Assembly (NCBI GenBank): GCA_016125215.1
Contig: WGMF01000006.1
Span: forward strand, 62,001-126,000
Source: Phycisphaera sp.
GTDB taxonomy: Bacteria > Planctomycetota > Phycisphaerae > Phycisphaerales > Phycisphaeraceae
DNA length: 64,000 bases
Direction of reading: 5' to 3'
Within the stretch, counting starts at the first letter, position 1, and each line of letters starts with the position of its first letter. Under the pieces are notes generated by a model that was not told the DNA's origin, did not search any database, and worked only from the letters and a program-made list of their open reading frames with translations. The position numbers and the translations under genes were made by a program. Below, piece after piece: positions 1-64,000 of the stretch.

Positions 1-1
1 C

Positions 2-898
2 GCGCTGCGGTCGCTCGTGCTCTTGTGCGGGTCGGTCTACCCGACGCCTTTTATCCAATCGGTTCGGCGTTCTCCGCTGGACCTGCCCCTGGCGGACAAC
101 TGGAGTGTGCTGGACAACTGGGTGACGCAGGCCGAGGGGCTTGCGGAACAATGGAACCGGGACCGGTTGCCCGTGCGTGTGGTGCTGTCCAAGTCGGCCG
201 CGATCCCGACGCCCCGCTGCCGACCGCACTGTGTGCCGATCGTTTTCGAGCGTGACGCCTCGGACTTCCGCGGGACTGCGGGCATCCTGCACGACCTGTA
301 TGCCGATAGCGATGAAGAGGGCTACATCCTCGTGGCCGGCGGGACGCAGGTCCTCTCGTCGGAACTGAGCGAACTGACAACGTGCCTTGTCGAGGCCCGC
401 GCGGACGTGGCCATGCTCGCCGACGAACAGGGCCTCAGCATCGGGCTGATGTTGATGCGGACCGCCTGCCTGCGGTGCGTGCCCCCGATCGGGTATGTCG
501 ACCTGAAGGAACAGGCGCTGCCGCGGATCGCGCAGGACCACCGTGTCGCCGTGGTCCGCCGGCCGCGCATCGTCACGCACACGGTCCGACATGCCGATCA
601 ATACCTCGCCGCGGTTCACAACCACCACCTGACGCACCGCTACCTCGCGGGCCGGCTCACACCCGACGCGCAGGGGCACCGGGCGTTTTCGATTGTCGAG
701 CACGGCGCGACGGTCGGCCTGAACACGCGGGTCCACGATTCCGTGGTGCTCGGCGGGGCGCGGGTCGGGCCGGACGCCGTGATCGTGCGTTCGGTCGTGT
801 GCAAGGGGGGCGTGGTCAAGCGGGGGCAGCACGTGATCGACCGGGTCGTGACGCGCTGGGGCGTGTCCAGCCCGATCCAGCCGGGGACCGTTCACTAA
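2..898 (+). CDS. NDP-sugar pyrophosphorylase-like protein with C-terminal beta-helix hexapeptides, 5' end missing
   Basis: The reading frame is open back to the window edge, so the start is probably outside; the first in-window start codon is GTG at 17. The visible part (about 298 residues) begins with a hydrophobic strand and a line (VYPTPFIQSVRRSPLDLPL) resembling the N-terminus of nucleotidyltransferase folds. It lacks a clear GGxGTR nucleotide loop. The last 70 residues have the hexapeptide rhythm of a left-handed beta-helix (GATVGLNTRVHDSVVLGGARVG), as in GlmU and GlgC relatives. It lies 170 bases before the polysaccharide copolymerase/kinase and is probably the first visible gene of the exopolysaccharide operon. 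A role in supplying or sensing an NDP-sugar is inferred; activity is doubtful because no catalytic motif is seen. Confidence 0.6.
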   Translation, partial: ALRSLVLLCGSVYPTPFIQSVRRSPLDLPLADNWSVLDNWVTQAEGLAEQWNRDRLPVRVVLSKSAAIPTPRCRPHCVPIVFERDASDFRGTAGILHDLYADSDEEGYILVAGGTQVLSSELSELTTCLVEARADVAMLADEQGLSIGLMLMRTACLRCVPPIGYVDLKEQALPRIAQDHRVAVVRRPRIVTHTVRHADQYLAAVHNHHLTHRYLAGRLTPDAQGHRAFSIVEHGATVGLNTRVHDSVVLGGARVGPDAVIVRSVVCKGGVVKRGQHVIDRVVTRWGVSSPIQPGTVH

Positions 899-937
899 TC
901 ATTTGTTACTGAATCCGAGGCGCTCGCGGTGCGCCGC

Positions 938-954
938 AAGGGAGAACAGCCATC
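938..954 (+). promoter_or_regulatory. Shine-Dalgarno and possible AUC start of the copolymerase/kinase gene
   Basis: AAGGGAG (938-944) sits 7 bases before an ATC codon at 952. The frame from 952 runs without stop into the ATG at 1069. It adds 39 residues that look like a cytoplasmic tail in front of the first membrane helix. No ATG, GTG or TTG exists in this frame between the stop at 910-912 and 1069, and no good ribosome site precedes 1069. Either AUC is the true start or a single base differs from the true sequence. Confidence 0.45.
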
Positions 955-1068
955 AAACACGAACTGACACAATTCGAGAGGGGTTCGCCGCCCGTATCAC
1001 CGTGGTCGCGCAGCCCCAACGTTCACGAGACAAACGATGTCCCGCCGATCCGCACGCTTCTGACGCGG

Positions 1069-4000
1069 ATGCACGGCCGGTACACCCTGGCCGTCCTGCT
1101 GGCGGTCGTCGGCATCGCCGCGGGCGGATACTGGGGCTACACCCGCAAGAACCCGCTCTACGAGAGCACCGGGTTGATCCGGGTCGAGGCGGTCCTCCCC
1201 CGCGTGCTCTACTACACCGAGAAGAGCAACATCATGCCGATGTACGACCGGTTCCTCATGACGCAGATGCAGACCATCCGCACGCCGCGTCTGCTGGAAC
1301 TGGCGCTCAAGCAGCCGCCGTGGCGTTCGCTCGAGCGCCCGGATAACCCGGGGATGCAGGTGGTCTTCGGTCGTAGCATGAGCATCGAAAACCCCGCGGG
1401 CACGGACCTGATCGAGATCAAGTTCCTCGACGAGTCGGCCCGGGGCGCGGTCGCCGGCGTGCGCTCGGTGATCCAGGCTTATCTTGCCATGCAGCACGAG
1501 CAGGAGGCCAAGGAAGAATCGATGCGCATCCAGGTCCTCGTGGAACGCCGCGACGAACTGGCCACGCAACTGGCCGACATCCGCAAGAAGGTCGCGGACA
1601 TCGCAGACAAATACGGCACGGACTCGCTCGAAGAGGTCCACCAGCTCAAACTCGTCCGTCTGGACAAACTCGAAACGATGCTCCGTGAGACGCAGTGGAT
1701 GCTCGCGACGGTCGAATCGGAGGTCCACTCGAACAAGGACGTGGTGCCGGTGCGCCTGATGACGCCCGAGCAGATCGCCGAGGTCGACGAGACGATGGGC
1801 AAGTACCTCGACGAACGCCGGGCGATCGAGCAGGAGCTGCGCGAGCTGCGTATCCACCGTGTGCCGACGCACCCGACGGTCGTCGCCGCGCAGAAAAGAC
1901 TCGAAGCCTTCAACAAGAGCATCGAAGACTACGCGCAGCAATACCGCGCGTCGCAACCGGAGAACGCGGTCAAGCGGCCGTGGGAATCCGACGGCATCCC
2001 AACTGTGGTGACACTCGACCAGCTCAAGGCACGCGAGGCCCGGCTGCAGGACCTTTACAAGCCCGCGGAGGACGAAGTCACGACCATCGGCCGCGACAGC
2101 CTGGCGCTCCGCAACTTCCAGGCCGAGGCCAACGAGATCGAAAAGAAGCTCGAAGAGACCCGCACACGTATCGAGCAACTGGCGGTCGAAGCGACGGTCT
2201 CGGGGCGCGTGAGCGTGGTCAGCGATGGGCAGACGCCGCCGATGCCCTCGCAGGACCCGCGTAAGAAGAATGCGATCCAGGGCGCGGGACTTGGTGGGAT
2301 GCTCGGCCTGTCACTGGTGCTGGGGCTTTCGTTTATCGACCGACGCATCCGCCGTGTGGACGACGTGCGCAACCGCATGAGCACGCTGCCGATCCTGGGC
2401 ATCCTGCCGTCGCTGCCGGACAAGGACACCGACCCGCAGGAGGCGGCGGTCGCGGTGCACTGCATCCACCAGTTGCGGACACGGTTGCAGGTCACGCACG
2501 ACCACACGCGCAGGCAGGTTTTCTCCGTGACCAGCCCGATCAGCGGCGACGGCAAGACGAGCCTTGCGCTGGCGCTGGGCCTGTCGTTTGCCGAGTCGGG
2601 TGCCACGACGCTGCTCGTGGACTTCGACGTGGTCGGCGGGGGCCTGAGCCGTCGGCTCAACCCGATGATCCGTCCGATGCTCGGTCAGTTGCTTGTGAAG
2701 CAAGGCGTGCTGAGCAATCAGCAGCTCGAGGACGCGCTGCGTCTTTCGCGCGGGGCCGACCAGAGGCTCGGGCGGATGCTCGTCACCCTGGGCTACCTCA
2801 GCGATGCCCAGCTCGACGCGGTGTTGATGGAGCAGTCCCAGCCGACCGCCGGTTTGCTCGACGTTCTTTTTGGTTTGCCGCTGGGGACATCGATCCAGGA
2901 GACCACGATCAAGAACCTTCACGTGCTCCCGCGTGGACAGGCCGGTGCCCAACACGTGGGCCACTTCTCTCCTGGGTTTGTGCGTTCGCTGCTCGAACAG
3001 GCGCGTCAGAAGTTCGACGTGGTGCTCATCGACACCGGGCCGACACCGGGGAGCCTCGAAGCGTCGCTCGTGGCCCCGCAGGCCGATGCGGTGGTGATGA
3101 TCGTGGCCAAGGGCACGTCGGGTCCGCACGCGGAAAAAGCCGTCGCCCACCTGCAATCGCTCGGTGCGAATCTGAGCGGCGTGGTGTTCAATCGTGCGGG
3201 GGTCCGTGATGTTGAACTCTACAGCCAGACCTCGAGTCGATCGACCATGGTCAGCGGTCACAGCCGATTGCTGGTGACGACGCCGAGCCTGATGGACGAA
3301 GAGACGGGCTTTGAGGATTTCGATCCTGTGGCCAACGCCGTCGCACGCTCGACGGTCTATCACGGTCGCTTCGGTTCCAAAGCCAGTGCCAACGTCAACG
3401 GCTCACAAACCCCGCCGGCCAACGGTTCGACCCACACCAACGGGCACACCCACGCCAAGAGCAACGGTCACGCCAACGGAACCCCGACATCGGCCAACGG
3501 CGATGACCATGACACCCCGCGCACCGATGACGACTCGGGCTACGGGCTTGTGGTCCCGGACGACTTTGACGTATCGGCACAGGCTCAAACCGATTCGGTG
3601 ATGAAAACACAAACCGCCACAGAGTCGCCGGCATCGCCCGTGCAAAAAGGCACAACCCCCAGGGAACCCGAGCCGGATGATGAGGAGGACCACACCGTGA
3701 GCGACATCGTGTACCGCGCGATCCACAAGACCGACACCAAGCCGACTACGGACGACCGGGCCGGTCAAACCAGCCAACCCGGCACGCTGGATGCGGGCGA
3801 AGAGCACGAAGAGCGTGAACAACCCGAGGAGTCGTTCGGGATGTTCCGTGATGTGGTATCCGACATCGAGGGCCTGGCGATGGCGCTGCCTGACGACAAG
3901 CTGGCCGATGCCCCCGCGCCCAGCCCGGCGGTCCCTGAATCCGCGCCGAAGTCCGCGGCCCCGGTGCGTGTGGTGCAGTGCCACTCATGCGGAAAGAAGC

Positions 4001-4209
4001 TCGCGGTCAAGGGCGACGTGAAGCACAAGGCCGGCCGTTGCCCGCAGTGCAAAGCCTCGATCAACCTCACGGCGGCGGCACCCGGCGCCAAAGCGCTGGT
4101 GGCGGTCACGTGCGTGAATTGCGACGGGAAATACGCCGCCAAGCGCAGGGACGACGGCTCGGTCCGGGCGCGGTGCCCGCACTGCTCGCACAGGCACGAT
4201 TCCCGCTGA
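1069..4209 (+). CDS. Wzz-type polysaccharide copolymerase fused to BY-kinase, with MshEN-like insert and zinc ribbons
   Basis: Inner-membrane polysaccharide chain-length regulator and tyrosine autokinase (Wzc/CapAB type). Numbering is from ATG 1069; translation may start at 952. A membrane helix is at about 5-24. A long periplasmic coiled-coil region (about 140-385) and a second helix (about 408-424) follow. The cytoplasmic P-loop kinase has Walker A SPISGDGKTS (489-498), Walker A' TLLVDFDVVGGG (513-524) and Walker B FDVVLIDTGPTP (649-660). Between A' and B lies an unusual insert (537-589) matching the MshEN cyclic-di-GMP fold. The tail is an Asn/Thr/His-rich linker (from about 774), an acidic stretch and two four-cysteine zinc ribbons (C971, C974, C991, C994; C1015, C1018, C1036, C1039). 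The Tyr cluster typical of Wzc tails is absent. Followed closely by the initiating sugar transferase, so it belongs to the exopolysaccharide operon. Confidence 0.85.
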   Translation: MHGRYTLAVLLAVVGIAAGGYWGYTRKNPLYESTGLIRVEAVLPRVLYYTEKSNIMPMYDRFLMTQMQTIRTPRLLELALKQPPWRSLERPDNPGMQVVFGRSMSIENPAGTDLIEIKFLDESARGAVAGVRSVIQAYLAMQHEQEAKEESMRIQVLVERRDELATQLADIRKKVADIADKYGTDSLEEVHQLKLVRLDKLETMLRETQWMLATVESEVHSNKDVVPVRLMTPEQIAEVDETMGKYLDERRAIEQELRELRIHRVPTHPTVVAAQKRLEAFNKSIEDYAQQYRASQPENAVKRPWESDGIPTVVTLDQLKAREARLQDLYKPAEDEVTTIGRDSLALRNFQAEANEIEKKLEETRTRIEQLAVEATVSGRVSVVSDGQTPPMPSQDPRKKNAIQGAGLGGMLGLSLVLGLSFIDRRIRRVDDVRNRMSTLPILGILPSLPDKDTDPQEAAVAVHCIHQLRTRLQVTHDHTRRQVFSVTSPISGDGKTSLALALGLSFAESGATTLLVDFDVVGGGLSRRLNPMIRPMLGQLLVKQGVLSNQQLEDALRLSRGADQRLGRMLVTLGYLSDAQLDAVLMEQSQPTAGLLDVLFGLPLGTSIQETTIKNLHVLPRGQAGAQHVGHFSPGFVRSLLEQARQKFDVVLIDTGPTPGSLEASLVAPQADAVVMIVAKGTSGPHAEKAVAHLQSLGANLSGVVFNRAGVRDVELYSQTSSRSTMVSGHSRLLVTTPSLMDEETGFEDFDPVANAVARSTVYHGRFGSKASANVNGSQTPPANGSTHTNGHTHAKSNGHANGTPTSANGDDHDTPRTDDDSGYGLVVPDDFDVSAQAQTDSVMKTQTATESPASPVQKGTTPREPEPDDEEDHTVSDIVYRAIHKTDTKPTTDDRAGQTSQPGTLDAGEEHEEREQPEESFGMFRDVVSDIEGLAMALPDDKLADAPAPSPAVPESAPKSAAPVRVVQCHSCGKKLAVKGDVKHKAGRCPQCKASINLTAAAPGAKALVAVTCVNCDGKYAAKRRDDGSVRARCPHCSHRHDSR
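2677..2835 (+). other. MshEN-like (type II secretion GspE N-terminal) domain inside the kinase
   Basis: Residues 537-589 of the kinase form two tandem 24-residue motifs separated by exactly 5 residues, the 24-5-24 layout of MshEN. The second motif (566-589) keeps every consensus position: R566, L567, G568, L571, V572, G575, Y576/L577, L582, L586 and Q589. The first motif (537-560) keeps LG, LV, G, VL and the two Leu, but has Met for the initial Arg and Ser for the final Gln. MshEN domains in known proteins bind cyclic di-GMP. Binding here is inferred. Confidence 0.75.
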
Positions 4210-4240
4210 CTGACACTTGATTAGCTACGGCAAAAAGACC

Positions 4241-5704
4241 ATGTCCATCGCACGCATCATCCCGCAGACCACGCCGACGGTAAACGTCACCATCCCCTCC
4301 CCCACGCTCTGGGGGCTGGACTTTGCGCGCCTGCACGACCACATGTGGGCCAGCCTGGGCGTGCAGGTCGTTCGCCTGGGCGCCGCCCGACCGATCGAGC
4401 CCAAGGCGCAGCGGTACCTGCTGCTCGAGCCCAACGACCTGACGCTCTTCAAAGTCAAGGAAGCCGACAACAACCACGACGCCCTCAAGCCCACGTTCCG
4501 CGTGGTCCGTGTCCGCGACGCGCGCAAGCACGGCTACCGCGAGATGGTGATGGCCGACAGCGACGACAACTTCATCGGTTTCAAGCGTGAATACAAGAGG
4601 CCGATACACGACCTGCGGGCGATCCTGACCAACGACCGCTGCGCCGCGCAGCTCTGGTCGATCTCCAACGACGCCGTGGGCATCTGGAGGCAGCTCCGCC
4701 GACTCATCCCGCGTCCGAGGCGCAGCGCGTGCAGCGTGGCGGGCAGGCAGTACTCGCTTGCGAACCACGGCGAGTGCATGCAGATGGCGCACGATCTTGT
4801 GCGTTTCTGGAAATCGCCCGAACAGGGCATCGGCTCGGTGAGGAAGATCGGCAGGGGCGTGTGGGGTGATTCCCGCGCGGATGTGGAATTCGGCTCGACG
4901 GTCGTCGGGCCGGTCTGGATCGGCAGCGGACGGAGGATCGCCGCGGGGCAGAGCGTCGCGGGCCCGGTCATCCTGTGGGACGCACCCAGCCATCGGCCCG
5001 ACCCTCAGCCGTTCCAATGGGATCGCACGACCGACACGACGCGCTTCGACTTCGAGGCCCCCACACCCAAGATCAAGGCCAAAACGATCAAGGGCAAACG
5101 CGCGTTCGATATCGTGGTCAGCCTCATCGCGCTGGCGGTCACGCTGCCGTTCTACCCGGTCATCATGTTCCTGATCTGGCTCGAAGACGGTCGGCCGTTC
5201 TTTTTCAGCCACGAACGTGAGACCGTCGGGGGCAGGACGTTCGGCTGCGTAAAGTTCCGCTCGATGCGGCGCGACGCCGAGCAGATCAAGGCGCGTCTGC
5301 AGCGGGTCAACAAAGCCGACGGCCCGCAGTTCTACATGGAAGACGACCCCCGCCTCACGCGCATCGGCCGGCTCATCCGCAAGTGCAATATCGACGAGTT
5401 GCCGCAGTTCTTCAACGTGCTGCGTGGCGACATGTCGCTGGTGGGTCCGCGTCCAAGCCCCTACAAAGAGAACCAGTTCTGCCCGGCGTGGCGCGAGGCG
5501 AGGTTGAGCGTCCGCCCGGGGATCGCGGGGCTTTGGCAGGTGATGCGCACCCGTGCGGAGGGCTTGGACTTCCAGGAATGGGTGCGGTACGACGTGGAAT
5601 ACATCGAACACATGAGCTGGCGGCAGGACCTGTGGATCATCTACAGCACGGCGCTACTCATCCTTTTGCACAAGAGGCCAAAGAGCCATGACTCGCACGG
5701 TTGA
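4241..5704 (+). CDS. Undecaprenyl-phosphate sugar phosphotransferase with N-terminal beta-helix-like region
   Basis: Predicted to transfer the first sugar-1-phosphate to the lipid carrier in exopolysaccharide assembly. The C-terminal 220 residues are a bacterial sugar transferase domain. It has the entry motif KGKRAFDIVVSLIAL followed by a membrane segment, then KFRSMRRDAE, a DDPRLTRIGRLIRK-type line, DELPQFFNVLRGDMSLVGPRP and PGIAGLWQV. The N-terminal 270 residues are not the usual multi-helix WbaP domain. They resemble the nucleotidyltransferase and beta-helix parts of the first gene in this window (GVWGDSRADVEFGSTVVGPV). ATG 4241 is chosen over the TTG at 4217. The end overlaps the next gene by 17 bases, so translation is probably coupled. 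Confidence 0.85.
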   Translation: MSIARIIPQTTPTVNVTIPSPTLWGLDFARLHDHMWASLGVQVVRLGAARPIEPKAQRYLLLEPNDLTLFKVKEADNNHDALKPTFRVVRVRDARKHGYREMVMADSDDNFIGFKREYKRPIHDLRAILTNDRCAAQLWSISNDAVGIWRQLRRLIPRPRRSACSVAGRQYSLANHGECMQMAHDLVRFWKSPEQGIGSVRKIGRGVWGDSRADVEFGSTVVGPVWIGSGRRIAAGQSVAGPVILWDAPSHRPDPQPFQWDRTTDTTRFDFEAPTPKIKAKTIKGKRAFDIVVSLIALAVTLPFYPVIMFLIWLEDGRPFFFSHERETVGGRTFGCVKFRSMRRDAEQIKARLQRVNKADGPQFYMEDDPRLTRIGRLIRKCNIDELPQFFNVLRGDMSLVGPRPSPYKENQFCPAWREARLSVRPGIAGLWQVMRTRAEGLDFQEWVRYDVEYIEHMSWRQDLWIIYSTALLILLHKRPKSHDSHG

Positions 5705-7403
5705 ACTTCCGGAGCAGGGGTACGAAGCGATGTCCGCTGGAACAGGGGACTTGATCTCGTTGCCACGCGATACCCAACCGCAACCCGACGCGGTTGCGCA
5801 GGGGTCGTGGCGTTACCGGTTGGGCTGGTGCCTGGCCGGGGTGCTTGTGCTCGGCGCGTGGCTGCCCTCGCTCTGGGCGATGTATCGGGACTGGGGCTAC
5901 CCGATCTGGCCCTCGCCGGCCTTCGAGGACGCGGTGCGATTCGGCAGGTTATCACTGCATTACAACACGCTGCCGTTTCTGGCGGTGCTGTGCGTGTGGG
6001 TGGCATGGGCGCGGTACCGGGACGTGGGCGTGCCCGTGATGAGGCGGCCATGGAGCACCACCGGGGGCTACGCGCTGCTGCTCGGTGCGCTGTTGTTGCA
6101 GGCGTTATCGCTCCGGGCCGTGGTGCTCAGCGTATCGGGCATCGCGTTGGTCGGGACCGTCACCGGCCTGCTCCTGGTGATCGGGGGCGGTCGGTTGCTC
6201 TGGGCCTACCGTTGGCCCGTGATCTCGCTGTTCATCCTGGTGCCCCGGCCGCACGTCTGGGCCAATCCGTTTGTCGATGGCTTCAACTTCTGGATGTGCG
6301 CCAAGGCGTCGCGGATCGTCGAAGCCTTTACCGGCTGGGTGACGATCCAGGACGACCGATGGGTGTTGATCTCCACATCGGGTCACTCGCAAGGCATCGT
6401 GAAGTGGTCGGTGAATGAATTGTCAGCTGGGCACGAATGGTTGATCCTCCTAGCGTCACTGGCGTGGCTGGTGGCGATCAGTTCCCGGGCGACGCGCCTT
6501 CGCAAGTGGCTGACGGTGCCGGTGGTGGTGGCGGTGGTGCTGGGGGGGAGTTTCCTGAGAATGGTGGCCCTGATCGTGCTGCGTGGGCAGGGGTGGGCCA
6601 ACGACGCGCAGAGCGTGGGCACGGCGGTCGCGGTGACGGTGGTCGGGATCGTGACTGTGGCGCTCTTGAACAGGCGGGCCGGCGGGGTCCGTCGTACCGG
6701 GCACGTCTATTGCGATGTGGACCACCGGTCTCACGTACCGATGCCCGCGCTGGCGATGCTGGGTATTGCGGCCATCTCCGGGCCTTTTGTTTTGGCCAAC
6801 GCCAACGAACGCTCGACGACGAACTTCACACGCACCGCCCTTCCGACCACCCTGGAAGTCTGGGGCCAGACACTCTCTTCACACGACATCACACTCGACG
6901 AACGGGCGCACCAACTCATCCGCAGCGACGACCTGCTCATGCGGGTTTATGACAGCGAACTCACGGACGCGACCGGCACCGTCTTCCTTGCCCACAGCAA
7001 CAGCTTCCGCAACGGCGTCCACTCGCCGGAGGCCTGCCTCGAACACGCGATCCTCGAACGCGACGAGATCGTGCTCGATGTCCCCGGGGTCGGTCGTGTG
7101 CCCATGAAGGTGCTCATCACGGGCAAGAGCCAGTATGAATGGCTGCACCTGTATGGCTACTACACGCGCTGGGGCTTTACCGACAGCTACCCGTGGCAAC
7201 AAGTCTCCGCCCTGACACGGGGGGTGTGCCTTGGCGACAGCGAGGGCGGACAGGTGCGGGTGAGCATCCCCGTCAGAAACCTGAACATCGAGACCGCCAG
7301 GTCACGTGCATCGGAGCTTGCGGTCGCTGTGGTCTCGTCGCTCAACCGTTCGCTGCACGAGGGCACGACCTACCCGCCAAACCCGGAACCCGACAGGCCT
7401 TGA
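5688..7403 (+). CDS. Degenerate exosortase fused to an EpsI-like domain
   Basis: The N-terminal two thirds is a polytopic membrane protein that lines up with the intact exosortase encoded next (both have a VPxP loop about 80-110 residues before the active-site helix). At the catalytic site it reads VNELSAGHEW where the neighbour reads VAEACNGLRM, so the Cys becomes Ser246. The Arg is kept (R291, in GSFLRM). The position of the catalytic His appears to be lost. The C-terminal 190 residues, after a last helix, form an EpsI (DUF3485) domain with HSPEACL. A transpeptidase function is therefore unlikely; a scaffold or substrate-handling role is inferred. It lies between the sugar transferase and the exosortase with overlapping or near-zero spacing. 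Confidence 0.75.
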   Translation: MTRTVELPEQGYEAMSAGTGDLISLPRDTQPQPDAVAQGSWRYRLGWCLAGVLVLGAWLPSLWAMYRDWGYPIWPSPAFEDAVRFGRLSLHYNTLPFLAVLCVWVAWARYRDVGVPVMRRPWSTTGGYALLLGALLLQALSLRAVVLSVSGIALVGTVTGLLLVIGGGRLLWAYRWPVISLFILVPRPHVWANPFVDGFNFWMCAKASRIVEAFTGWVTIQDDRWVLISTSGHSQGIVKWSVNELSAGHEWLILLASLAWLVAISSRATRLRKWLTVPVVVAVVLGGSFLRMVALIVLRGQGWANDAQSVGTAVAVTVVGIVTVALLNRRAGGVRRTGHVYCDVDHRSHVPMPALAMLGIAAISGPFVLANANERSTTNFTRTALPTTLEVWGQTLSSHDITLDERAHQLIRSDDLLMRVYDSELTDATGTVFLAHSNSFRNGVHSPEACLEHAILERDEIVLDVPGVGRVPMKVLITGKSQYEWLHLYGYYTRWGFTDSYPWQQVSALTRGVCLGDSEGGQVRVSIPVRNLNIETARSRASELAVAVVSSLNRSLHEGTTYPPNPEPDRP

Positions 7404-7404
7404 C

Positions 7405-8292
7405 ATGCCTACGCATCCCCTGACAAAGCGGTCCGTGATCGTGTGGACGCTCCTGAGCGCCGCGGCGCTGGTTGCGTCCGCCGATGCCTGGGTGGATGTG
7501 TGGCGTCTGGCGGGCGAAAACGCGGACTCGGGCCACGTCTATCTCGCGCCGATCATTGCGGCCTGGCTCCTGTGGGTCAGGCGACACCGGCTCAAGGAAC
7601 TTGACGGCGAGGGCCGATGGGTGGCTTTACCGATTGTCGTCTTCGCCGCGGCGATGAGCCTCGTGGCCTATCACGCTTCGGTGCAGTCGCTGTGGCACCT
7701 CTCGTCGGTTCTGCTGCTGGTGTCCTGCGCGGTGGCGGTGATGGGGGTCAAGGCGTTGACGCGGTTTGCCCCGGTGTGGCTGGTGATGTGTTTTGTCGTC
7801 CCGACGCCCGGCATCGTGCGCACGCACGTCTCGCTGCCCTTGCAGACCGCCACGGCTCAGGCGACGCAGGCGGTGCTCGGGGCGGTGGGCCTGGACGTGG
7901 TCCGCAGCGGCAACCTGCTCTCTTTCAACGGTCAGGCCGTCGCCGTGGCCGAGGCGTGCAACGGCCTGCGGATGGTCACGACACTGGTCCTCGTGGTGCT
8001 GGGCTTTGTATTCAGCAGACCGATGCGACCGGGCGCAAGGGCAGCGATGGTCCTGCTCAGCCCGGCCCTGGCGATCGTGTTCAACGTGGCCCGCCTGGCC
8101 CCGCTGGTCCTGTTGTATGGCTGGGGTTACAGAGAGTTGGCCTCAACGGTCCACGACATCAGCGGCTACCTCATCCCGATCTTCGCGTTTGCGTTTCTCT
8201 GGCTGGGGGTGTGGGGGTTTGATCGAGTGCTGAGCAAACGAACGAACTGGACCGGCGCTCGACACTCAGGCCTGGCAGGGGCGGCTCCATGA
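7405..8292 (+). CDS. Exosortase (cysteine transpeptidase-like membrane protein)
   Basis: A 295-residue polytopic protein with the complete exosortase/archaeosortase signature: EACNGLR with Cys185, NVAR with Arg230 and HDISG with His250. About eight membrane helices are visible. Exosortases recognise C-terminal PEP-CTERM-type signals and process secreted proteins destined for exopolysaccharide matrices. ATG 7405 begins one base after the stop of the preceding gene. The longer frame from 7306 would overlap that gene by 98 bases and is rejected. The stop overlaps the start of epsI. Genes in this operon supply the likely polysaccharide and a candidate substrate (9057-9758). The exact subfamily was not assigned. 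Confidence 0.9.
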   Translation: MPTHPLTKRSVIVWTLLSAAALVASADAWVDVWRLAGENADSGHVYLAPIIAAWLLWVRRHRLKELDGEGRWVALPIVVFAAAMSLVAYHASVQSLWHLSSVLLLVSCAVAVMGVKALTRFAPVWLVMCFVVPTPGIVRTHVSLPLQTATAQATQAVLGAVGLDVVRSGNLLSFNGQAVAVAEACNGLRMVTTLVLVVLGFVFSRPMRPGARAAMVLLSPALAIVFNVARLAPLVLLYGWGYRELASTVHDISGYLIPIFAFAFLWLGVWGFDRVLSKRTNWTGARHSGLAGAAP

Positions 8293-8975
8293 AAATACAT
8301 CTCCCGCTCCAACATCTCGACCGCGCTTCGCCGTGGGTCTGCCTCGCGGTCCTGGTCGGCCTTGGCGCGGTCACGCTCAACCGACCCGGCCAGCTCGCCG
8401 CGGCGGCGTACCACAAGCGGGTCCAACTCTCCGCGCAGCACCTCCCGACGCAGCTTGAAGGCTGGCGGTGTGTCGAGCTGCCGATCGCGGCGGAGGAACT
8501 GGACATCCTTAAACCCAATGTGATGGTCAGACGGGCCTTTGTCGACAGCGTCACCGGCCGGGCCTTCGAGCTGACCGTGGTGCAATGCCCCGACGCACGG
8601 CACATCGAGGGCCACTCGCCGTTGATCTGCTTCATCGCCAACGGGTGGACTCAGAGGCAGACACAAACCGTCCGCGCCCAAGCCGACTTACCCGCTTACA
8701 CCCGCTACCGTTTCGACCGCACGTTCGAGGGCCAGTACGAATCACTCGTGGTCCTGAACTTCGTCCTCCTGCCCGACGGCACCACGTCGTCCGACGCACG
8801 CGGCGCAAACGCCGTGGCCAGCAGCCTCCACGACCGCTGGCTGGGGGCGGCCCAGTACATGCTCGTCTTCGACGACCAGCTCTCAGAAGACGTGCAGCAA
8901 CGGGCGCTGGCACAGGTCTGGGAGGCCTCGCAAGACTTCGTCCACACCGTGGCCTCGGGCAAGCGGGGCCAGTGA
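8289..8975 (+). CDS. epsI: Exosortase-associated EpsI-like protein (DUF3485)
   Basis: A 228-residue protein with one N-terminal membrane anchor (ASPWVCLAVLVGLGAVTL) and an exported DUF3485 domain. EpsI proteins accompany or are fused to exosortases in exopolysaccharide loci; their biochemical role is not established. The HSPLICFIANGW line is the counterpart of the HSPExCLxxxGW motif. It starts in an ATGA overlap with the exosortase stop. The same domain occurs at the C-terminus of the degenerate exosortase upstream, so this operon holds two EpsI copies. Confidence 0.8.
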   Translation: MKIHLPLQHLDRASPWVCLAVLVGLGAVTLNRPGQLAAAAYHKRVQLSAQHLPTQLEGWRCVELPIAAEELDILKPNVMVRRAFVDSVTGRAFELTVVQCPDARHIEGHSPLICFIANGWTQRQTQTVRAQADLPAYTRYRFDRTFEGQYESLVVLNFVLLPDGTTSSDARGANAVASSLHDRWLGAAQYMLVFDDQLSEDVQQRALAQVWEASQDFVHTVASGKRGQ

Positions 8976-9056
8976 ACAACTAACACTTTGTTTGATGTCG
9001 GGTTGCGACCAACCCATTTTCCATTGTCCACACTTTTTCTCAAAGGGAGTCTCGAA

Positions 9057-9758
9057 ATGTCCGACCACACTCATGTGTCGTTCTCCAGCCGCCGCGTGTG
9101 TTCGCTTGTGGCCGCGGCCGTGGTGGCGCTGCTCGTGCAAACCACCGCACAGGCGATCACCTACGACTTCAAGCTCGCGCCCGGCTCGACGCCCATCGAG
9201 ATGTACGACCCCGGTCTGGTCATCGCCTCCGAGGGCATTACCATGACCGCCTCGGCCTACCCACGCTTCCTCTACCAGGACGAGAACGGCCTGGGCGTCA
9301 CGGGCGGATTCATCGCCCCCGGCGACGACCCCGAGATCGACAACGACCCCTTCGGCTTCTCCGAGGGCATCAACTTCACCTTCTCCGAAAAAATCCGACT
9401 CGAGAGCATCACCTTCACACAGATCGGCAACGACCTCTCGGGCGACTGGGCACAGGTCAAGGTCGGCGCCGCCACGATCTACATGAACCAGCTGCCCAAC
9501 GGCAACGCCACCGACACCGGTGTCTACACCCTCGACCTCAACCCCCTGCCCTTCGACGGCCGCGAGGGCACCGTCGTCAACATCAGCGCCTTCAATTGGG
9601 TGCCCGGCAGTGATTTCCAGGTCTCCGCGATCACCGTCACCAAGGCCCCGCACATGCCGCTGCCCTCGCCCCTCGGGGCGGGCCTCGCGCTGCTCTCGTG
9701 CCTCGGCGGCGTCCACATGATGCGCAGGCCCAACCGCCTGACGCCGACCCTCGACTGA
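9057..9758 (+). CDS. Secreted protein with PEP-CTERM-like sorting signal, probable exosortase substrate
   Basis: A 233-residue protein with an N-terminal signal peptide (RRVCSLVAAAVVALLVQTTAQA) and a beta-rich middle. The C-terminus has the tripartite exosortase signal: a PLPSP motif, a hydrophobic stretch (LGAGLALLSCLGGVHMM) and a basic end (RRPNR). ATG 9057 is chosen because AAAGGGAG ends 8 bases upstream; the frame opens earlier at 8988 without a ribosome site. It follows epsI by 81 bases and is closed by a strong terminator. It is probably the dedicated substrate of the adjacent exosortase, although this is inferred from position and signal only. Confidence 0.75.
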   Translation: MSDHTHVSFSSRRVCSLVAAAVVALLVQTTAQAITYDFKLAPGSTPIEMYDPGLVIASEGITMTASAYPRFLYQDENGLGVTGGFIAPGDDPEIDNDPFGFSEGINFTFSEKIRLESITFTQIGNDLSGDWAQVKVGAATIYMNQLPNGNATDTGVYTLDLNPLPFDGREGTVVNISAFNWVPGSDFQVSAITVTKAPHMPLPSPLGAGLALLSCLGGVHMMRRPNRLTPTLD

Positions 9759-9810
9759 ACCCACTGACCCCAAAGCAACCCGACTCGACATCAATCAGAC
9801 TCCCCACCGC

Positions 9811-9846
9811 GGGCTGGGAGGCTTCGGCCTCCTGGCCCTTTTTTAT
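9811..9846 (+). terminator. Rho-independent terminator of the exopolysaccharide/exosortase operon
   Basis: A 12-base-pair stem including two G-U pairs (GGAGGC at 9817-9822 pairs with GCCTCC at 9827-9832, extended by GGGCTG and TGGCCC-type flanks) is closed by a TTCG tetraloop. Six T residues follow directly. It lies 53 bases after the exosortase-substrate stop and 50 bases before mtnP. Confidence 0.85.
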
Positions 9847-9896
9847 GCGCTCAACTTTTCCAAACACGTTCCCACAAAACCGTCGGAAGTCGTATC

Positions 9897-10790
9897 ATGC
9901 CTGTCATGAGTCAAGCACCCATCAAAGTCGGCATCATCGGGGGGTCGGGCGTCGAGGAAGCTTTGGGTGTCGAAGACGGCGAGCACGTCACCGTTGACAC
10001 GCCCTTCGGCCCCGCGGCTTCGCCCATCACGCTTGCAAAATGGCACAAGACCGACGTGGCCATCCTCAAGCGTCACGGCCCGGGACACGTCTTCAACCCC
10101 TCGCAGGTCCCCTACCGTGCCAACATCTTTGCCCTCAAGAAACTCGGCGTCACCCACGTCATTGCCACCGGCGCGACCGGCTCGCTCCGTGAACAGGTCC
10201 ACCCCGGTCAACTCGTCATCCCCGACCAGGTCATCGACAAAACCCACAAGCGCGAGCAGACCTTCTTCGACCACGCCGCTGTGCACGTCGAAATGGCTGA
10301 GCCTTTCTGTCCGGTGGTCCGCCGGTGGCTGATCGAATCCGCCAACAAGATCGACGGCGCGAAGGTCCACGCCAAGGGGACCTACGTCTGCATGGAGGGG
10401 CCGGCCTTCTCGACCAAGGCCGAATCGCTGATGCACCGCGCCTGGGGCGGCGACGTGATCGGCATGACCTGCATGCCCGAGGCCAAGCTTGCCAAGGAAG
10501 CCGAGATCGCCTACGCCCTCGTCGTGTTGCCCACCGACTACGACTGCTGGAAGCCGCACCAGGAGGGCGTCTCGCAGCAGGATTTGCTCTCCGAGATCAT
10601 CGGCAACCTGCGCATGGCCACGACGCGAGGCATCGAACTCGTCAAGGCTGCGCTCGAAGACACCTCGATCCTCAGGAAAAACCCAAGCCCCTCGCACACC
10701 GCGCTCAAACTCGGCATCTGGAGCGACAAGTCGAAGATCGACCGCAAAGAGGTCGAACGCCTGGACGTGCTCTGGGGCAGGTATTTCTGA
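9897..10790 (+). CDS. mtnP: S-methyl-5'-thioadenosine phosphorylase
   Basis: Cytosolic purine-nucleoside phosphorylase family enzyme that splits methylthioadenosine into adenine and methylthioribose-1-phosphate in methionine salvage. At 297 residues it matches the family length. Visible family lines are IGGSGVEE near the start, the phosphate/ribose region KRHGPGHVFNPSQVPYRAN, IATGATGSL, the substrate segment CMEGPAFSTKAES, IGMTCMPEAKLAKEAEI, and VLPTDYDCW near the base-binding site. Two ATGs are possible (9897 and 9906); the first is used. It stands between a terminator and a short gap to the next gene and appears to be a housekeeping gene. Confidence 0.93.
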   Translation: MPVMSQAPIKVGIIGGSGVEEALGVEDGEHVTVDTPFGPAASPITLAKWHKTDVAILKRHGPGHVFNPSQVPYRANIFALKKLGVTHVIATGATGSLREQVHPGQLVIPDQVIDKTHKREQTFFDHAAVHVEMAEPFCPVVRRWLIESANKIDGAKVHAKGTYVCMEGPAFSTKAESLMHRAWGGDVIGMTCMPEAKLAKEAEIAYALVVLPTDYDCWKPHQEGVSQQDLLSEIIGNLRMATTRGIELVKAALEDTSILRKNPSPSHTALKLGIWSDKSKIDRKEVERLDVLWGRYF

Positions 10791-10826
10791 ACACGAATAC
10801 CACATCTAACATATTGAAAGGGTCCG

Positions 10827-12059
10827 GTGATGATGAACACAATCAAGCGTCTCGGCATGATGGGCGTGATCCTCGGTGCGACGGCGTGTGCCCTCCCCGC
10901 GATGGCGGCGGGTGCCAAGCCGATCAAGGTTTACATCCTCGCAGGCCAGTCGAACATGCAGGGCCACGCCGCGGTCACCACCTTCCCGCACATCGGCATG
11001 GACCCCAAGACCGCGCCCATGCTCAGAGACATGACCGATGACAAGGGCGATCCGATCACCGTGCCCAACGTCTGGATCGCGGAGATCGGCAGCGGCCCCA
11101 ACCCCAGTGAACCCCGCACAGGTCCGCTCAATGCGACCTACGGCGTGACGCGCAGCGTGGCGAACATCGGCCCGGAATACACCTTCGGCATCTACATGCA
11201 CAAGCACGACCCCGACCAGCCGATCCTACTTATCAAAACCGCCTGGGGCGGCAAGAGCCTCAACACCGACTTCCGCCCGCCCAGCGCCGGCGTCTACGAC
11301 AACTGGATCAACCCCGAAAGCGTGGACGATCAGAAAAAGAAAGAGCGAGCCGACGCCTCGGGGGTCTACTACCGAAAGATGATCGAGTTCGTCAAGAGTG
11401 TGCTTGCCGACCCCGGCCAGGCGTGCCCGGCTTACAACAAAGAAGCGGGCTACGAGATCGCCGGTTTCGTCTGGTTCCAGGGCTGGAACGACATGGTCGA
11501 CTCAGGCACCTACCCCAACCGCAACAAGATCGATGGCTACGCGCTCTACACCAAGCTGATGGTGGCTTTCATCAAAGACGTCCGCAAGGAACTCGATGTG
11601 CCAAAGATGCCATTCGTGATCGGGGTAATCGGCGTCGGTGGAATCCCCACTCCCGAAACGGAAGCCGCCGCCGCGCCACGCTACCGGGGTATCAAGCCCG
11701 CGATCCAGAAGGCCATGTCCGATCCAGCCAACCTGCCCGAGTTCAAGGGCAATGTCGCCGCCGTGCTGACGGGCCAATACTGGGACGCTGAACTCGACGC
11801 GGCGATTGAAAAGTACAACCAGAAAGTCAATGGCTCGTTCAAAGAACTGACGAAAGACAAAAAGCTCAGTCGAGAGGAACAGGACGCGCTGCGGAAAAAA
11901 CTCGAACAGGAAAACATGACCCCACGCGAGCTGCAGATCCTTGTCGGTAAATCAAACCAGGGCTTCCACTACAACGGCAGCGCGAAAATCCTCGGCGGCA
12001 TCGGCAAGGGATTTGCCGAGGCCATGATCCATCTCGAAGAAACGGGACCCAAACCGTAG
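10827..12059 (+). CDS. Secreted sialate-O-acetylesterase-like carbohydrate esterase (SASA family)
   Basis: A 410-residue protein with a signal peptide (MGVILGATACALPAMAAG). It has an SGNH-type esterase fold of the SASA family: the nucleophile block ILAGQSNMQG, the WFQGWND line, and a late FHYNGSAKI that supplies the His. A lysine- and glutamate-rich insert of about 60 residues (KELTKDKKLSREEQDAL) lies before the catalytic His. Family members deacetylate polysaccharides; the substrate is unknown. A run of three possible starts (ATGATGATG) follows AAAGG. Its neighbours are a sugar-type oxidoreductase and an acyltransferase, which suggests carbohydrate use or modification. Confidence 0.85.
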   Translation: MMMNTIKRLGMMGVILGATACALPAMAAGAKPIKVYILAGQSNMQGHAAVTTFPHIGMDPKTAPMLRDMTDDKGDPITVPNVWIAEIGSGPNPSEPRTGPLNATYGVTRSVANIGPEYTFGIYMHKHDPDQPILLIKTAWGGKSLNTDFRPPSAGVYDNWINPESVDDQKKKERADASGVYYRKMIEFVKSVLADPGQACPAYNKEAGYEIAGFVWFQGWNDMVDSGTYPNRNKIDGYALYTKLMVAFIKDVRKELDVPKMPFVIGVIGVGGIPTPETEAAAAPRYRGIKPAIQKAMSDPANLPEFKGNVAAVLTGQYWDAELDAAIEKYNQKVNGSFKELTKDKKLSREEQDALRKKLEQENMTPRELQILVGKSNQGFHYNGSAKILGGIGKGFAEAMIHLEETGPKP

Positions 12060-12132
12060 CTGAACACCGACCAAACCGTGGCTCCACCGATCGATTGCAC
12101 GCTTAAACGACTCCCTCGATATCACCTCCACC

Positions 12133-13155
12133 ATGACAAGAACTCTCCGAATCGGCGTGATCGGTGCCGGCGGCAACACCCGCCGAAAGCATATCCCCAA
12201 GCTGCTGGAGCAGGAAGACGTTGCCATCGTGGGCGTGTGCAACCGCACCGTGGCCTCGGCCCGGGTCGTGTGCGATGAGTTCGACATCCCCCACGCCGTC
12301 GAACGGCCGCAGCAACTCATCGACGACCCGGCCATCGACGTGATCGTGATCGGCACCTGGCCTTACATACACTGCGAATACACGCTGGCCGCCCTGGCCG
12401 CGGGCAAGCACGTGATGTGCGAGGCCCGCATGGCTATGAACGCCACCGAAGCCCAGCGCATGGTCGACGCCGCCCGACAGAGGCCCGACCTGATCGCCCA
12501 GATCGTGCCCGCTCCTTTCACACTGGCGGTCGACGCCAAGATGCGAAAAATCGTCGACGAGCAGATTGGAAGGCTGCTCGCGGTGCGGATGGAACTGATC
12601 GCCAAACCCGACACCGACGAACCGCCCAAGCGTACCTGGCGACGCGACCGATCGCTCAGTGGAAACAACATCATGGGCATCGGTATCTATTACGAGTCTC
12701 TGATGCGATGGGTCGGCCCGGTCGCCGCGGTACACGCCGAGCTGCGCATCAGCCGATCCCTCGGTGTCGACCCGGTCACAGGTGCTCAAGCCGTCATCGA
12801 TGTGCCCGACCACGTCGAGGCCGTCGGTTCGATGCCCTGCGGCGCCGCGTTTAGCATGACCGCATCAAGCATCGCCGTCGGCTCGGCCCCGGGTACCCGC
12901 ATACACATCGCCGGCTCCGAAGGCGTGCTGAGCGCGATCGACTCCGACGTGTCGTTCACCCCCAAAGGGGGCACACCGATCCCGATCACGCCGGACCCCG
13001 CCCTGGGCTGGCGCGTAGAGGAGGAGTTCATCAACGCCATCCGCGGCCGCGAGCCGATCCGCCTGACCGATTTCGACACCGGCCTGCTCTACATGCGCTT
13101 CACCGACGCGCTGCACGAAAGCCACCGCCTGGGCCAGCTGGTCCGTGCAAACTGA
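12133..13155 (+). CDS. Gfo/Idh/MocA family oxidoreductase
   Basis: A 340-residue NAD(P)-dependent sugar or cyclitol dehydrogenase. The Rossmann start is RIGVIGAGGNTRRKHIP (residues 5-21). Next come a VCNRT acidic/basic strand end and the VIGTWPYIHCEY line, followed by the GKHVMCEARMAMN segment that corresponds to the usual EKP motif. Here the catalytic Lys position reads EARM, so EKP is not conserved. The C-terminal beta-sheet domain ends with IRGREPIRLTDFDTGLLYMRFTDALHES. It lies 74 bases after the esterase gene on the same strand. The substrate is not predictable from sequence. Confidence 0.85.
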   Translation: MTRTLRIGVIGAGGNTRRKHIPKLLEQEDVAIVGVCNRTVASARVVCDEFDIPHAVERPQQLIDDPAIDVIVIGTWPYIHCEYTLAALAAGKHVMCEARMAMNATEAQRMVDAARQRPDLIAQIVPAPFTLAVDAKMRKIVDEQIGRLLAVRMELIAKPDTDEPPKRTWRRDRSLSGNNIMGIGIYYESLMRWVGPVAAVHAELRISRSLGVDPVTGAQAVIDVPDHVEAVGSMPCGAAFSMTASSIAVGSAPGTRIHIAGSEGVLSAIDSDVSFTPKGGTPIPITPDPALGWRVEEEFINAIRGREPIRLTDFDTGLLYMRFTDALHESHRLGQLVRAN

Positions 13156-13280
13156 CGCACTCCAAGCGGAAGGTCCCGACTGCTGACAACAAAAAAAATC
13201 CAGCAAGCCTCGATCACACTCGTCGGGTGGCGGACGCAATGCGCAAGCGCCACACCGGGTAACATGTCGCTCTACCCGTC

Positions 13281-14501
13281 ATGACCCAGACGCTCAAGAC
13301 CCCGCACCCGCCCAGCGCACACCAGCACGCGATGCGGGTGGCGGGGATGTTGCTCGTTGTCGCCTTCCACAGCGGGGTGCCCTACTTCTCTCACCCCGTC
13401 GTCGGCCTGCTCTGGGCGATCCGTGAGCAGACACCCTCCACACCCCCGCGGGGAGATTGGCTCTTTTTACTGGGTTACACGGTGGTCTTGCCGTTGTTCT
13501 TTGCCATGGCCGGTTGCGGCGCGGAATACACCGTCCACCGCTTCGGGCTTGGCCGATTTGTGCAAACCCGTTGGCGCAGCCTCGTCGTGGTCTTTCTGAT
13601 ATCGCTGGTGATATTGCTGCCATTGATGTACCTGCTCTGGGGCATCGGCATGAAGCTCGACGGCCGCGCGACCTGGCGTCAGTGGTGGCGCATGCAATAC
13701 GACAAATCTCTGGTCAACAAGAACGACCTGCTCGGGCTGGCGCACCTCTGGTTCATGAGCTACCTCATCGTCAGCAGCGCCGCGTATGCCCTCATCCGCG
13801 CAGCGATTTGTCGGCCACCTTTGAAGCGATTGATGCAACGCATCGGCAAGCTCAATCCACGCGTCCTGTGTGTGCTGTTTTTCACACTCGTGCCACTGGC
13901 GACCGCCGGGGTGCTGGTTTGGGATGACAGCGTCGTCATGCGTTTCTACAACACTTTCTTCCCGCGGCTGGCTCAGGCGTGTTACTTCACCTGTGCATTT
14001 CTCACAGGCACGGGGGTGTATCACCTGTTGCGACGGTCACCACGCTGGACCCGGTTTTGGCCGATGCTGTTCGGCTTGGGTGCGGCTGCGTTGTATTTGG
14101 GTTTGCCGTGGATCAATTCGCAGCTCGACGGGTTGTCGCAACACGCCCGCGTGACCACAAGCATGAGCGACCGCATCGTGCTGGCTGTATGCCTGTCCGT
14201 CGGTGGATGGGGCATCGCCTTGGGCGCATGGGGGCTGGCTGCGACACGCTTGGCACACCCCGACCGCGCCACGCTGCACTTCAGCGCTTCGGCGTTCTGG
14301 GTCTACCTCGTCCACGTGCCCATCGTGGTGATGCTGCAGATCGGCTTGTTCGCGTTGGAACGCAGCCTGGGCCTGGCCTGGCCGGAGATGTTGAAGTGGG
14401 GTCTGGTTTTTGCTGGGGGACTGGGGTTGAGTGTGGCCAGTGAAGTGAGATTGAAAGACCTTCCCATCGTGAGGGATTTGCGCATTCGATTGAGAGGTTG
14501 A
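13281..14501 (+). CDS. Acyltransferase family 3 integral membrane protein
   Basis: A 406-residue protein with about ten membrane helices. Near the start it has the family pattern of a charged residue followed by a helix with a His (RVAGMLLVVAFHSGVPYF). Later lines such as LAHLWFMSYLIV and FWVYLVHVPIVVMLQIGL match the conserved HLWF and YLVH features. The family transfers acyl or succinyl groups to extracytoplasmic sugars; OpgC is a close structural type. It converges with the next gene, with 14 bases between stops and no obvious hairpin. Confidence 0.85.
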   Translation: MTQTLKTPHPPSAHQHAMRVAGMLLVVAFHSGVPYFSHPVVGLLWAIREQTPSTPPRGDWLFLLGYTVVLPLFFAMAGCGAEYTVHRFGLGRFVQTRWRSLVVVFLISLVILLPLMYLLWGIGMKLDGRATWRQWWRMQYDKSLVNKNDLLGLAHLWFMSYLIVSSAAYALIRAAICRPPLKRLMQRIGKLNPRVLCVLFFTLVPLATAGVLVWDDSVVMRFYNTFFPRLAQACYFTCAFLTGTGVYHLLRRSPRWTRFWPMLFGLGAAALYLGLPWINSQLDGLSQHARVTTSMSDRIVLAVCLSVGGWGIALGAWGLAATRLAHPDRATLHFSASAFWVYLVHVPIVVMLQIGLFALERSLGLAWPEMLKWGLVFAGGLGLSVASEVRLKDLPIVRDLRIRLRG

Positions 14502-14515
14502 GATGTCTGACCGAC

Positions 14516-16540
14516 TCAGCCCACGACGAACCACGACAGGTCGTTGACGGTGGGCAGGCCGACCCATGCGAGGCGGGTGGTGCCGGACATCGTCCAGATG
14601 CCCAGTTGGCCGGTCGTGGCGTGACGCCAGAGGATGTCCGTCTGTTTGTCGTTGTTGATGTCGAGCAGCGCGACGACCTGCCAGTGGGTGTCGGCGACGG
14701 AGGGCAGTGCGAGCACGGATGTGCGTGTGGCCCCGTTCATGGCCCAGACGAGATTTTGTCCGGTGGAATTGTTTCGCCAGAGGATGTCAGTCTTGTGGTC
14801 GTTGTTGAAGTCTGCCAGTCCGACGATTTGCCAATGGGTGTCGGCGACGGTGGCAATGGGGGCAAAGCCGGTCCTGCTCGTGCCGTTCATGTACCAAACG
14901 ATCGTGGCGCCGGTGGCCTCGTGGTGCCAGAGCAGGTCGGGCTTGTCGTCGGAGTTGAAATCGGCGCTGCCGACGATGCGCCACTGCGTATCGGCGACGG
15001 TGGGGACGGAGGCCTCGGTGTGGTTGAGGTTGGTGTCGAGCAGCCAGACGAGGTTTTGACCGGAGGTCTGGTTGCGCCAGAGCAGGTCGGTCATGCCGTC
15101 GCTGTTGAAGTCGTTGAGTGCGACGATCTGCCAGGTGTTGTCGCGGACGGTGCCGAGGTAGGACGTGCCGGAGCGGGTCGAGCCGTTGAAGTACCAGACG
15201 AGCAGGTCGCCTGTGGCGGTGTTTCGCCAGAGGATGTCAACGGTGCCGTTGTCGTCGAAGTCGGCTTTGAAGACGGCGGGCGGGATCGTGACGCTGAACG
15301 AATCGCTTGCGGGCGAGGCCAGCGCGTTGCCCGCGAGGTCGGTGATGTCCGAGGTCTGGAGCGTGAGCGTGTACTGACCGGTGGCGTCGGTCACGGTGGA
15401 GAGGTCGAGGGTGTAGGTCGAGGCGTTGACCTGCGTGACCGACAGGCCCGCGAGGCTCAGAGCGGAGTTGTTAATTGTAAGGGCAAAGTCGGTGATATCG
15501 ACGTTCTGCACGTCTTCACTGAACTGGACGGTGACGGTGCCGACGGCGGTGTTACGCGGGTCGGGGGTGATGTCGAGGATGTCGGCTGTCGGCGCGGTGT
15601 GGTCGACCATCTGGGGCGTGAAGTCGAGCTTGACGTTCTGACCGCTGACGACGATCTCCTGGACGACGACGGTCCCGCCGAGTTGGCCGCCAGTCGCGGT
15701 GACGGTGTAGGTGCCGTTGGGCAGCGCGATCTTGTAGGCACCCGCGTCCCAGACGGTGGCGTTGTAGACCGCGTTGTTGGATTGGCGGACGGCTTGGATC
15801 GTGACACCGGAAAGGCCCTCGCCGACGGTGTAGAAGTTGTCATGCAGGACCGTGTCGTTGTAGATCACGCCGGTGATGAAATAGCCCGACCCGCTCTTGG
15901 CAAAATCGTTGGTCGCCATGACCGCGTTGTAATTGTGGTTGGAGGTGAAGACTCCCTGAACGATGCCGACGCCGACTTCACGGTAGTTGGCGTAGAGCAG
16001 GTTGGTGCGGTGTCCGCGGTCGGGATAATCCGTGTCCACAAAAAGGTTTTCGTGGAGGTCGGTGACGTAGTTGGTGACGTTGGGCGTACCGGTGGTGCCT
16101 TGCCAGGCGAGGTTCTCACCCCACGCCCACGAGCCTGTGAAACTGTAGCCTGCCGCGGTCATGCGGTCGCCGGGGCTTGAGCCGTTCTCCCCGTAGTGGT
16201 CGAAGATGTCGTTGTCGATCATCCACTGGCTGTGCTGCTGTGCGGCGTCGTTGAGGTAGACGTTGAAGGCCAGCGGTTGCTTGGGGTCGGTGGTGATGGT
16301 TTCGTTGGAGGGCACGCCCTCGTTGAGGTCGATGCCGAAGAGCGCCGCCTCGGCCGCGGGGTTGGCGCGGGCGCGGTTGATAAGTTCAAGCATGTAGACT
16401 TCGTAGGCGTCGGGGGCGACCGCGGAAAGCAACAGCCGCTCTTCCAAAGGTTCGAGGCCGAGATGGTTGCCGGGTGCGCCCCATCCCCAACCCTTCCCCC
16501 GAAAGGGTCCGTCATGTCGGCTGCTGGTCGTCATCGTCAT
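14516..16540 (-). CDS. LEPR-XLL protein with CAP (SCP/PR1) domain, Ig-like domain and five-repeat C-terminal module
   Basis: A 674-residue secreted protein. Residues 29-40 are the planctomycete LEPR-XLL motif (LEPLEERLLLSA). A CAP domain follows (about 45-200) with the expected catalytic lines HSQW, GENLAW and GHRTNLL. A carboxypeptidase-regulatory-like stretch (LSGVTIQAVRQSNN) and a bacterial Ig-like/calx-type domain (TADILDITPDPRNTAVGTVTVQF) follow. The last 248 residues are five 49-50-residue repeats (DxNxDxxxDILWRN, TG, VW, MNG, LPxVxDTxW), and the protein ends exactly with the fifth. No classical signal peptide or PEP-CTERM tail is seen. The function is unknown; CAP proteins are often extracellular hydrolases or binding proteins. 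Confidence 0.85.
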   Translation of the reverse strand: MTMTTSSRHDGPFRGKGWGWGAPGNHLGLEPLEERLLLSAVAPDAYEVYMLELINRARANPAAEAALFGIDLNEGVPSNETITTDPKQPLAFNVYLNDAAQQHSQWMIDNDIFDHYGENGSSPGDRMTAAGYSFTGSWAWGENLAWQGTTGTPNVTNYVTDLHENLFVDTDYPDRGHRTNLLYANYREVGVGIVQGVFTSNHNYNAVMATNDFAKSGSGYFITGVIYNDTVLHDNFYTVGEGLSGVTIQAVRQSNNAVYNATVWDAGAYKIALPNGTYTVTATGGQLGGTVVVQEIVVSGQNVKLDFTPQMVDHTAPTADILDITPDPRNTAVGTVTVQFSEDVQNVDITDFALTINNSALSLAGLSVTQVNASTYTLDLSTVTDATGQYTLTLQTSDITDLAGNALASPASDSFSVTIPPAVFKADFDDNGTVDILWRNTATGDLLVWYFNGSTRSGTSYLGTVRDNTWQIVALNDFNSDGMTDLLWRNQTSGQNLVWLLDTNLNHTEASVPTVADTQWRIVGSADFNSDDKPDLLWHHEATGATIVWYMNGTSRTGFAPIATVADTHWQIVGLADFNNDHKTDILWRNNSTGQNLVWAMNGATRTSVLALPSVADTHWQVVALLDINNDKQTDILWRHATTGQLGIWTMSGTTRLAWVGLPTVNDLSWFVVG
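14519..15262 (-). repeat. Five tandem 150-base repeats encoding the C-terminal module (copy 1)
   Basis: Five in-frame units of about 150 bases, each beginning with a DFNxDxxxD-type calcium-loop motif and ending in WxIV. They are diverged at DNA level but regular in length. The same five-unit array ends two other genes in this window. Confidence 0.85.
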
Positions 16541-16911
16541 GCGCCCTGTCTCGACCCGTCCAGAATCAATTTATCACACCTTGCCCGATCCACTGGTTTT
16601 CCGTGTTGATCGTAGCCGACTCAAATCAATCCTTCGACACCGAGGGTAAAGATCGGCCACACCGTCCACCCGGATCAACATTGACCACGCACACCGCCGT
16701 AACCGGGCGGGGCTGGGGTGGCGTGACAGTTATCACCGACACACACCGACCGTGATCCCGAAATCGCCGGCCAAGGCAAGTCCCTAAGTTTGGCGCACGA
16801 TCGGGAAAATGCAAAAAAAACCACCCGATTTCTCGGGTGGTCTGTGAGGGTTGCATGGAAGGTAAAGCCCGGGACGGTCAATCGGCATCAGCCCGATGGT
16901 GTGGGGTCCAA
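16541..16911. other. 371-base spacer between two LEPR-XLL genes
   Basis: Holds the terminator of the upstream gene (16811-16841) near its right end, and presumably the promoter of the CAP-domain gene to the left. Short frames on both strands look random and lack ribosome sites. No further feature seen. Confidence 0.6.
16811..16841 (-). terminator. Rho-independent terminator after the cadherin-like LEPR-XLL gene
   Basis: On the minus strand ACCACCCGA (16841-16833) pairs perfectly with TCGGGTGGT (16828-16820) across a four-base loop. Eight T residues follow. It lies 71 bases beyond the stop of the gene at 16912. Confidence 0.9.
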
Positions 16912-18573
16912 TCAGACCACAGCCTGCCAGACCGCGTTGACCGAGACGCTGCCGGTGACGCTGCTGCGGCTGCCGGCACCGTCGTAATTCCAGATGACGG
17001 TGGCGCCGGTCATGGTGTTTCGCCAGAGGATGTCGGCTTTGCCGTCGGTATTGGAATCGAAGAGTCCTGCGATCTGCCAGTTGCCGTTGGCGGGCGGGAT
17101 GCCGATGGTGCTCGAACGGGTGTTGCCGTCCATGAGCCAAGCCAGGTTGCCGCCGGTGGTCTGGTTACGCCAGAGCAGGTCGGGCTTGTCGTCCTCGTTG
17201 AGGTCGGCGACGCCGACGATATCCCACTGGGTGTTGGGCACCGCGGGCAGGCCCAGAGCGCCGATCTTGGTTGTGCCGTTCATGGTCCAGACGAGGTTGC
17301 CGCCGTTGAAGTTGTTACGCCAGACGAGGTCGAGGTTGCCATCGGCGTTGAAGTCGCCGGTGCCGACCAGGTCAAATGTCGGTGTCACGGCTGGCAGGCC
17401 GACGACGCTGGTGCGTGTGGTGCCGTTCATGAGCCAGATGAGGTTCTGGCCGTTGGAGGTGTTATGCCAGACGAGGTCGGGGTGGGTGTCTTTGTTGAGG
17501 TCGCCGACCGCGCCGATGACCCAGTTGGTGTCCGCTACGGTGTTGAGGCCACCGCTGCCGGTCTTCGAGCCGTTGTCCATGTACCAGACGACGTTGAGGC
17601 CGTTGTTCTGGTTACGGTAGACGATGTCGTTCTTGCCGTCGCCGTTGAAGTCCTTGGTGTCGATGGGGACGACGTTGATGGTGACCAGGCCTGTGTCGGT
17701 GTCGGTGCCGTCGTCGACCTGCACGGTCAGGGTGAAGGAGGTGGCGTTGTCGTAATCGATGGCGGTGTGGTCGTTGACGGTGATCTCGCCTGTGCTGGCG
17801 TTGATGGCAAAGGCGCTGCCGGTGTTGCCTGCGGTGATGGAGTAGGTCAGGCTGTCCATGTCGGCGTCGGTGGCAATGACGGTGCCGACGGACGCGCCGT
17901 TGCTTGCGTTTTCGTTGATTTTGCCGAGGGTCTGGTCCTCGATGACGGGGGCGGTGTTGGAGCCGGAGGAGGTGGTCATGTTGGCGGTGCCGGCGGATTC
18001 GGCGTTGGCTCCACCCTGGTCTTGGGTCAGGAAGTTGAGTGAATCGTTGGCCTGATCTGCGGGCACGACCCAGGCAATGCTGGAGAAGTCCTGAACACTG
18101 TCGGTGCGGTAGGTGCCGAATTCAACACCTGCGCCGGGGCCGGACGCATTGGCACTGTAAGGCGTGTTGTACCAAACGAGCATCATGTTGTGACCTGTAA
18201 GTCCATTGACATCGGCGACGATAGGGAAAGCAACCGAACCGGGCCCGGCTGAGTCATCGGTGGCAAACCGCGCAAGAACGACATCATTCGCATCTCCGAG
18301 GAAGGTTGATGTCGCGGCCGTCAGGTCGCCAAAGCCATTGTCGTTCGCATCGACGAGTACAACGACCGTACTCCCCAAGGGCAACGCGGTCGAACCATCC
18401 GCCTGGTAGAGATTGGCGGCTCCGAGGTTGATCGTCGCGGTCAAGTATGACCGCTCTTCGAGTTGCTCGAAGAGTGGCTTGGTAAAAGCGTCGTCCGACA
18501 GCTTGCTTACCGAACCGGCCGGATCATTCTTCTGGCCGATCAATTTGAACCACCGAGTCTTACGCTTGCTCAT
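16912..18573 (-). CDS. LEPR-XLL protein with PEP-CTERM-paralogous domain, cadherin-like domain and five-repeat module
   Basis: A 553-residue predicted surface protein. It has a basic N-terminus and a LEPR-XLL variant (FEQLEERSYLTA, about 35-46). A domain of about 160 residues follows (ATINLGAANLYQADGST to SAGTA). It is clearly paralogous to the mature part of the PEP-CTERM protein at 49969-50556. A cadherin-like domain comes next (ENASNGASVGTVIATDAD to VTINVV). Last is the five-unit repeat module (from DFNGDGKND), which runs to the C-terminus. AAAGGAAC precedes ATG 18573. A terminator follows. The function is unknown; adhesion or matrix structure is the likely theme. Confidence 0.85.
   Translation of the reverse strand: MSKRKTRWFKLIGQKNDPAGSVSKLSDDAFTKPLFEQLEERSYLTATINLGAANLYQADGSTALPLGSTVVVLVDANDNGFGDLTAATSTFLGDANDVVLARFATDDSAGPGSVAFPIVADVNGLTGHNMMLVWYNTPYSANASGPGAGVEFGTYRTDSVQDFSSIAWVVPADQANDSLNFLTQDQGGANAESAGTANMTTSSGSNTAPVIEDQTLGKINENASNGASVGTVIATDADMDSLTYSITAGNTGSAFAINASTGEITVNDHTAIDYDNATSFTLTVQVDDGTDTDTGLVTINVVPIDTKDFNGDGKNDIVYRNQNNGLNVVWYMDNGSKTGSGGLNTVADTNWVIGAVGDLNKDTHPDLVWHNTSNGQNLIWLMNGTTRTSVVGLPAVTPTFDLVGTGDFNADGNLDLVWRNNFNGGNLVWTMNGTTKIGALGLPAVPNTQWDIVGVADLNEDDKPDLLWRNQTTGGNLAWLMDGNTRSSTIGIPPANGNWQIAGLFDSNTDGKADILWRNTMTGATVIWNYDGAGSRSSVTGSVSVNAVWQAVV
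16915..17652 (-). repeat. Five tandem 150-base repeats encoding the C-terminal module (copy 2)
   Basis: Five units starting DFNGDGKND, DLNKDTHPD, DFNADGNLD, DLNEDDKPD and DSNTDGKAD. Each is 49-50 codons long and carries W-R/H-N, NG or TG, VW and MNG markers. Confidence 0.85.
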
Positions 18574-19072
18574 AGCTTTGTTCCTTTAAGTAACTGAGAG
18601 TGCCACTTGCTGTTTCTTAAGTCTTTAGTCTGACGGACAAACGACAACACATTCATTCACCCCACAACACGCGAACCCAATCGATCCATGGGCATAACTT
18701 TGTAACGACTGCCACTTGATGCAGAGATTCACACAAACCACCAATGGCACCAAACGGCTGGTCCAAACCCCTTAACCCCCCCCGGGGAGACACTTCGAAT
18801 CGCCTAGGTTCTGTTGGGCGCGGGGCATCCTACCTGATCCACTCGATACAATACAGCACATGTTGTTAGCGATTCGTTATATCCTGCGGAATTCAAGGTT
18901 ATTTGAAAATTATTAACCAATCCCTAACAATCAATGCTCTCTATTCAACTCCTCGATCCACGGACCTTGTGAACGAGATTGACTCTGATAGGCTTTGTGA
19001 TTCGACCCAATGCGTACCCATGGGCGGGATCATCTCAACATCAATCCAACTCCAACCCAACTCCTCCTTACC
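18574..19072. other. 499-base divergent intergenic region, locally AT-rich
   Basis: Separates the minus-strand LEPR-XLL gene from the plus-strand glycan genes and should hold both promoters. A direct repeat of TGCCACTTG occurs at 18601-18609 and 18710-18718, 109 bases apart, in the leader of the minus gene. A C/G-rich block (CCCCCCCCGGGG) is near 18778. AT-rich DNA lies around 18860-18940. No gene or known riboswitch was recognised. Confidence 0.5.
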
Positions 19073-19879
19073 ATGCCCAAACCCTCCGACACCCCCGTCT
19101 TCATCCTCTGCGGTGGGCTGGGGACTCGACTCAAGGAAGAGACCGAGTTCCGACCCAAGCCGATGGTCCCCGTCGGCAACCACCCGATCCTCTGGCACAT
19201 CATGCGCTCCTACGCGCAGCACGGCTTCAGGAAATTCGTCCTCTGCCTCGGGTTCAAAGCCGAGGTCGTCAAGAGCTACTTCCTCAACTACGCTTCCATG
19301 AACAGCGACTTCACCGTCGAGCTGGCCACCAACAACACCACCGTCCACTCCATCGACCACGCGGAAGACTGGACCGTCACCCTTGCGGACACCGGCGAAG
19401 CCACGATGACCGGCGGTCGTGTCGCCCGTGCGGCGCAGCGTTACCTCGGCAACGCCCAACACTTCGCGGTCACCTATGGCGATGGGCTGACCGATGCCGA
19501 CCTGGCGTCCGAACTGAACTTTCATGTCGAGCACAACCGCATCGGCACCGTGCTGGGCGTCAACCCGCCCTCACGCTTCGGCGAACTCAAGACCGACAAT
19601 GCCCTCGTCACCGAGTTCGACGAGAAACCCGAGTTCGAGGACGCCTGGATCAACGGCGGGTACTTCTTCTTCAAACGCGACTTCCTCAAATACCTGAGCA
19701 CCGATGAGTCGTGCATCCTCGAACGCTCGCCCCTGGTCAACCTCGCGCGCGACAAACAACTGTCCATCTACAAACACCCCGGCTTCTGGCACTGCATGGA
19801 CACCCAGCGCGACCGCGACAACCTCCAGAAACTCTGGCACAGCGGCGACGCGCCGTGGGCCCCCAAACACGGAGCTTGA
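19073..19879 (+). CDS. rfbF: Glucose-1-phosphate cytidylyltransferase-like sugar nucleotidyltransferase
   Basis: A 268-residue nucleotidyltransferase. The nucleotide loop is LCGGLGTRL (12-20), followed by the activating Lys block RPKPM (27-31), then YGDGLTDAD, GVNPPSRFGEL, a WINGGYFFF line and WHCMDTQRD near the end. These are the lines of RfbF, which makes CDP-glucose from glucose-1-phosphate and CTP for deoxysugar pathways. ATG 19073 is chosen at the conserved beginning; a longer frame opens at 19010. The next two genes are sugar epimerases. No CDP-glucose 4,6-dehydratase is present here, so the final sugar is uncertain. Confidence 0.85.
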   Translation: MPKPSDTPVFILCGGLGTRLKEETEFRPKPMVPVGNHPILWHIMRSYAQHGFRKFVLCLGFKAEVVKSYFLNYASMNSDFTVELATNNTTVHSIDHAEDWTVTLADTGEATMTGGRVARAAQRYLGNAQHFAVTYGDGLTDADLASELNFHVEHNRIGTVLGVNPPSRFGELKTDNALVTEFDEKPEFEDAWINGGYFFFKRDFLKYLSTDESCILERSPLVNLARDKQLSIYKHPGFWHCMDTQRDRDNLQKLWHSGDAPWAPKHGA

Positions 19880-19959
19880 CGGGATCACCGGATCGAGCGG
19901 GGTTGACGTGTTCAGGGGGGTTCAGTCGACATTCAAAATCCTGTTATCCTGTCGGGCCT

Positions 19960-20976
19960 ATGAACATTTTTGTCACAGGCCACCTCGGCTACATCGGCGT
20001 ACACCTGGTTGAGCTGCTCAAGAAAGCGGGGCACAGCGTCACCGGCAGCGACCTCGGGCTTTTCGAGGGCTGCGAGTGGGAACCCCTGCCCAAACCCGAC
20101 CGCGACCTGCGCAAGGACGTTCGTGATCTTGAAGAAAGCGACCTGCGTGGGCACGACGCCGTCTGCCACCTCGCCGCCATCTCCAACGACCCGATGGGCG
20201 AACTCGACCCGACCCTCACGCAGCGCGTCAACCGCGACGCCTCCGTCCGTCTGGCAGAACTTGCCAAAGCCGCCAAAGTCAAACGCTTCCTCTTCTCCAG
20301 CAGTTGCTCGGTCTACGGCGGGGGCGGTGACAAGGCGCTCGACGAAACCGCGCCGCTCGACCCGCTTACCGAGTACGCCCGATCAAAAATCGAAACCGAA
20401 CAGCAGGTCGCCAAGCTGGCCGACGACCGCTTCACCTGCGCCTACCTCCGCAACGCCACAGCTTATGGCCACTCACCCATGCTCCGCATCGACCTAGTCG
20501 TCAACAACCTCCTGGCCTGTGCCGTCTCGACCAACGAGGTCCGCATCATGAGCGACGGCTCACCGTGGCGGCCGCTCATCCACTGCCGCGACATCGCACG
20601 CGCTTTCGTCGCCTTCCTCAACGCCCCCACGCAAGCCATTCAGAACCAGGCCATCAACGTCGGCGGCAACACCGAAAACTTCCGTGTCCGCGACGTGGCA
20701 GACCAGGTCCAGAAACTCGTCCCCTCCGCAAAAATCCGATACACCGGCGAGGTCGGACACGACCCGCGCAACTACCGCGTGAGCTTCGACAAGCTCAACC
20801 GCCTGATCCCCGACTTCAAGCTCCATTACACGCTGGCCTCGGGCATGAGGGAACTCCACGCCAAACTCCTCGACCACCGCTTCTCCATCGACGACTTCAC
20901 CGGCGACCAGTTCACCCGCCTGCGAACACTCAAAAACCGCACACACCTGCTCGGGCTGACCCCCACCACAAAATGA
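19960..20976 (+). CDS. NAD-dependent sugar epimerase/dehydratase (extended SDR)
   Basis: A 338-residue extended short-chain dehydrogenase acting on nucleotide sugars. It has the Rossmann motif TGHLGYIG (6-13), an LAAISNDP line, the active-site Ser block SSSCSVYG (113-120) and the catalytic Tyr139-x3-Lys143 pair. ATG 19960 starts at the conserved MNIFVTG; the longer frame from 19711 overlaps rfbF and is rejected. Its stop overlaps the next start (ATGA). The cluster context suggests a CDP- or dTDP-sugar; the exact substrate is unknown. Confidence 0.85.
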   Translation: MNIFVTGHLGYIGVHLVELLKKAGHSVTGSDLGLFEGCEWEPLPKPDRDLRKDVRDLEESDLRGHDAVCHLAAISNDPMGELDPTLTQRVNRDASVRLAELAKAAKVKRFLFSSSCSVYGGGGDKALDETAPLDPLTEYARSKIETEQQVAKLADDRFTCAYLRNATAYGHSPMLRIDLVVNNLLACAVSTNEVRIMSDGSPWRPLIHCRDIARAFVAFLNAPTQAIQNQAINVGGNTENFRVRDVADQVQKLVPSAKIRYTGEVGHDPRNYRVSFDKLNRLIPDFKLHYTLASGMRELHAKLLDHRFSIDDFTGDQFTRLRTLKNRTHLLGLTPTTK

Positions 20977-21524
20977 TCTTCCACCCCACACCGCTCCAAG
21001 ACGCCTACACCATCGACCCCGAAAAACGCGGCGACGACCGCGGCTTCTTTGCCCGTGTCTTCTGCGAAAAAGAGTTTGCCCAGCACAAACTCGTCTCACA
21101 CTTCGTCCAGGTCAACAACTCCCTCTCACGCGACAAGGGCACACTCCGCGGGATGCACTACCAGCTTGCCCCCGCCGCTGAGGTCAAACTCGTGCGCTGC
21201 ATCCGCGGCGCGCTGCACGATGTCATCCTCGACCTGCGAACCGGCTCGCCCACGTTCGGCCGATCGTTCGGCGCGGACCTGACCGCTGAGAACCGCACGA
21301 TGATGTACGTCCCCGAGGGCTTTGCGCACGGCTTTATCACGCTGACCGACGACACCGAGGCCCTCTACCTCGTCTCGGCGTTCTACGCCCCCGACCTGGA
21401 GCGCGGCGTCCGATGGAACGACCCACGCTTCAACATCTCCTGGCCCATCCAACCCACCACCCTCTCCGACAAAGACGCCCACCAACGCGACTTCGACGAG
21501 GCCTGGCACTTGGGAACGAAGTAG
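20973..21524 (+). CDS. rfbC: dTDP-4-dehydrorhamnose 3,5-epimerase family protein
   Basis: A 183-residue cupin epimerase. The N-terminal DDRGFFARVFCEKEF line, QVNNSLSRDKGTLRGMHYQ with the catalytic His62, and the MYVPEGFAHGF block are all present; the acid Tyr138 lies in the YLVSAFYAP line. It epimerises C3 and/or C5 of a 4-keto-6-deoxy nucleotide sugar. Translation is coupled to the preceding epimerase. Its TAG stop lies in the left arm of an inverted repeat. As no RmlA, RmlB or RmlD is adjacent, the nucleotide sugar may be a CDP-sugar rather than dTDP-rhamnose. Confidence 0.85.
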   Translation: MIFHPTPLQDAYTIDPEKRGDDRGFFARVFCEKEFAQHKLVSHFVQVNNSLSRDKGTLRGMHYQLAPAAEVKLVRCIRGALHDVILDLRTGSPTFGRSFGADLTAENRTMMYVPEGFAHGFITLTDDTEALYLVSAFYAPDLERGVRWNDPRFNISWPIQPTTLSDKDAHQRDFDEAWHLGTK

Positions 21525-21687
21525 CCGCAGATGGACGCGGATGAACGCGGATGGGTTCGGGTGGCGTCAGTTCCACAAAATATTCTCGTTCAGTGTCAAT
21601 CGATAAAATGACCCATCCAATGATGACATCCATGCCCCTTCACCATTCCTGGTTTTATCTGCGTTCATCTGCGTTCATCTGCGGCTA
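21522..21687. repeat. GCAGAT-type inverted repeat, copy A
   Basis: The left arm (21522-21552) and right arm (21657-21687) are 31-base inverted repeats with about 3 mismatches. Each is made of iterated GCGGATGAAC / GCAGATGAAC-type units. The left arm begins with the TAG stop of the epimerase gene. About 104 bases of AT-richer DNA lie between the arms. Confidence 0.8.
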
Positions 21688-21711
21688 ATTCAGATCGATC
21701 GGTGGTCATGT

Positions 21712-22575
21712 ATGTCCGCATTTCTTAAAAAACTCTCGCAGCCACGCATCCTCAAGCGGGTGCTTGTTGAGCGGCTGAGCGAACCTCTGCACCTGAACCT
21801 GCTCACGCTGCCGGTCGCGGTGTTCGGGTCGCTGCGGTGGAAGGTCGAGTTCGATCTTGTGCTGCGTCCCTACCACGCCTACGGCTTGCTCAGCGCCGCG
21901 GACCGGGCTGCGAAGTTGGGCTTGCCCGCGATCAAAGCGGTCGAGTTCGGCGTCGCGGCTGGGGCGGGCTTGATGAACATGGCGCACATAGCCCAACAGG
22001 TGACACGTGCCACCGGTGTGAAGATCAACATCTACGGTTTCGATACCGGTCAGGGGATGCCCCCGCCCGTGGACCACCGCGACCACCCCGACCTCTACTG
22101 GGAGGGCTGCTTCCCGATGGACCACGACGCGCTGCGTGCAAAATTGCCCGCACACGCGCACCTGATCCTGGGCGACCTCGACGAAACCGTGCCCGGCTTC
22201 GTGAACACCCTCACGCCCGATGCCCCCTTGGGCTACGCAAGCATCGACGTGGACTACTACTCCTCGACGGTCAAGGCCCTGCGCCTCTTCACCGGGCCGG
22301 CCGAAACATGCCTGCCCTGCACCTATCTTTATCTTGACGACATCATGAAGGTCGAACACAACCACGCCTGCGGGGAACTGCTGGCTGTGGACGAGTTCAA
22401 CGCCCAGCACCCGTTGCGACGGATCGAGCCCGAACGCTTCATCCGCTCCCGACGCATCTTCAAAAAGGCTCCCTGGCTGGACCAGATTTTTATCCTGCAC
22501 ACTCTCGATCACCCGTCCCGCGCGTCGACCGCCCCGCGCGGGGAGAAGCAGGTCCTTGAAAATCCCTACCTGTGA
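21712..22575 (+). CDS. Class I SAM-dependent methyltransferase-like protein
   Basis: A 287-residue protein with a nucleotide-binding line AVEFGVAAGAGLMNMA (about 80-95) like the glycine-rich motif I of class I methyltransferases. An acidic FDTGQGMPPP strand, a YASIDVDYYSST block and a YLYLDDIM line follow. This layout resembles the TylF/MycF group of sugar O-methyltransferases, but identity is distant. It stands between sugar-nucleotide genes and a sulfotransferase, so a glycan substrate is likely. It converges with the sulfotransferase gene, with 6 bases between them. Confidence 0.65.
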   Translation: MSAFLKKLSQPRILKRVLVERLSEPLHLNLLTLPVAVFGSLRWKVEFDLVLRPYHAYGLLSAADRAAKLGLPAIKAVEFGVAAGAGLMNMAHIAQQVTRATGVKINIYGFDTGQGMPPPVDHRDHPDLYWEGCFPMDHDALRAKLPAHAHLILGDLDETVPGFVNTLTPDAPLGYASIDVDYYSSTVKALRLFTGPAETCLPCTYLYLDDIMKVEHNHACGELLAVDEFNAQHPLRRIEPERFIRSRRIFKKAPWLDQIFILHTLDHPSRASTAPRGEKQVLENPYL

Positions 22576-22581
22576 CCGTTC

Positions 22582-23433
22582 CTAATCAAGTGTCAGGTTG
22601 TAGAAGTCGTCGGGCTTACGCTCTTCGCGGAGCAGGGCCAGGTTGTCCTCGCGGACTTGTTCGAGGAACCACCGTTTCACCGCGGGGTCCCACGCCGGCT
22701 CGGTCGGGATGGGGCGTGTGAAAGTCGTCTTGAAAATGGCGCGGACGGAGTGGGGAGCAAATACGGACCGCAGCGCGGTATAACCCGGCAGTCGGCGGAG
22801 AGTGCGGAGCACCCCCCCGTCCTCGCGCTTGCCCACGCGCTCGTTACGAGTGCTTTGCGATTCATCAAGAGGCACGTCGGCATCCAACCCGAGAAACCCA
22901 AACGCCCCGCGCACCACCGCAAGAGGGTTGACCACAAAGTCCTCGAAGAAGATCACCCTCACCCGGTCACGACCCAGCGCCTCGCGGTACGCACACACCG
23001 CCCGGTGGTACAGCCCCGAATCGACAAACCGGGTGTCGTGTCTCACCGCCTCGTTGAACGACAACCGTAACCCCCCCGCCTCGCTGCGCCATTCGATCCA
23101 CTGTGACTCGATGCGAGCGATCGGCTCGCGCACGATCATGATCGCCCGGGCCTGCGGGTTGAAGCCGGCGATGCGCTGGGCCACACCGGAATATGTGCCG
23201 ACCATCGCGTAGGTCGTGCTCGCATCGATGAGATGGGGCTTGCTTCTCACATGCTCAAAGCACCCACTGTATTCCCTTAACTTCCGGGGGTCGCCGGTGA
23301 GCTTGGAGAAGTAGCCCGGTTCCTTGGGCTGGCTCAGGCCGCACAGAGGGTGCTGGGCCAAAAGCTGGGCAAACGCGGTGGTGCCCGCCTTGTGTGCGCC
23401 GATGAGGAAGATGTCGGGTCTGGTGTGGTTCAT
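22582..23433 (-). CDS. Sulfotransferase
   Basis: A 283-residue PAPS-dependent sulfotransferase. The 5'-phosphosulfate loop is IGAHKAGTTAFAQLL (from residue 11), and the 3'-phosphate site lies in the IMIVREPIARIESQW line with Arg and Ser. The start at 23433 is chosen because AGGAA lies just upstream and the conserved fold begins directly after it. The frame is open to 23520. It transfers sulfate to a carbohydrate or protein; with neighbouring methyltransferases and epimerases a surface glycan is likely. It is transcribed against its neighbours on both sides. Confidence 0.85.
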   Translation of the reverse strand: MNHTRPDIFLIGAHKAGTTAFAQLLAQHPLCGLSQPKEPGYFSKLTGDPRKLREYSGCFEHVRSKPHLIDASTTYAMVGTYSGVAQRIAGFNPQARAIMIVREPIARIESQWIEWRSEAGGLRLSFNEAVRHDTRFVDSGLYHRAVCAYREALGRDRVRVIFFEDFVVNPLAVVRGAFGFLGLDADVPLDESQSTRNERVGKREDGGVLRTLRRLPGYTALRSVFAPHSVRAIFKTTFTRPIPTEPAWDPAVKRWFLEQVREDNLALLREERKPDDFYNLTLD

Positions 23434-23542
23434 CGTTCCTGAAGCGTTCGCGGGTTCATCGGAACAAGGCGTGTTTGCTCGACCGCTTATCATGCGATAA
23501 CTTCCTGCCTCTTCCCACACTTTTCACCTAAGCCGGACGGCC

Positions 23543-24385
23543 TTGCTGACCAGACTTTACCACCGTTTGCTGACGTTCCTGAGCCTGCCCGCGATTCTGG
23601 GCGAGTTTTTCGATGGCTCGACCGGAAGAGCCTACGGTTTGACGTTAAGCCGAAAGGTCCTGCTGGTCTGGACCTTTTTACGTAACACCAAACGGGTGAC
23701 CACCGCATCGCATTTCCTCGAACACCTTGTGATGGCCACACGCCTGTTGCGGGTGCCGCCCGAGGTCAAGGGGTGCGTGGTCGAGTGCGGGTGCTACCAG
23801 GGCGGGAGCACGACAAACCTCTCGATCCTCTGCGAGATCACCGGGCGTCCGTTGCACGTGTTCGATTCGTTCAAGGGCCTGCCCGCGCCGAGCGAAGCCG
23901 ACCGCTCCCACGCGCTGCCCGGCCCGGAGGAGGAACACGTTTACGAAGAGGGTGGCTGGGCGGCCAGTCTTGAAACGGTCAAGCGCAACATCGCGGCGCA
24001 TGGCAAGCTCGAAGTCTGCACGTTTCACGAGGGCTTTTTCGACGCCACGCTGCCGGGCTTCGGTGAGCCTTGCGTGCTGGCGTTCGTGGACGTGGACCTG
24101 GTCAGTTCGCTGCAGACCTGCCTGAAGAACCTTTGGCTGACGCTTGTGGAGGGGTCGTGTCTTTTCACGCACGAAGCCCATCACCACGAGATCGCGCTGG
24201 CGTTTTTCGACCGCGCATGGTGGCGTGAAAACCTCAAGTGTGAACCGCCGGGGCTTGTCGGGGCGGGCTGCGGCCTGGGCCTGCAACCCAAGGCCGGCGG
24301 TTACGGCAGCGCAATCGGTTACGCGGTTAAGAACCTGCGTTCGACGAGGCTCGAGCGCAAGGACGAACGGGGGCTCGAGCAGTGA
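23543..24385 (+). CDS. TylF/MycF-type O-methyltransferase
   Basis: A 280-residue methyltransferase resembling macrocin O-methyltransferase (TylF). Visible are a VVECGCYQGGST motif I, the VFDSFKGLPAP acidic strand that is a hallmark of the family, and the metal-site line AFVDVDLVSS. A GGYGSAIGYAV line is near the end. A TTG start at 23543 is taken, since no ATG precedes the fold. It divides from the sulfotransferase by a 109-base divergent gap. Its stop overlaps the GTG start of the next gene. It probably methylates a hydroxyl of a surface or lipid-linked sugar. Confidence 0.8.
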   Translation: MLTRLYHRLLTFLSLPAILGEFFDGSTGRAYGLTLSRKVLLVWTFLRNTKRVTTASHFLEHLVMATRLLRVPPEVKGCVVECGCYQGGSTTNLSILCEITGRPLHVFDSFKGLPAPSEADRSHALPGPEEEHVYEEGGWAASLETVKRNIAAHGKLEVCTFHEGFFDATLPGFGEPCVLAFVDVDLVSSLQTCLKNLWLTLVEGSCLFTHEAHHHEIALAFFDRAWWRENLKCEPPGLVGAGCGLGLQPKAGGYGSAIGYAVKNLRSTRLERKDERGLEQ

Positions 24386-25410
24386 ACGATCATGCTGCCC
24401 TACCCGCCGATACTAGATTGCTCGTGCTCGGGTCGGTCAACCAGCGCCCGGAGGACCGCTCCCTCCCACGCGAAAAAATCGAGCCGATGCAACTGGTCGC
24501 CGCACAAGGCAACCGGGGCATCGCCTTCTTCCGGGGTTGGGGCGAGTATGGGTTGAGTTCGCTGGCGATCCACCCGCGCGACCCGATGCGGTGGTTCGTC
24601 TCGACAGGCAAGGACCTTGTCGAGGTCGACCTGCAAACCGGCCGCTCGAAGCCGTTTGCCTTGACGGGATTGCTGGACGTTCACGAGATGGACTTCATCG
24701 ACGGCAGGCTCTGGCTGTCGAACACCGGCACGGACGAGGCCATCGCGGTGGACGTGGACTCTCAAACCATCACGCAGAGCATCGTCCTGTCCCTCTTCCG
24801 GGGCAACGTCTGGGTCGACCACAACGCGATCACCGATGACGGCCGGCAAGGCACGGTCGAGGCCACCGACCGCTTCCACATCAATCAGGTCTTCGATGCG
24901 ATGGACGGCTCGCTCATGGCGCTGGTCCATCACGTCTCGGGTAGGCAGTTCATGCGTCGCGTGGCGTCGAAACTCGTGAAGGTCCAGGGGACGGGCGGCG
25001 TGCTCGACCTCCAAACCGGCAAGGGCCACAACCTCCAACTCACCGGGCCACACAGCGTTCGCGTGGTGGGCGAGGAATACTGGGTCTGCGACAGCGGCCG
25101 TGCGTGCGTGCGTGTGTTCGACAAAAACTGGCAACCCCTCACGACGATCCCGACGCGCGGCTGGGGTCGGGGCGCGGTGGTGATGGAGGTTGCGCAAGGC
25201 GACCGACTCGTCGCCATCGGCATCTCCGCCACGCGCAAGCGTTACCTGCACCTGATCCCCGGCAAACAACAGGCCCCCAACATGGTCGAACTCTTCGACC
25301 CCCGGAAGCACGAGCCGATCGCGTCCAGGCTCCTGGACCATATCGAGCAGGTGAACAACCTCTATGTCGTGACCGAAGACCAGGCCGCTGCGCTCGATAA
25401 GTTGTCGTAG
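24382..25410 (+). CDS. Beta-propeller-like protein resembling DUF4915/TIGR03032
   Basis: A 342-residue protein with repeated strand pairs typical of a six- or seven-bladed propeller, for example LVEVDLQTGRSKPF, IAVDVDSQTITQS and GVLDLQTGKGHNLQLTGPHSVRVV. The pattern resembles the DUF4915/TIGR03032 family found in glycan and TPR-associated loci. That assignment rests on general appearance only. There is no signal peptide. A GTG start overlaps the methyltransferase stop, so the pair is likely co-translated. The function is unknown. Confidence 0.5.
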   Translation: MNDHAALPADTRLLVLGSVNQRPEDRSLPREKIEPMQLVAAQGNRGIAFFRGWGEYGLSSLAIHPRDPMRWFVSTGKDLVEVDLQTGRSKPFALTGLLDVHEMDFIDGRLWLSNTGTDEAIAVDVDSQTITQSIVLSLFRGNVWVDHNAITDDGRQGTVEATDRFHINQVFDAMDGSLMALVHHVSGRQFMRRVASKLVKVQGTGGVLDLQTGKGHNLQLTGPHSVRVVGEEYWVCDSGRACVRVFDKNWQPLTTIPTRGWGRGAVVMEVAQGDRLVAIGISATRKRYLHLIPGKQQAPNMVELFDPRKHEPIASRLLDHIEQVNNLYVVTEDQAAALDKLS

Positions 25411-25441
25411 CGGTCTCGGCGGACCTTACACATTGTAAGTC

Positions 25442-26308
25442 TCAGAGCGTCTGGCCGATCGCGTAGATCGCCTCGGCGTCGAGCGTCTTGTCGTTGCTCT
25501 CGAAGAGCGAGCGGATCGCCGCTTTGTGGATCTTCATCTTCAGGCCGCCCACGCCGATCGCGCCGTAACAGACGATACCGTGGCGCTCCTTGGCTTTGTC
25601 CATCACGTCGATGCCCTCGATACCCGCGGGGGGGACGGCGTTGAGGTCGATGGCGGCCTTGATCGATCCCGCACCGGTCAGTTGTTCCTGCGAGAGCAGT
25701 TTCACACCCGCGGCACCGGCGGCGACGAGAAGCGACACGCCCTTGAGTGCCTGTGCGGTGTTGTCGTGGTTGTAGGCTTCGACGCCGGTGACACGCGGGT
25801 GCCCGAGGGTTTGATTGACCTGGGCCGCGGTGTCTTTGGCGCGTTGGGCGCTGCGGCTGGCCAGGCGAACGGTCGCGCCCTCCTTGCCGAGCAACATGGC
25901 CACCCTTTGGCCGACCGGCCCCGTGCCGCCGAGCACCAGAGCCGTCGCACCCTCGAGCGGGGTGTGCTTCTTGGCGGCGATGACCGCGGCGGCGGCGGTG
26001 GTGTTGGCGCCGTTGGCGTCGAGCATGACACTCACACGCATCGGACCGAAGAACGTCGCCAGCAGACGGCGCAGAAGCGCTTCGCCCTGCGTGACATCGG
26101 TGCCGCCGATGAAGATGGCGGTGTGCCTAAGGTCCTCTTGTCCGCGTGTGAAGATCGCGCCGTGGACGAGCGGTTCGACCTGATCGGGGGTGACGCTGTG
26201 GTGTGAAAAGATCACCTCGGCACCGGCGTCGACCGCAACGACACGGTCGAATGTCGAGGCCTGCGCGTCGGGGTCGAGTTGGATGAGGATGTTTCGCTTG
26301 TCAGTCAT
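25442..26308 (-). CDS. mtdB: Methylene-tetrahydromethanopterin dehydrogenase
   Basis: A 288-residue NAD(P)-dependent dehydrogenase of the tetrahydromethanopterin C1 pathway (MtdA/MtdB family). It oxidises methylene-H4MPT to methenyl-H4MPT. The pterin-binding N-terminal half includes IFIGGTDVTQGEALLRRL and VMLDANGANTTAAAAV. The Rossmann half has ALVLGGTGPVGQRVAMLLG and RLASRS. Late lines AIDLNAVPPAGIEGIDVMD and GAIGVGGLKMKIHKAAI are family-specific. Planctomycetes are known carriers of this pathway. No other pathway gene is in the window. A 7-base tandem repeat sits 17 bases upstream of its start. Confidence 0.9.
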   Translation of the reverse strand: MTDKRNILIQLDPDAQASTFDRVVAVDAGAEVIFSHHSVTPDQVEPLVHGAIFTRGQEDLRHTAIFIGGTDVTQGEALLRRLLATFFGPMRVSVMLDANGANTTAAAAVIAAKKHTPLEGATALVLGGTGPVGQRVAMLLGKEGATVRLASRSAQRAKDTAAQVNQTLGHPRVTGVEAYNHDNTAQALKGVSLLVAAGAAGVKLLSQEQLTGAGSIKAAIDLNAVPPAGIEGIDVMDKAKERHGIVCYGAIGVGGLKMKIHKAAIRSLFESNDKTLDAEAIYAIGQTL

Positions 26309-26322
26309 GGGGAGGAAGTGAC

Positions 26323-26381
26323 GGGTGAGGGGTGAGGGGTGAGGGGTGAGGGGTGAGGGGTGAGGGGTGAGGGGTGAGGGG
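26323..26381. repeat. Eight tandem copies of TGAGGGG
   Basis: A perfect 7-base unit is repeated eight times (26326-26381), preceded by GGG. The plus strand has eight evenly spaced runs of four Gs, enough for G-quadruplex formation. It lies directly upstream of mtdB (minus strand) and downstream of the TPR lipoprotein gene. Such arrays vary in copy number. Confidence 0.9.
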
Positions 26382-26406
26382 TTGGGAAACGGGGTTGGGC
26401 GTCAGG

Positions 26407-27027
26407 CTAGTTCTCTGGTTTTTTCATGCCCGCGAGTTGCTGACGGGCCCAGATGAGCCAGTCGGGTCGTTTGTCTTCTTTGATGACCTGTTCGAGCAGC
26501 AGTCGGACCTCCTCGGTTCGGTCGCCGCGTTTGACGAGGGCACGCACGAGGTTGCCGCGGAATTCGGTGTTGTCGGGCTCGAGCGTGGTGGCTTCACGGT
26601 ATTTCTCGACGGCGCGGTCGAGTTCGCCGGCCTGTTCGAGCACGAGGGCCAGGTTGTTCAGAGGCTCGGCCCGGCGGGGCATGAGCGTGGCGGCGGAGTC
26701 GAACTCGATCGCGGCACGGTACCAGTCTTTGCTGTGGTAGTAGACCTTGCCAAGGTTGTTGTGCGCAGGGCCGAACTCGACGTCGGCTGACAACGCACGG
26801 CGGAGCGTCTGGGCCGCGTCGTCCCACTTGCCCTCGTCCATCAAGCGGTAGCCCTCGTCGTTGAGCCTGCGGGCTTCGTCGGTGTTGCGGTTGGGCTGGG
26901 CGGTGACGGTGGCGTAATTGGGCTCGGTCTGTCGTACGCCCTTTTTCCCCGCACATGCGCACAAGCCCGCGACCGATACGATCAGGACCATCGTGGTAAG
27001 AGACTGGAAGGGTGAGGGGAATCTCAA
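26407..27027 (-). CDS. TPR-repeat lipoprotein at the end of the type II secretion operon
   Basis: A 206-residue protein. The N-terminus has a lipoprotein signal (TMVLIVSVAGLCAC, lipobox LCAC). At least three tetratricopeptide repeats follow (ARRLNDEGYRLMDEGKWDDA; HNNLGKVYYHSKDWYRAA; LNNLALVLEQAGELDRAV). A TTG start at 27027 is chosen because it overlaps the stop of gspM (TTGA) and follows GGAG. It may be an outer-membrane lipoprotein acting like a pilotin or assembly factor for the secretin. That is inferred from position only. Confidence 0.75.
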   Translation of the reverse strand: MRFPSPFQSLTTMVLIVSVAGLCACAGKKGVRQTEPNYATVTAQPNRNTDEARRLNDEGYRLMDEGKWDDAAQTLRRALSADVEFGPAHNNLGKVYYHSKDWYRAAIEFDSAATLMPRRAEPLNNLALVLEQAGELDRAVEKYREATTLEPDNTEFRGNLVRALVKRGDRTEEVRLLLEQVIKEDKRPDWLIWARQQLAGMKKPEN

Positions 27028-27572
27028 CGCGGTCGCTCCTTGGAACTTTCGGGCACGTAGATCAGGTAAGTCAGCGTGACCTGGGCGTTCCACAGGCGTC
27101 CGGTGGTGTCGACTGGGGGTGGCTGAAGTCGCAGGTCCGTCACGGTCATGCCCGAGCCTTGCGTGAGATGATAGAGCATCGGCAGGAGTTGCGTGAGGTC
27201 GACGCCGTCGAAGCTCATAAAGATCGGTTTACGCAGGTAAGGCGAGTTTTCGATGCGTCGGGCGTCGCGTGTGGGGTCGACCTGCACGATCTGCTGCCGT
27301 GGCAGGTTGCTAGCCTGCGAGGCACGGTCGATCAGGTCACCCAGGTCCTTTTGGCCCATCTCCACGTCACCCGCAAGCGAGGGCCGTTTGCGCAGTTCCG
27401 TGATGCGGGCAGACAGTGCGCTGCAATACTCAAGGTCCGCGGCCGCCCGCTGCGCAGCCGTGCGCTGCGAACGCATGTAACCCACGTTCCACCACGTCAC
27501 AACCAGCAGCATCGCCAGCATCGCGGTGACGAGCCACTGTTTGCGTGTGACCTGCCTGAGAGATTGCATCAC
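27024..27572 (-). CDS. gspM: Type II secretion system protein GspM-like
   Basis: A 182-residue bitopic protein with one membrane helix near the start (WLVTAMLAMLLVVTWWNVGYM), a short coiled segment and a periplasmic ferredoxin-like domain. The domain includes the PILO/GspM-type lines KPIFMSFDGVDLTQLLPMLY and QVTLTYLIYVP. GspM partners GspL in the inner-membrane platform of the secretion machine. It overlaps gspL by 4 bases and the lipoprotein gene by 4 bases. Confidence 0.7.
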   Translation of the reverse strand: MMQSLRQVTRKQWLVTAMLAMLLVVTWWNVGYMRSQRTAAQRAAADLEYCSALSARITELRKRPSLAGDVEMGQKDLGDLIDRASQASNLPRQQIVQVDPTRDARRIENSPYLRKPIFMSFDGVDLTQLLPMLYHLTQGSGMTVTDLRLQPPPVDTTGRLWNAQVTLTYLIYVPESSKERPR

Positions 27573-28981
27573 GGCTCACCCCCCGGGGTTGGGTCGGTTT
27601 GGCCGCGAGAGATATACCTGGCCTCCCTGCGTTTTGCGGTGAAGGCAAAGCTCACAACATCCTGTTTGAGCGTCTGCGTCCGCGGCGCGTCCACGTCGTA
27701 CCAACCCGAGGCGCGCAGGGCGATGGCGATCTTCTCCGCGTCGGCAAAGCTCTTGGCCATCCCCTCGACGCGCACCTCTCGGGTGTCGATCGAGATGTCG
27801 GTGATCCGGTAACGCACGTTGGCGGGGAGGAACTGGAGCACGGTGGCCAACTGGTCAAGGGCCGGTGTGAGCTGCAACGGTATGTCGTCTTTCGTGTTCA
27901 TGGCGGCGCCGCCCAGGCCCTCGTAGCGTCGCATCTCGCTCTCCATTCGGCCCGCGATGTAAGCCGGCACACGCCGCTGGTCGGGGAAGGTTTTCTTGTA
28001 AAGCTCGGCCTGCTGGTCGCCGAAGCTGTTGGCAAGAACCGCATACGCCCTGCCACGCCACTGCGCCACCGCCATGACACTGAGCATGAACAAAACCATC
28101 GCCACGACGAGGGCAAACATCGGCGCTTTCGTCAGCGCCCTTCGTCGCGGCGCCGCCAGCGCATCCCGTCGAAGGTCGATCCACGCCTCCAAGTCACCCC
28201 GGAGCACGTCGGCACCGGCCTTGGCGGCCAGGGTCATCGCGTCGTCGCCGGCGTGTTGAGTGGTGCGAACGCAATGGCCCTCGGGCAGGCATAAATCCCC
28301 GGCAAAACCCGTCGTGACCAGGTGACTTTCCTGGCGGACCTCACCGACCCATTCTTGCAAGGCTGCGCTCAGTGACGTGTCATCGGGCAACCATCGCCAC
28401 GCCGCCGGTCGGCCTTCGGTGAACGCCAGAAGGTCGCAAACCGACCCCTCGTGGTCACGGATCAAGATTCCGTCGGCCCCCGGTGTCGCTCGTATCAGGT
28501 GTTGACCGGTGAGCATGGCGAACGGACAGATGTGTTCCACCAGCAGACCCGCACGCTCAGCGGCAACCACCGCGCCCTTGAGTCGATCCCCCGCGGCGCA
28601 CACGCCCAGCGTGCGTTGTGTTGTTGAACCCTTGGCGGAGAGGTCGAGATAGTCCGCAACAAAGTTTTCCGTGGAGAGGGGCAGCTGCTCTTCAAGTAAA
28701 TAGCCCATCGCTTTTCGGCGACCGCTGCGCTCGAGGCCCGCGGTATCGATCACCGCGCAGAGCGACCACGACGAGGGGATCGCCAGCACCGTCGGTGCGT
28801 CTTCACAGGCATTGGCTTCGACAACACCGCGCAGCGCGTCAGACAGCCCAGCGTCAGGCAATTGGCCCCCGCCCGTTGCCGAGTCGCTCGCAACCGTCTC
28901 GACCGTCACGTTCTCATCCGTGATGATCGCCAGTCGCCAGACTGATCCGCCGACCGATAGCACGCAGCGCTTGGGTGTCAC
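27569..28981 (-). CDS. gspL: Type II secretion system protein GspL-like
   Basis: A 470-residue protein with an actin-like cytoplasmic domain (residues 1-290, including LAIPSSWSLCAVIDTAGLER and GYLLEEQLPLSTENFVADY). One membrane helix (APMFALVVAMVLFMLSVMAVA, about 295-315) and a periplasmic ferredoxin-like domain (VRYRITDISIDTREVRVEG) follow. This is the GspL/PilM-PilN arrangement; GspL links the ATPase GspE to GspM. It overlaps gspC and gspM by 4 bases each, so the set is translationally coupled. Confidence 0.8.
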   Translation of the reverse strand: MTPKRCVLSVGGSVWRLAIITDENVTVETVASDSATGGGQLPDAGLSDALRGVVEANACEDAPTVLAIPSSWSLCAVIDTAGLERSGRRKAMGYLLEEQLPLSTENFVADYLDLSAKGSTTQRTLGVCAAGDRLKGAVVAAERAGLLVEHICPFAMLTGQHLIRATPGADGILIRDHEGSVCDLLAFTEGRPAAWRWLPDDTSLSAALQEWVGEVRQESHLVTTGFAGDLCLPEGHCVRTTQHAGDDAMTLAAKAGADVLRGDLEAWIDLRRDALAAPRRRALTKAPMFALVVAMVLFMLSVMAVAQWRGRAYAVLANSFGDQQAELYKKTFPDQRRVPAYIAGRMESEMRRYEGLGGAAMNTKDDIPLQLTPALDQLATVLQFLPANVRYRITDISIDTREVRVEGMAKSFADAEKIAIALRASGWYDVDAPRTQTLKQDVVSFAFTAKRREARYISRGQTDPTPGGEP

Positions 28982-29529
28982 GGTTGACCCTCCAGGCCCT
29001 GCGGACGCGGCACTTCGAGTTGATACCGGTTGCCCGACTGCGCAACCGTGACCCGTTCGAGATCGATACTCTCTACAGTGAATCCACCCTGGGGTAGTTC
29101 CAACGACTCGCCCACGGCACAGACCGCGACCAGGCCATCTGGCCTCTGGAAGATCGCCATCGAGTGGTCTTTTTCAAAGACCGTGCCGATGAGTTGCACG
29201 CCGAGTTGATCGGGGGCGACCTGCGTCGGTTGTGTGTCGGGGACCGTGGTCGTCGGCTGGGGCGGGTCTTCGAGCGTCCTGCGCAGGTCGAGCGCCGCCA
29301 ATTGCATCAAGGTATCGAGCGAGGCGTGGGCTTGCGTCGAAGCTTCGGTGTTGGCTGAACCCTTGTGGTTCGACCTCAACCCGTTCAGGCGGGCGTCCTC
29401 ACCGTGGGCTTGCACACGCACCGGCTGTGCCCAACCCACAACGCACAGGACCACCGCGACCGTCACCGTCAGGCCGGCTGTGACCCAAGTCCACATGCGT
29501 CTCTGGCGAACGGTCATCTTACCACTCAA
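28978..29529 (-). CDS. gspC: Type II secretion system protein GspC-like
   Basis: A 183-residue bitopic protein. It has one membrane helix (WTWVTAGLTVTVAVVLCVVGWA), a low-complexity linker and a small homology-region domain (LGVQLIGTVFEKDHSMAIFQ to VTVAQSGNRYQLEV). The latter matches the GspC HR domain that contacts the secretin. No PDZ domain follows, unlike proteobacterial GspC. The gene sits between gspK and gspL rather than first in the operon. It overlaps gspK by 11 bases. Confidence 0.7.
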   Translation of the reverse strand: MSGKMTVRQRRMWTWVTAGLTVTVAVVLCVVGWAQPVRVQAHGEDARLNGLRSNHKGSANTEASTQAHASLDTLMQLAALDLRRTLEDPPQPTTTVPDTQPTQVAPDQLGVQLIGTVFEKDHSMAIFQRPDGLVAVCAVGESLELPQGGFTVESIDLERVTVAQSGNRYQLEVPRPQGLEGQP

Positions 29530-30508
29530 ACTCCATGCGTCGGTAGAGCTTCATCGTCGGCGGAAACGGGTCGAGGGTCTTGCGCTGCACGGAGCCGACC
29601 GCCTTCGCAGCCGATTCGTATTTCTGTTTGAGTTTTTCATCCACGGACCCAAGCCCGATGGTAAGGGCGTAGTCGGTCTTCTGTCTGCCGTGGGCGATCA
29701 CCCACAAACCGACGCAACCGGGGCTGTCGGTGAGCATCGCTTTGGCTCGCCGATCATCATCTTCAGTAAGCGAGCCGACCGTGGCAAGCCAATCGGCAAG
29801 CTGGCCGTCGGGCTTCTTGTCCCGCGCGTCGATGACCGCTGCCACAAGGCGCGGGCCGAGTTCCCGTTCGCAGGCTTGCTCGATGACCCGCCTCGGTGCC
29901 CAGCGGACATCGACCTTCCCGTTGCCCCAGCAGGTGACGAAGTCCGCAAGGCCGGGCCTGTTTCGCTCCCCCACCAGCGTGCGGACATCGACCGATGGAT
30001 CGAACACCTGACCGTACGACCCAATCGGAGAGAGGCCGGCGTGCTTGAGTTCCCGCAGGGTCCGCTCGTCCACCGGTCGCAGGCGGACGCTGCCCGCGCC
30101 GAGGTACGGGTCCGCGACATCTCGCAACAGCGTCGCGGTGTCCGCTTCCGCAGCGCCGAGGCTGCGTTGACTCAGCAGGCGGTTCACGTTCACTTTGGCC
30201 TGTTCGTCGGTGACGATCAGTTCGTAATCCGTGTCGTTGAGTTGACACGTCAGGCGGACCTGCGTGAAGTGGGCCTCGGGCTTGGCGGGGTCCTGCGCCG
30301 CTTCGAGGATGCTCACCGCCTTGGGCAGGAGCGTCTCAGTCAGGCTCGTGCGGGTCCAGCGCTGCTGGAGGTCTTCCAGCGCGGTCTTCGTACGCAGCGC
30401 ATCGGTCAGGCTGCGCTGGGCGGTCCGTGTCAGCGCGACCGCCGCCAGCATGACGAGCACCAGTGTCATGATGAGCGCAAAAGCCCCGGACCTTGGGCGT
30501 GTTTTCAT
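29519..30508 (-). CDS. gspK: Type II secretion system minor pseudopilin GspK
   Basis: A 329-residue protein. It has a basic leader, a hydrophobic helix (GAFALIMTLVLVMLAAVALT) and a large globular domain with the GspK lines TDEQAKVNVNRLL and VDERTLRELKHAGLSP. GspK caps the pseudopilus tip and typically lacks Glu at +5 of the helix, as here. Start 30508 overlaps the gspJ stop (ATGA). The longer frame to 30574 is rejected because it overlaps gspJ. Confidence 0.85.
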   Translation of the reverse strand: MKTRPRSGAFALIMTLVLVMLAAVALTRTAQRSLTDALRTKTALEDLQQRWTRTSLTETLLPKAVSILEAAQDPAKPEAHFTQVRLTCQLNDTDYELIVTDEQAKVNVNRLLSQRSLGAAEADTATLLRDVADPYLGAGSVRLRPVDERTLRELKHAGLSPIGSYGQVFDPSVDVRTLVGERNRPGLADFVTCWGNGKVDVRWAPRRVIEQACERELGPRLVAAVIDARDKKPDGQLADWLATVGSLTEDDDRRAKAMLTDSPGCVGLWVIAHGRQKTDYALTIGLGSVDEKLKQKYESAAKAVGSVQRKTLDPFPPTMKLYRRMEFEW

Positions 30509-31245
30509 GGCAAAGCCCCCCGTTGCACGAGGATCGCCCGATCCACCACGGGCGGCTGGGCGGGGCCGGTCCACAAACGCAATCGCCAGGCGAAGGTCGG
30601 CTGATTCTTGCCCGTCTGAGCCGCTCCGTCCGTCGAGTCCACACCCGATGTCAGACTCTGCGCATCCTCATCCGCAGACACTGGGCGGGAAGCGGTTGCA
30701 ACAGGATTGGGCAACGTCCGTAACTGCACAAGCCCGTCGTTCACATTCAGTTCAACCGTCGGCTCAAGCGGCACGGGATCAAGCCCGCTCTCCTGTTTGC
30801 ACAGCTCGATGCGATCGATCCCTGAACACACAAGCTCGCGTTGTGGTCGGATGCCTTGCGTGGTGTCCAGCACGGTCTGCTCCCGGATCAACCAGGGCGT
30901 GCTCGAGACGCGCTCGAACCGATAGACCACACGGACCGGCCTGCGTGTGTGAGCCAGCGTGTCGCCGACCAAGCCCATGTACCCCGTGAGCACAAGCCCG
31001 CCTGTTGTCGCCGAGTCGATCGCCGTCGCATGGGTCAGGTCATCATGCAGGAGTTCAACCACCCTGTCGAGCGTCCGGTCGATTGCGGGCCTTTCGTCAG
31101 CTCCCCTGACTATGGAGTCTCTACCTGACTCACCCCCACGCGGCGCGACACGCACGATCACCGCCATCACGCCGACCATCAGCATCGCCGAGATCACCGT
31201 TGCCAGAAGCAACTCAAGAAGCGTCATGCCCCGCGCGTATCTCAT
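30505..31245 (-). CDS. gspJ: Type II secretion system minor pseudopilin GspJ-like
   Basis: A 246-residue pseudopilin with a short leader and the prepilin cleavage/methylation site ARGMTLLELLLATVIS, which keeps Glu at +5. The middle has lines typical of J-type pseudopilins (DRVVELLHDDLTHAT). The C-terminal third is long and includes a Ser/Thr/Asp-rich insertion (SADEDAQSLTSGVDSTDGAA). It overlaps gspI by 4 bases. Confidence 0.75.
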   Translation of the reverse strand: MRYARGMTLLELLLATVISAMLMVGVMAVIVRVAPRGGESGRDSIVRGADERPAIDRTLDRVVELLHDDLTHATAIDSATTGGLVLTGYMGLVGDTLAHTRRPVRVVYRFERVSSTPWLIREQTVLDTTQGIRPQRELVCSGIDRIELCKQESGLDPVPLEPTVELNVNDGLVQLRTLPNPVATASRPVSADEDAQSLTSGVDSTDGAAQTGKNQPTFAWRLRLWTGPAQPPVVDRAILVQRGALP

Positions 31246-31709
31246 CGCACACCCCCCGATCCCGCATCCTCTCGAAAGCCCGCCGGCTCAGGTAGCGGCA
31301 GCACAAGGTCCACGGAGACGAGCGGTTGTTCTTCTAAATCCTCCTGCTGAATTTCTTGTGGTCTTACCTCGACGCGCACGACCCTCGCACCGAGCTTTTC
31401 AATTTCGGTGTTGGGCACTTCTCGCGTCTGCCACTCGAACGACGCCTGCCCGTCACCGGCGGACATCTCCCCCGATTGACCAATGGGGACACCATCATCA
31501 CCCGCCCACCACTGCGCGATGAGTTCATCGGTGGCGCGGACAGCGCGCTCGGTGCGCAGCGTATCCGCCGACTGCCGCGTGAAGCGTGCGCGGGCCATCA
31601 CGATGCCGACAAGCAGCGTGCCGAGGATCGCCACCGCGGCGACGACCTCAATCAGCGTCAGCCCGACCGGTCGCCAGGAGCGAGAAGATGTTCTTGACCG
31701 TTTTGTCAT
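31242..31709 (-). CDS. gspI: Type II secretion system minor pseudopilin GspI-like
   Basis: A 155-residue pseudopilin with a 16-residue basic leader and cleavage site VGLTLIEVVAAVAILG (Glu at +5). The small globular part contains FEWQTREVPNT. The start lies 62 bases inside gspH, an unusually long overlap for this operon. A later start would shorten the leader; no better ribosome site was found. With H, J and K it would form the pseudopilus tip. Confidence 0.7.
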   Translation of the reverse strand: MTKRSRTSSRSWRPVGLTLIEVVAAVAILGTLLVGIVMARARFTRQSADTLRTERAVRATDELIAQWWAGDDGVPIGQSGEMSAGDGQASFEWQTREVPNTEIEKLGARVVRVEVRPQEIQQEDLEEQPLVSVDLVLPLPEPAGFREDAGSGGVR

Positions 31710-32211
31710 CCGTTTGTGTGTCGGTCTGCCCGGTCAGACCCGAGAAAACCACCCATTGTTTTTCATCTCCCGTAGACAAGAGCACCGCGTAGCTCGGGCT
31801 GCGCCCATGACGGGAATATACGATTTCAACAACACCCGACTCATCCGCGTGGACCACGCCGTCGTCCGCAAACACCCATGACTCATCGGGTTGTTCCACG
31901 GTGAGCACACGCTCGACGCGCTGGCCCTCAGGCAGCGTCACCGTCTGCCGATCCACCTCACGCCCGTCCGTGTCGGTGAGTGTCCGCGTGATCGTTTGCT
32001 TATCCAGATCGATATCAAGTGTGCTGCGCTGCCCCGTGCGACTGCCCGCGACCCGAGCCAGACGATCCGCAAAGACCAGGCGTGACCGTGCCAGATCACG
32101 GTTGCCGCGCCGGGCGGTGCCCGCCATCGTCCACGCCGTGGCACAGGCGAGCAGGCCCATCACGACGACGACCGCCATAACCTCGATCAGGGTGAACGCG
32201 CCGCGTCGCAA
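31648..32211 (-). CDS. gspH: Type II secretion system minor pseudopilin GspH-like
   Basis: A 187-residue pseudopilin with a very short leader and site RRGAFTLIEVMAVVVVMGLL (Glu at +5). A beta-rich globular domain with FADRLARVAGSRTGQ and VERVLTVEQPDESWVFADDG follows. It starts 3 bases after gspG. The 3' end overlaps gspI by 62 bases. Confidence 0.7.
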   Translation of the reverse strand: MRRGAFTLIEVMAVVVVMGLLACATAWTMAGTARRGNRDLARSRLVFADRLARVAGSRTGQRSTLDIDLDKQTITRTLTDTDGREVDRQTVTLPEGQRVERVLTVEQPDESWVFADDGVVHADESGVVEIVYSRHGRSPSYAVLLSTGDEKQWVVFSGLTGQTDTQTDDKTVKNIFSLLATGRADAD

Positions 32212-32214
32212 GGT

Positions 32215-32631
32215 TTACTTGCCCTCCTTCTGCTCCAACCCGTCCGAGGAGATGTCGGCGTTGATCCCGTCCCCGCCCGGCCGACCGTCCGCGCCGAGGC
32301 TGATAACCTCGAACGGCCCGTTACGCCCGGGGCTGTTGTATTCATACGGCCTGCCCCAGGGGTCTTTGGTGTTCTTGAGTGGCAGCCCGCTCAGCCCCTC
32401 GTCGTTGGTCGGGTACCGGCTCTTGGACAGGTACTCAGCCTCGATCGCGTCGACGATCGTGGCAATATCCGACTTGGCACGGTTGACTTTGGCGGTGTCC
32501 ATGTAGCCCGTGACCTTGATCGCCACCGCACCGGCCAGAAGCCCGATGATGACCACCACGACCATCACCTCGATGAGGGAGAAGCCTGCACGGATGGGGT
32601 TACGTCTAATCATGTGTATGTCAGAGTACAT
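32215..32631 (-). CDS. gspG: Type II secretion system major pseudopilin GspG
   Basis: A 138-residue major pseudopilin with cleavage site RAGFSLIEVMVVVVIIGLL and the conserved calcium-region lines YPTNDEGLSGL and DPWGRPYEYNSPG of GspG. Start 32631 is chosen because GGAGG lies 7 bases upstream inside the end of gspF. ATG 32613 is an alternative that gives a typical 10-residue leader. It polymerises into the piston-like pseudopilus after processing by a prepilin peptidase not encoded here. Confidence 0.9.
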   Translation of the reverse strand: MYSDIHMIRRNPIRAGFSLIEVMVVVVIIGLLAGAVAIKVTGYMDTAKVNRAKSDIATIVDAIEAEYLSKSRYPTNDEGLSGLPLKNTKDPWGRPYEYNSPGRNGPFEVISLGADGRPGGDGINADISSDGLEQKEGK

Positions 32632-33835
32632 CGCCGGCCTCCAAAATGGGAAGGATCGTGGCAAACGCGATGAAACCCACCGAGATTGCCAGGAAGATCA
32701 TCATGAGCGGTTCGAGCATGGCGGTGAGCCTGCCCGCCGTGATATCGACATGGGCGTCGTAGTCCGTGGCCAGATTTTCCAGCATCTCCTCGAGCCGACC
32801 GGAAGCCTGGCCCACCGCGAAGACCTGGATCACCAGCGGCGGGAAGGCGTGGGTCTTCTCCAGCGCGACCGAGATGTCCCGGCCGGCCGTCACCGCTGTC
32901 TCGCACGCTTCGAGCGCATCTCGCAGCACCGTGTTTGTCACCGTGTTTCGCACGATCCGCAGGCTTTTAGCAAAGACCACGTCGCTCTTGAGCAGGGTCG
33001 CCATCATCATCGACAGCCGCGCGATCGACTGCTTACGGATGAGTTCACCGATGAGTGGGATTCTCAGTTGCATCCGGTCCCACGCCCGTTTGCCGCGCTC
33101 GGTCTTCAGGACGCTGCTCACCAACGAGGTCGAACCAACGACGACGAGAAGGATCGCCCACCACCAGCCGGTGATGAGGTTGCTCAGGCCCTGGATGACG
33201 CGCGTGGCAAAGGGCAGCGTCTTGCCGCTCTGCGTGAGCACTTCGAGCAGGTTGGGCACGACGAAGGTCATCAGGAACACGCTCACCGCCACGCCGACGC
33301 ACAGCACGATGGCGGGGTAGATCATCGCGGAGGTCACGCGGTTCTTGAGCCTGGCGTTGCGCCTTCGGAACTCGACGAGCCTTGCGAGTGAACTGTCGAG
33401 AGTGCCGGCGTTCTCACCAACCTCGACGATGCTGATGCACAGGCTGTCAAAGAGCAGCGGCTGCTTGGACATCGCATCGGCCAACCCCCCGCCCGCGGCC
33501 ACGTGGTCGCGCAGCAGCAGGATCGCCTGTTTCATTCGGCCCTCGTGTTGACGCGCGATGGTGTCGAGCGCTTCGAGCAGCGGGATGCCGGCGGCCAGGA
33601 GCGTGGACATCTCCTGCAAGAGCGTCGTGGTCTGCGACGCCAGCCGTCGCCAGAGGTAGCGTGACCAGGGTGATTGGCCGGCGGTCGCTTTCTGTTCAAT
33701 GACCTCGCGCACGACCAGCCCGCGCGCGCGGAGCTGGTCCCGCGCCTGGCGTGGCGAGTCGGCGGTGATCGTGCCTTTCATCGGGGCCGAGACCGATGCC
33801 CCGTCGCCCGTTGCGATGTATGCGTAGACCGCCAT
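32621..33835 (-). CDS. gspF: Type II secretion system inner-membrane platform protein GspF
   Basis: A 404-residue polytopic protein with two repeats of the T2SSF domain. The first has LLQEMSTLLAAGIPLLEALDTIA and VGENAGTLDSSLARLVEF-like lines; the second has RLSMMMATLLKSDVVFAKSLRIV and VGQASGRLEEMLENLA. Three membrane helices are visible, near the middle and the C-terminus. Start 33835 overlaps the gspE stop (ATGA); the longer frame upstream is antisense-like and rejected. It recruits GspE to the membrane platform. Confidence 0.92.
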   Translation of the reverse strand: MAVYAYIATGDGASVSAPMKGTITADSPRQARDQLRARGLVVREVIEQKATAGQSPWSRYLWRRLASQTTTLLQEMSTLLAAGIPLLEALDTIARQHEGRMKQAILLLRDHVAAGGGLADAMSKQPLLFDSLCISIVEVGENAGTLDSSLARLVEFRRRNARLKNRVTSAMIYPAIVLCVGVAVSVFLMTFVVPNLLEVLTQSGKTLPFATRVIQGLSNLITGWWWAILLVVVGSTSLVSSVLKTERGKRAWDRMQLRIPLIGELIRKQSIARLSMMMATLLKSDVVFAKSLRIVRNTVTNTVLRDALEACETAVTAGRDISVALEKTHAFPPLVIQVFAVGQASGRLEEMLENLATDYDAHVDITAGRLTAMLEPLMMIFLAISVGFIAFATILPILEAGDVL

Positions 33836-35481
33836 CAGAGGTCCGCCCTCATGGAGACGCGCATGACTTCTTCCAATGTCGTGGTGCCCTGGCCGACCTT
33901 GATTAAGCCGTCGTCGCACAGGCTCCTCATACCGGCGCGGCGGGCGGCGTCGTTGATCTGCGCCGCGGTGGCGTGGGTCTGGATCAGGCTGCGCACCTCC
34001 GAGCCGATGGTCAGCAATTCGAAGCACCCGGCTCGCCCGTGATACCCGGTGCCGCGGCAGTGATCGCAACCGGTGCCCTTACGAAAACGCTTACGCTCTT
34101 CGTCCGTCGGGGCAAAGCACAGCGAGGTCAACTCATCGGAAGTCGGCGTGTCATGTTTGGCGCAGTGTCGGCAGACCCGGCGGACAAGCCGCTGCGCGAG
34201 CACACCGACAAGCGAGCTGCCGATGAGGTAAGGCTCGATACCCAGGTCGAGCAGTCGCGTCACGGCACTGGCGGCGTCGTTGGTGTGCAGCGTGCTGAAC
34301 ACGAGGTGGCCCGTGAGCGCAGCCTGGATCGCCATCACCGCGGTCTCGCGGTCGCGGATCTCGCCGATCATCACGATGTCGGGGTCCTGCCGCAGCACGC
34401 TCCGCAGGCCGCTGGCAAAGGTCATACCCTTCTTGTCGCTGATCTGGATCTGGCTGATGCCGTCGAGCTGGTACTCGATCGGGTCTTCGAGGGTGATGAT
34501 GTTGCGTTGCGTGGAGTTGATCTGCCCGAGCGCGGCGTAGAGCGTGGTGCTCTTACCCGAGCCGGTCGGCCCGGTGACGAGGATCAGGCCGTGCTCGACA
34601 TTGATGAGTTTGGCAAAACGCGCGAGGTCTCGCCGGTCCATGCCCAGTTCGTCGAGGGTGTAGAGCCGTGCGCTCTTGTCGAGCAAACGGATGACGACAC
34701 GCTCACCGTGCGAAGCGGGCACGGTCGAGACGCGCAGGTCGATCACTCGGTCGCCGACCTGCACGGTGGCGCGGCCGTCCTGCGGCAGGCGTTTCTCGGC
34801 GATGTTCATCTTCGCCATCACCTTCACCCGGCTGACGACCTCTTCCTGAACTCCCAGGGGCAGGTCGAAGATGTCAAAGAGCACGCCGTCGATCCGCATG
34901 CGCACGACGAGCCGGCTCTCGTAGGGTTGGATGTGGATGTCGGAGGCCTGTTGTTGCACAGCCTCGAACAGGACCAGGTTGACGAGCTTGATGACCGGGG
35001 CGCGGTCGGCGTTGTTGAGCAGGTCCTCCCGGCTTTCGAGGCTGCGGACCTCTTCGATCACGCTCTGGCTGTCGAGGGATTCGACAAACTCGTGCGCTGC
35101 GCCGGTCTGCTGGCCGTAGGCCTGGTTGATCGAGAGCAGGACCTGCTTTTCATCAGCCTCGAAGGGTTCGATCCGGCAGCCGAGGAATCGGCGGAGCACG
35201 TCGAAGGTCTGGTGGTCCGTGACATCCGCGGCGGCCAGGGGGATCGAACCGTGGTCGCTCGCAAGGCCGAGCACCTTCTTGTTGCGTGCGAACTCGATGG
35301 GGACGCTCTTGATGAACTGTGCCGAGGCGTGGGCCTTGCCCCAGTCGACGCCCCCGGGCTGCGGGATACCAACAGGTTGTAAGTCCGTATCACTCACAAT
35401 GACGCCCCGTGGGTGGGTCGGGTCCGCGTCGTTCAAACGCTCATCCGGCTGCACACGTGATTGGTTGGATATCGTGGCCAT
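33835..35481 (-). CDS. gspE: Type II secretion system ATPase GspE
   Basis: A 548-residue hexameric secretion ATPase. The N-terminal domain has a VDWGKAHASAQFIKSVP region and the FLGCRIEPFEAD segment. The nucleotide-binding half has GPTGSGKS (304-311), an Asp box (NIITLEDPIEY), the Walker B line DPDIVMIGEIRDRETA and the His box TGHLVFSTLHTNDA. A zinc site of two CxxC pairs (CRHC and CDHC) is present. It powers pseudopilus extension. It is the second gene of the T2SS part, 16 bases after gspD. Confidence 0.95.
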   Translation of the reverse strand: MATISNQSRVQPDERLNDADPTHPRGVIVSDTDLQPVGIPQPGGVDWGKAHASAQFIKSVPIEFARNKKVLGLASDHGSIPLAAADVTDHQTFDVLRRFLGCRIEPFEADEKQVLLSINQAYGQQTGAAHEFVESLDSQSVIEEVRSLESREDLLNNADRAPVIKLVNLVLFEAVQQQASDIHIQPYESRLVVRMRIDGVLFDIFDLPLGVQEEVVSRVKVMAKMNIAEKRLPQDGRATVQVGDRVIDLRVSTVPASHGERVVIRLLDKSARLYTLDELGMDRRDLARFAKLINVEHGLILVTGPTGSGKSTTLYAALGQINSTQRNIITLEDPIEYQLDGISQIQISDKKGMTFASGLRSVLRQDPDIVMIGEIRDRETAVMAIQAALTGHLVFSTLHTNDAASAVTRLLDLGIEPYLIGSSLVGVLAQRLVRRVCRHCAKHDTPTSDELTSLCFAPTDEERKRFRKGTGCDHCRGTGYHGRAGCFELLTIGSEVRSLIQTHATAAQINDAARRAGMRSLCDDGLIKVGQGTTTLEEVMRVSMRADL

Positions 35482-35497
35482 GCTTCTCCCCTCCCGG

Positions 35498-37786
35498 TTA
35501 TTTGATCGACACGGGCGAGCTCTGCGGGAAGTCGCCGACTACGCCGGCTTGTCCCGCCGCGGTGCCCGAGAGGACCTTGAGGTCGGCAAATTCATCGTCA
35601 CGCAGGATCACCGCGCGGATGAAGACAAAGAGCGTCTGCTTCGTCTTGCTGTTGCTCCGGCTGGAAAAGAGGTATTCCAGAAGCGGGACGCGCCCGAGGA
35701 ACGGCACACGGTCGACCGCGTCGGAGAGGGTCTCGCGTGTGAGGCCGCCAACGATGATCGTGTACCCGTCGGGGATTGTGGCAATGCTGGCCAGGGAGTT
35801 GGTCTGCCTTGCCGGGGGCAGCGGCGTGTCCGCGGTGGTGGTGGCCTCGGTGAAGCTGCTGAGAGTGATCGAGTAATCGAGCTTGAGGTGGTCGCCCTCG
35901 CTGATCTGCGGGGTGATCTTGATGCGTGTGCCTGCCGAGGCAAAACCGCCGAAACTGGTGGTGGCGCCGGCGACGCCCGAGGCGTTGGTCGTGGCGTAAG
36001 GCTCTTCGCGTTCACTGATGAGTTCGCCGACGGCGTTGTCGTTGACGAGGACGCTTGGGCGGGAGACGACCTTGGCGTGTGTGTCGGACTCGAGGGCGCG
36101 GATGACGATGTTGGCAATGTCGGCGCTGACAAGTGTGCCGTTGAAACCCAGGCCGGGCTTGATCGTCAGTTCCCCCGTGCCCGCGTCCACGGTGCTCAGA
36201 CCGAAGGAACTGAAGTTGAGCACCTTGCCCTTGGAGCCGTTGACTTTTTCATTGCTCGAAATCTCGACGCCCAGCGAGAAGCCGTCGGTCGTGTCGAGGA
36301 CGACGACCGTGGCTTCGATGAGCACCTGTGGCCGACGGACATCGAGCCGTTTGATGAGCTTCTCATAGAGCACCTGTCGCTCCGGCTCGGCGATGATGAT
36401 GATCGTGTTGGACTCCTTGTCGGCGATCAGCCGCGCATCGGGCAGGGTGACGGAGCCGCCGGTCTGCGAGTGACCGGAGTCGTTGCCCGGTTGCGTGAGT
36501 CCCGGGGTCACATTCTGTTGGGTCGGGCCGGCGTAGACCGTGTCGCGGTTGGCGTCGGTGTTGCCTCGGGATTGTGGGGCCAGGCCCTGCGCGGTGACGC
36601 CATCCACGCTGACCGATCCAAGACCGCTCTGTCCCTCGATGCTCGAGAGAGTGGAGAGGACGTCCGTGGCCTTGGCGTTCTGAAGCTTGTAGAAGCGGAT
36701 CGGGCTTTGCGACTCGGAGCGGGGAGCGTCCATCGACTCGACGACGGCTTGAGTGCGTTCAAGGATTTCGGGCGTCGCGGTCACGATGAGCATGTTGGAT
36801 TCACGCACGACGACCGACTTGTAGAGACGATCCACGACCGTCTCGCCGAGCGTTCTCTTGATCGCGTCATCGATCTGCTGGGCGCCGACGGATTTGACGG
36901 CGTAGGCTCGGGTCTGCAAGTTCAGGTTGATATCGATGGACCGCAATAGACCCAGTGCGTTTTCGATCTGTTCCTCTTTGCCGATGAGCACGAGCCGATT
37001 GGTGCGGTCGTCGGTGGTGACGGTGGGCAGGAGAGCCTGGGCTTCGGGTGTGTTGCCCTTGGCCTTGACCTGGGCCGAGAGAAGGTCGTTGAGCCGTTTC
37101 TGCGCGTCGCCGACGGAGAGGTTGACGACGGGAACAAACCGCATCTCGGGCGGCTTGCCGGGCTGGTCGGCCAGCGCGATCATCTTCTCGATGCCGACCA
37201 TGTTGGAGGCGTAATCGGTGATGACCATCGTGCCCAGGTCGGCCATGGAAATCACGTTGGCGTTAGGCCCGGAGAGGAAGGGACCGATCAACTGCTCGAT
37301 ACGCTGCGTGGTGGTGTTCTTGAGGCGGATCACCCGCGTGACGGCGGAAGCCAAGCGCTCCTGGCCCTTGACCGTGTTGTCCTGCCCCGGCCCCGCCGAA
37401 GCCGCGACGAGCGATGTGAGCTGCGTCACACGCATCATGCCCGGCACCTCGGTGGGCACGATCACAAGGCCTTTGATCTTCATCGCGCTGTCGAGCAACG
37501 TCATCAGTGACGAAACGGGGATCGGCTCGTTGGTCTTGATCGTGATCCGTCGGCCGGTGATCTGCTCGTCGTAGATGAAATTGATGCCCAGGCGCTTGCC
37601 GACGTACTCCGCAAGGGCCTGGACCTCCATGTTGTCGGGGAAGTTGAGTGTGACGAGCTCATCACCGGTTGCGTTCGGAGCCGGTGCGTCATCCGCCGCA
37701 GCGACGCCCGACCAGAGCGCGCCGATGAGTATCACCGCTATTGCGATGTGCCGCGTCAATGGGTATCGGGGGGGTTGTGCTGTCAT
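35498..37786 (-). CDS. gspD: Type II secretion system secretin GspD
   Basis: A 762-residue outer-membrane channel. It has a signal peptide (IAIAVILIGALWSGVAAA), an N0 domain (VTLNFPDNMEVQALAEYVG) and N1-N3 repeats with a Gly/Thr/Asn-rich linker (about 400-450). The secretin core includes RPQVLIEATVVVLD and the terminal VPFLGRVPLLEYLFSSRS line. A short tail ends the protein; no S-domain for pilotin binding is obvious. It starts the gsp run, 55 bases after the TPR gene of the Ton operon. Confidence 0.95.
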   Translation of the reverse strand: MTAQPPRYPLTRHIAIAVILIGALWSGVAAADDAPAPNATGDELVTLNFPDNMEVQALAEYVGKRLGINFIYDEQITGRRITIKTNEPIPVSSLMTLLDSAMKIKGLVIVPTEVPGMMRVTQLTSLVAASAGPGQDNTVKGQERLASAVTRVIRLKNTTTQRIEQLIGPFLSGPNANVISMADLGTMVITDYASNMVGIEKMIALADQPGKPPEMRFVPVVNLSVGDAQKRLNDLLSAQVKAKGNTPEAQALLPTVTTDDRTNRLVLIGKEEQIENALGLLRSIDINLNLQTRAYAVKSVGAQQIDDAIKRTLGETVVDRLYKSVVVRESNMLIVTATPEILERTQAVVESMDAPRSESQSPIRFYKLQNAKATDVLSTLSSIEGQSGLGSVSVDGVTAQGLAPQSRGNTDANRDTVYAGPTQQNVTPGLTQPGNDSGHSQTGGSVTLPDARLIADKESNTIIIIAEPERQVLYEKLIKRLDVRRPQVLIEATVVVLDTTDGFSLGVEISSNEKVNGSKGKVLNFSSFGLSTVDAGTGELTIKPGLGFNGTLVSADIANIVIRALESDTHAKVVSRPSVLVNDNAVGELISEREEPYATTNASGVAGATTSFGGFASAGTRIKITPQISEGDHLKLDYSITLSSFTEATTTADTPLPPARQTNSLASIATIPDGYTIIVGGLTRETLSDAVDRVPFLGRVPLLEYLFSSRSNSKTKQTLFVFIRAVILRDDEFADLKVLSGTAAGQAGVVGDFPQSSPVSIK

Positions 37787-37841
37787 TGCTGTCTCCTCTC
37801 CCCTGATGGTTTGCCATCGATACGCTCCCCCGCTTCACCCG

Positions 37842-39284
37842 TCAGTTGGACTTGGCTGCACGCTCGACCTGGTCGAGGAACTTCTGCACGTTTTCGCGCG
37901 GCTTGAGCTGCTGGGCGCTGCGCAGCAGGATCAGCGCGTCGTCGTATTTGCCCATGCCCACGAGCAGCTGCGCGTGACGGACCTTGGCGTCGGCCTCGAA
38001 GCTGGGCAGGTTTTCCGCACGCTGGTAGAGGAGGATCGCCTCTTCCGGTTTGTTGTTGCGGGCCTTGTATTGACCGAGCAGGATCAAGGCCTCCCCGTCC
38101 TGCGGGTCGAGGTCGATCGTCTCCTGAAGGACCTTGGCCTCCTCCTCACCCGCGCCCTCGGCGACGGCCAGGCGGGCACGGAGCTTGAGCAGGTCTTTCT
38201 TGTCGCTGTCCTTGAGCTTGTCGCCACGCAGTTCGTAGATGCTCGCCAGCATGTCCCTGGTCTGACCGTTGGCACCGCGGGCCGCGAGCACCTTGGCGGC
38301 GCGGATCGCCCGCTCGGGGCCGACCCGCTCACTCATCTTCATCGCGCGGGTGTAGTCCGTCACCGCGAGGTCGAACAGTTCATTGTTGATGTAGATGTCG
38401 GCCAGGGTGTTGAGGCTCTCGGGCGTGGACTTGCCCAACTGGTCGACGACCTCGTAGTTCTCGGCGGCCTTCATGGGCTGGCCCATGCCGATGTAGGCGT
38501 TGGCCTGGAAGAGCCAGAACGTGGCGTTGGACTTGTCGTCCTCGATGAACTGCCCGAACAACGTCGCGGCCTCGGCGAAGCGCTGCTGCTTGAAGAGCGC
38601 CTGCGCCAGGCCCATCTTCCAGTCCTGCGTCTTGGGGTCGAGCAGGATCGCCATCCGGTAAGCGGTCTCAGCCGAGAGGGGCTTTTCCGTCTGCGAGTAG
38701 CAGTAACCCAGAAGCCCGAACATCAGCGAGTCCCCCCCGCCGAGTTCGACGACGCGCGTCAGGGCCGGCAGGGCCTCGGCGTATTGGTTGAGACGGATGT
38801 AACAGATCGCCATGTTCTGCCAGGCACGCTGGAATCGGGGGAAGCCGTCGGGCGGGTCGCTGACCGCTTTCTTGTATTCCGTCAAAGCCTCTTCCCACTT
38901 GCCGTCAGCAAAGTGGATGTTGCCCAGATAGAAATCGACCGCGGGACTCGAGGCTTTGGTTCGGCTCTTGATGAGCAGGTCCTGCGCCTCCTGCAGTTTG
39001 TTTTCCTGTTGCAGCTTGTTGAACGCCTGGAGCGTTTTCTTGTCTTCCTCGGTGAGGCGCGGTTCGACGTCGCTGACGGAGATGAAGCTCTCCATGAAGC
39101 GCTTCTGGAAAGCCGGGCTGTTCCACATGTCCAGCGACATGAGCGGGGGCGTGGCCTGCGTGTAAGGCACGGTCGGCTGGGCGGAGTCCTGGGCCTTGAG
39201 CGTCGTTGACCCCAGCGCGAGCAGAGCCGCGGCGCAGGCAACGGTAAACGTGTTGGGAATCGAGGAGTCGTTTTTGCTGTTCAT
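37842..39284 (-). CDS. Secreted TPR-repeat protein of the Ton operon
   Basis: A 480-residue protein with a signal peptide (VACAAALLALGSTTLKAQ) and at least eight tetratricopeptide-like repeats (for example FNKLQQENKLQEAQDLLIKS, NMAICYIRLNQYAEALPAL, LNTLADIYINNELFDLAV). It lies directly after tonB (2-base gap), as in other operons of the DUF3450-ExbB-ExbD-TonB-TPR type. It is probably a periplasmic scaffold needed for energised uptake. Start 39284 is chosen at the signal peptide; the longer frame to 39371 overlaps tonB. Confidence 0.85.
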   Translation of the reverse strand: MNSKNDSSIPNTFTVACAAALLALGSTTLKAQDSAQPTVPYTQATPPLMSLDMWNSPAFQKRFMESFISVSDVEPRLTEEDKKTLQAFNKLQQENKLQEAQDLLIKSRTKASSPAVDFYLGNIHFADGKWEEALTEYKKAVSDPPDGFPRFQRAWQNMAICYIRLNQYAEALPALTRVVELGGGDSLMFGLLGYCYSQTEKPLSAETAYRMAILLDPKTQDWKMGLAQALFKQQRFAEAATLFGQFIEDDKSNATFWLFQANAYIGMGQPMKAAENYEVVDQLGKSTPESLNTLADIYINNELFDLAVTDYTRAMKMSERVGPERAIRAAKVLAARGANGQTRDMLASIYELRGDKLKDSDKKDLLKLRARLAVAEGAGEEEAKVLQETIDLDPQDGEALILLGQYKARNNKPEEAILLYQRAENLPSFEADAKVRHAQLLVGMGKYDDALILLRSAQQLKPRENVQKFLDQVERAAKSN

Positions 39285-39286
39285 CG

Positions 39287-39952
39287 CTAGTTCTCTTTGG
39301 GGAACGTGATGGGCACGCGCATGCGGAAGCGGACCGGCTGCCCGTTGCGCTTGCCCGGCTCGAAGCGCCACTGCTTGACGGCGTTGAGGGCCGGGTCGTT
39401 GAATAACGGGTTGGAACTTTTCTGCACGATCGGGCTTTCGACTCGGCCCTGCGCGTTGACGAGGAAGATGACGTAGACCGTGGCCGGCGATTTTTTCCGC
39501 AGGTCGTTGGTCAGTTGCGGGCCGGGCTGATAGATCACGCGCGGCTGCTGGTCGAGGTCGGAGAGGGAGAAGATCGAATCGACCTCCGAGCCGCTGGCTA
39601 CGTCCGTGGGCAGCTTGACCATGGTGTCGCCGTCGAGCGAGCCGACGCCGCCGGTGCCGACGTTGAGCGCCAGCTCGATCTGTGACAGGTCCAGAGGCGT
39701 GACCTCTTCCTGCAGCTCTGGGGGTTCCTCTTGTTTTTCTTCTTCCTTGGGCGGCTCTTCCGGGGGAGGCGGGGGCGGCGGCGGGATGTTCGCGGTATCC
39801 ACCGCCTGCACGACGAGGTCCGTCGCGGGTTTCTGGCTGATCGCCTGCATCAAAGGCAGCACCATGAAGAGCACCAGAGTCAACGACACCGCCGCGAGCA
39901 TGACGATGATGCCGTGGACCAGTTCACCCAGGATGCTTCGCCGACGTTTCAT
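39287..39952 (-). CDS. tonB: TonB family energy transducer
   Basis: A 221-residue protein with an N-terminal helix (IIVMLAAVSLTLVLFMVLPLM) and a periplasmic linker of eight prolines followed by alternating Glu/Lys/Pro. The C-terminal TonB fold is PATVYVIFLVNAQGRVESPIV to FNDPALNAVKQWRFEPGKRNGQPV. It transmits proton-motive energy from ExbB/ExbD to outer-membrane receptors. It is separated from exbD by 10 bases. The receptor partner is probably encoded six genes upstream in the same operon. Confidence 0.93.
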   Translation of the reverse strand: MKRRRSILGELVHGIIVMLAAVSLTLVLFMVLPLMQAISQKPATDLVVQAVDTANIPPPPPPPPEEPPKEEEKQEEPPELQEEVTPLDLSQIELALNVGTGGVGSLDGDTMVKLPTDVASGSEVDSIFSLSDLDQQPRVIYQPGPQLTNDLRKKSPATVYVIFLVNAQGRVESPIVQKSSNPLFNDPALNAVKQWRFEPGKRNGQPVRFRMRVPITFPKEN

Positions 39953-39962
39953 AACCTTGAGT

Positions 39963-40376
39963 TCAACCTTTGGGCTTGAGGCTTGCGAGGCTCACCTTCA
40001 CCGCGCCGGCGAGCTTGGCTTCGTCGATCACTCGCACGAGCAGGCCCGATTGCGAGTGCTGGTCAGCCTGGATAATCACGGGGATGTCTTCTTTCTGGAG
40101 CATCCGCTTGACGAGGGGCTGCACACCGCTGATGCCGATCTCGCGCCCGCCGTAGACGACCTCGCCCTTGGCGGTCAGCGCGATGAGGATGCTGTTCTTC
40201 TCCAGCCGTTGCGAGGAGGCGGCCTGCGGCTTGTCGACCTCGACGCCGGTCTCCTCGACGAACGTCGTGGTCACGATGAAGAAGATCAGCAGGATGAAGA
40301 CGCAGTCGATCATGGGCGACATGTCGATGCCGCCCTCGCCGCCGTCGTCACCGCCTGAATCTCTGAACCGTGCCAT
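39963..40376 (-). CDS. exbD: Biopolymer transport protein ExbD
   Basis: A 137-residue protein with a short cytoplasmic N-terminus and one membrane helix that carries the functional Asp ([19 protein letters not shown]). The periplasmic domain includes [20 protein letters not shown]. It forms the proton-driven stator with ExbB. It sits 24 bases after exbB. Confidence 0.93.
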
Positions 40377-40400
40377 GGGGTATCTCCTGTGTGCCTGGGG

Positions 40401-41075
40401 TCAGGCTGCGGACTTCGTGTTGAGGCTCTTTCGGTAAAGGGTCTGTGTGCAGATCGATTCGAGGTGCGCCAGGAAGGCGACGTAGCGGTCGTATTTTCGA
40501 GTCATCTGGTAGCTGAAGAACAAGCCGGGCAGCGCGACGACGAGGCCGGTCTCGGTCGTGATGAGGGCTTCGGAGATGCCCTTGGCAATCATGGCCATGG
40601 TCTTGTCGCCGCCGGAGCCTGTGGCCAAAGCGTTGAAGGTGGCGAGCATGCCGGTGACGGTCCCGAACAGGCCCAGGAGCGGCGCGACGGTGACGCAGAT
40701 CTTCATCAGGCGCAGGTCGCGTTTGAACGGGGCAATTTCGGTGGTCTGCAGGCCGTTGAAAACATCGGACATCTCGGCGACCGAGTGGGCGCTGAAAAGC
40801 GAGTTGAGCAGGTCGCCGACCGGGCCGCGGCGCTGCGACGGATCGTCCACCCACCCGCGGAGCTTCCTGTCGTTGAGCGATAAGAAGCCCTTCTCACGGA
40901 AGCGCAGCTGGATGTGGAACCCGAAGACAAAAAGGATCAGCGCATCGAGGGCGATGGCGATCATGGCTGGTCCGCCGTCGACCCAGATGCGCTGAGCCTG
41001 GTGCAGGAGGTGTTCAAGATAGATCGGGATCTGGTCCACGTGGGTCTCGTATGGCTTGTGCGATAGTCGATTCAC
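40401..41075 (-). CDS. exbB: MotA/TolQ/ExbB proton channel protein (small form)
   Basis: A 224-residue protein with three membrane helices. It carries the family lines MKICVTVAPLLGLFGTVTGML and GISEALITTETGLVVALPGL. It is the inner-membrane channel of the Ton energiser. It follows the larger ExbB-like gene by 11 bases, giving two channel paralogues in one operon, as in Vibrio TonB2-type systems. Confidence 0.9.
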   Translation of the reverse strand: MNRLSHKPYETHVDQIPIYLEHLLHQAQRIWVDGGPAMIAIALDALILFVFGFHIQLRFREKGFLSLNDRKLRGWVDDPSQRRGPVGDLLNSLFSAHSVAEMSDVFNGLQTTEIAPFKRDLRLMKICVTVAPLLGLFGTVTGMLATFNALATGSGGDKTMAMIAKGISEALITTETGLVVALPGLFFSYQMTRKYDRYVAFLAHLESICTQTLYRKSLNTKSAA

Positions 41076-41086
41076 TTACACGCAAA

Positions 41087-42574
41087 TCAGGCGGCTTTTT
41101 CCATCTCGGCCATCGGGGTCTTGGTGAGCTGGTTGAGGTATGCGATGGCGGCCTTTTCCATCTGGTCCACGATGCTCTTGGCCCTGCGTGAGAGGAAGGC
41201 GTAGATCAGCAGGGAGGGGATCGCCACCATCAGGCCGTATTCGGTCGTGATGAGGGCTTCGGAGATCCCGCTGGAGAGGGTCTTGACGTCGCCGGTGCCG
41301 AACACGGTGATGAGGGTGAAGGTGTTCATGATGCCCGTCACGGTCCCGAGCAGGCCGAAGAGCGGCGCCGCGGAGGAGGTGATGGCAATCATGGGCAGGA
41401 ACCTGTTGAGGCTCAGGCGTGTCGAGAGGACCTGTTCGTACATGACCTCTTCGATAAGGTCCTTGGGTTCTTTGATGTGCTCAGCCCCGACGGTGAGCAT
41501 CTTGCCGGTCGGCCCACTCATGGCCTTGGCCTTCTGCAGCGCGCCGCCGGCGTCCTTGCGGGCAACCGCCGCGATGAACTCTTCGATCCTGCGGTTGCTC
41601 GGCGATCGGACCAGCGACATGGTGATGAGCTTGAACAACGCCACGAGCAGCGCGATCCCCGCGAGGATGAAGATCGGGATCATGACCGGGCCACCCTTCT
41701 TGATGTGCTGCATCAGGGTGTCCTTGGTCGAGGCGATCACGTGGGCGTTGCCCAGCGAAGGGTCGAAGGGAAAGGTCTTGCCGGAGCCTTGGACCAGGGC
41801 GTCGGCGGCCTGGGTGTCCTCGGGTTTTTCGTAGGGGATGACGTTGGGTTCGAGCGAACCGAGGCGTTGCTCGGCACTGCCGATGGCGTGGCCATCCTTG
41901 GCACGGAAGATGGCCGACGGGCCGATGAGCACGAACGTGCCGTCGGTGACCAGACCGGTCGAGTCGACCGCCTTGCCGTCAAACCGTGTCCCGCCCAGCG
42001 CGTCTTCCAATCGGTCGAGCGACGTGGTGAGCAGCTTGACCTGCTGGGCAAAGACCTCCTGCGCGGTGAGCGATTCGTTCTCAGCCGCGAGCTTGGCCTC
42101 GTCGACCGCGTTCTGGAAACGCTGCAGTTCGGAGATGTGCAGGCCGGCCTCGAAGTTGCGGATGTATTCGCTGATGAGGTTCGAGAGGTAGGTCGCCTCT
42201 TCCTGGCGCGATTTGATCTGGCTGTTGAGGTTGCCCTTGTCGAGCGTTCGGCTGACCAAAAGCCTGTCGGCCTGCTGGTATTCCTGTCGCACCGAGATCA
42301 GCTCGGCTTCGAGCTTGCTGAGTTCCTGGCTTCGCGGCAGCAGGTCGTCGTTCTTCTTCCTGGACAGCTCTTCGAGGTCTTTGATGCTCTTTTCAAGCTG
42401 CTGCTTGATCGACAACGTGACGCTGTCGAACGAGGTGTCGGGCTTGACCTCGCTGGGGATCACGGGGGACTGCTCCGCAGCGTCGCCGGCGGGTCCGGGG
42501 GCGTCTTGTGCCACAGCGACAGCGGTGAAGGCCAGGGCTAAGCCGAGGGTCGGGATCAGGAGATTGCGTTTCAT
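41087..42574 (-). CDS. Large MotA/TolQ/ExbB protein with periplasmic coiled-coil domain
   Basis: A 495-residue protein with a signal peptide (LLIPTLGLALAFTAVAVAQ) and a periplasmic region of about 270 residues with a long coiled coil (KSIKDLEELSRKKNDDLLPRS and following). A membrane helix (MIPIFILAGIALLVALFKLI) and a MotA/ExbB domain with SSAAPLFGLLGTVTGIM and ISEALITTEYGLMVAIPSLL follow. It corresponds to the TtpC-like component that works beside ExbB-ExbD-TonB. It lies between DUF3450 and exbB. Confidence 0.9.
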   Translation of the reverse strand: MKRNLLIPTLGLALAFTAVAVAQDAPGPAGDAAEQSPVIPSEVKPDTSFDSVTLSIKQQLEKSIKDLEELSRKKNDDLLPRSQELSKLEAELISVRQEYQQADRLLVSRTLDKGNLNSQIKSRQEEATYLSNLISEYIRNFEAGLHISELQRFQNAVDEAKLAAENESLTAQEVFAQQVKLLTTSLDRLEDALGGTRFDGKAVDSTGLVTDGTFVLIGPSAIFRAKDGHAIGSAEQRLGSLEPNVIPYEKPEDTQAADALVQGSGKTFPFDPSLGNAHVIASTKDTLMQHIKKGGPVMIPIFILAGIALLVALFKLITMSLVRSPSNRRIEEFIAAVARKDAGGALQKAKAMSGPTGKMLTVGAEHIKEPKDLIEEVMYEQVLSTRLSLNRFLPMIAITSSAAPLFGLLGTVTGIMNTFTLITVFGTGDVKTLSSGISEALITTEYGLMVAIPSLLIYAFLSRRAKSIVDQMEKAAIAYLNQLTKTPMAEMEKAA

Positions 42575-42604
42575 GGTGATGGGCCTTGGTATCGGATTTC
42601 GTTT

Positions 42605-43435
42605 TCAGTTGAGTTCGACCGGGAGGTTGACGTAGGTGGCGACCTGTTCGTTCTTGAAGATGGCAATGGCTTTGGCAATGCGGTCGGCCGCGTCGTCAGC
42701 CGGGGTCCACTTCCAGCCCTCGTCGGTCGCGGTGCCCACGCCGGCGTGCTGGTTGTTGCCGCTGACGTAGTAGCCCTGGCCGAGGCCGACGTACAGGGCC
42801 GTCACCTCGACCACCGAGCCGTCCGCCAGTGTGCGGACCTCGCTCGTCACCGTGATCTCACGGTCGAGCTTGTTCAGAGCGTTGAGCACGCCGACCACGT
42901 TCTGGAAACGCAGCGACAGCGAGAGCGTCGTCTCATCGGGGTTGGTCGGGATGCTCTGGCTCAGCACACGGACCTTCTCGCGCACCGCGTCGGGCAGGCG
43001 GGTGAGCATCTTGAGCGTGCGCTTCTCGAGCGTGGCAATCGTGCCGGTCAGTGAGTCGGCCGCGGCCTTGAGCTTCTCGTTTTCGTCGATAAGCTTTTGC
43101 CGCTGGGTGTCCGCCTCGGTGATGTTCGACTGCGTCTCCTTGATCTTTTCACACAGGCCCTCGATGTCGCGCTTGACCAGACCGATCTGCTGGTCGAGCA
43201 GCTCGCGTGAGGATTCCCACTGCTCTTTTTCCTTGGTGATGAGCTGGCTGTTCTCGACCCACTTCTGGAGCATGGTGCGTGTGGTGTCGATCTCGCCCTC
43301 ACCGTCACCGACCGCGACGACGGCGGGCAGGAGCAACGCCACAGCGACGAGCAGGCACAGGGTCAGCCGGGTGCGTCGTGGGTTTGTCCGACCGGTCCGG
43401 GCCGTGACGGGGGTGCGTTGGGTGGATGGGTGCAT
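42605..43435 (-). CDS. DUF3450 family periplasmic coiled-coil protein of the Ton operon
   Basis: A 276-residue protein with a basic N-terminus, a signal or anchor helix (LTLCLLVAVALLLPAVVAVG) and a long coiled coil (ENSQLITKEKEQWESSREL through DENEKLKAAAD). It ends with the YVGLGQGYYVSG-like line diagnostic of DUF3450. This family is nearly always the first gene of TtpC-type Ton operons, as here. The mechanism is not known. Confidence 0.88.
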   Translation of the reverse strand: MHPSTQRTPVTARTGRTNPRRTRLTLCLLVAVALLLPAVVAVGDGEGEIDTTRTMLQKWVENSQLITKEKEQWESSRELLDQQIGLVKRDIEGLCEKIKETQSNITEADTQRQKLIDENEKLKAAADSLTGTIATLEKRTLKMLTRLPDAVREKVRVLSQSIPTNPDETTLSLSLRFQNVVGVLNALNKLDREITVTSEVRTLADGSVVEVTALYVGLGQGYYVSGNNQHAGVGTATDEGWKWTPADDAADRIAKAIAIFKNEQVATYVNLPVELN

Positions 43436-43472
43436 GGTTTTCCTCTCGGGTCGTGTGCTTGTGTGGTGAGGG

Positions 43473-46400
43473 TTAAAACTCGAAATCCGCGCTGAAACTC
43501 AGGGACAGGTCGATGCCCTTGGTGTAGGAGGTATGGACCACGTCACCGGCGTTGAACTCGCCGCGGTAGACGCGCTGGATCATGGGGTCGGTCAGGTTCT
43601 TGGCCTGGAACTTGAGCTTGAAGTGCTCGCCGATCTTCTGCGAGACGCTCAGGTTCAAGGTGCCGTATTCTTTTTCGTAGAGGTCGGGGATGAAGAGTCC
43701 GCCGTTGCCGATCGCCGAGCCGGCCACGAGTGTGTCCCCGCGGACGGTGTAGAAGATGGAAAACTCCGTGCCCGTGTCGGGGATGGCGTAGATCATGTAG
43801 ATGTTGTAGAGCAGCTCGGGGGCGTTGGTGGCGTCGCGGGTCGTGCGACGGGGAAAGCCGAACAATACCGACTGGTCCTGCTCGTACTCGGGGATCGAGA
43901 CCTCCGAGGTGATAAGGGTGGCGTTGCCGCCGAAGCTCAGGCCCTGGAGGTTGTCATCGAAAGCCGCGAGGTCCTGGCGTAGTTCGAGTTCCCACCCGCG
44001 GATCTTGCCCTCGGGGTAGTTGACCGCGGTGGTGAAGGTGCCCGTGCCGGAGAAGTAGCGCTGGATGTATTCGATCGGGCGCTGGATGTCTTTGAGGAAG
44101 TAAGACACGGAAAAGAACGTGCCGCTGCGGGGCTGGAAATCCAGACGCAGGTCGTAGTTCTCCAGCGCAGACATCTGCAGTGTGTTGTTGCCGACAAAGA
44201 TGTCGCCGCCCAGGTAATCCTGCTGCTGGATCGGCGAAAGTTCACGGAAGGTCTGTCTGGCCACGGTCTGCGTGTAGGACCCGCGGAGGGAAATCTCCGG
44301 GACGGGGTTGAGGACGAACGAGAGCGCCGGCAGGATGTCGTCCTGGCTGAAATGGGCGTCGGCGACGTCGGCTGGATTCAGAAGCACCTGCGAGGTCACC
44401 AGCGGGGGCGGCGGCGGGATGTAAAACGCGCGGATGAATTCCCTGCCGCTGCGGACCTCGACGTAGGGCGAGACATCGGTGGAGATCTCGGTGCTCTCGA
44501 AACGGGCCCCGCCGATGAGCTTGAACCACGAGGTCAGCGGCAGGTCCATCATCGCGTAGAAGGCGTTGACCTCGAACTTGCCGGTGTAATCGACGTCGAT
44601 TCGGGAGAGCACGGTGCGGTGTGCCTGCGAGGGCCAGACCGTGCTCCACAGGTCGGTAAACGGCCCGTAGTAAACCTGGTTGCTGTCGAGTACGCTGGGG
44701 TTGGTGAAGGAGTCCTGGTTGTATTTTCGATCCACCATGTCGCTGAAAATGCCCAGCTTCAGGTATCCCTCGGTGTTGCTCCACTGAGTAAAAGGCAGCT
44801 TCAGGTTGACCTGGTACTGCGTGTCGTCTTCCCGGATGTCGCGGAAGATGCGTTGCAGGTTGCCGAGGTTGGAGTTGCCCGAACCGGAGTAGACGATGTG
44901 CCGACCGAGGCTGAACGGCGAGGGGTCGCTGGGGTTGCCGGGGACCCAGATCGTGCTGAGAAACCTCTTGTCAGGCTCGAAAAACGTGGCGTCGTTGAGG
45001 GAAAAAGTCCAGTCGAACTCGGGCTTCTTCAGGTCGAACCACGAGTCGGATTCCTCGTCAAAAATCGGGAGCTTGTGCTGGCCGCTGAACTGGAAGCTCT
45101 GCGTCGTACGCTCGGTGTAAGCCAGGCTTTCATCGCGGCGGTAGGGCGCGGAGAAGGTGGAGGTCCAACCGTTGGACGTGGGGTCAGCCGGATCGTAACC
45201 GGGATAGAAGTAGGCCTTGCCCCGCGTGTCCTCGGCCAGCGTGGCAGTGTCTTCAGCCGCACGGGTATAGAGGTAGACAAACTTGAGCTTCTGCTCTGCC
45301 CACTCCAGACCCACGACACTCAACCCGCCCCACTTGACCTCCGACGACGACTGGCTCTCGTCGAACAGCGAGGTGTAACCGTCGTTGCTGACGTTCTTGA
45401 CCAGGGGGATGAACGTGCCGCTGGGGTCCTGGCTGTACTGGTCGTTGATCCCGTTCTGATAAGACGAGCTGTCGCGTTCGTAGAAGAAGCTGAAGAGTGC
45501 GCCGAGCTTCACGTCGTTCTCGAAGCTGTGACTGCCGCCGACCGTGAAGCCGAGCTTGTAATCCACCGGGGCCTCGCCGCGCGTCACACCGACCGCCCCC
45601 GCGTTCATGCCGTCGTTCGCGCTGGTCCTGTCGAACCACTTCGACTGGACCTGCCTTGTGTTCGAGGGGTTGAACCCGAACAGGTTCACCCCGCCGCCCT
45701 CGTAGGTCAGAAAATCGCTGCGACCGGTCGTCTGCGTGTTGTAGCCGATCGACGCGTTGAACTGGAAGATGTTCTGATCCGGGATGCCCTTGAGGATGAG
45801 GTTCACCGCGCCGCCCGAGGCGTCGCCCTGCTGGTCGGGCGTGAAGGTCTTGCTGATCTGGATGCTCTCGATGACCGCGGAGGGGAACTGGTCAAGCTCG
45901 ACGGCTCGGGTCTTGTCGTCAGCCGACGGCAGGCGGACGCCGTTGAGCTGGGAGTTGACATAGCGGTCGGGCAGGCCACGGATCACCGCGAACTTGCCGT
46001 CCTGCACGGTGGCGCCCGAAACGAGTGTCAGAGCATCCGCGGCATTGCCCCGGCCAGACTTGCCGATCAGCTCCGAACCGATCGAGTTGAGGAACTGCGG
46101 GCTGTTGAGCTGCAGGTTGAGCAGCCCCGCTTCCGTCGGACCGCCGATCTGGAAATCGGGGACGACAAACTCGTCCATGTCGGTGAAATCGCCCGAGAGC
46201 AGGACCTCCACCTCGGTGAGTTGCCCCTCGCTGACGACGACGTTCGACCGCGGCGTGCTGGTGTAACCGTCTTTTGAGAAGACCAGGTTGTAAGTGCCGG
46301 GGGGAAGTTGGATCGAGTAAGCCCCCTGCTCGTTGGCGGCAGCCTTCTCGCCGGTCTCCGCGACAGTGACCACGGCCCCGGCCAGCGGCGCCTGGAAGTC

Positions 46401-46511
46401 CTTGTCATAGACAACGCCACGGATCGAGCCCATCTGCTGCGCCCACACGGTCGCAGCGATGAACATCGCCGTGCCCCCACTGACCCACCGCCAGAGCCGA
46501 CGTTTTACCAT
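43473..46511 (-). CDS. TonB-dependent outer-membrane receptor with carboxypeptidase-regulatory domain
   Basis: A 1012-residue receptor. It has a signal peptide ending near VWAQ, then a carboxypeptidase-D-regulatory-like domain (GSIRGVVYDKDFQAPLAGAV to SEGQLTEVEVLL). A TonB-box-like stretch (DEFVVPD) comes next. The plug domain includes KFAVIRGLPDRYVNSQLNG and GDASGGAVNLILKG. A long beta-barrel ends in DLSLSFSADFEF with terminal Phe, as outer-membrane barrels do. The ligand is unknown. It overlaps the upstream helical-repeat gene by 7 bases and precedes the whole energiser operon. Confidence 0.92.
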   Translation of the reverse strand: MVKRRLWRWVSGGTAMFIAATVWAQQMGSIRGVVYDKDFQAPLAGAVVTVAETGEKAAANEQGAYSIQLPPGTYNLVFSKDGYTSTPRSNVVVSEGQLTEVEVLLSGDFTDMDEFVVPDFQIGGPTEAGLLNLQLNSPQFLNSIGSELIGKSGRGNAADALTLVSGATVQDGKFAVIRGLPDRYVNSQLNGVRLPSADDKTRAVELDQFPSAVIESIQISKTFTPDQQGDASGGAVNLILKGIPDQNIFQFNASIGYNTQTTGRSDFLTYEGGGVNLFGFNPSNTRQVQSKWFDRTSANDGMNAGAVGVTRGEAPVDYKLGFTVGGSHSFENDVKLGALFSFFYERDSSSYQNGINDQYSQDPSGTFIPLVKNVSNDGYTSLFDESQSSSEVKWGGLSVVGLEWAEQKLKFVYLYTRAAEDTATLAEDTRGKAYFYPGYDPADPTSNGWTSTFSAPYRRDESLAYTERTTQSFQFSGQHKLPIFDEESDSWFDLKKPEFDWTFSLNDATFFEPDKRFLSTIWVPGNPSDPSPFSLGRHIVYSGSGNSNLGNLQRIFRDIREDDTQYQVNLKLPFTQWSNTEGYLKLGIFSDMVDRKYNQDSFTNPSVLDSNQVYYGPFTDLWSTVWPSQAHRTVLSRIDVDYTGKFEVNAFYAMMDLPLTSWFKLIGGARFESTEISTDVSPYVEVRSGREFIRAFYIPPPPPLVTSQVLLNPADVADAHFSQDDILPALSFVLNPVPEISLRGSYTQTVARQTFRELSPIQQQDYLGGDIFVGNNTLQMSALENYDLRLDFQPRSGTFFSVSYFLKDIQRPIEYIQRYFSGTGTFTTAVNYPEGKIRGWELELRQDLAAFDDNLQGLSFGGNATLITSEVSIPEYEQDQSVLFGFPRRTTRDATNAPELLYNIYMIYAIPDTGTEFSIFYTVRGDTLVAGSAIGNGGLFIPDLYEKEYGTLNLSVSQKIGEHFKLKFQAKNLTDPMIQRVYRGEFNAGDVVHTSYTKGIDLSLSFSADFEF

Positions 46512-47788
46512 GGATCGCCCAGGCCTCGTTTGATTTCACCGATCCGCGTCCACATCTGTGAGTCCGGCTCCAGCCCCTGCAATGCCAGTGAAAGACACGT
46601 CGCCACAAGGTCCTCCGCGCGGCAACGGGCGTTGGGGTTGATCGCGCCGACCTCAATGACCTTGCGATAGACCTCCAGGCTCCTGCCCGGATCAGACATC
46701 TGGAGGTAAGACTCCGCCACCGGACGCAGCGCTCCCGCCTGGTCGAACGTCATGATGTCGCCGTGCTTCTCGTCAAACATCCTGACCATCGCGTCGGCCT
46801 GCTCACGCGCTTTGTCCACGTCCCCGCAGCGTGCCCGCGCGCCCGCCAGCCGACCGATCATCGGGATGTAGTATTCCGTGTCCCACGCGACGGAGTCGAT
46901 CTTCACCTGCGCCTGATTGACGAAGCCCAGGCCGTGCGCCGGGTCGCCGCTCTGGGCGCAGACGGCCGACATCTCGAGCAGGATGTCGATCTGCTTGATG
47001 AGCGGGATCGCCTCGAACTTGCCCAGCACCTGCTCTTCGATCTCTTTTCTGCGCTGATCGTCGTGGTAGTTAGCGCGGTAGATTTCGAGATAAGAACCCA
47101 TCGCGCTCATGACCGTGTCGAAGACCGTGAGGTTCCCCGTTACCGACGCGAGGGCCTGCATCTGCGCACGGTAAGAATCTTCGCCCGGCTTAGTGGCCAT
47201 GTCGCTGGCGACACCGCCCTGGTGCATGGGTTCAATGGCGTCGGTCTGATCTTTGATCGCCTGCTCTTTCTGCCCTAAAAGAATCCTGGCCTTGACGCAC
47301 TTCGAGACGATCTCACTCTTGCGCCAATCCTGGTCGGCCGCGAGCGAAATCACCTGCGCATCCTGGATGAGTTTTTCGACCCCCTCATGGCTTCCATGTT
47401 GGAGGCGGTAGATCGCCAGGTCCGCCATGACCGAACCACGACGCCAATTCTCAATCTTGAGCAGGCTCTTCTCGACCGGCTGGGTTTGACCAAGCTGGAG
47501 ACAAGCCTGCGTGACAAGGTATTGCATCCGTGAACGGGTTTTGATGTGCGGATAGGCTGGGATCTCGGTTGCGGTCTCGAACGCAACGGTCAACAGTTTC
47601 TTTCGGTACTCATCGAGAGGCTGGTCAGACAAAGCGTTTGAGCCTTGTGCCATTTCCACCGTCACCTGCGGGGGAGTTACGGGATGCTTGACCGTATCGT
47701 CGCGCGATTCGGAGCCAGCTTGAACACCAACCGCAAGGCCGATCGACATAGCACAAGCTGCAAAAATGATTGGGCGTTTCATGGTCAT
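46505..47788 (-). CDS. Secreted helical-repeat protein of unknown function
   Basis: A 427-residue protein with a signal peptide (IIFAACAMSIGLAVGVQAG) and an almost fully alpha-helical mature part with TPR-like helix pairs (QYLVTQACLQLGQTQPVEKSL, GRLAGARARCGDVDKAREQAD, VAESYLQMSDPGRSLEVYRK). I do not recognise a named family. It starts the operon that continues into the receptor gene, whose start it overlaps. It is separated from the beta-helix gene by a hairpin. A periplasmic or surface partner of the receptor is a reasonable guess. Confidence 0.65.
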   Translation of the reverse strand: MTMKRPIIFAACAMSIGLAVGVQAGSESRDDTVKHPVTPPQVTVEMAQGSNALSDQPLDEYRKKLLTVAFETATEIPAYPHIKTRSRMQYLVTQACLQLGQTQPVEKSLLKIENWRRGSVMADLAIYRLQHGSHEGVEKLIQDAQVISLAADQDWRKSEIVSKCVKARILLGQKEQAIKDQTDAIEPMHQGGVASDMATKPGEDSYRAQMQALASVTGNLTVFDTVMSAMGSYLEIYRANYHDDQRRKEIEEQVLGKFEAIPLIKQIDILLEMSAVCAQSGDPAHGLGFVNQAQVKIDSVAWDTEYYIPMIGRLAGARARCGDVDKAREQADAMVRMFDEKHGDIMTFDQAGALRPVAESYLQMSDPGRSLEVYRKVIEVGAINPNARCRAEDLVATCLSLALQGLEPDSQMWTRIGEIKRGLGDPW

Positions 47789-47831
47789 GATGGTAACGGC
47801 CTTATGTTGTTATGACTTGGTTAGTTATTTG

Positions 47832-47869
47832 TAAAGACCCGGTGATGGGATTCACCCCACCACCGGGTC
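47832..47869 (-). terminator. Hairpin with weak T-tract after the beta-helix gene
   Basis: On the minus strand GACCCGGTG (47869-47861) pairs with CACCGGGTC (47844-47836), nine base pairs, extendable inward through TGGG/CCCA. TTTACAAATAA follows. The T-run is short, so it may attenuate rather than stop transcription into the downstream Ton-T2SS genes. Confidence 0.65.
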
Positions 47870-47914
47870 GAAGTTGAGTCAGGATAAGTTTTTAGGATTA
47901 TCCTTGGGTTCGAA

Positions 47915-49861
47915 TTACATCGGGGTGACACGGTAGATCTTGCCCGCCACCAGAGCCGAGGTGTCGGTGTAGGTCTGCGTGTTCCCGTCGCCGGAGATCG
48001 TGGTCAGGGTGTTCCAACCGCTGCCCGTGTTGTATTCGATCACGTAATCGCAACCGGGCTCGGTGTCGAAGGTGATCGTGGAGGTCAGGTAGATGTTGGC
48101 GTTGGGGTCGGGGACGTTGGCACCGTAGGTGGTGGTGTCAAGCAAGCCGAACTGGGACGCCGCGGTCCAACCCACGAGCCAGTTGCAGTTGGCGCTGAAC
48201 GCACCACGGTACATGGCCTGCGAGAAGAAGCCGTCGGACGGGGCCGCGGAGTGGCTGACCGTCTGGGCATCACGGGTCGTGTTGATACGCGGGTCGAAGT
48301 GCACAACGTTGGCCATGACGGTGTCCGTGTTGACGAACACGGTGCCGTAGGTCAGCACGTTGATCGGCAGGTCGGAGCTGTCGCCGTATCGGCTGGTCTG
48401 GCCGGAGCGGACCACGTTGGCCTTACCTGCGTTGGTCGCGCCGCTGCTGGTCACGCCCACCGAGTCGGACTTGGTATAAGCCGAGCCCGCACGGTTGTTG
48501 TAGAACAGCGAGTCGGTGACTTCACAGAGATAGCCCTGGCCGATCGTGCCGTCGCCGGCCGACTGGGACTGGTACATGGTCTTGAGTTCAGCGACCGACA
48601 TGGCCACGCCGCTGCCGAGGTAGTTGGTGCATGAAGCGTTGCCGCCGGTGAGGCTGTTGGTGGTGTCCCACTCGGCGGTGTAACGCAGGCCCCAGACGCC
48701 GTTGGCGGCGTTGGTGAAAGCCGGGGTGGTGTTGAAGGGAGCAACTGTGCCCTGGCCGTACCGCCAGAGGTCGGTGAAACCGTTCTCGGAGGATTCCTCG
48801 CGGACCAGCTCGGCACCGCCGTTGAGGACGAGGATGTTGCGGTACTGGACGTGGGCGTTGTCACGGTAGGTAAAGACATGGTCGCTGCCGGCACCCGCGC
48901 CACCGTTCTGGCCGTCGGGCTGACCGATCACGGTCGCGTTGTAGATGGTCGCACAGGTGTGGGGCACCGCGTTGTTGGCTTCAGCGCCGTCGATCTCGAA
49001 GGCGTTGTCGCCGGCACCCGAACCCTGCTTGGCGGTGGCGCCGTAACCCTGCACGATGCAGATGAACTGGGCCTTGCCGCGCCAGCCCTGGTCGACGTCG
49101 AACGAGTCGTCGCCGATGTTCCAGATGCTGATGTACTTGTAGTTGACGGTGCCGCCCCAGGTCTCGATGCCGTCGTCGATGTTGGAGAAGATGTCGATGT
49201 GGTTGACGTCGGTCTCACGGCCGATGCCGCCCATGGACAGACCGTTGAGTTCGTACTCGACGGTGGCCACCGAGCCGCCGAACCGCAGCGAGACGTACTG
49301 GAGAGTGCCGCTGTCGTCGTTGTCGTTGGTACCGCCGTAGATCACGCGGGGGTCGCCGGCTGGGCTGGCGAGCAGGCCTTCCATGGCGGCCTTGTTCAGA
49401 CCGCTGGGAACGGCGGTGTTGGCGTAAGGCGAAGCGCTGGTGCCGTCCTGGACGTTGTCAATACCTGAACCGTTAGCGATGTACTGGTGGCCGATGAGGC
49501 CCTTACCCATGATGGTCACGTTACCCCATTCGTTGACCGCGTAGCGCTGGCTGCCGGTGTCGTTGGTGGAGGTGAAGACGATGGGAGCGGCCTTGGTGCC
49601 CAGGGCCATGATCTTCGAGCCACGGGTGATGGCCAGGGCGCCTTCGTCGCCCGGATCGCTGGCGATGCGGGTGCCGGCTTCGATGGTCAGGGTCGCGCCG
49701 TTGGAGACGTAGATCTGACCGACGAGGTTGTAGGTGTTGCTGGCGGTCCAGGTGGTGGACTCGGTGATGTCCGCGACCACCGCGACGTTGGCGGCGTAGG
49801 CGCCGGCCGAAGCCAGGCCCATCGTTGCGCCAACCAGAGTCATCTTAAGAGCATTCTTCAT
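47915..49861 (-). CDS. Secreted right-handed beta-helix surface protein
   Basis: A 648-residue protein with a signal peptide (MTLVGATMGLASAGAYA). The mature part has parallel beta-helix rhythm (LVGQIYVSNGATLTIEAGTRI, GTLQYVSLRFGGS, NHIDIFSNIDDGIETWGGTVNYKYI-type turns). The C-terminus is a fibronectin-like or choice-of-anchor-like strand set (FDTEPGCDYVIEYNTGSGW). AAAGGATT precedes the start. It is the last gene before a hairpin and the TonB receptor operon. Related proteins often accompany TonB receptors, but I cannot name a characterised homologue. It is a candidate substrate of the adjacent type II system. Confidence 0.7.
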   Translation of the reverse strand: MKNALKMTLVGATMGLASAGAYAANVAVVADITESTTWTASNTYNLVGQIYVSNGATLTIEAGTRIASDPGDEGALAITRGSKIMALGTKAAPIVFTSTNDTGSQRYAVNEWGNVTIMGKGLIGHQYIANGSGIDNVQDGTSASPYANTAVPSGLNKAAMEGLLASPAGDPRVIYGGTNDNDDSGTLQYVSLRFGGSVATVEYELNGLSMGGIGRETDVNHIDIFSNIDDGIETWGGTVNYKYISIWNIGDDSFDVDQGWRGKAQFICIVQGYGATAKQGSGAGDNAFEIDGAEANNAVPHTCATIYNATVIGQPDGQNGGAGAGSDHVFTYRDNAHVQYRNILVLNGGAELVREESSENGFTDLWRYGQGTVAPFNTTPAFTNAANGVWGLRYTAEWDTTNSLTGGNASCTNYLGSGVAMSVAELKTMYQSQSAGDGTIGQGYLCEVTDSLFYNNRAGSAYTKSDSVGVTSSGATNAGKANVVRSGQTSRYGDSSDLPINVLTYGTVFVNTDTVMANVVHFDPRINTTRDAQTVSHSAAPSDGFFSQAMYRGAFSANCNWLVGWTAASQFGLLDTTTYGANVPDPNANIYLTSTITFDTEPGCDYVIEYNTGSGWNTLTTISGDGNTQTYTDTSALVAGKIYRVTPM

Positions 49862-49968
49862 GATTCAGAATCCTTTGTTTAATCGTGAGTGAGTAACAGT
49901 CTTCATGGATGGGCCTTGATCCGATCAAGCCCCATATATCGATTCATGCGAAACATTGGCACACAAAC

Positions 49969-50556
49969 TCAGGCCTGACGACGGCGACGGGCCACGAGAG
50001 CGGTCGCACCGAGGGCGAGAACCGCAAAGGAAGCGGGCTCGGGAACCTCGGGTGTGGTCCCCGCAGTCGCTGCGCCGGCGGAATCAGAACTCGCACCACC
50101 GTATGATTCGGTGAGGAAATTGAGGGCGCCGTTGAACTGGTCAGCGGGAACCACCCATGCGGTGTCAGAGAAATCCTGGACGAGGTCGGTGCGGTACATG
50201 CCGTAGTCCGTACCCGCCCCGGGGGTACTGCCGGTGGTGTCAAACCAGTAAAGCTTCATCTGCTTGCCGATGAGGCCGGTCACATCGATCACCAGGGGAG
50301 CTGCGATTTCACCCTCGAATGAAGTGAAGGAATACACCACGTCGCCGGAGTCGTCCGAAATCGCGGCGGCGGTGGGTGTGCCGAAACCGTTCATGTTGGC
50401 GTCGATCACCAGCGCGGCGAGGGAGCTGGCGGGAAGTGGGGTGGTGCCGTCAGCCTTGGTGAGAAAGCCAGCCCCAAGGTTGACGGTCGCGGTCGCGAAA
50501 GCAGCAGCGGGGGAGAGAGCGAGTGCCACGAGGGCAACGGAAAGAATCTTTTTCAC
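49969..50556 (-). CDS. PEP-CTERM sorting-signal protein
   Basis: A 195-residue protein with a signal peptide (ILSVALVALALSPAAAFA), a domain of about 140 residues and a canonical PEP-CTERM tail (VPEP, then ASFAVLALGATALVA, then RRRRQA). GTG 50556 is chosen because TAGGAG lies 7 bases upstream; the longer frame lacks a site. The middle domain is paralogous to residues about 45-205 of the LEPR-XLL protein at 16912-18573 (shared lines DANxNGFG, YRTDxVQDFS, AWVVPADQ, LNFLT). It is probably processed by the window's exosortase or another one. Confidence 0.85.
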   Translation of the reverse strand: MKKILSVALVALALSPAAAFATATVNLGAGFLTKADGTTPLPASSLAALVIDANMNGFGTPTAAAISDDSGDVVYSFTSFEGEIAAPLVIDVTGLIGKQMKLYWFDTTGSTPGAGTDYGMYRTDLVQDFSDTAWVVPADQFNGALNFLTESYGGASSDSAGAATAGTTPEVPEPASFAVLALGATALVARRRRQA

Positions 50557-50624
50557 GAGACTACTCCTAAGAAAAGTTGAGTGTTGTAAACAGGAAGTTT
50601 GAAGACACATATCGAATCAATCTT

Positions 50625-51653
50625 TCAATAACCGGGAGAGGGCTGCGACCAGAACGTCGTGGCATCAGCCGTTCCTTTTTGGCGGATAATCAGCGTAGCG
50701 CCGGGGGGCAACGGCTGGGTATCGAAGTTCGTTGCACCCGCACCAAACTTGCGCCAGTGACCACTCACGGTGTAGTAGGTCGCAGACGCGGACTTGTTAA
50801 AGCTGTTGACAGTGTTGTCGTAGACGTAAAGCGCACTGATGAGGTTAAACTGGCTGGTGCTGTCGGAGAAAGCCGAAGTGCCGGCAAGGTTCAAGCCCGC
50901 GAGAGTCGTGGGCAACGCGTTGTCGGCGGAAAGAATGTTGTCGTTATCAGTCGACACGGAACGGACAATCTTCACCTGCTTGGCGTTGTTTTCCACGTCA
51001 CCGAGTGAGTAATAGGTGATCGGGGTGGTCGTGGCACGGATGATGAACTGATACTGGGGCGGGATGACCACGTTGTCCTTGTTGGCAGTACCCGCACCGA
51101 ACTGACGCCACTGGCTGGCGCTGTTGAGAAAGTAGTAGGTCGCGGCTGCCGATTTGTTCTTCCCGATTGTGGTGGGGAGGAAATAAACAGCCGTGTCCAG
51201 CGCGAACTGCGAGTTGGACCCGGCGAAGGAAATGCCCTTCATGTTGTCGGGGAAGACGCTGGCGAGGGTGTTGTGGGGGATGATGCAGAACTTGTCACCA
51301 GCGGTCAGACCGGTCAGGATCGCGGTGTCCGCGAAGGTGATGGTGGTGCTGCTGGTGGTGTTGTTGGAGATGGTGCTCCACTTGCCGGCGTTGGTACCGG
51401 AGGTGAAGCGGACGTAGTAGAGGGTTGCGTAGTTAGCACTCAGGGGGCTGGCAACGGTGACACCGCTGCCGGTGACCGTGGCCACGGTGAACTCGCCGAC
51501 CTTGTCCTGTGTGAATGGAACGCACAGGTAGACGTCGGTGCCGGCGGGTACCGAAAGGCTGTTGTAGCCGACGACGTTGTCCGCGCTGCTGACCGAGGCC
51601 AGGGCGAGGGACAACGAGGCGGCGGCCATCCATGCTCTTGCTCGAAGTTTCAT
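50625..51653 (-). CDS. Secreted protein resembling the TIGR02597 family
   Basis: A 342-residue protein with a signal peptide (AWMAAASLSLALASVSSA) and the opening NVVGYNSLSVPAGTDVYLCVPF. This opening resembles the TIGR02597 family of Verrucomicrobia and Planctomycetes; I could not verify this. An internal duplication is visible: ATYYFLNSASQWRQFGAG and IPPQYQFIIR recur as ATYYTVSGHWRKFGAG and LPPGATLIIR. The function is unknown. It is the first gene of the long minus-strand block. Confidence 0.65.
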   Translation of the reverse strand: MKLRARAWMAAASLSLALASVSSADNVVGYNSLSVPAGTDVYLCVPFTQDKVGEFTVATVTGSGVTVASPLSANYATLYYVRFTSGTNAGKWSTISNNTTSSTTITFADTAILTGLTAGDKFCIIPHNTLASVFPDNMKGISFAGSNSQFALDTAVYFLPTTIGKNKSAAATYYFLNSASQWRQFGAGTANKDNVVIPPQYQFIIRATTTPITYYSLGDVENNAKQVKIVRSVSTDNDNILSADNALPTTLAGLNLAGTSAFSDSTSQFNLISALYVYDNTVNSFNKSASATYYTVSGHWRKFGAGATNFDTQPLPPGATLIIRQKGTADATTFWSQPSPGY

Positions 51654-52890
51654 TGGGTCTCCTTGATAGAGGCGATTACACGATTGTCTTGATCGAAACA
51701 GTTGATTAACAGATACAGATGCTCTCTCTTTTTGCTTTCTTAGCCCTGCCTCCTTTCACGCTTGGCGCTGTGGGTGTTGCCTTCGCCCCGATCGCACGGT
51801 GACGATCAAGACCTCTCCGATACTCCGTTAATCCCCTCACAGGGTTTTCTTCTGCCGACTCCCGGCTTGGCGGTCTCTCTCTTTTTTCCCTCTCAGGTTG
51901 CTGGCCTGAATCTGAAAACCGCACGTCCCTTGAGCGGTCGGCCCGATGCTTTCTCTCTTCTGCCTCCCCGAACACAAGCGCGAGCAGAGTTCTCGCAGGC
52001 AGCAGGTGACCTCTGACGGGGGCATACGGTAAGGCACCCGTGTGTTGATCTGATTGGGATCAAATTTGTTTCTTGTTAAAACAGACTTTGGCCAGGAGAC
52101 ACAATGTCAGCGGAGCGTTAATGTTGTGGCGCTCACTCCGCGAAGTGTTGCGTATTACGGTGTTATGCGGGATAGCCGGTCGACGGACTCACCGACGCGG
52201 GAACACGAGATGCGAAAAAAAAATTTGCGCCTATCACATTGTTATGCACAGACGCTCAGTATCGCCGAATCAAAATCCAATCACACAACAACAAAAAACC
52301 CGCGGTTTCGCAGGGCAATCCGCGCCGAACAAAAACCATTCTGAAATACACCCGTGCAAACACGACCACACGACACGGATGCCGATCGGCTTGGGATGGT
52401 CACACCTGTAACACGCAGCAACCAGAGGTCGCAACGCAACAACCGGCGTCTCGCACTTGAACGAACACCCACACGAACACCGATGCCCGGGGAAAAGTGC
52501 CAATCATGTCGTGGGATAACCCGCGCCACGGCATGTTCAATTTCTTCTCCCTGATTGAAATTCAATTCTTTATGGCAATCCAACCGAGCCTGGGGCGCAC
52601 CGCGCGTCGGCCGACATCATGCGAAATTGGAAGCGGATCAACACGGACTCCGCAACCCAAAGGTGTTTGACTTTCAGTGTGTGTTCTGAAGTCGACCCCA
52701 CACAGAAACGACAAAATGCACCGTCAAGGCAGGTGACGCTAGCGTGATCCAAACATTAATCGCACACAACCGTCACGCAGGCTGTGGAGTTTTGTACCCA
52801 TCGGGGCGTCAACGTGCGCGGTGTGGCGTGGCGTGCCGGTCCGAGCGGTGTGGACCACGGGCTTGCCGGGATGTTTCGGGGTGTTCAGGG
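51654..52890. other. 1.24-kb intergenic region without a convincing gene
   Basis: GC content is clearly lower than in neighbouring genes, especially at 52040-52400. Short frames on both strands show no family features or good ribosome sites. It should contain the promoter of the long minus-strand block near 51.7-51.9 kb. A terminator-like hairpin on the minus strand lies at 52291-52315. No tRNA, riboswitch or insertion sequence was recognised. Confidence 0.6.
52291..52315 (-). terminator. Orphan terminator-like hairpin in the 1.24-kb spacer
   Basis: On the minus strand CCTGCG (52314-52309) pairs with CGCGGG (52304-52299, including one T-G pair) over an AAAC loop. TTTTTT then follows. The nearest upstream minus-strand gene ends 575 bases away, so it may end a small RNA or a long 3' leader. 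Confidence 0.55.
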
Positions 52891-53550
52891 TTACCAACCG
52901 AAGCGCGGAGGCTCGTTGAGCCCCATCCGCAGCCACTGCACCGTGACGATCCGCCACTGGCCGTGCGACGCACCCGGTTCGGTTTTGATTTCCCATGTCA
53001 GCAGCCATGTGGTAGGCAACGTGGAGAGGCCATTGGATTCATCGAGCTTCGTCGTCACACGCAAGAGCGTCTGTGCATGACCGTCGCTCAGAACCTGTGC
53101 CTGGATGTCGCGGATGTTCTGTTCCTTGATGCCCATGCGCTTGGCGGTCTCCTCGACTTTTTCAGGCATCCCCTCGAATGTCATCCATGTCTCTCCCGTA
53201 GGCCCGACCAGCTCCGCGCCGGGATCGAAGAACCCCCGGAAGCGGGTCATGTCCACCGGGCAGGTGCTCGCGACCAGCCCGCGCGTGATTTGCGTCACAC
53301 GCTCGCGTTGTGTGGTCACGAAAGTTCCTAACCCATAGACCCCCACCGCCAGCAGCGCACAAACCCCCGCAACCCTCTTAGGCCCCTTCGCTCCCCGCTG
53401 CCTGCCGACCAGAAACATCACGAACCCGACGATCAAAAGCGACACCGTCAACGCGAGCGGTTCTTCCAATACCAGGTGCTCGACCATCGGCGGCGGGGGC
53501 AGATTGATACTGGGCAGTTGGGCCAGGGATGTTGCGATCATCACGATCAT
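52891..53550 (-). CDS. Small membrane protein of unknown function
   Basis: A 219-residue protein with two membrane helices (ALTVSLLIVGFVMFLVGRQ and AGVCALLAVGVYGLGTFV), followed by a soluble domain. The domain has alternating helix and strand (ITRGLVASTCPVDMTRFRGFF, QTLLRVTTKLDES, WRIVTVQWLRMG), like an NTF2/SnoaL-type fold. Start 53550 is used because the longer frame would extend into the divergent gene's start. I do not recognise the family. It is divergent from the DUF115 gene, with a 75-base gap. Confidence 0.6.
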   Translation of the reverse strand: MIVMIATSLAQLPSINLPPPPMVEHLVLEEPLALTVSLLIVGFVMFLVGRQRGAKGPKRVAGVCALLAVGVYGLGTFVTTQRERVTQITRGLVASTCPVDMTRFRGFFDPGAELVGPTGETWMTFEGMPEKVEETAKRMGIKEQNIRDIQAQVLSDGHAQTLLRVTTKLDESNGLSTLPTTWLLTWEIKTEPGASHGQWRIVTVQWLRMGLNEPPRFGW

Positions 53551-53625
53551 GGTAGGTATTGTTGATCGTAGCCCGTCTTCGCTCAAGCCCAGCGACCCCG
53601 TGTTCCGATAACCCCCATAATCGGC

Positions 53626-55563
53626 ATGCCAAGCCCAACGGACATCCTCTGCGCCAACCTCAGCGCCCTGGCCCAACGCGACCCCGACCTGGCTCAGCGC
53701 ATCCGTGATGCCCAGCCCGCGCCGCTCGAATGGGGCCGTTCACGCTCGGGGTTGCCGACCGCCTCGCTGCTCAACCCCTCGCTATCCATCCCACCCATCG
53801 CGCTGTGCAGCCGATACGACCCCGTTGCCGAGGCCGACCAGATCATCACCGAACTCGACCCGCGCAGGCACGGCGGCGTCGTGATCCTGGGCCTGGGCCT
53901 GGGCTACCACGTCCAGCGTGTCTGCGAGCAGATGCCCGACAACTCCGTCGTCGTCGTCTTCGAGCCGAACCTTGAACTGGTGCGTGCGGTCTTCGGGCGG
54001 GTCGACCACAGCAAGTGGCTCTCGCGGGGCAACACCGTCCTGGCTGACACTTCATTTGACCGCTCCGCCCTCCTGCCGCGCATCGAACGCTTTGCCGCGG
54101 CGCTGACGCAGGGCACGGTCCTCATCACCCACCCCCCCACCCGGCGACTGCGTGCAGCCGAACTCAACGCCTTCAGCCAGAGCGTCACCGAGGCGCTGGC
54201 CTACTGCCGGACCAACATTGCCACCGCGCTGGTCAACGCCTCGCGCACGGTGCGTAACCTCGTGATGAACCTGCCGCACTATGTGGCCGGCTCGCACACC
54301 GATGAACTCTTGAACCTCGCAAAAGGCATCCCCGCGGTCTGCGTCGGTGCCGGTCCGAGCCTGGCAAAAAACGCGCACCTGTTGGCGGACCCCGCCGTGC
54401 GGTCGAAGGTCATTGTCATCAGCGCCCAGACGACGCTCAAGCCGCTGCTCGACCGCGGGATCGAGCCGGACTTCGTGACCGCGCTGGACTTCCACGAAAT
54501 CTCCAGGCGCTTCTACGAAAACCTGCCACTCGTCGATGGAAAACTTCCTGGGGCGACTCTCGTGGCCGAGCCGCTGGTCAACAGCGCGGTGCTCGACCAC
54601 TACCCCGGCGGCATCCGGCTGACCACGCACAAGTACCTTCGCAAGATCATGGGCAAGCGCATGACCCACCCGCAGCCGATCAAGCCCGGCGCGACGGTGG
54701 CGCACCTGTCGTTCTATCTTGCCCAGTACCTCGGGTGCGACCCGATCATCCTCATCGGGCAGGACCTGGGCTTCTCCGACGGCCTCTACTACTGCCCCGG
54801 CACGGCGATACACGATGTCTGGGCCAACGAACTGGGGCCTTTCAACACCCTCGAAATGATGGAGTGGCAGCGCATCGTCCGCCACCGTGCGCACCTGCAA
54901 AAGCTCGAAGATGTCCACGGCAAGGCAATCTACTCCGACGAGCAGATGCTCACCTACCTCAAGCAGTTCGAGCGCGACTTTGCCACCGCGCCTCAGAAAG
55001 TCATCGACGCCACCGAGGGCGGCCTGCCCAAGAAATACATAGCCACGATGACGCTCTCTGACGCCCTGCGCGAGTTTGCCACCAAGCCCAAGCCCGCTAT
55101 CCCCGCAGGCCAATCCACGCTCGACCCGGTCGGCCTCGATAAAGCCAGGCGCATCCTGATTGAGCGATTGACCGGCCTGACCGAGATGCGCCAGAACTGC
55201 CAGCTTGCGATGGGCGTGCTCAAACGGATGCTCGACGAGCAACGCAACCCCCGGAAGATGGATGCGCTTTTTGTCGAACTCAACACCATCCAGGCCCGAG
55301 TTCAGGAGAACAACGACACCTTCGAGCTGCTCAACGACCTCAACACCATCGGCGCCTTCAAGCGCGACCGGGCCGACCGCGCCATCGACCGTGAGATGAG
55401 CGACCCCCTGGCCCAGCAACGCAAACGCATCGAACGCGACATCGATAACATCGACTGGCTCACGCAGGCCTGCGACGAGGCGCTGTCCATCTTCAAAGAG
55501 GCCCTGAATCGGACCGAGCGCGTCATCGAACAAAACACCCTGCACCACGCGAACGCGGCCTGA
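53626..55563 (+). CDS. DUF115/MptE-like motility-accessory (Maf-type) protein
   Basis: A 645-residue protein of the group annotated as 6-hydroxymethylpterin pyrophosphokinase MptE-like or flagellin-modifying Maf. The N-terminal part has VVILGLGLGYHVQRV and VVVFEPNLELVRAVF. The core has AVCVGAGPSLAKNAHLL, VISAQTTLKPLLDRGIEPDFV and CDPIILIGQDLGFSDGLYYCPGTA. Maf proteins attach nonulosonic acids to flagellin. The NeuA and NeuC genes downstream fit that role; the reaction itself is inferred from context. Confidence 0.85.
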   Translation: MPSPTDILCANLSALAQRDPDLAQRIRDAQPAPLEWGRSRSGLPTASLLNPSLSIPPIALCSRYDPVAEADQIITELDPRRHGGVVILGLGLGYHVQRVCEQMPDNSVVVVFEPNLELVRAVFGRVDHSKWLSRGNTVLADTSFDRSALLPRIERFAAALTQGTVLITHPPTRRLRAAELNAFSQSVTEALAYCRTNIATALVNASRTVRNLVMNLPHYVAGSHTDELLNLAKGIPAVCVGAGPSLAKNAHLLADPAVRSKVIVISAQTTLKPLLDRGIEPDFVTALDFHEISRRFYENLPLVDGKLPGATLVAEPLVNSAVLDHYPGGIRLTTHKYLRKIMGKRMTHPQPIKPGATVAHLSFYLAQYLGCDPIILIGQDLGFSDGLYYCPGTAIHDVWANELGPFNTLEMMEWQRIVRHRAHLQKLEDVHGKAIYSDEQMLTYLKQFERDFATAPQKVIDATEGGLPKKYIATMTLSDALREFATKPKPAIPAGQSTLDPVGLDKARRILIERLTGLTEMRQNCQLAMGVLKRMLDEQRNPRKMDALFVELNTIQARVQENNDTFELLNDLNTIGAFKRDRADRAIDREMSDPLAQQRKRIERDIDNIDWLTQACDEALSIFKEALNRTERVIEQNTLHHANAA

Positions 55564-55623
55564 TGAATAACAAGAAACGATATGACCATCCGCAAGCACA
55601 CGGAAAATCGGAAACGGGGAAGT

Positions 55624-55708
55624 AACCGCAGATTGCGCAGATTTCACAGATCGGATTGGGGATTGGGTCATCTGCCTTGAATCTGTGTGATCTGCGGAAT
55701 CTGCGGTT
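55624..55708. repeat. GCAGAT-type inverted repeat, copy B
   Basis: Arms at 55624-55651 and 55681-55708 (28 bases, about 25 matching) begin and end with AACCGCAGATT and its complement. The arms contain spaced GCAGAT units. It lies between the DUF115 gene and the next gene on the same strand. Confidence 0.85.
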
Positions 55709-55788
55709 TCTGTATCGACTTGACTTTAAGAGTCAGACCCCATTTGGAATCGTTTTGCTCTGAACACTTAGCCCTCTCCCCTCGATCC

Positions 55789-57381
55789 ATGCCGCGCACC
55801 CTCGCCCTCATCCCGACCGATACGCAAGTCAGTCGGCTTGGCCTGCCCGCGCGGCTGCACGAGAAATTCGACGGCAAAACCGTGCTGGCCCACACCGTCG
55901 AACGCGTCGCCATGACCCGCAACATCGACGCCATCGTGATCCTCCACCCCGAAGACCGCGACCCCGCGCCGCTCATAACCCAGGTGAAGCCCGCGCAGCC
56001 GCTGCACTTTTTCCCGATCAAGCCCGGACACTTCAACGACGACCGCACACCGATGCGCATCGCCGCTCGCAAGTGGTCGCTCACCGCCTGGCGCGGGGGC
56101 ATCGGAGGGATGACCTGCTACGACGAACTGTTGCCCGCTAAACCTCTTGCCGAAGCGCTGCACCATTTTCAAGGCGATTCCGCCCTGCTCGTCGGCCCCG
56201 ACTGGCCCAGCGTCGACCCCGAGCTGTGCAGCAAGGTGTTAGCCCTGCACCTGACCGACCCCGTCGCTCTCAAGATGACCTTCAGCCTCGCGCCGCCGGG
56301 CCTGTGTGGCGTGGCGATTGCCTCGACGCTTCTCGACGAAATGGCCCAGCAACCCGACGCGACGTTCGGCCGAATGCTGGCCTACAACCCGACCCACCCC
56401 CAGCCCGACCCGATCGGACGCGATGTGTGTGTCCAGGTCGAAGCCTCGATCCGAAGCCTCCCCCACCGCTATATCCATGACACCCCCGGGAGTATGATCC
56501 GCGGGCACGAAGGCGATGACGCTCACCAAGCCCTGCCCCAGCAGACCACGCTCGAACTCACGCCGCGCCGAGCTGTCACAGGCCCGGTCACACCCCAACA
56601 CCATGTCACACTCGACAGGCCCGACCTCGAGACCGCGCTGGCCATGCGGGTCATCGATCAACTGGCCACCCGTCCAGACGTGGCCCTGACACTCGGCGGA
56701 CTCGGCGACGCGCTGCTCCACCCCGAGTGGCACAGGATCGTCGAACATGCGCACAACGCCGGCGTGCTGGGCATAGCTGTTGAGACAGACCTGCTCTGCG
56801 ATGAAACGGACATTGAACGCCTGCTCTCGCTCCCCATCGACGCGGTGATCGTCAACCTCAACGCCGACCGGGCGGTGACCTATGAAATCGCCATGGGCGG
56901 CGACCGCTTCAACGTGGCCATTGCCAACCTGGAAAAACTCCTCAACGGCCGGGCACACTCCAGCCGACCGCCGAATTTGCCTTGGGTCGTGCCGAGGATC
57001 GTTAAATCAAAACTCACCCTCGACGACATGGAATCCTTTTTCGACCGCTGGACGCATTTTGCGGGCCACGCGATCATTCAACCCGCAACGGACGGTTGTG
57101 GCCTGATCCCCCCCGGCAGCGAAATCCTCGGCCCCGTGGACATGACCCCACCCGCGCGCAAGCCCTGCCGACAGGTCGGACAGCGCATGACCATCCACAG
57201 CGACGGCCGCGTCGCGCTGTGCGACCAGGACTGGCTCAGCCAAGGCGCGATCGGCGACGCCCGGACGCAAAGCCTCACCGAAATCTGGCAAGCTGCGCTG
57301 AAGCATAAAGCAACCCACCAGCGTGGTGAATGGGCAACCCTGACACCTTGTAAGTCCTGCAAAGAGTGGCACCGACCTTGA
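55789..57381 (+). CDS. Nucleotidyltransferase fused to a cysteine-less radical-SAM/SPASM-like domain
   Basis: A 530-residue protein. The N-terminal 230 residues resemble CMP-sugar synthetase/SpsF nucleotidyltransferases (GLPARLHEKFDGKTVLAHTVERV). The second half has the shape of a radical-SAM enzyme (LELT entry strand, VALTLGGLGDALLHPEWHRI, a SPASM-like end), but the CX3CX2C cluster motif is replaced by R261, G265 and T268 at exact spacing. Cysteines of the SPASM part remain (C460, C478 in the GRVALC line, C521 and C524 in CKSC). Start 55789 is used at the conserved opening. It precedes neuA by 12 bases. It is probably part of nonulosonate or flagellin glycosylation. Confidence 0.65.
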   Translation: MPRTLALIPTDTQVSRLGLPARLHEKFDGKTVLAHTVERVAMTRNIDAIVILHPEDRDPAPLITQVKPAQPLHFFPIKPGHFNDDRTPMRIAARKWSLTAWRGGIGGMTCYDELLPAKPLAEALHHFQGDSALLVGPDWPSVDPELCSKVLALHLTDPVALKMTFSLAPPGLCGVAIASTLLDEMAQQPDATFGRMLAYNPTHPQPDPIGRDVCVQVEASIRSLPHRYIHDTPGSMIRGHEGDDAHQALPQQTTLELTPRRAVTGPVTPQHHVTLDRPDLETALAMRVIDQLATRPDVALTLGGLGDALLHPEWHRIVEHAHNAGVLGIAVETDLLCDETDIERLLSLPIDAVIVNLNADRAVTYEIAMGGDRFNVAIANLEKLLNGRAHSSRPPNLPWVVPRIVKSKLTLDDMESFFDRWTHFAGHAIIQPATDGCGLIPPGSEILGPVDMTPPARKPCRQVGQRMTIHSDGRVALCDQDWLSQGAIGDARTQSLTEIWQAALKHKATHQRGEWATLTPCKSCKEWHRP

Positions 57382-57393
57382 TTGCGAACCGCG

Positions 57394-58233
57394 ATGTCTA
57401 AAACCCTGCCATCCCGGCCCACTGTCATGGCTGTCGTGATCGCGCGTGGCGGGAGCAAAGGCCTGCCGGGGAAAAACCTGCGCCCGCTCGGGGGCAAACC
57501 GCTTGTGCAGTGGTCGATCGAGCACGCGCTGGCAAGCCAAATGGTGACGCACACCGTCGTGAGCAGTGACAGCCCAGAGATTCTCGAACTGGCAACGTCT
57601 ATGGGTGTGGGGGCTATCCATCGACCACCCGAGCTGGCCAACGACACCGCGACAGTCGACAGCGCCGTGCGCCACGCCGTTGAACAGTGGGAGCACATGA
57701 CGGGTGCCACTGGCGGCTTGCCCGCCAGTGAAACAACTCACCGTTCAAGCACTGGCGGTCAAGCCGCCAGTGGCACACCGACAAGTGACCTATCGCCGCA
57801 GGGAGTTGACGCCATGGTGATCCTCTACGGCTGCGTCGCGATCCGCCCGCCAGACCTGATCGACCGCGCAATCGAAAAGCTCAACGCGACACAGTGCGAC
57901 AGCGTCCAGAGCGTTTACCCCGTCGGCAAGACGCACCCGTACTGGATGAAGCGCCTCGTGGGGCACGATGGGGATCAACTCGAAGCCTACACGCCCAACA
58001 CCGTCTACCGTAGGCAGGAGTTGCCGCCCGTCTACATGCTCAACTCGGGCGTGCTCGCGGTGTCTCGCAAGAGCCTCTTCACGGTCGACCCGGCACAACC
58101 GCACGCTTTTCTCGGCACGGACCGCCGTGCGATCGTGACCGGTGCGGATGAGGTCGTCGACATCGACGACGAACTGGACCTTGCGCTGGCACAGGCGATC
58201 CTGGACAAACGCACGCAGGGGAGATCGGGATGA
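57394..58233 (+). CDS. neuA: CMP-nonulosonate (N-acylneuraminate-type) cytidylyltransferase
   Basis: A 279-residue enzyme that activates a sialic, legionaminic or similar acid with CTP. The nucleotide loop ARGGSKGLPGKN (17-28) is intact. A VSSDSPEILELATSMG line and the late DDELDLALAQAIL are typical. The usual QPTSPLR line reads YGCVAIRPP. Residues about 104-128 are encoded by a palindromic REPIN-like insertion and have no counterpart in the family. ATG 57394 is used. It overlaps neuC by 4 bases. No NeuB synthase is in the window. Confidence 0.85.
   Translation: MSKTLPSRPTVMAVVIARGGSKGLPGKNLRPLGGKPLVQWSIEHALASQMVTHTVVSSDSPEILELATSMGVGAIHRPPELANDTATVDSAVRHAVEQWEHMTGATGGLPASETTHRSSTGGQAASGTPTSDLSPQGVDAMVILYGCVAIRPPDLIDRAIEKLNATQCDSVQSVYPVGKTHPYWMKRLVGHDGDQLEAYTPNTVYRRQELPPVYMLNSGVLAVSRKSLFTVDPAQPHAFLGTDRRAIVTGADEVVDIDDELDLALAQAILDKRTQGRSG
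57705..57775. repeat. REPIN-like double palindrome inserted in neuA
   Basis: A 71-base element. The outer 16-base arms (57705-57720 and 57760-57775) are perfect inverted repeats beginning TGCCACTGGCGG. Each half also folds alone: CACTGGCGG pairs with CCGCCAGTG across 5 bases, twice. Two REP-like hairpins in opposite orientation with a 22-base spacer are the layout of a REPIN. It is read in frame. No second copy was seen in the window. Confidence 0.85.
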
Positions 58234-59318
58234 CGAGTAAAAAGAAAAAGCGTATCGCGGTCGTCACGGGCAGCCGTTCTGACTTTGGTTTGCTTGAGCC
58301 TGTGATGAGGGCGATCAGCAAACACAAGCAACTCGATCTGCGCGTGATCGTCGCGGGGTTACACCTTGTGATGGGCACGGACCGTGACGTGGCCGAGGCG
58401 GGCGTGGGCATCGACACACTCGTGCCGATGCAGCGACCGGGCGAGTCGGGAAGGTCAGCCGACGTGACCGCGCTGGGCGTGGGTGTCGTGGGCATGGGCG
58501 CAGCGTTCGAGAGGCTCAGTCCCGATGTCGTCGTCGTGCTGGGCGACCGCATCGAGGCACTGGCCGGGGCGCTGGCGGCGCAGGTCGGCGGGATTCATTT
58601 GGCCCACCTGCACGGCGGCGACCGGGCCGAGGGCGTGGCGGATGAATCGATGCGACACGCGATCACCAAGCTGGCGCACCTGCACTTCCCCGGCTGTGCG
58701 TCGAGTAAACGCCGACTCGTCCGCATGGGCGAAGACCCACGATTCATCTACTCGCTCGGCTCACCCGCCGTCGACGGGATGACGAAAATCCAACCCGACC
58801 CCGATGCGCCGGACCTCGTCATCGTCCAACACCCCATCGGGGGCAACGACCGTGATGAAGAAAAGTGGATGACCGCCACGCTCCGCGCCACCCAGCGTTA
58901 CACACGGATCATCCTGGCCCCCAACCACGACCCCGGCCACGAGGGCATCCGTCATGCGGTCAACAAAGCCGGTCTGTCTTTCACGGTCCACCTGCCGCAC
59001 AAAAAGTTCCGCACGGTGCTGGCGGGCTGCCGTGCGATCGTGGGCAATTCCTCGTCAGGTCTGATCGAAGCCGCGGTGCTTAAAAAACCCTGCGTGAACG
59101 TCGGCCCACGCCAGAACGGACGCGAAAAACCCCGCAACGTGATCGACTGCGATAACAGCGAAAAATCCATCCGCGCCGCGCTCGACCGCGCTTTGTCACT
59201 CAAACTCGCCCGCATGACCCACCCGTACGGCCAAGACGGCGCGGGCAAACATATCGCCGGCAAACTCGCGTCGATCAATCTCGCATCGGTGCCCCTGCGC
59301 AAACGCAATCGCTACTGA
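58230..59318 (+). CDS. neuC: UDP-GlcNAc/GDP-GlcNAc 2-epimerase, hydrolysing (NeuC/LegG type)
   Basis: A 362-residue epimerase-hydrolase of the nonulosonate pathway. It opens with IAVVTGSRSDFGLL (residues 9-22), then has VVLGDRIEALAGALAA, IHLAHLHGGDRAEGVADESMRHAITKL in two parts, and GNSSSGLIEAAVLKKPCVNVGPRQNGR. It converts the UDP- or GDP-activated sugar to a mannosamine-type precursor. Its start overlaps neuA by 4 bases. Whether the product is sialic or legionaminic acid cannot be told. Confidence 0.88.
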   Translation: MTSKKKKRIAVVTGSRSDFGLLEPVMRAISKHKQLDLRVIVAGLHLVMGTDRDVAEAGVGIDTLVPMQRPGESGRSADVTALGVGVVGMGAAFERLSPDVVVVLGDRIEALAGALAAQVGGIHLAHLHGGDRAEGVADESMRHAITKLAHLHFPGCASSKRRLVRMGEDPRFIYSLGSPAVDGMTKIQPDPDAPDLVIVQHPIGGNDRDEEKWMTATLRATQRYTRIILAPNHDPGHEGIRHAVNKAGLSFTVHLPHKKFRTVLAGCRAIVGNSSSGLIEAAVLKKPCVNVGPRQNGREKPRNVIDCDNSEKSIRAALDRALSLKLARMTHPYGQDGAGKHIAGKLASINLASVPLRKRNRY

Positions 59319-59349
59319 AAGCATGAAAAAGTCAAAGCTCCGAAACAGA

Positions 59350-59439
59350 AACCGCAGATTTCGCAGATGGCGCAGATTTAAGACAGATTTTTCGATCCTC
59401 AATCTGTATCAATCTGTGATATCTGCGCAATCTGCGGTT
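59350..59439. repeat. GCAGAT-type inverted repeat, copy C
   Basis: Left arm 59350-59389 and right arm 59401-59439 are imperfect inverted repeats starting with AACCGCAGATT. They carry four spaced CAGAT units per arm around an 11-base loop. It lies between neuC and nadA (convergent), where it could also act as a bidirectional terminator. Confidence 0.85.
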
Positions 59440-59474
59440 GCTTCTTCGCGCTCGTTAGGCATGATCGTGTTGGG

Positions 59475-60683
59475 TCAAACAGCCGGTTCTTCGCGCGGAG
59501 TTTCAACAGCGGGTTGGGCGGCGAGGGAGAGCATGCGGTTCATGGCAACCAGCGACCAGCGTTTGACCTGGGGGTGGACTTCGATGCGGTTGACGACCTT
59601 GCCCTGCGCGAGGTTGTCGAGCACCCAGAGCAGGTGCGGCGGGTCGATGCGGTACATCGTGGTACACAGGCACTGACAGCTTGAGAGGATGCGGGCCTCG
59701 ACGCCGCGCGTCGCCGCCTCACGGCAGAGACGGTTGACGAGGTGGACCTCCGTGCCGATGGCCCAGCGCGAACCGGACCTGGCTCTATGCAAGTGTTGGA
59801 TGATGCCCTCGGTCGAGCCGGCGATGTCGGCCTTCTGCACGACTTCATACGCACATTCGGGGTGGACGATCACCGTGACATCGGGCCAGTCGGCCCTGAC
59901 CTGGTCGACGTGTTCAGGCCGAAAGAGCTTGTGGACCGAGCAGTGGCCCTTCCACAGAACAAACGTCGAGCGGGTGATCGCGTCTTCGTCGCAGCCGCCG
60001 AGCGTGCCCGTGTCTTTGGGGTCCCACAGGCACATGTCGCTGTGGATGTCATATCCCATCGAAGCGGCGGTGTTGCGTCCGAGGTGCTGATCGGGGAGGA
60101 AGAGAATCTTGATCTCTTCATCGTCGCGTCGCGGCTCGGTCCCGCCGGCCAAGGCCCACTCGAAGACCCGTGCACAGTTGGAGCTTGTGCAGACCGCCCC
60201 GCCCCGCTCACCGCAGAAAGCCTTGATCGCGGCTGAGCAGTTCATGTAACAGATCGGGATCACTCTCCCCTTAAAGCCTGATTGATCGAGCGTCTGGTGG
60301 ATTTGATCCCACGCGTCGCGCGCCTGGTCGAAGTCGGCCATGTCGGCCATCGAGCAGCCCGCGCCGAGGTCGGGGAGGATCACCTGCACGCCCTGGGGCG
60401 CAAGGATGTCGGCACTCTCGGCCATGAAGTGGACGCCGCAGAAGACGACGTACTTCGCGCCGGTTTCTTTGACGCGCTCAGCGGCGAGTTGCGAGAGTTT
60501 GAACGAATCGCCGGTGAAGTCGGCAAAGCGGATGATGTCATCCTGCTGGTAGTGGTGGCCGAGGACCACGACATCTTTGCCTAGTTCTTTCTTGCGCGCG
60601 GTGATGGCGTCGACGAGTTGGCCGTCGGTCATCGTGGTGTAGCGATCAGGGATCGCGGGCTGCCAGAGGACGGTCGTTTCCAT
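59475..60683 (-). CDS. nadA: Quinolinate synthase
   Basis: A 402-residue iron-sulfur enzyme that condenses iminoaspartate with dihydroxyacetone phosphate in NAD synthesis. Family lines are VLGHHYQQDDI (40-50), FCGVHFMAESADILAP with cluster ligand C82, VILPDLGAGCSMADM, CAYEVV and ILSSCQCLC near the end. It is longer than the A-type enzyme of E. coli, which fits the long NadA form. It is a single gene between the neuC repeat and the third LEPR-XLL gene. Confidence 0.95.
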   Translation of the reverse strand: METTVLWQPAIPDRYTTMTDGQLVDAITARKKELGKDVVVLGHHYQQDDIIRFADFTGDSFKLSQLAAERVKETGAKYVVFCGVHFMAESADILAPQGVQVILPDLGAGCSMADMADFDQARDAWDQIHQTLDQSGFKGRVIPICYMNCSAAIKAFCGERGGAVCTSSNCARVFEWALAGGTEPRRDDEEIKILFLPDQHLGRNTAASMGYDIHSDMCLWDPKDTGTLGGCDEDAITRSTFVLWKGHCSVHKLFRPEHVDQVRADWPDVTVIVHPECAYEVVQKADIAGSTEGIIQHLHRARSGSRWAIGTEVHLVNRLCREAATRGVEARILSSCQCLCTTMYRIDPPHLLWVLDNLAQGKVVNRIEVHPQVKRWSLVAMNRMLSLAAQPAVETPREEPAV

Positions 60684-60733
60684 GGAACTGAATTATAGGG
60701 GTCAGCCGGGAGACCGTCGCGTGGCGTGCAGGA

Positions 60734-62938
60734 TTACAGGCTGGGTTTCCACACCGAAGCCACGGAGGGCAGGCCGACGCTGCCGGTCTTGCTCGTGCCG
60801 TCCATGGTCCAGACGAGCAGGGCGTTGAGCGTGTCGTTCCGCCAGAGGATGTCGAGGTCGCCGTCGTTGTCGTGGTGGAACAGGCCGACGATCGACCACG
60901 AGGTATCGACGACGGCGGGCAGGCCGACGCTCCCGGTCTTGGTGCTGCCATTCATGGTCCAGAGGATGTTGTTGCCAGTGGTCGCGTGACGCCAGAGCAG
61001 GTCGTTCTGGCTGTCGCGGTTGAGGTCGCCGACGCCGACGATCATCCAGTTGGTGTCCGCCACGGTGGGCAGGCCGACGCTCCCGGACTTGGCCGTGCCG
61101 TTCATGGTCCAGACGATGTTGAGGCCCGAGGACATGTTTCGCCAGACCAGGTCGTTCTTGCCGTCGCCGTTCAGGTCGGCTACGCCTGCGATCTTCCAGT
61201 TGTTTTCCGCCACGGTGGGCAGGCCGACGCTCCCGGTCTTGGTGCTGCCGTTCATGGTCCAGACGATGTTTCCGCCATTGGTCGCGTGTCGCCAGACGAG
61301 GTCGGGTTGACCGTCGCCGTTCATGTCGGCAATACCGGCGATCTGCCAGTCGGCGTCGGCCACGGTGGGCAGGGCCGGCGAGGAAAGTTTCATCGAGCCT
61401 TGCATGTACCAGGCGGTGTTCAGGCCGGTCGACTGGTTGCGGAAGATGATGTCGTCGTAGCCGTCGTTGTTGAAGTCGTGGAGCGTCTGGGCGTTGGGCA
61501 TGAGCTTGACGAGTAACGCGTCGAGGTCGCCGCTGAACGTGTTGTCGTTTTGACCCGAGACCCAGCCCGATGAGAAGGTGTCCCCGCCCACGAGCACCGC
61601 GCCCCAGGTGTCGACCGCGATGCCGTAGCTCTCTTCGTCGCTGTCACCGCCGACATAGGTGCCCCAGAGCGGGACGCTGTCTGACGAGAGCTTGAGGACA
61701 AAGACATCCTTGTCGCCGCCGAGTGAAAGGTCCGGCCCGTTGGAGAGCCAACTGTTCGAGAGGGTGAATCCGGTGATGTAGGCGTTGCCCGTGGTGTCGA
61801 CCGCGACGCCCGTGGCCCGGTCGTCGGACGATCCGCCGAGGTAGGTGCTCCAGAGGTGCGAGCCCATTGAATCGAACTTGGTGACGAAGCCGTCTTCGTT
61901 GCCGTTGATGGAGGTGTCGTAGCCGCCCGAAACCCAGGTGTCCGCCGAGGTGTGGCCTGCGACAAAGATGTTGTCCCACGCATCGATGGCGACGCCCAGC
62001 GCCTCGTCCTGCCCGGTGGAACCGAGGTAGGTGCTCCACTGGTGAACGCCCAGCGCGTTGTATTGCACCACAAAGCCGTCCTGGAACCCGTCGTAGACCG
62101 AGTCCCACCCACCGCTGACCAGCAACGCCGACGCGGTGCTGCCGACGACCACCACGTTGTCGGACGAGTCGACCGCGACGCCATACGCCAGGTCGACACC
62201 GTCGCCGCCGAAGTAGGTGCTCTTGAGGAACCCGCCGTTGGAGTTGAGCTTGAAGACAAAGCCGTCGCGGTTCCCGCCGTAGGTCGTGTCGGCCCCGCCG
62301 GAGACCCAGCCGCTCGAATCGGTGTAGCCGACGACATACACGTTGTTAGAGGAATCCAGCGCGAGATCGTACGCCCCGTCGGCCTCGGAGCCCCCGAGGT
62401 AGGTGCTCCACATGAGCGAGCCGGACGAGTTGAGTTTGGCTGCGAAGGCGTCGCCGTTGCCGTTGTAGCTCGAGTCGTAGCCGCCCGAGACCCACCCGCT
62501 GGACTCGGTGTAGCCCGAGACGTAGACATTGCCCGACGTATCGACCGCCAGACCGGTGACGCTGTTGTCGTAGGTCGTCCCGCCGAGGAAGGTGCTCCAC
62601 TGCAGCACGCCGTCGGAACTGAACTTGGCCACGAAGGCGTCTTCGTCGCCGTTGAAGGACGTGTCGCCGCCGCCCGTGACCCATGACTCGGTCGAGCTGG
62701 TCCTGCCCGAGACGTAGACGTTGCCGTTGGTGTCGGTCGCAACCGCGCCGCCGCCGTCGTAGGACGTGCCGCCGATGTAGGTGCTCCAGGCAAACTCGGC
62801 TGCGCTCAGAAACAGCCGTGGCTCGAGGGGCTCGACGCCCGGATATCCGTTCATGCTCCCGGACGCGGTGTGGATCGTGGTGTCATGCGATCGGCGGGGG
62901 CCGGCGGAAAGGCGGCGATACGGGCGTCGCGTGGGCAT
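60734..62938 (-). CDS. LEPR-XLL protein with seven SBBP propeller repeats and five-repeat C-terminal module
   Basis: A 734-residue secreted protein. The basic N-terminus carries the LEPR-XLL motif LEPLEPRLFLSA (about 36-47). Seven SBBP-type repeats of about 60 residues follow (each starting near WSTYLGG, then GVAVDxxGNVYVxG and DAFVxKL). These predict a seven-bladed propeller. The last 248 residues are five 50-residue repeats shared with two other proteins of the window. Start 62938 is used because GGGAG lies 9 bases upstream; the frame opens to 63007. The protein ends with the fifth repeat. No enzymatic domain is seen. Confidence 0.85.
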   Translation of the reverse strand: MPTRRPYRRLSAGPRRSHDTTIHTASGSMNGYPGVEPLEPRLFLSAAEFAWSTYIGGTSYDGGGAVATDTNGNVYVSGRTSSTESWVTGGGDTSFNGDEDAFVAKFSSDGVLQWSTFLGGTTYDNSVTGLAVDTSGNVYVSGYTESSGWVSGGYDSSYNGNGDAFAAKLNSSGSLMWSTYLGGSEADGAYDLALDSSNNVYVVGYTDSSGWVSGGADTTYGGNRDGFVFKLNSNGGFLKSTYFGGDGVDLAYGVAVDSSDNVVVVGSTASALLVSGGWDSVYDGFQDGFVVQYNALGVHQWSTYLGSTGQDEALGVAIDAWDNIFVAGHTSADTWVSGGYDTSINGNEDGFVTKFDSMGSHLWSTYLGGSSDDRATGVAVDTTGNAYITGFTLSNSWLSNGPDLSLGGDKDVFVLKLSSDSVPLWGTYVGGDSDEESYGIAVDTWGAVLVGGDTFSSGWVSGQNDNTFSGDLDALLVKLMPNAQTLHDFNNDGYDDIIFRNQSTGLNTAWYMQGSMKLSSPALPTVADADWQIAGIADMNGDGQPDLVWRHATNGGNIVWTMNGSTKTGSVGLPTVAENNWKIAGVADLNGDGKNDLVWRNMSSGLNIVWTMNGTAKSGSVGLPTVADTNWMIVGVGDLNRDSQNDLLWRHATTGNNILWTMNGSTKTGSVGLPAVVDTSWSIVGLFHHDNDGDLDILWRNDTLNALLVWTMDGTSKTGSVGLPSVASVWKPSL
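60737..61477 (-). repeat. Five tandem 150-base repeats encoding the C-terminal module (copy 3)
   Basis: The string GGCAGGCCGACGC recurs at 60768, 60918, 61068 and 61218, exactly 150 bases apart. At DNA level this array is the most homogeneous of the three, suggesting recent amplification or gene conversion. Confidence 0.9.
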
Positions 62939-63136
62939 CGTGTCAATCTCCCATGAGTGGTTGATACCCCCGCACCACAACGCGACGGCCCCAAAAAAAT
63001 ACAACACAAACCCCTTTTAGTAAAGGAAAATTTTCATCCCCGCACAAAACACACACCGTCCGCCTGACTGAGGAAGAAGGGTAAAATCGGGCTTGCTGTT
63101 CGCTCCACCCCGGGCCATCGCAGTAGACTAGCGCGT

Positions 63137-64000
63137 ATGGTGACGATGCTCGGTGGCATGGAGTTTGTCACGGGGACGCCGATGCGACTGACGGCGCCGC
63201 CGGAGACGGTGGAGTCGTCACCGTTGCGTCTGCGTTGCCCGCAGCGGCCGGAGGTCGTGGCCGGTCAGGTGGTCAAACGGGGGGACTACCTCGTGCGACC
63301 GGGGCGGGAGAGCGTCTCGTGTTATGTCAGCCCGATCACGGGGACGGTGCGTCGCGTGGCCGCGGCCGAGGGTCCGGGCGGGTCGAGTGCTGTGAGGGGT
63401 TACGATGTCACGATCGAGCCGGCCCACCCGACGGTGAGCACCGCGCTGGAGACCCCGCCGCCGCGCGGGCGCAAACTCGACGCCTGGTTCACCGCGATGC
63501 GGCACATCGGCCCGTGGAACGACCGCGACGGCAACGTGGGCCTGATCGCGCAGCTCGAAGCGGCGCGCAACACGCAGATCGACACGCTCATCTGTGTCGG
63601 CCTCGACGAGTACCCGCCCTTTGCCGACCGCAGCAGCCTGCTCATGAGTTTCCCCGACGATGCGGTGCTCGGCACGCTCGTGCTTGCCGACCTGTTGGGC
63701 GTCGAGAACGTGAGCATGTTGTGCTCGAAGATCGCACCGGTGCTCGGCAGGCTCAGGCCCTGCTGCAAGAACTACCGCTTGAGATTGACCGCGCAGCACA
63801 ACACCTACCCCAGCGCCGACCCGACGCTCGTCCTTCACAGGCACAGCCGGGGCAAGCGCAGGCTCACGCACGGGTCCAACCCGGTGTCGCAGCGCGCGGT
63901 GATCGTGACACCCTGGACCGCGATCCGCATCGGGCGGTGGTACACGTTACGGAAGTTCGACCTGGTTCGGCCGGTGCTCATTGCCTCGGCGGTCCCCGGT
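63137..64000 (+). CDS. RnfC-like electron-transport protein, 3' end missing
   Basis: The frame from ATG 63137 is open to the window end (288 codons). The N-terminal part resembles the barrel-sandwich domain of RnfC (PEVVAGQVVKRGDYLVRPG, VSPITGTVRRVAAAEG, DVTIEP). The next part (TQIDTLICVGLDEYPPFADR, AVLGTLVLADLLG) sits where RnfC has its NADH/FMN region, but the GxGGAGFPT loop and the ECEP motif are not conserved. The ferredoxin cysteine motifs would lie beyond the window. It could be a diverged RnfC or an NqrA-like protein. Confidence 0.5.
   Translation, partial: MVTMLGGMEFVTGTPMRLTAPPETVESSPLRLRCPQRPEVVAGQVVKRGDYLVRPGRESVSCYVSPITGTVRRVAAAEGPGGSSAVRGYDVTIEPAHPTVSTALETPPPRGRKLDAWFTAMRHIGPWNDRDGNVGLIAQLEAARNTQIDTLICVGLDEYPPFADRSSLLMSFPDDAVLGTLVLADLLGVENVSMLCSKIAPVLGRLRPCCKNYRLRLTAQHNTYPSADPTLVLHRHSRGKRRLTHGSNPVSQRAVIVTPWTAIRIGRWYTLRKFDLVRPVLIASAVPG

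Follow-up and report, generated by a model that had tools for sequence, protein, structure and literature searches.

A predicted c-di-GMP–type MshEN_N domain inside the P-loop core of a Wzc-like polysaccharide co-polymerase in Phycisphaerae

Analysis of a 64,000-nucleotide stretch of a Phycisphaera sp. contig (hereafter the window) revealed that a Wzc-like polysaccharide co-polymerase/ATPase carries an MshEN_N domain within its nucleotide-binding core, between Walker A′ and Walker B. The host protein is encoded by an open reading frame without internal stop (1069..4209, 1046 aa; this and all other features described lie on the + strand). The identity of the domain, its insertion point, its recurrence in relatives, the retention of contact glycines and glutamine, and the exopolysaccharide context were all computed here. 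The explanation that we favor, at somewhat better than even chances, is that the protein is a c-di-GMP–responsive exopolysaccharide co-polymerase ATPase, in which the bundle found throughout the group binds c-di-GMP and acts on the ATPase.

The host protein is a Wzc-like polysaccharide co-polymerase, in which a P-loop ATPase of the MinD/BY-kinase fold comes after a Wzz-type membrane part. The Wzz-type membrane/periplasmic part (residues 1-430; 1069..2358) was recognized by the NCBIfam profile TIGR03007 over residues 105-453 (45 bits, under the cut-off of that profile) and, by eye and from the sequence alone, shows two hydrophobic stretches, around residues 5-24 and 403-423. Residues ~440-720 form a P-loop domain related to BY-kinases, and the NCBIfam profile TIGR01007 (eps_fam) scored 74.9 bits against the protein, under its cut-off of 108.05. 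The domain contains Walker A (GDGKT, residues 493-497; 2545..2559), Walker A′ (LLVDFD, residues 515-520; 2611..2628), where DFD fits the DxD of BY-kinases, and Walker B (VVLIDTGP with Asp655; 3019..3042), where DTGP occupies the position of the canonical BY-kinase DxPP. G495 and K496 of Walker A, as well as D518 and D520 of Walker A′, are invariant in an alignment of 50 rows (A3). Two residues past Walker A′, Val522 stands at the position of the canonical BY-kinase Arg. The predicted structure has the BY-kinase P-loop fold, and VIA aligned the model of this domain with CapAB, Wzc, Etk, and BceF at Z of about 25-29, against Z of ~18 or less for MinD/ParA. Among relatives, the better matches to the host protein start at residue 2 and extend to ~720-840. 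In the C-terminal part, we found the tail motif FDPVANAVARS (3319..3351), which in relatives often reads (F/Y)GPLA-x-AVAS, and a Cys-rich, zinc-ribbon-like stretch with two CxxC...CxxC sets (3967..4206; Pfam DZR E 0.016, sub-cut-off).

We also looked at the genetic context. The host gene is followed by genes for a polyprenyl-phosphate sugar transferase (4217..5704; PF02397, 202.8 bits), an exosortase-family protein (5688..7403; PF09721, 41 bits), an exosortase (7306..8292; scanned from 7351, PF09721 149.3 bits and TIGR02602 108.1 for a cut-off of 105.55), and an EpsI-like DUF3485 protein (8289..8975; PF11984, 40.5 bits), and is preceded by glycosyltransferases, including one of the WecG/TagA type. 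As judged from these predicted products, the gene sits in an exosortase-linked exopolysaccharide/glycosyltransferase cluster. A scan of ten proteins at three relative loci showed the sugar transferase directly after the host gene at L038 and L062 too, and an exosortase upstream at L051. The genome contains 8 GGDEF and 2 EAL matches, a point in favor of a role for c-di-GMP; none of these is on the contig of the window (C33), and for GGDEF this counts as a point against. Its three matches to LMW-phosphatase are all on contigs other than C33.

The insert covers residues 537-589 (2677..2835) and reads MLGQLLVKQGVLSNQQLEDALRLS, then RGADQ, then RLGRMLVTLGYLSDAQLDAVLMEQ, that is, 24-5-24 (residues 537-560, 561-565, and 566-589), and lies between Walker A′ (residues 515-520) and Walker B (Asp655). 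A 53-residue insert of this geometry at this place had been proposed in the initial annotation, and the sequence bears it out. Its assignment to MshEN was upheld by one profile collection and passed over by the other. On one side, the NCBIfam profile NF053729 ("cyclic di-GMP-binding domain-containing protein, MshE-related") matched residues 538-589 at 49.7 bits within the whole protein and 55.5 bits alone, above its curated cut-off of 38. On the other, Pfam MshEN (PF05157) found nothing in the protein up to E 1, an outcome of the kind that the initial annotation had named as refuting; on the insert stretch, Pfam scored highest with DUF4388 (20.5 bits, under the cut-off of 25). The silence of PF05157 can be explained by a reference pilus-type ATPase (L001), in which the 53-residue motif lies at residues 38-88 and PF05157 matches residues 92-175; the Pfam model therefore describes the part after the motif, which is absent here. 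According to these matches, the insert is MshEN_N alone, without the part that follows it. NF053729 has 6 matches in the genome, 5 of which, including the focal one, are above the cut-off. Moreover, a phmmer search against the PDB returned MshE (5htl) as top match (E 2.7e-9). We also used a profile of our own, spanning 51 positions and made from the MshEN domains of 34 other proteins of the class, each of them a protein that matches T2SSE (secretion/pilus ATPases). Results showed a score of 51.7 bits for the focal insert, compared with 7.6 bits for the best of 1660 shuffled stretches.

AlphaFold2, run on residues 430-773 with 49 relatives (mean pLDDT 88), predicted the insert as four helices (model positions 109-115, 121-134, 138-144, and 150-160) set between two helices, one coming after Walker A′ and the other preceding the next strand, with mean pLDDT of 95-98 in the ten-residue blocks at model positions 111-160. 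The same four helices were predicted, with lower confidence (core pLDDT 79-88), when the insert was modeled alone with 25 relatives. Using the insert alone, Foldseek returned MshE with c-di-GMP (5htl) first, with an rmsd of 0.8 Å over 53 columns and 45% identity, at an E of 0.024 that is weak, the insert model being short; later matches include PilF GSPII-B with c-di-GMP and also folded non-binders such as PilF GSPII-A. VIA-align gave Z 10.1 for the insert against 5htl (66 aligned, rmsd 6.3) and Z 6-7 for fumarases and aspartases; as helical bundles at Z under ~13 may reflect a common arrangement, the fold match is modest evidence when taken by itself, and the weight falls on the sequence match. 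The predicted fold is a four-helix bundle resembling MshE 5htl and not the plain kinase loop that the initial annotation had named as refuting. The identity of the insert as MshEN_N is supported by the NCBIfam profile, by its predicted fold, and by the match in the PDB.

The same architecture recurs among relatives, as the initial annotation had suggested looking for, with 31 clear copies at one site. Considering 61 genomes including its own, matches to the protein came from 58, many of them partial, and loci were taken for the best matches only, so that the sample favors insert carriers: 30 loci, one per genome (L007-L036), comprised 15 clear MshEN inserts, 12 weak or degenerate ones of equal length, 2 short loops, and 1 other. 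A contig search keyed on the Walker B peptide of the subfamily gave 120 relatives, several on contigs shared with the 61-genome set; the 80 that were kept comprised 26 clear MshEN, 13 weak, 36 plain, and 5 other. Distinct inserts of 60-70 aa at the A′-B site number 51, of which 31 are clear (at least 30 bits on our own MshEN profile) and 20 degenerate, and the relatives outside the 51 have a short loop or other inserts there. Most short loops have 8-17 aa, the longest 30, and clear MshEN stretches span 65-67 aa, and thus the insert adds ~55 residues at one point. Within alignment A3, 35 of the 50 members bear an insert and 29 of the 50 are matched by NF053729 (E 0.001 or better). The kept relatives mostly bear Phycisphaer- or Planctomycetota names, with two Hydrogenedentota (L077 and L078), both with weak inserts, and one clear copy belongs to the complete chromosome of strain ZRK34 (CP050848.1, L038).

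A phylum-wide search, in which about 9 candidates were scored per genome, found insert-spanning matches in at least 6 of 294 genomes, the six listed all being among the 15 sampled from the family/order of the window itself, and the insert of G014 being degenerate. In plasmids, tblastn with residues 470-722 gave 36 records; of the 25 listed, 18 have a query coverage of 80% or more, and in each of these the DNA spanned is ~45-60 residues too short to hold the insert. With the insert alone as query, five plasmid records were found, corresponding to a glycosyltransferase, three T2SS/T4P ATPases, and one record without annotation. In the tree, read without calling the root, at least 9 changes are needed for "clear MshEN" and at least 4 for "plain"; 32 of the 110 inner branches are left open. 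A short-loop clade (L034 and relatives) nested among insert-bearing rows suggests loss of the insert.

We looked at the residues known from MshE to contact c-di-GMP (roles from PMC5013675). Motif II of the focal insert (24 aa; 2764..2835) keeps R566, L567, G568, L582, L586, and Q589, and all seven positions listed for it in the initial annotation are indeed present. Motif I (24 aa; 2677..2748) keeps its L, G, L, and L contacts, but two of its six contacts are changed, Arg1 being Met537 and Gln24 being Ser560; the initial annotation, which listed the positions of motif II, had left out the Arg-to-Met and Gln-to-Ser departures of motif I. Among the 31 clear inserts, the two contact glycines are present in 31 of 31, as is the motif II Gln, whereas the remaining 50 of 53 positions all vary; score-based selection favors the glycines, but the 51-position profile with which the inserts were selected does not reach the motif II Gln. 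The same two glycines and Gln are the sole invariant columns within the insert in a 26-row alignment (A4). The motif I Arg position of the clear inserts is occupied by Arg (16), Lys (12), Gln (2), or Met (1, the focal one), and the motif II Arg position by Arg (15), Pro (7), Lys (6), Leu (2), or Gln (1). When Lys is allowed for Arg and any large hydrophobic residue for Leu, every contact besides the motif I Gln is kept in 18 of the 31, the focal insert not among them.

These patterns make c-di-GMP binding by the inserts of the group plausible. For the focal copy, the sequence leaves binding less certain than in relatives such as ZRK34, with chances that we put at about even, and binding is not established because two of six key motif I residues are changed. 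Published work on MshE and PilF helps in weighing these changes. The isolated MshEN_N of MshE (residues 1-62), without MshEN_C, is reported to bind c-di-GMP with a Kd of 0.35 µM; in the same source, Arg9 and Gln32 of MshE are called important for binding, and affinity shifted by at most ~fivefold when Arg9, Asp12, or Gln32 was changed (PMC5013675). For PilF GSPII-A, binding became measurable only once three Arg/Gln positions had been restored, and such replacements are described as contributing to its loss (PMC12002112).

Among the alternatives, the one that we take most seriously, although we consider it somewhat improbable, is that the focal insert is a folded MshEN domain that does not bind c-di-GMP. 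The missing Arg1 and Gln24 of its motif I speak for this, and folded non-binders have precedents in XpsE and PilF GSPII-A (PMC5013675, PMC12002112). In addition, as 20 of the 51 inserts are degenerate, the insert can persist without an intact site: among the 20 weak inserts of matching length, only 3 retain the contact glycine of motif I and 2 that of motif II. Inserts of 94-134 aa without MshEN signal at the same site in other planctomycetes indicate that the loop tolerates domains. On the contrary, the three positions that never vary in the clear inserts are precisely c-di-GMP contacts, and the motif II Gln, kept by all 31, is present in only 10 of 20 degenerate ones (Fisher p 1.4e-5, kinship of rows ignored). 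The focal copy, moreover, is unlike the degenerate copies.

A second and much less probable alternative is that the insert binds another cyclic dinucleotide or a c-di-GMP-loaded partner, the loss of the motif I Gln/Arg marking a changed half-site. The motif I Gln position of the 31 clear inserts is Ala in 21 and Ser in 7 (Ala or Ser in 28/31), with Gln, Gly, and Val once each. The secretion/pilus-ATPase reference domains, 32 of 34 of which were read, show the reverse pattern, with the motif I Gln in 29/32 and the motif II Gln in 9/32, the register being approximate in the 12 of 32 read with a 7-residue spacer. MshE itself is reported to bind cGAMP weakly as well (PMC5013675). What argues against a changed ligand is that the amides of the contact glycines read the O6/N7 edge of guanine (PMC5013675), and both glycines are kept in every clear insert. 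Finally, the idea that a kinase loop resembles MshEN by chance, or that the assembly is chimeric, for which the silence of Pfam MshEN could be invoked, is rendered extremely unlikely by the score of the insert against the shuffled stretches and by the recurrence of this insertion point across many genomes, the complete chromosome of ZRK34 among them.

The initial annotation had also named the host a polysaccharide tyrosine kinase, a label that is doubtful, as nearly the whole subfamily is without the features that go with it. In the tree, 101 subfamily rows are split by a 100/99 branch from 12 rows of the same phylum taken as canonical BY-kinases (L134-L145, chosen after inspection of their loops and tails). 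In the 80 aa past the core, the number of Tyr has a median of 1 and a maximum of 4 in the subfamily (n = 101), compared with a median of 5.5 and a range of 2-11 in the canonical rows (n = 12), the two ranges overlapping slightly. The focal protein has 5 Tyr in a tail of 335 aa and lacks a C-terminal Tyr cluster. The oligomer motif EX2RX2R was found in 1/101 subfamily rows versus 10/12 canonical ones; by class, it is present in 0/30 MshEN (focal included), 0/20 degenerate, 0/43 plain, and 1/8 other rows. Past Walker A′, the BY-kinase consensus is DxDxR. Arg follows DxDx in 1 of the 101 subfamily rows (2 not read), and of the 12 canonical rows 9 have Arg there and 1 has Lys (2 not read). Walker B reads D(T/S)GP in 100/101 subfamily rows, a figure that comes partly from selection because the contig search was keyed on the Walker B peptide, and DxPP in 11/12 canonical rows. 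In BceF, an Arg just past Walker A′ is among the residues near ADP (PMC8394532). As Tyr cluster, EX2RX2R, and Walker A′ Arg are lost in nearly all of the subfamily, tyrosine autophosphorylation by its members is doubtful from sequence, and the better label should read Wzc-like co-polymerase ATPase. Octamer assembly of Wzc is controlled by its Tyr tail and the phosphorylation of that tail (PMC8285477); with the cluster missing, the control of the ring in the subfamily, by analogy, probably differs from that of Wzc. Plain-loop relatives are also without the Tyr cluster, which means that its loss is not tied to the insert and probably came before, or independently of, insert gain.

Returning to the c-di-GMP–responsive ATPase that we favor, we propose that an MshEN_N four-helix bundle would have been inserted into the loop that, ahead of Walker B, connects the helix after Walker A′ with the one that comes next, and that in the group this bundle most likely binds c-di-GMP. 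Held at both ends beside Walker A′, it may alter nucleotide binding or the assembly of the octamer ring, and polymer length and export would thereby track the level of c-di-GMP. A more far-reaching scenario, in which a Wzc-like motor of Phycisphaerae gave up the phosphotyrosine cycle and has its ring assembly or nucleotide cycle directly controlled by c-di-GMP via a sensor in the core, is only tentative, and we would call it unlikely.

Several known systems share parts of this architecture. As in MshE of V. cholerae (5htl) and PilF GSPII-B of T. thermophilus, the insert is a 53-residue 24-5-24 four-helix bundle with the motif II contacts. In those proteins, however, MshEN is N-terminal to a secretion/pilus ATPase and is followed by MshEN_C, whereas the focal insert is inside a P-loop ATPase, has no MshEN_C, and lacks Arg1 and Gln24 of motif I. 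The attachment of MshEN to exopolysaccharide machinery is shared with E. coli NfrB, which is described as a c-di-GMP-controlled exopolysaccharide glycosyltransferase and not a co-polymerase ATPase (PMC8669469); the NfrB profile scored 31.9 bits on the insert, far under its whole-protein cut-off of 1170. EpsG (TIGR03029, chain length determinant tyrosine kinase) also has a BY-kinase-type domain. Its profile scored 61.5 bits against the whole focal protein, under the cut-off of 313.8, and positions 5-56 of its 274 matched the insert alone (18.1 bits, E 0.0012). EpsG thus probably carries an MshEN at its N-terminus, as read from the profile positions, unlike the internal focal insert. Wzc, CapAB, and BceF share with the focal protein the Wzz-type part followed by a P-loop domain of the same fold, with Walker A, the A′ aspartates, and Walker B kept. 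The focal protein differs from them in having no Tyr cluster and no EX2RX2R, a replaced A′ Arg, DTGP for DxPP, and the extra A′-B domain.

The novelty claimed in the initial annotation is therefore narrower than stated. MshEN is already known to couple exopolysaccharide proteins to c-di-GMP, from NfrB and from the exopolysaccharide biosynthesis in Methylobacillus cited among MshEN proteins by Wang 2016 (PMC5013675). What we did not find in print is the internal position: among the titles and abstract openings listed from the open-licence literature, none describes an MshEN inside a Wzc-like P-loop core, although the architecture tables of Wang 2016 might list one.

The 53-residue cassette, available in natural intact, degenerate, and insert-free versions, is a ready-made evolutionary experiment. 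Wzc links the length and export of exopolysaccharide chains to tyrosine phosphorylation, and synthases such as NfrB are known targets of c-di-GMP. If our reading is true, a sensor within the core of the co-polymerase ATPase would be a direct c-di-GMP link at a different point. The presence of such a domain at this place suggests that, in the Planctomycetes carrying it, c-di-GMP could act directly on the sugar-export machine.

Many members of the planctomycete subfamily carry a conserved tail motif resembling (F/Y)GPLA-x-AVAS at the place of the BY-kinase tyrosine cluster, and in the focal protein it lies at window positions 3319-3351. With a loose pattern, the motif was found in 25 of the 30 rows with a clear MshEN insert, 17 of the 20 with a degenerate insert and 18 of the 43 with a plain loop, while it was absent from the rows with a different insert (0/8) and from the canonical BY-kinases of the same phylum (0/12). 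This motif may be a peptide docking onto a neighbouring subunit. The focal C-terminus also contains two zinc-ribbon-like CxxC pairs (3967-4206); a 78-aa ORF in the nearest relative's genome (G022, contig C434) includes a comparable region with 43% identity.

Two exosortase-family genes stand in tandem within 5688-9758, the first having a C-terminal part that is weakly EpsI-like (21.5 bits, below the cut-off of 42.8). In the protein encoded at 8988-9758, a PEP-CTERM-like tail was spotted by eye, and family profile scans found no family for it. The sugar transferase is followed by an exosortase in the window but by a TPR-repeat-rich protein of about 1400 aa in strain ZRK34 (L038, 8394-12572); a protein of the same kind lies downstream in the relative L051 (8339-12643), after a 477-aa ORF.

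The planctomycete subfamily also has 2 Hydrogenedentota homologues (L077 and L078), whose weak inserts occupy the identical site, the Walker A'-B loop; they possibly reflect inter-phylum transfer. Moreover, the planctomycete relatives L124, L125, L126, L129 and L146 hold inserts of 94-134 aa without MshEN signal in this stretch (L093 and L087 being sequence duplicates of L125 and L126, respectively). The Walker A'-B loop looks like a hot spot of domain insertion.
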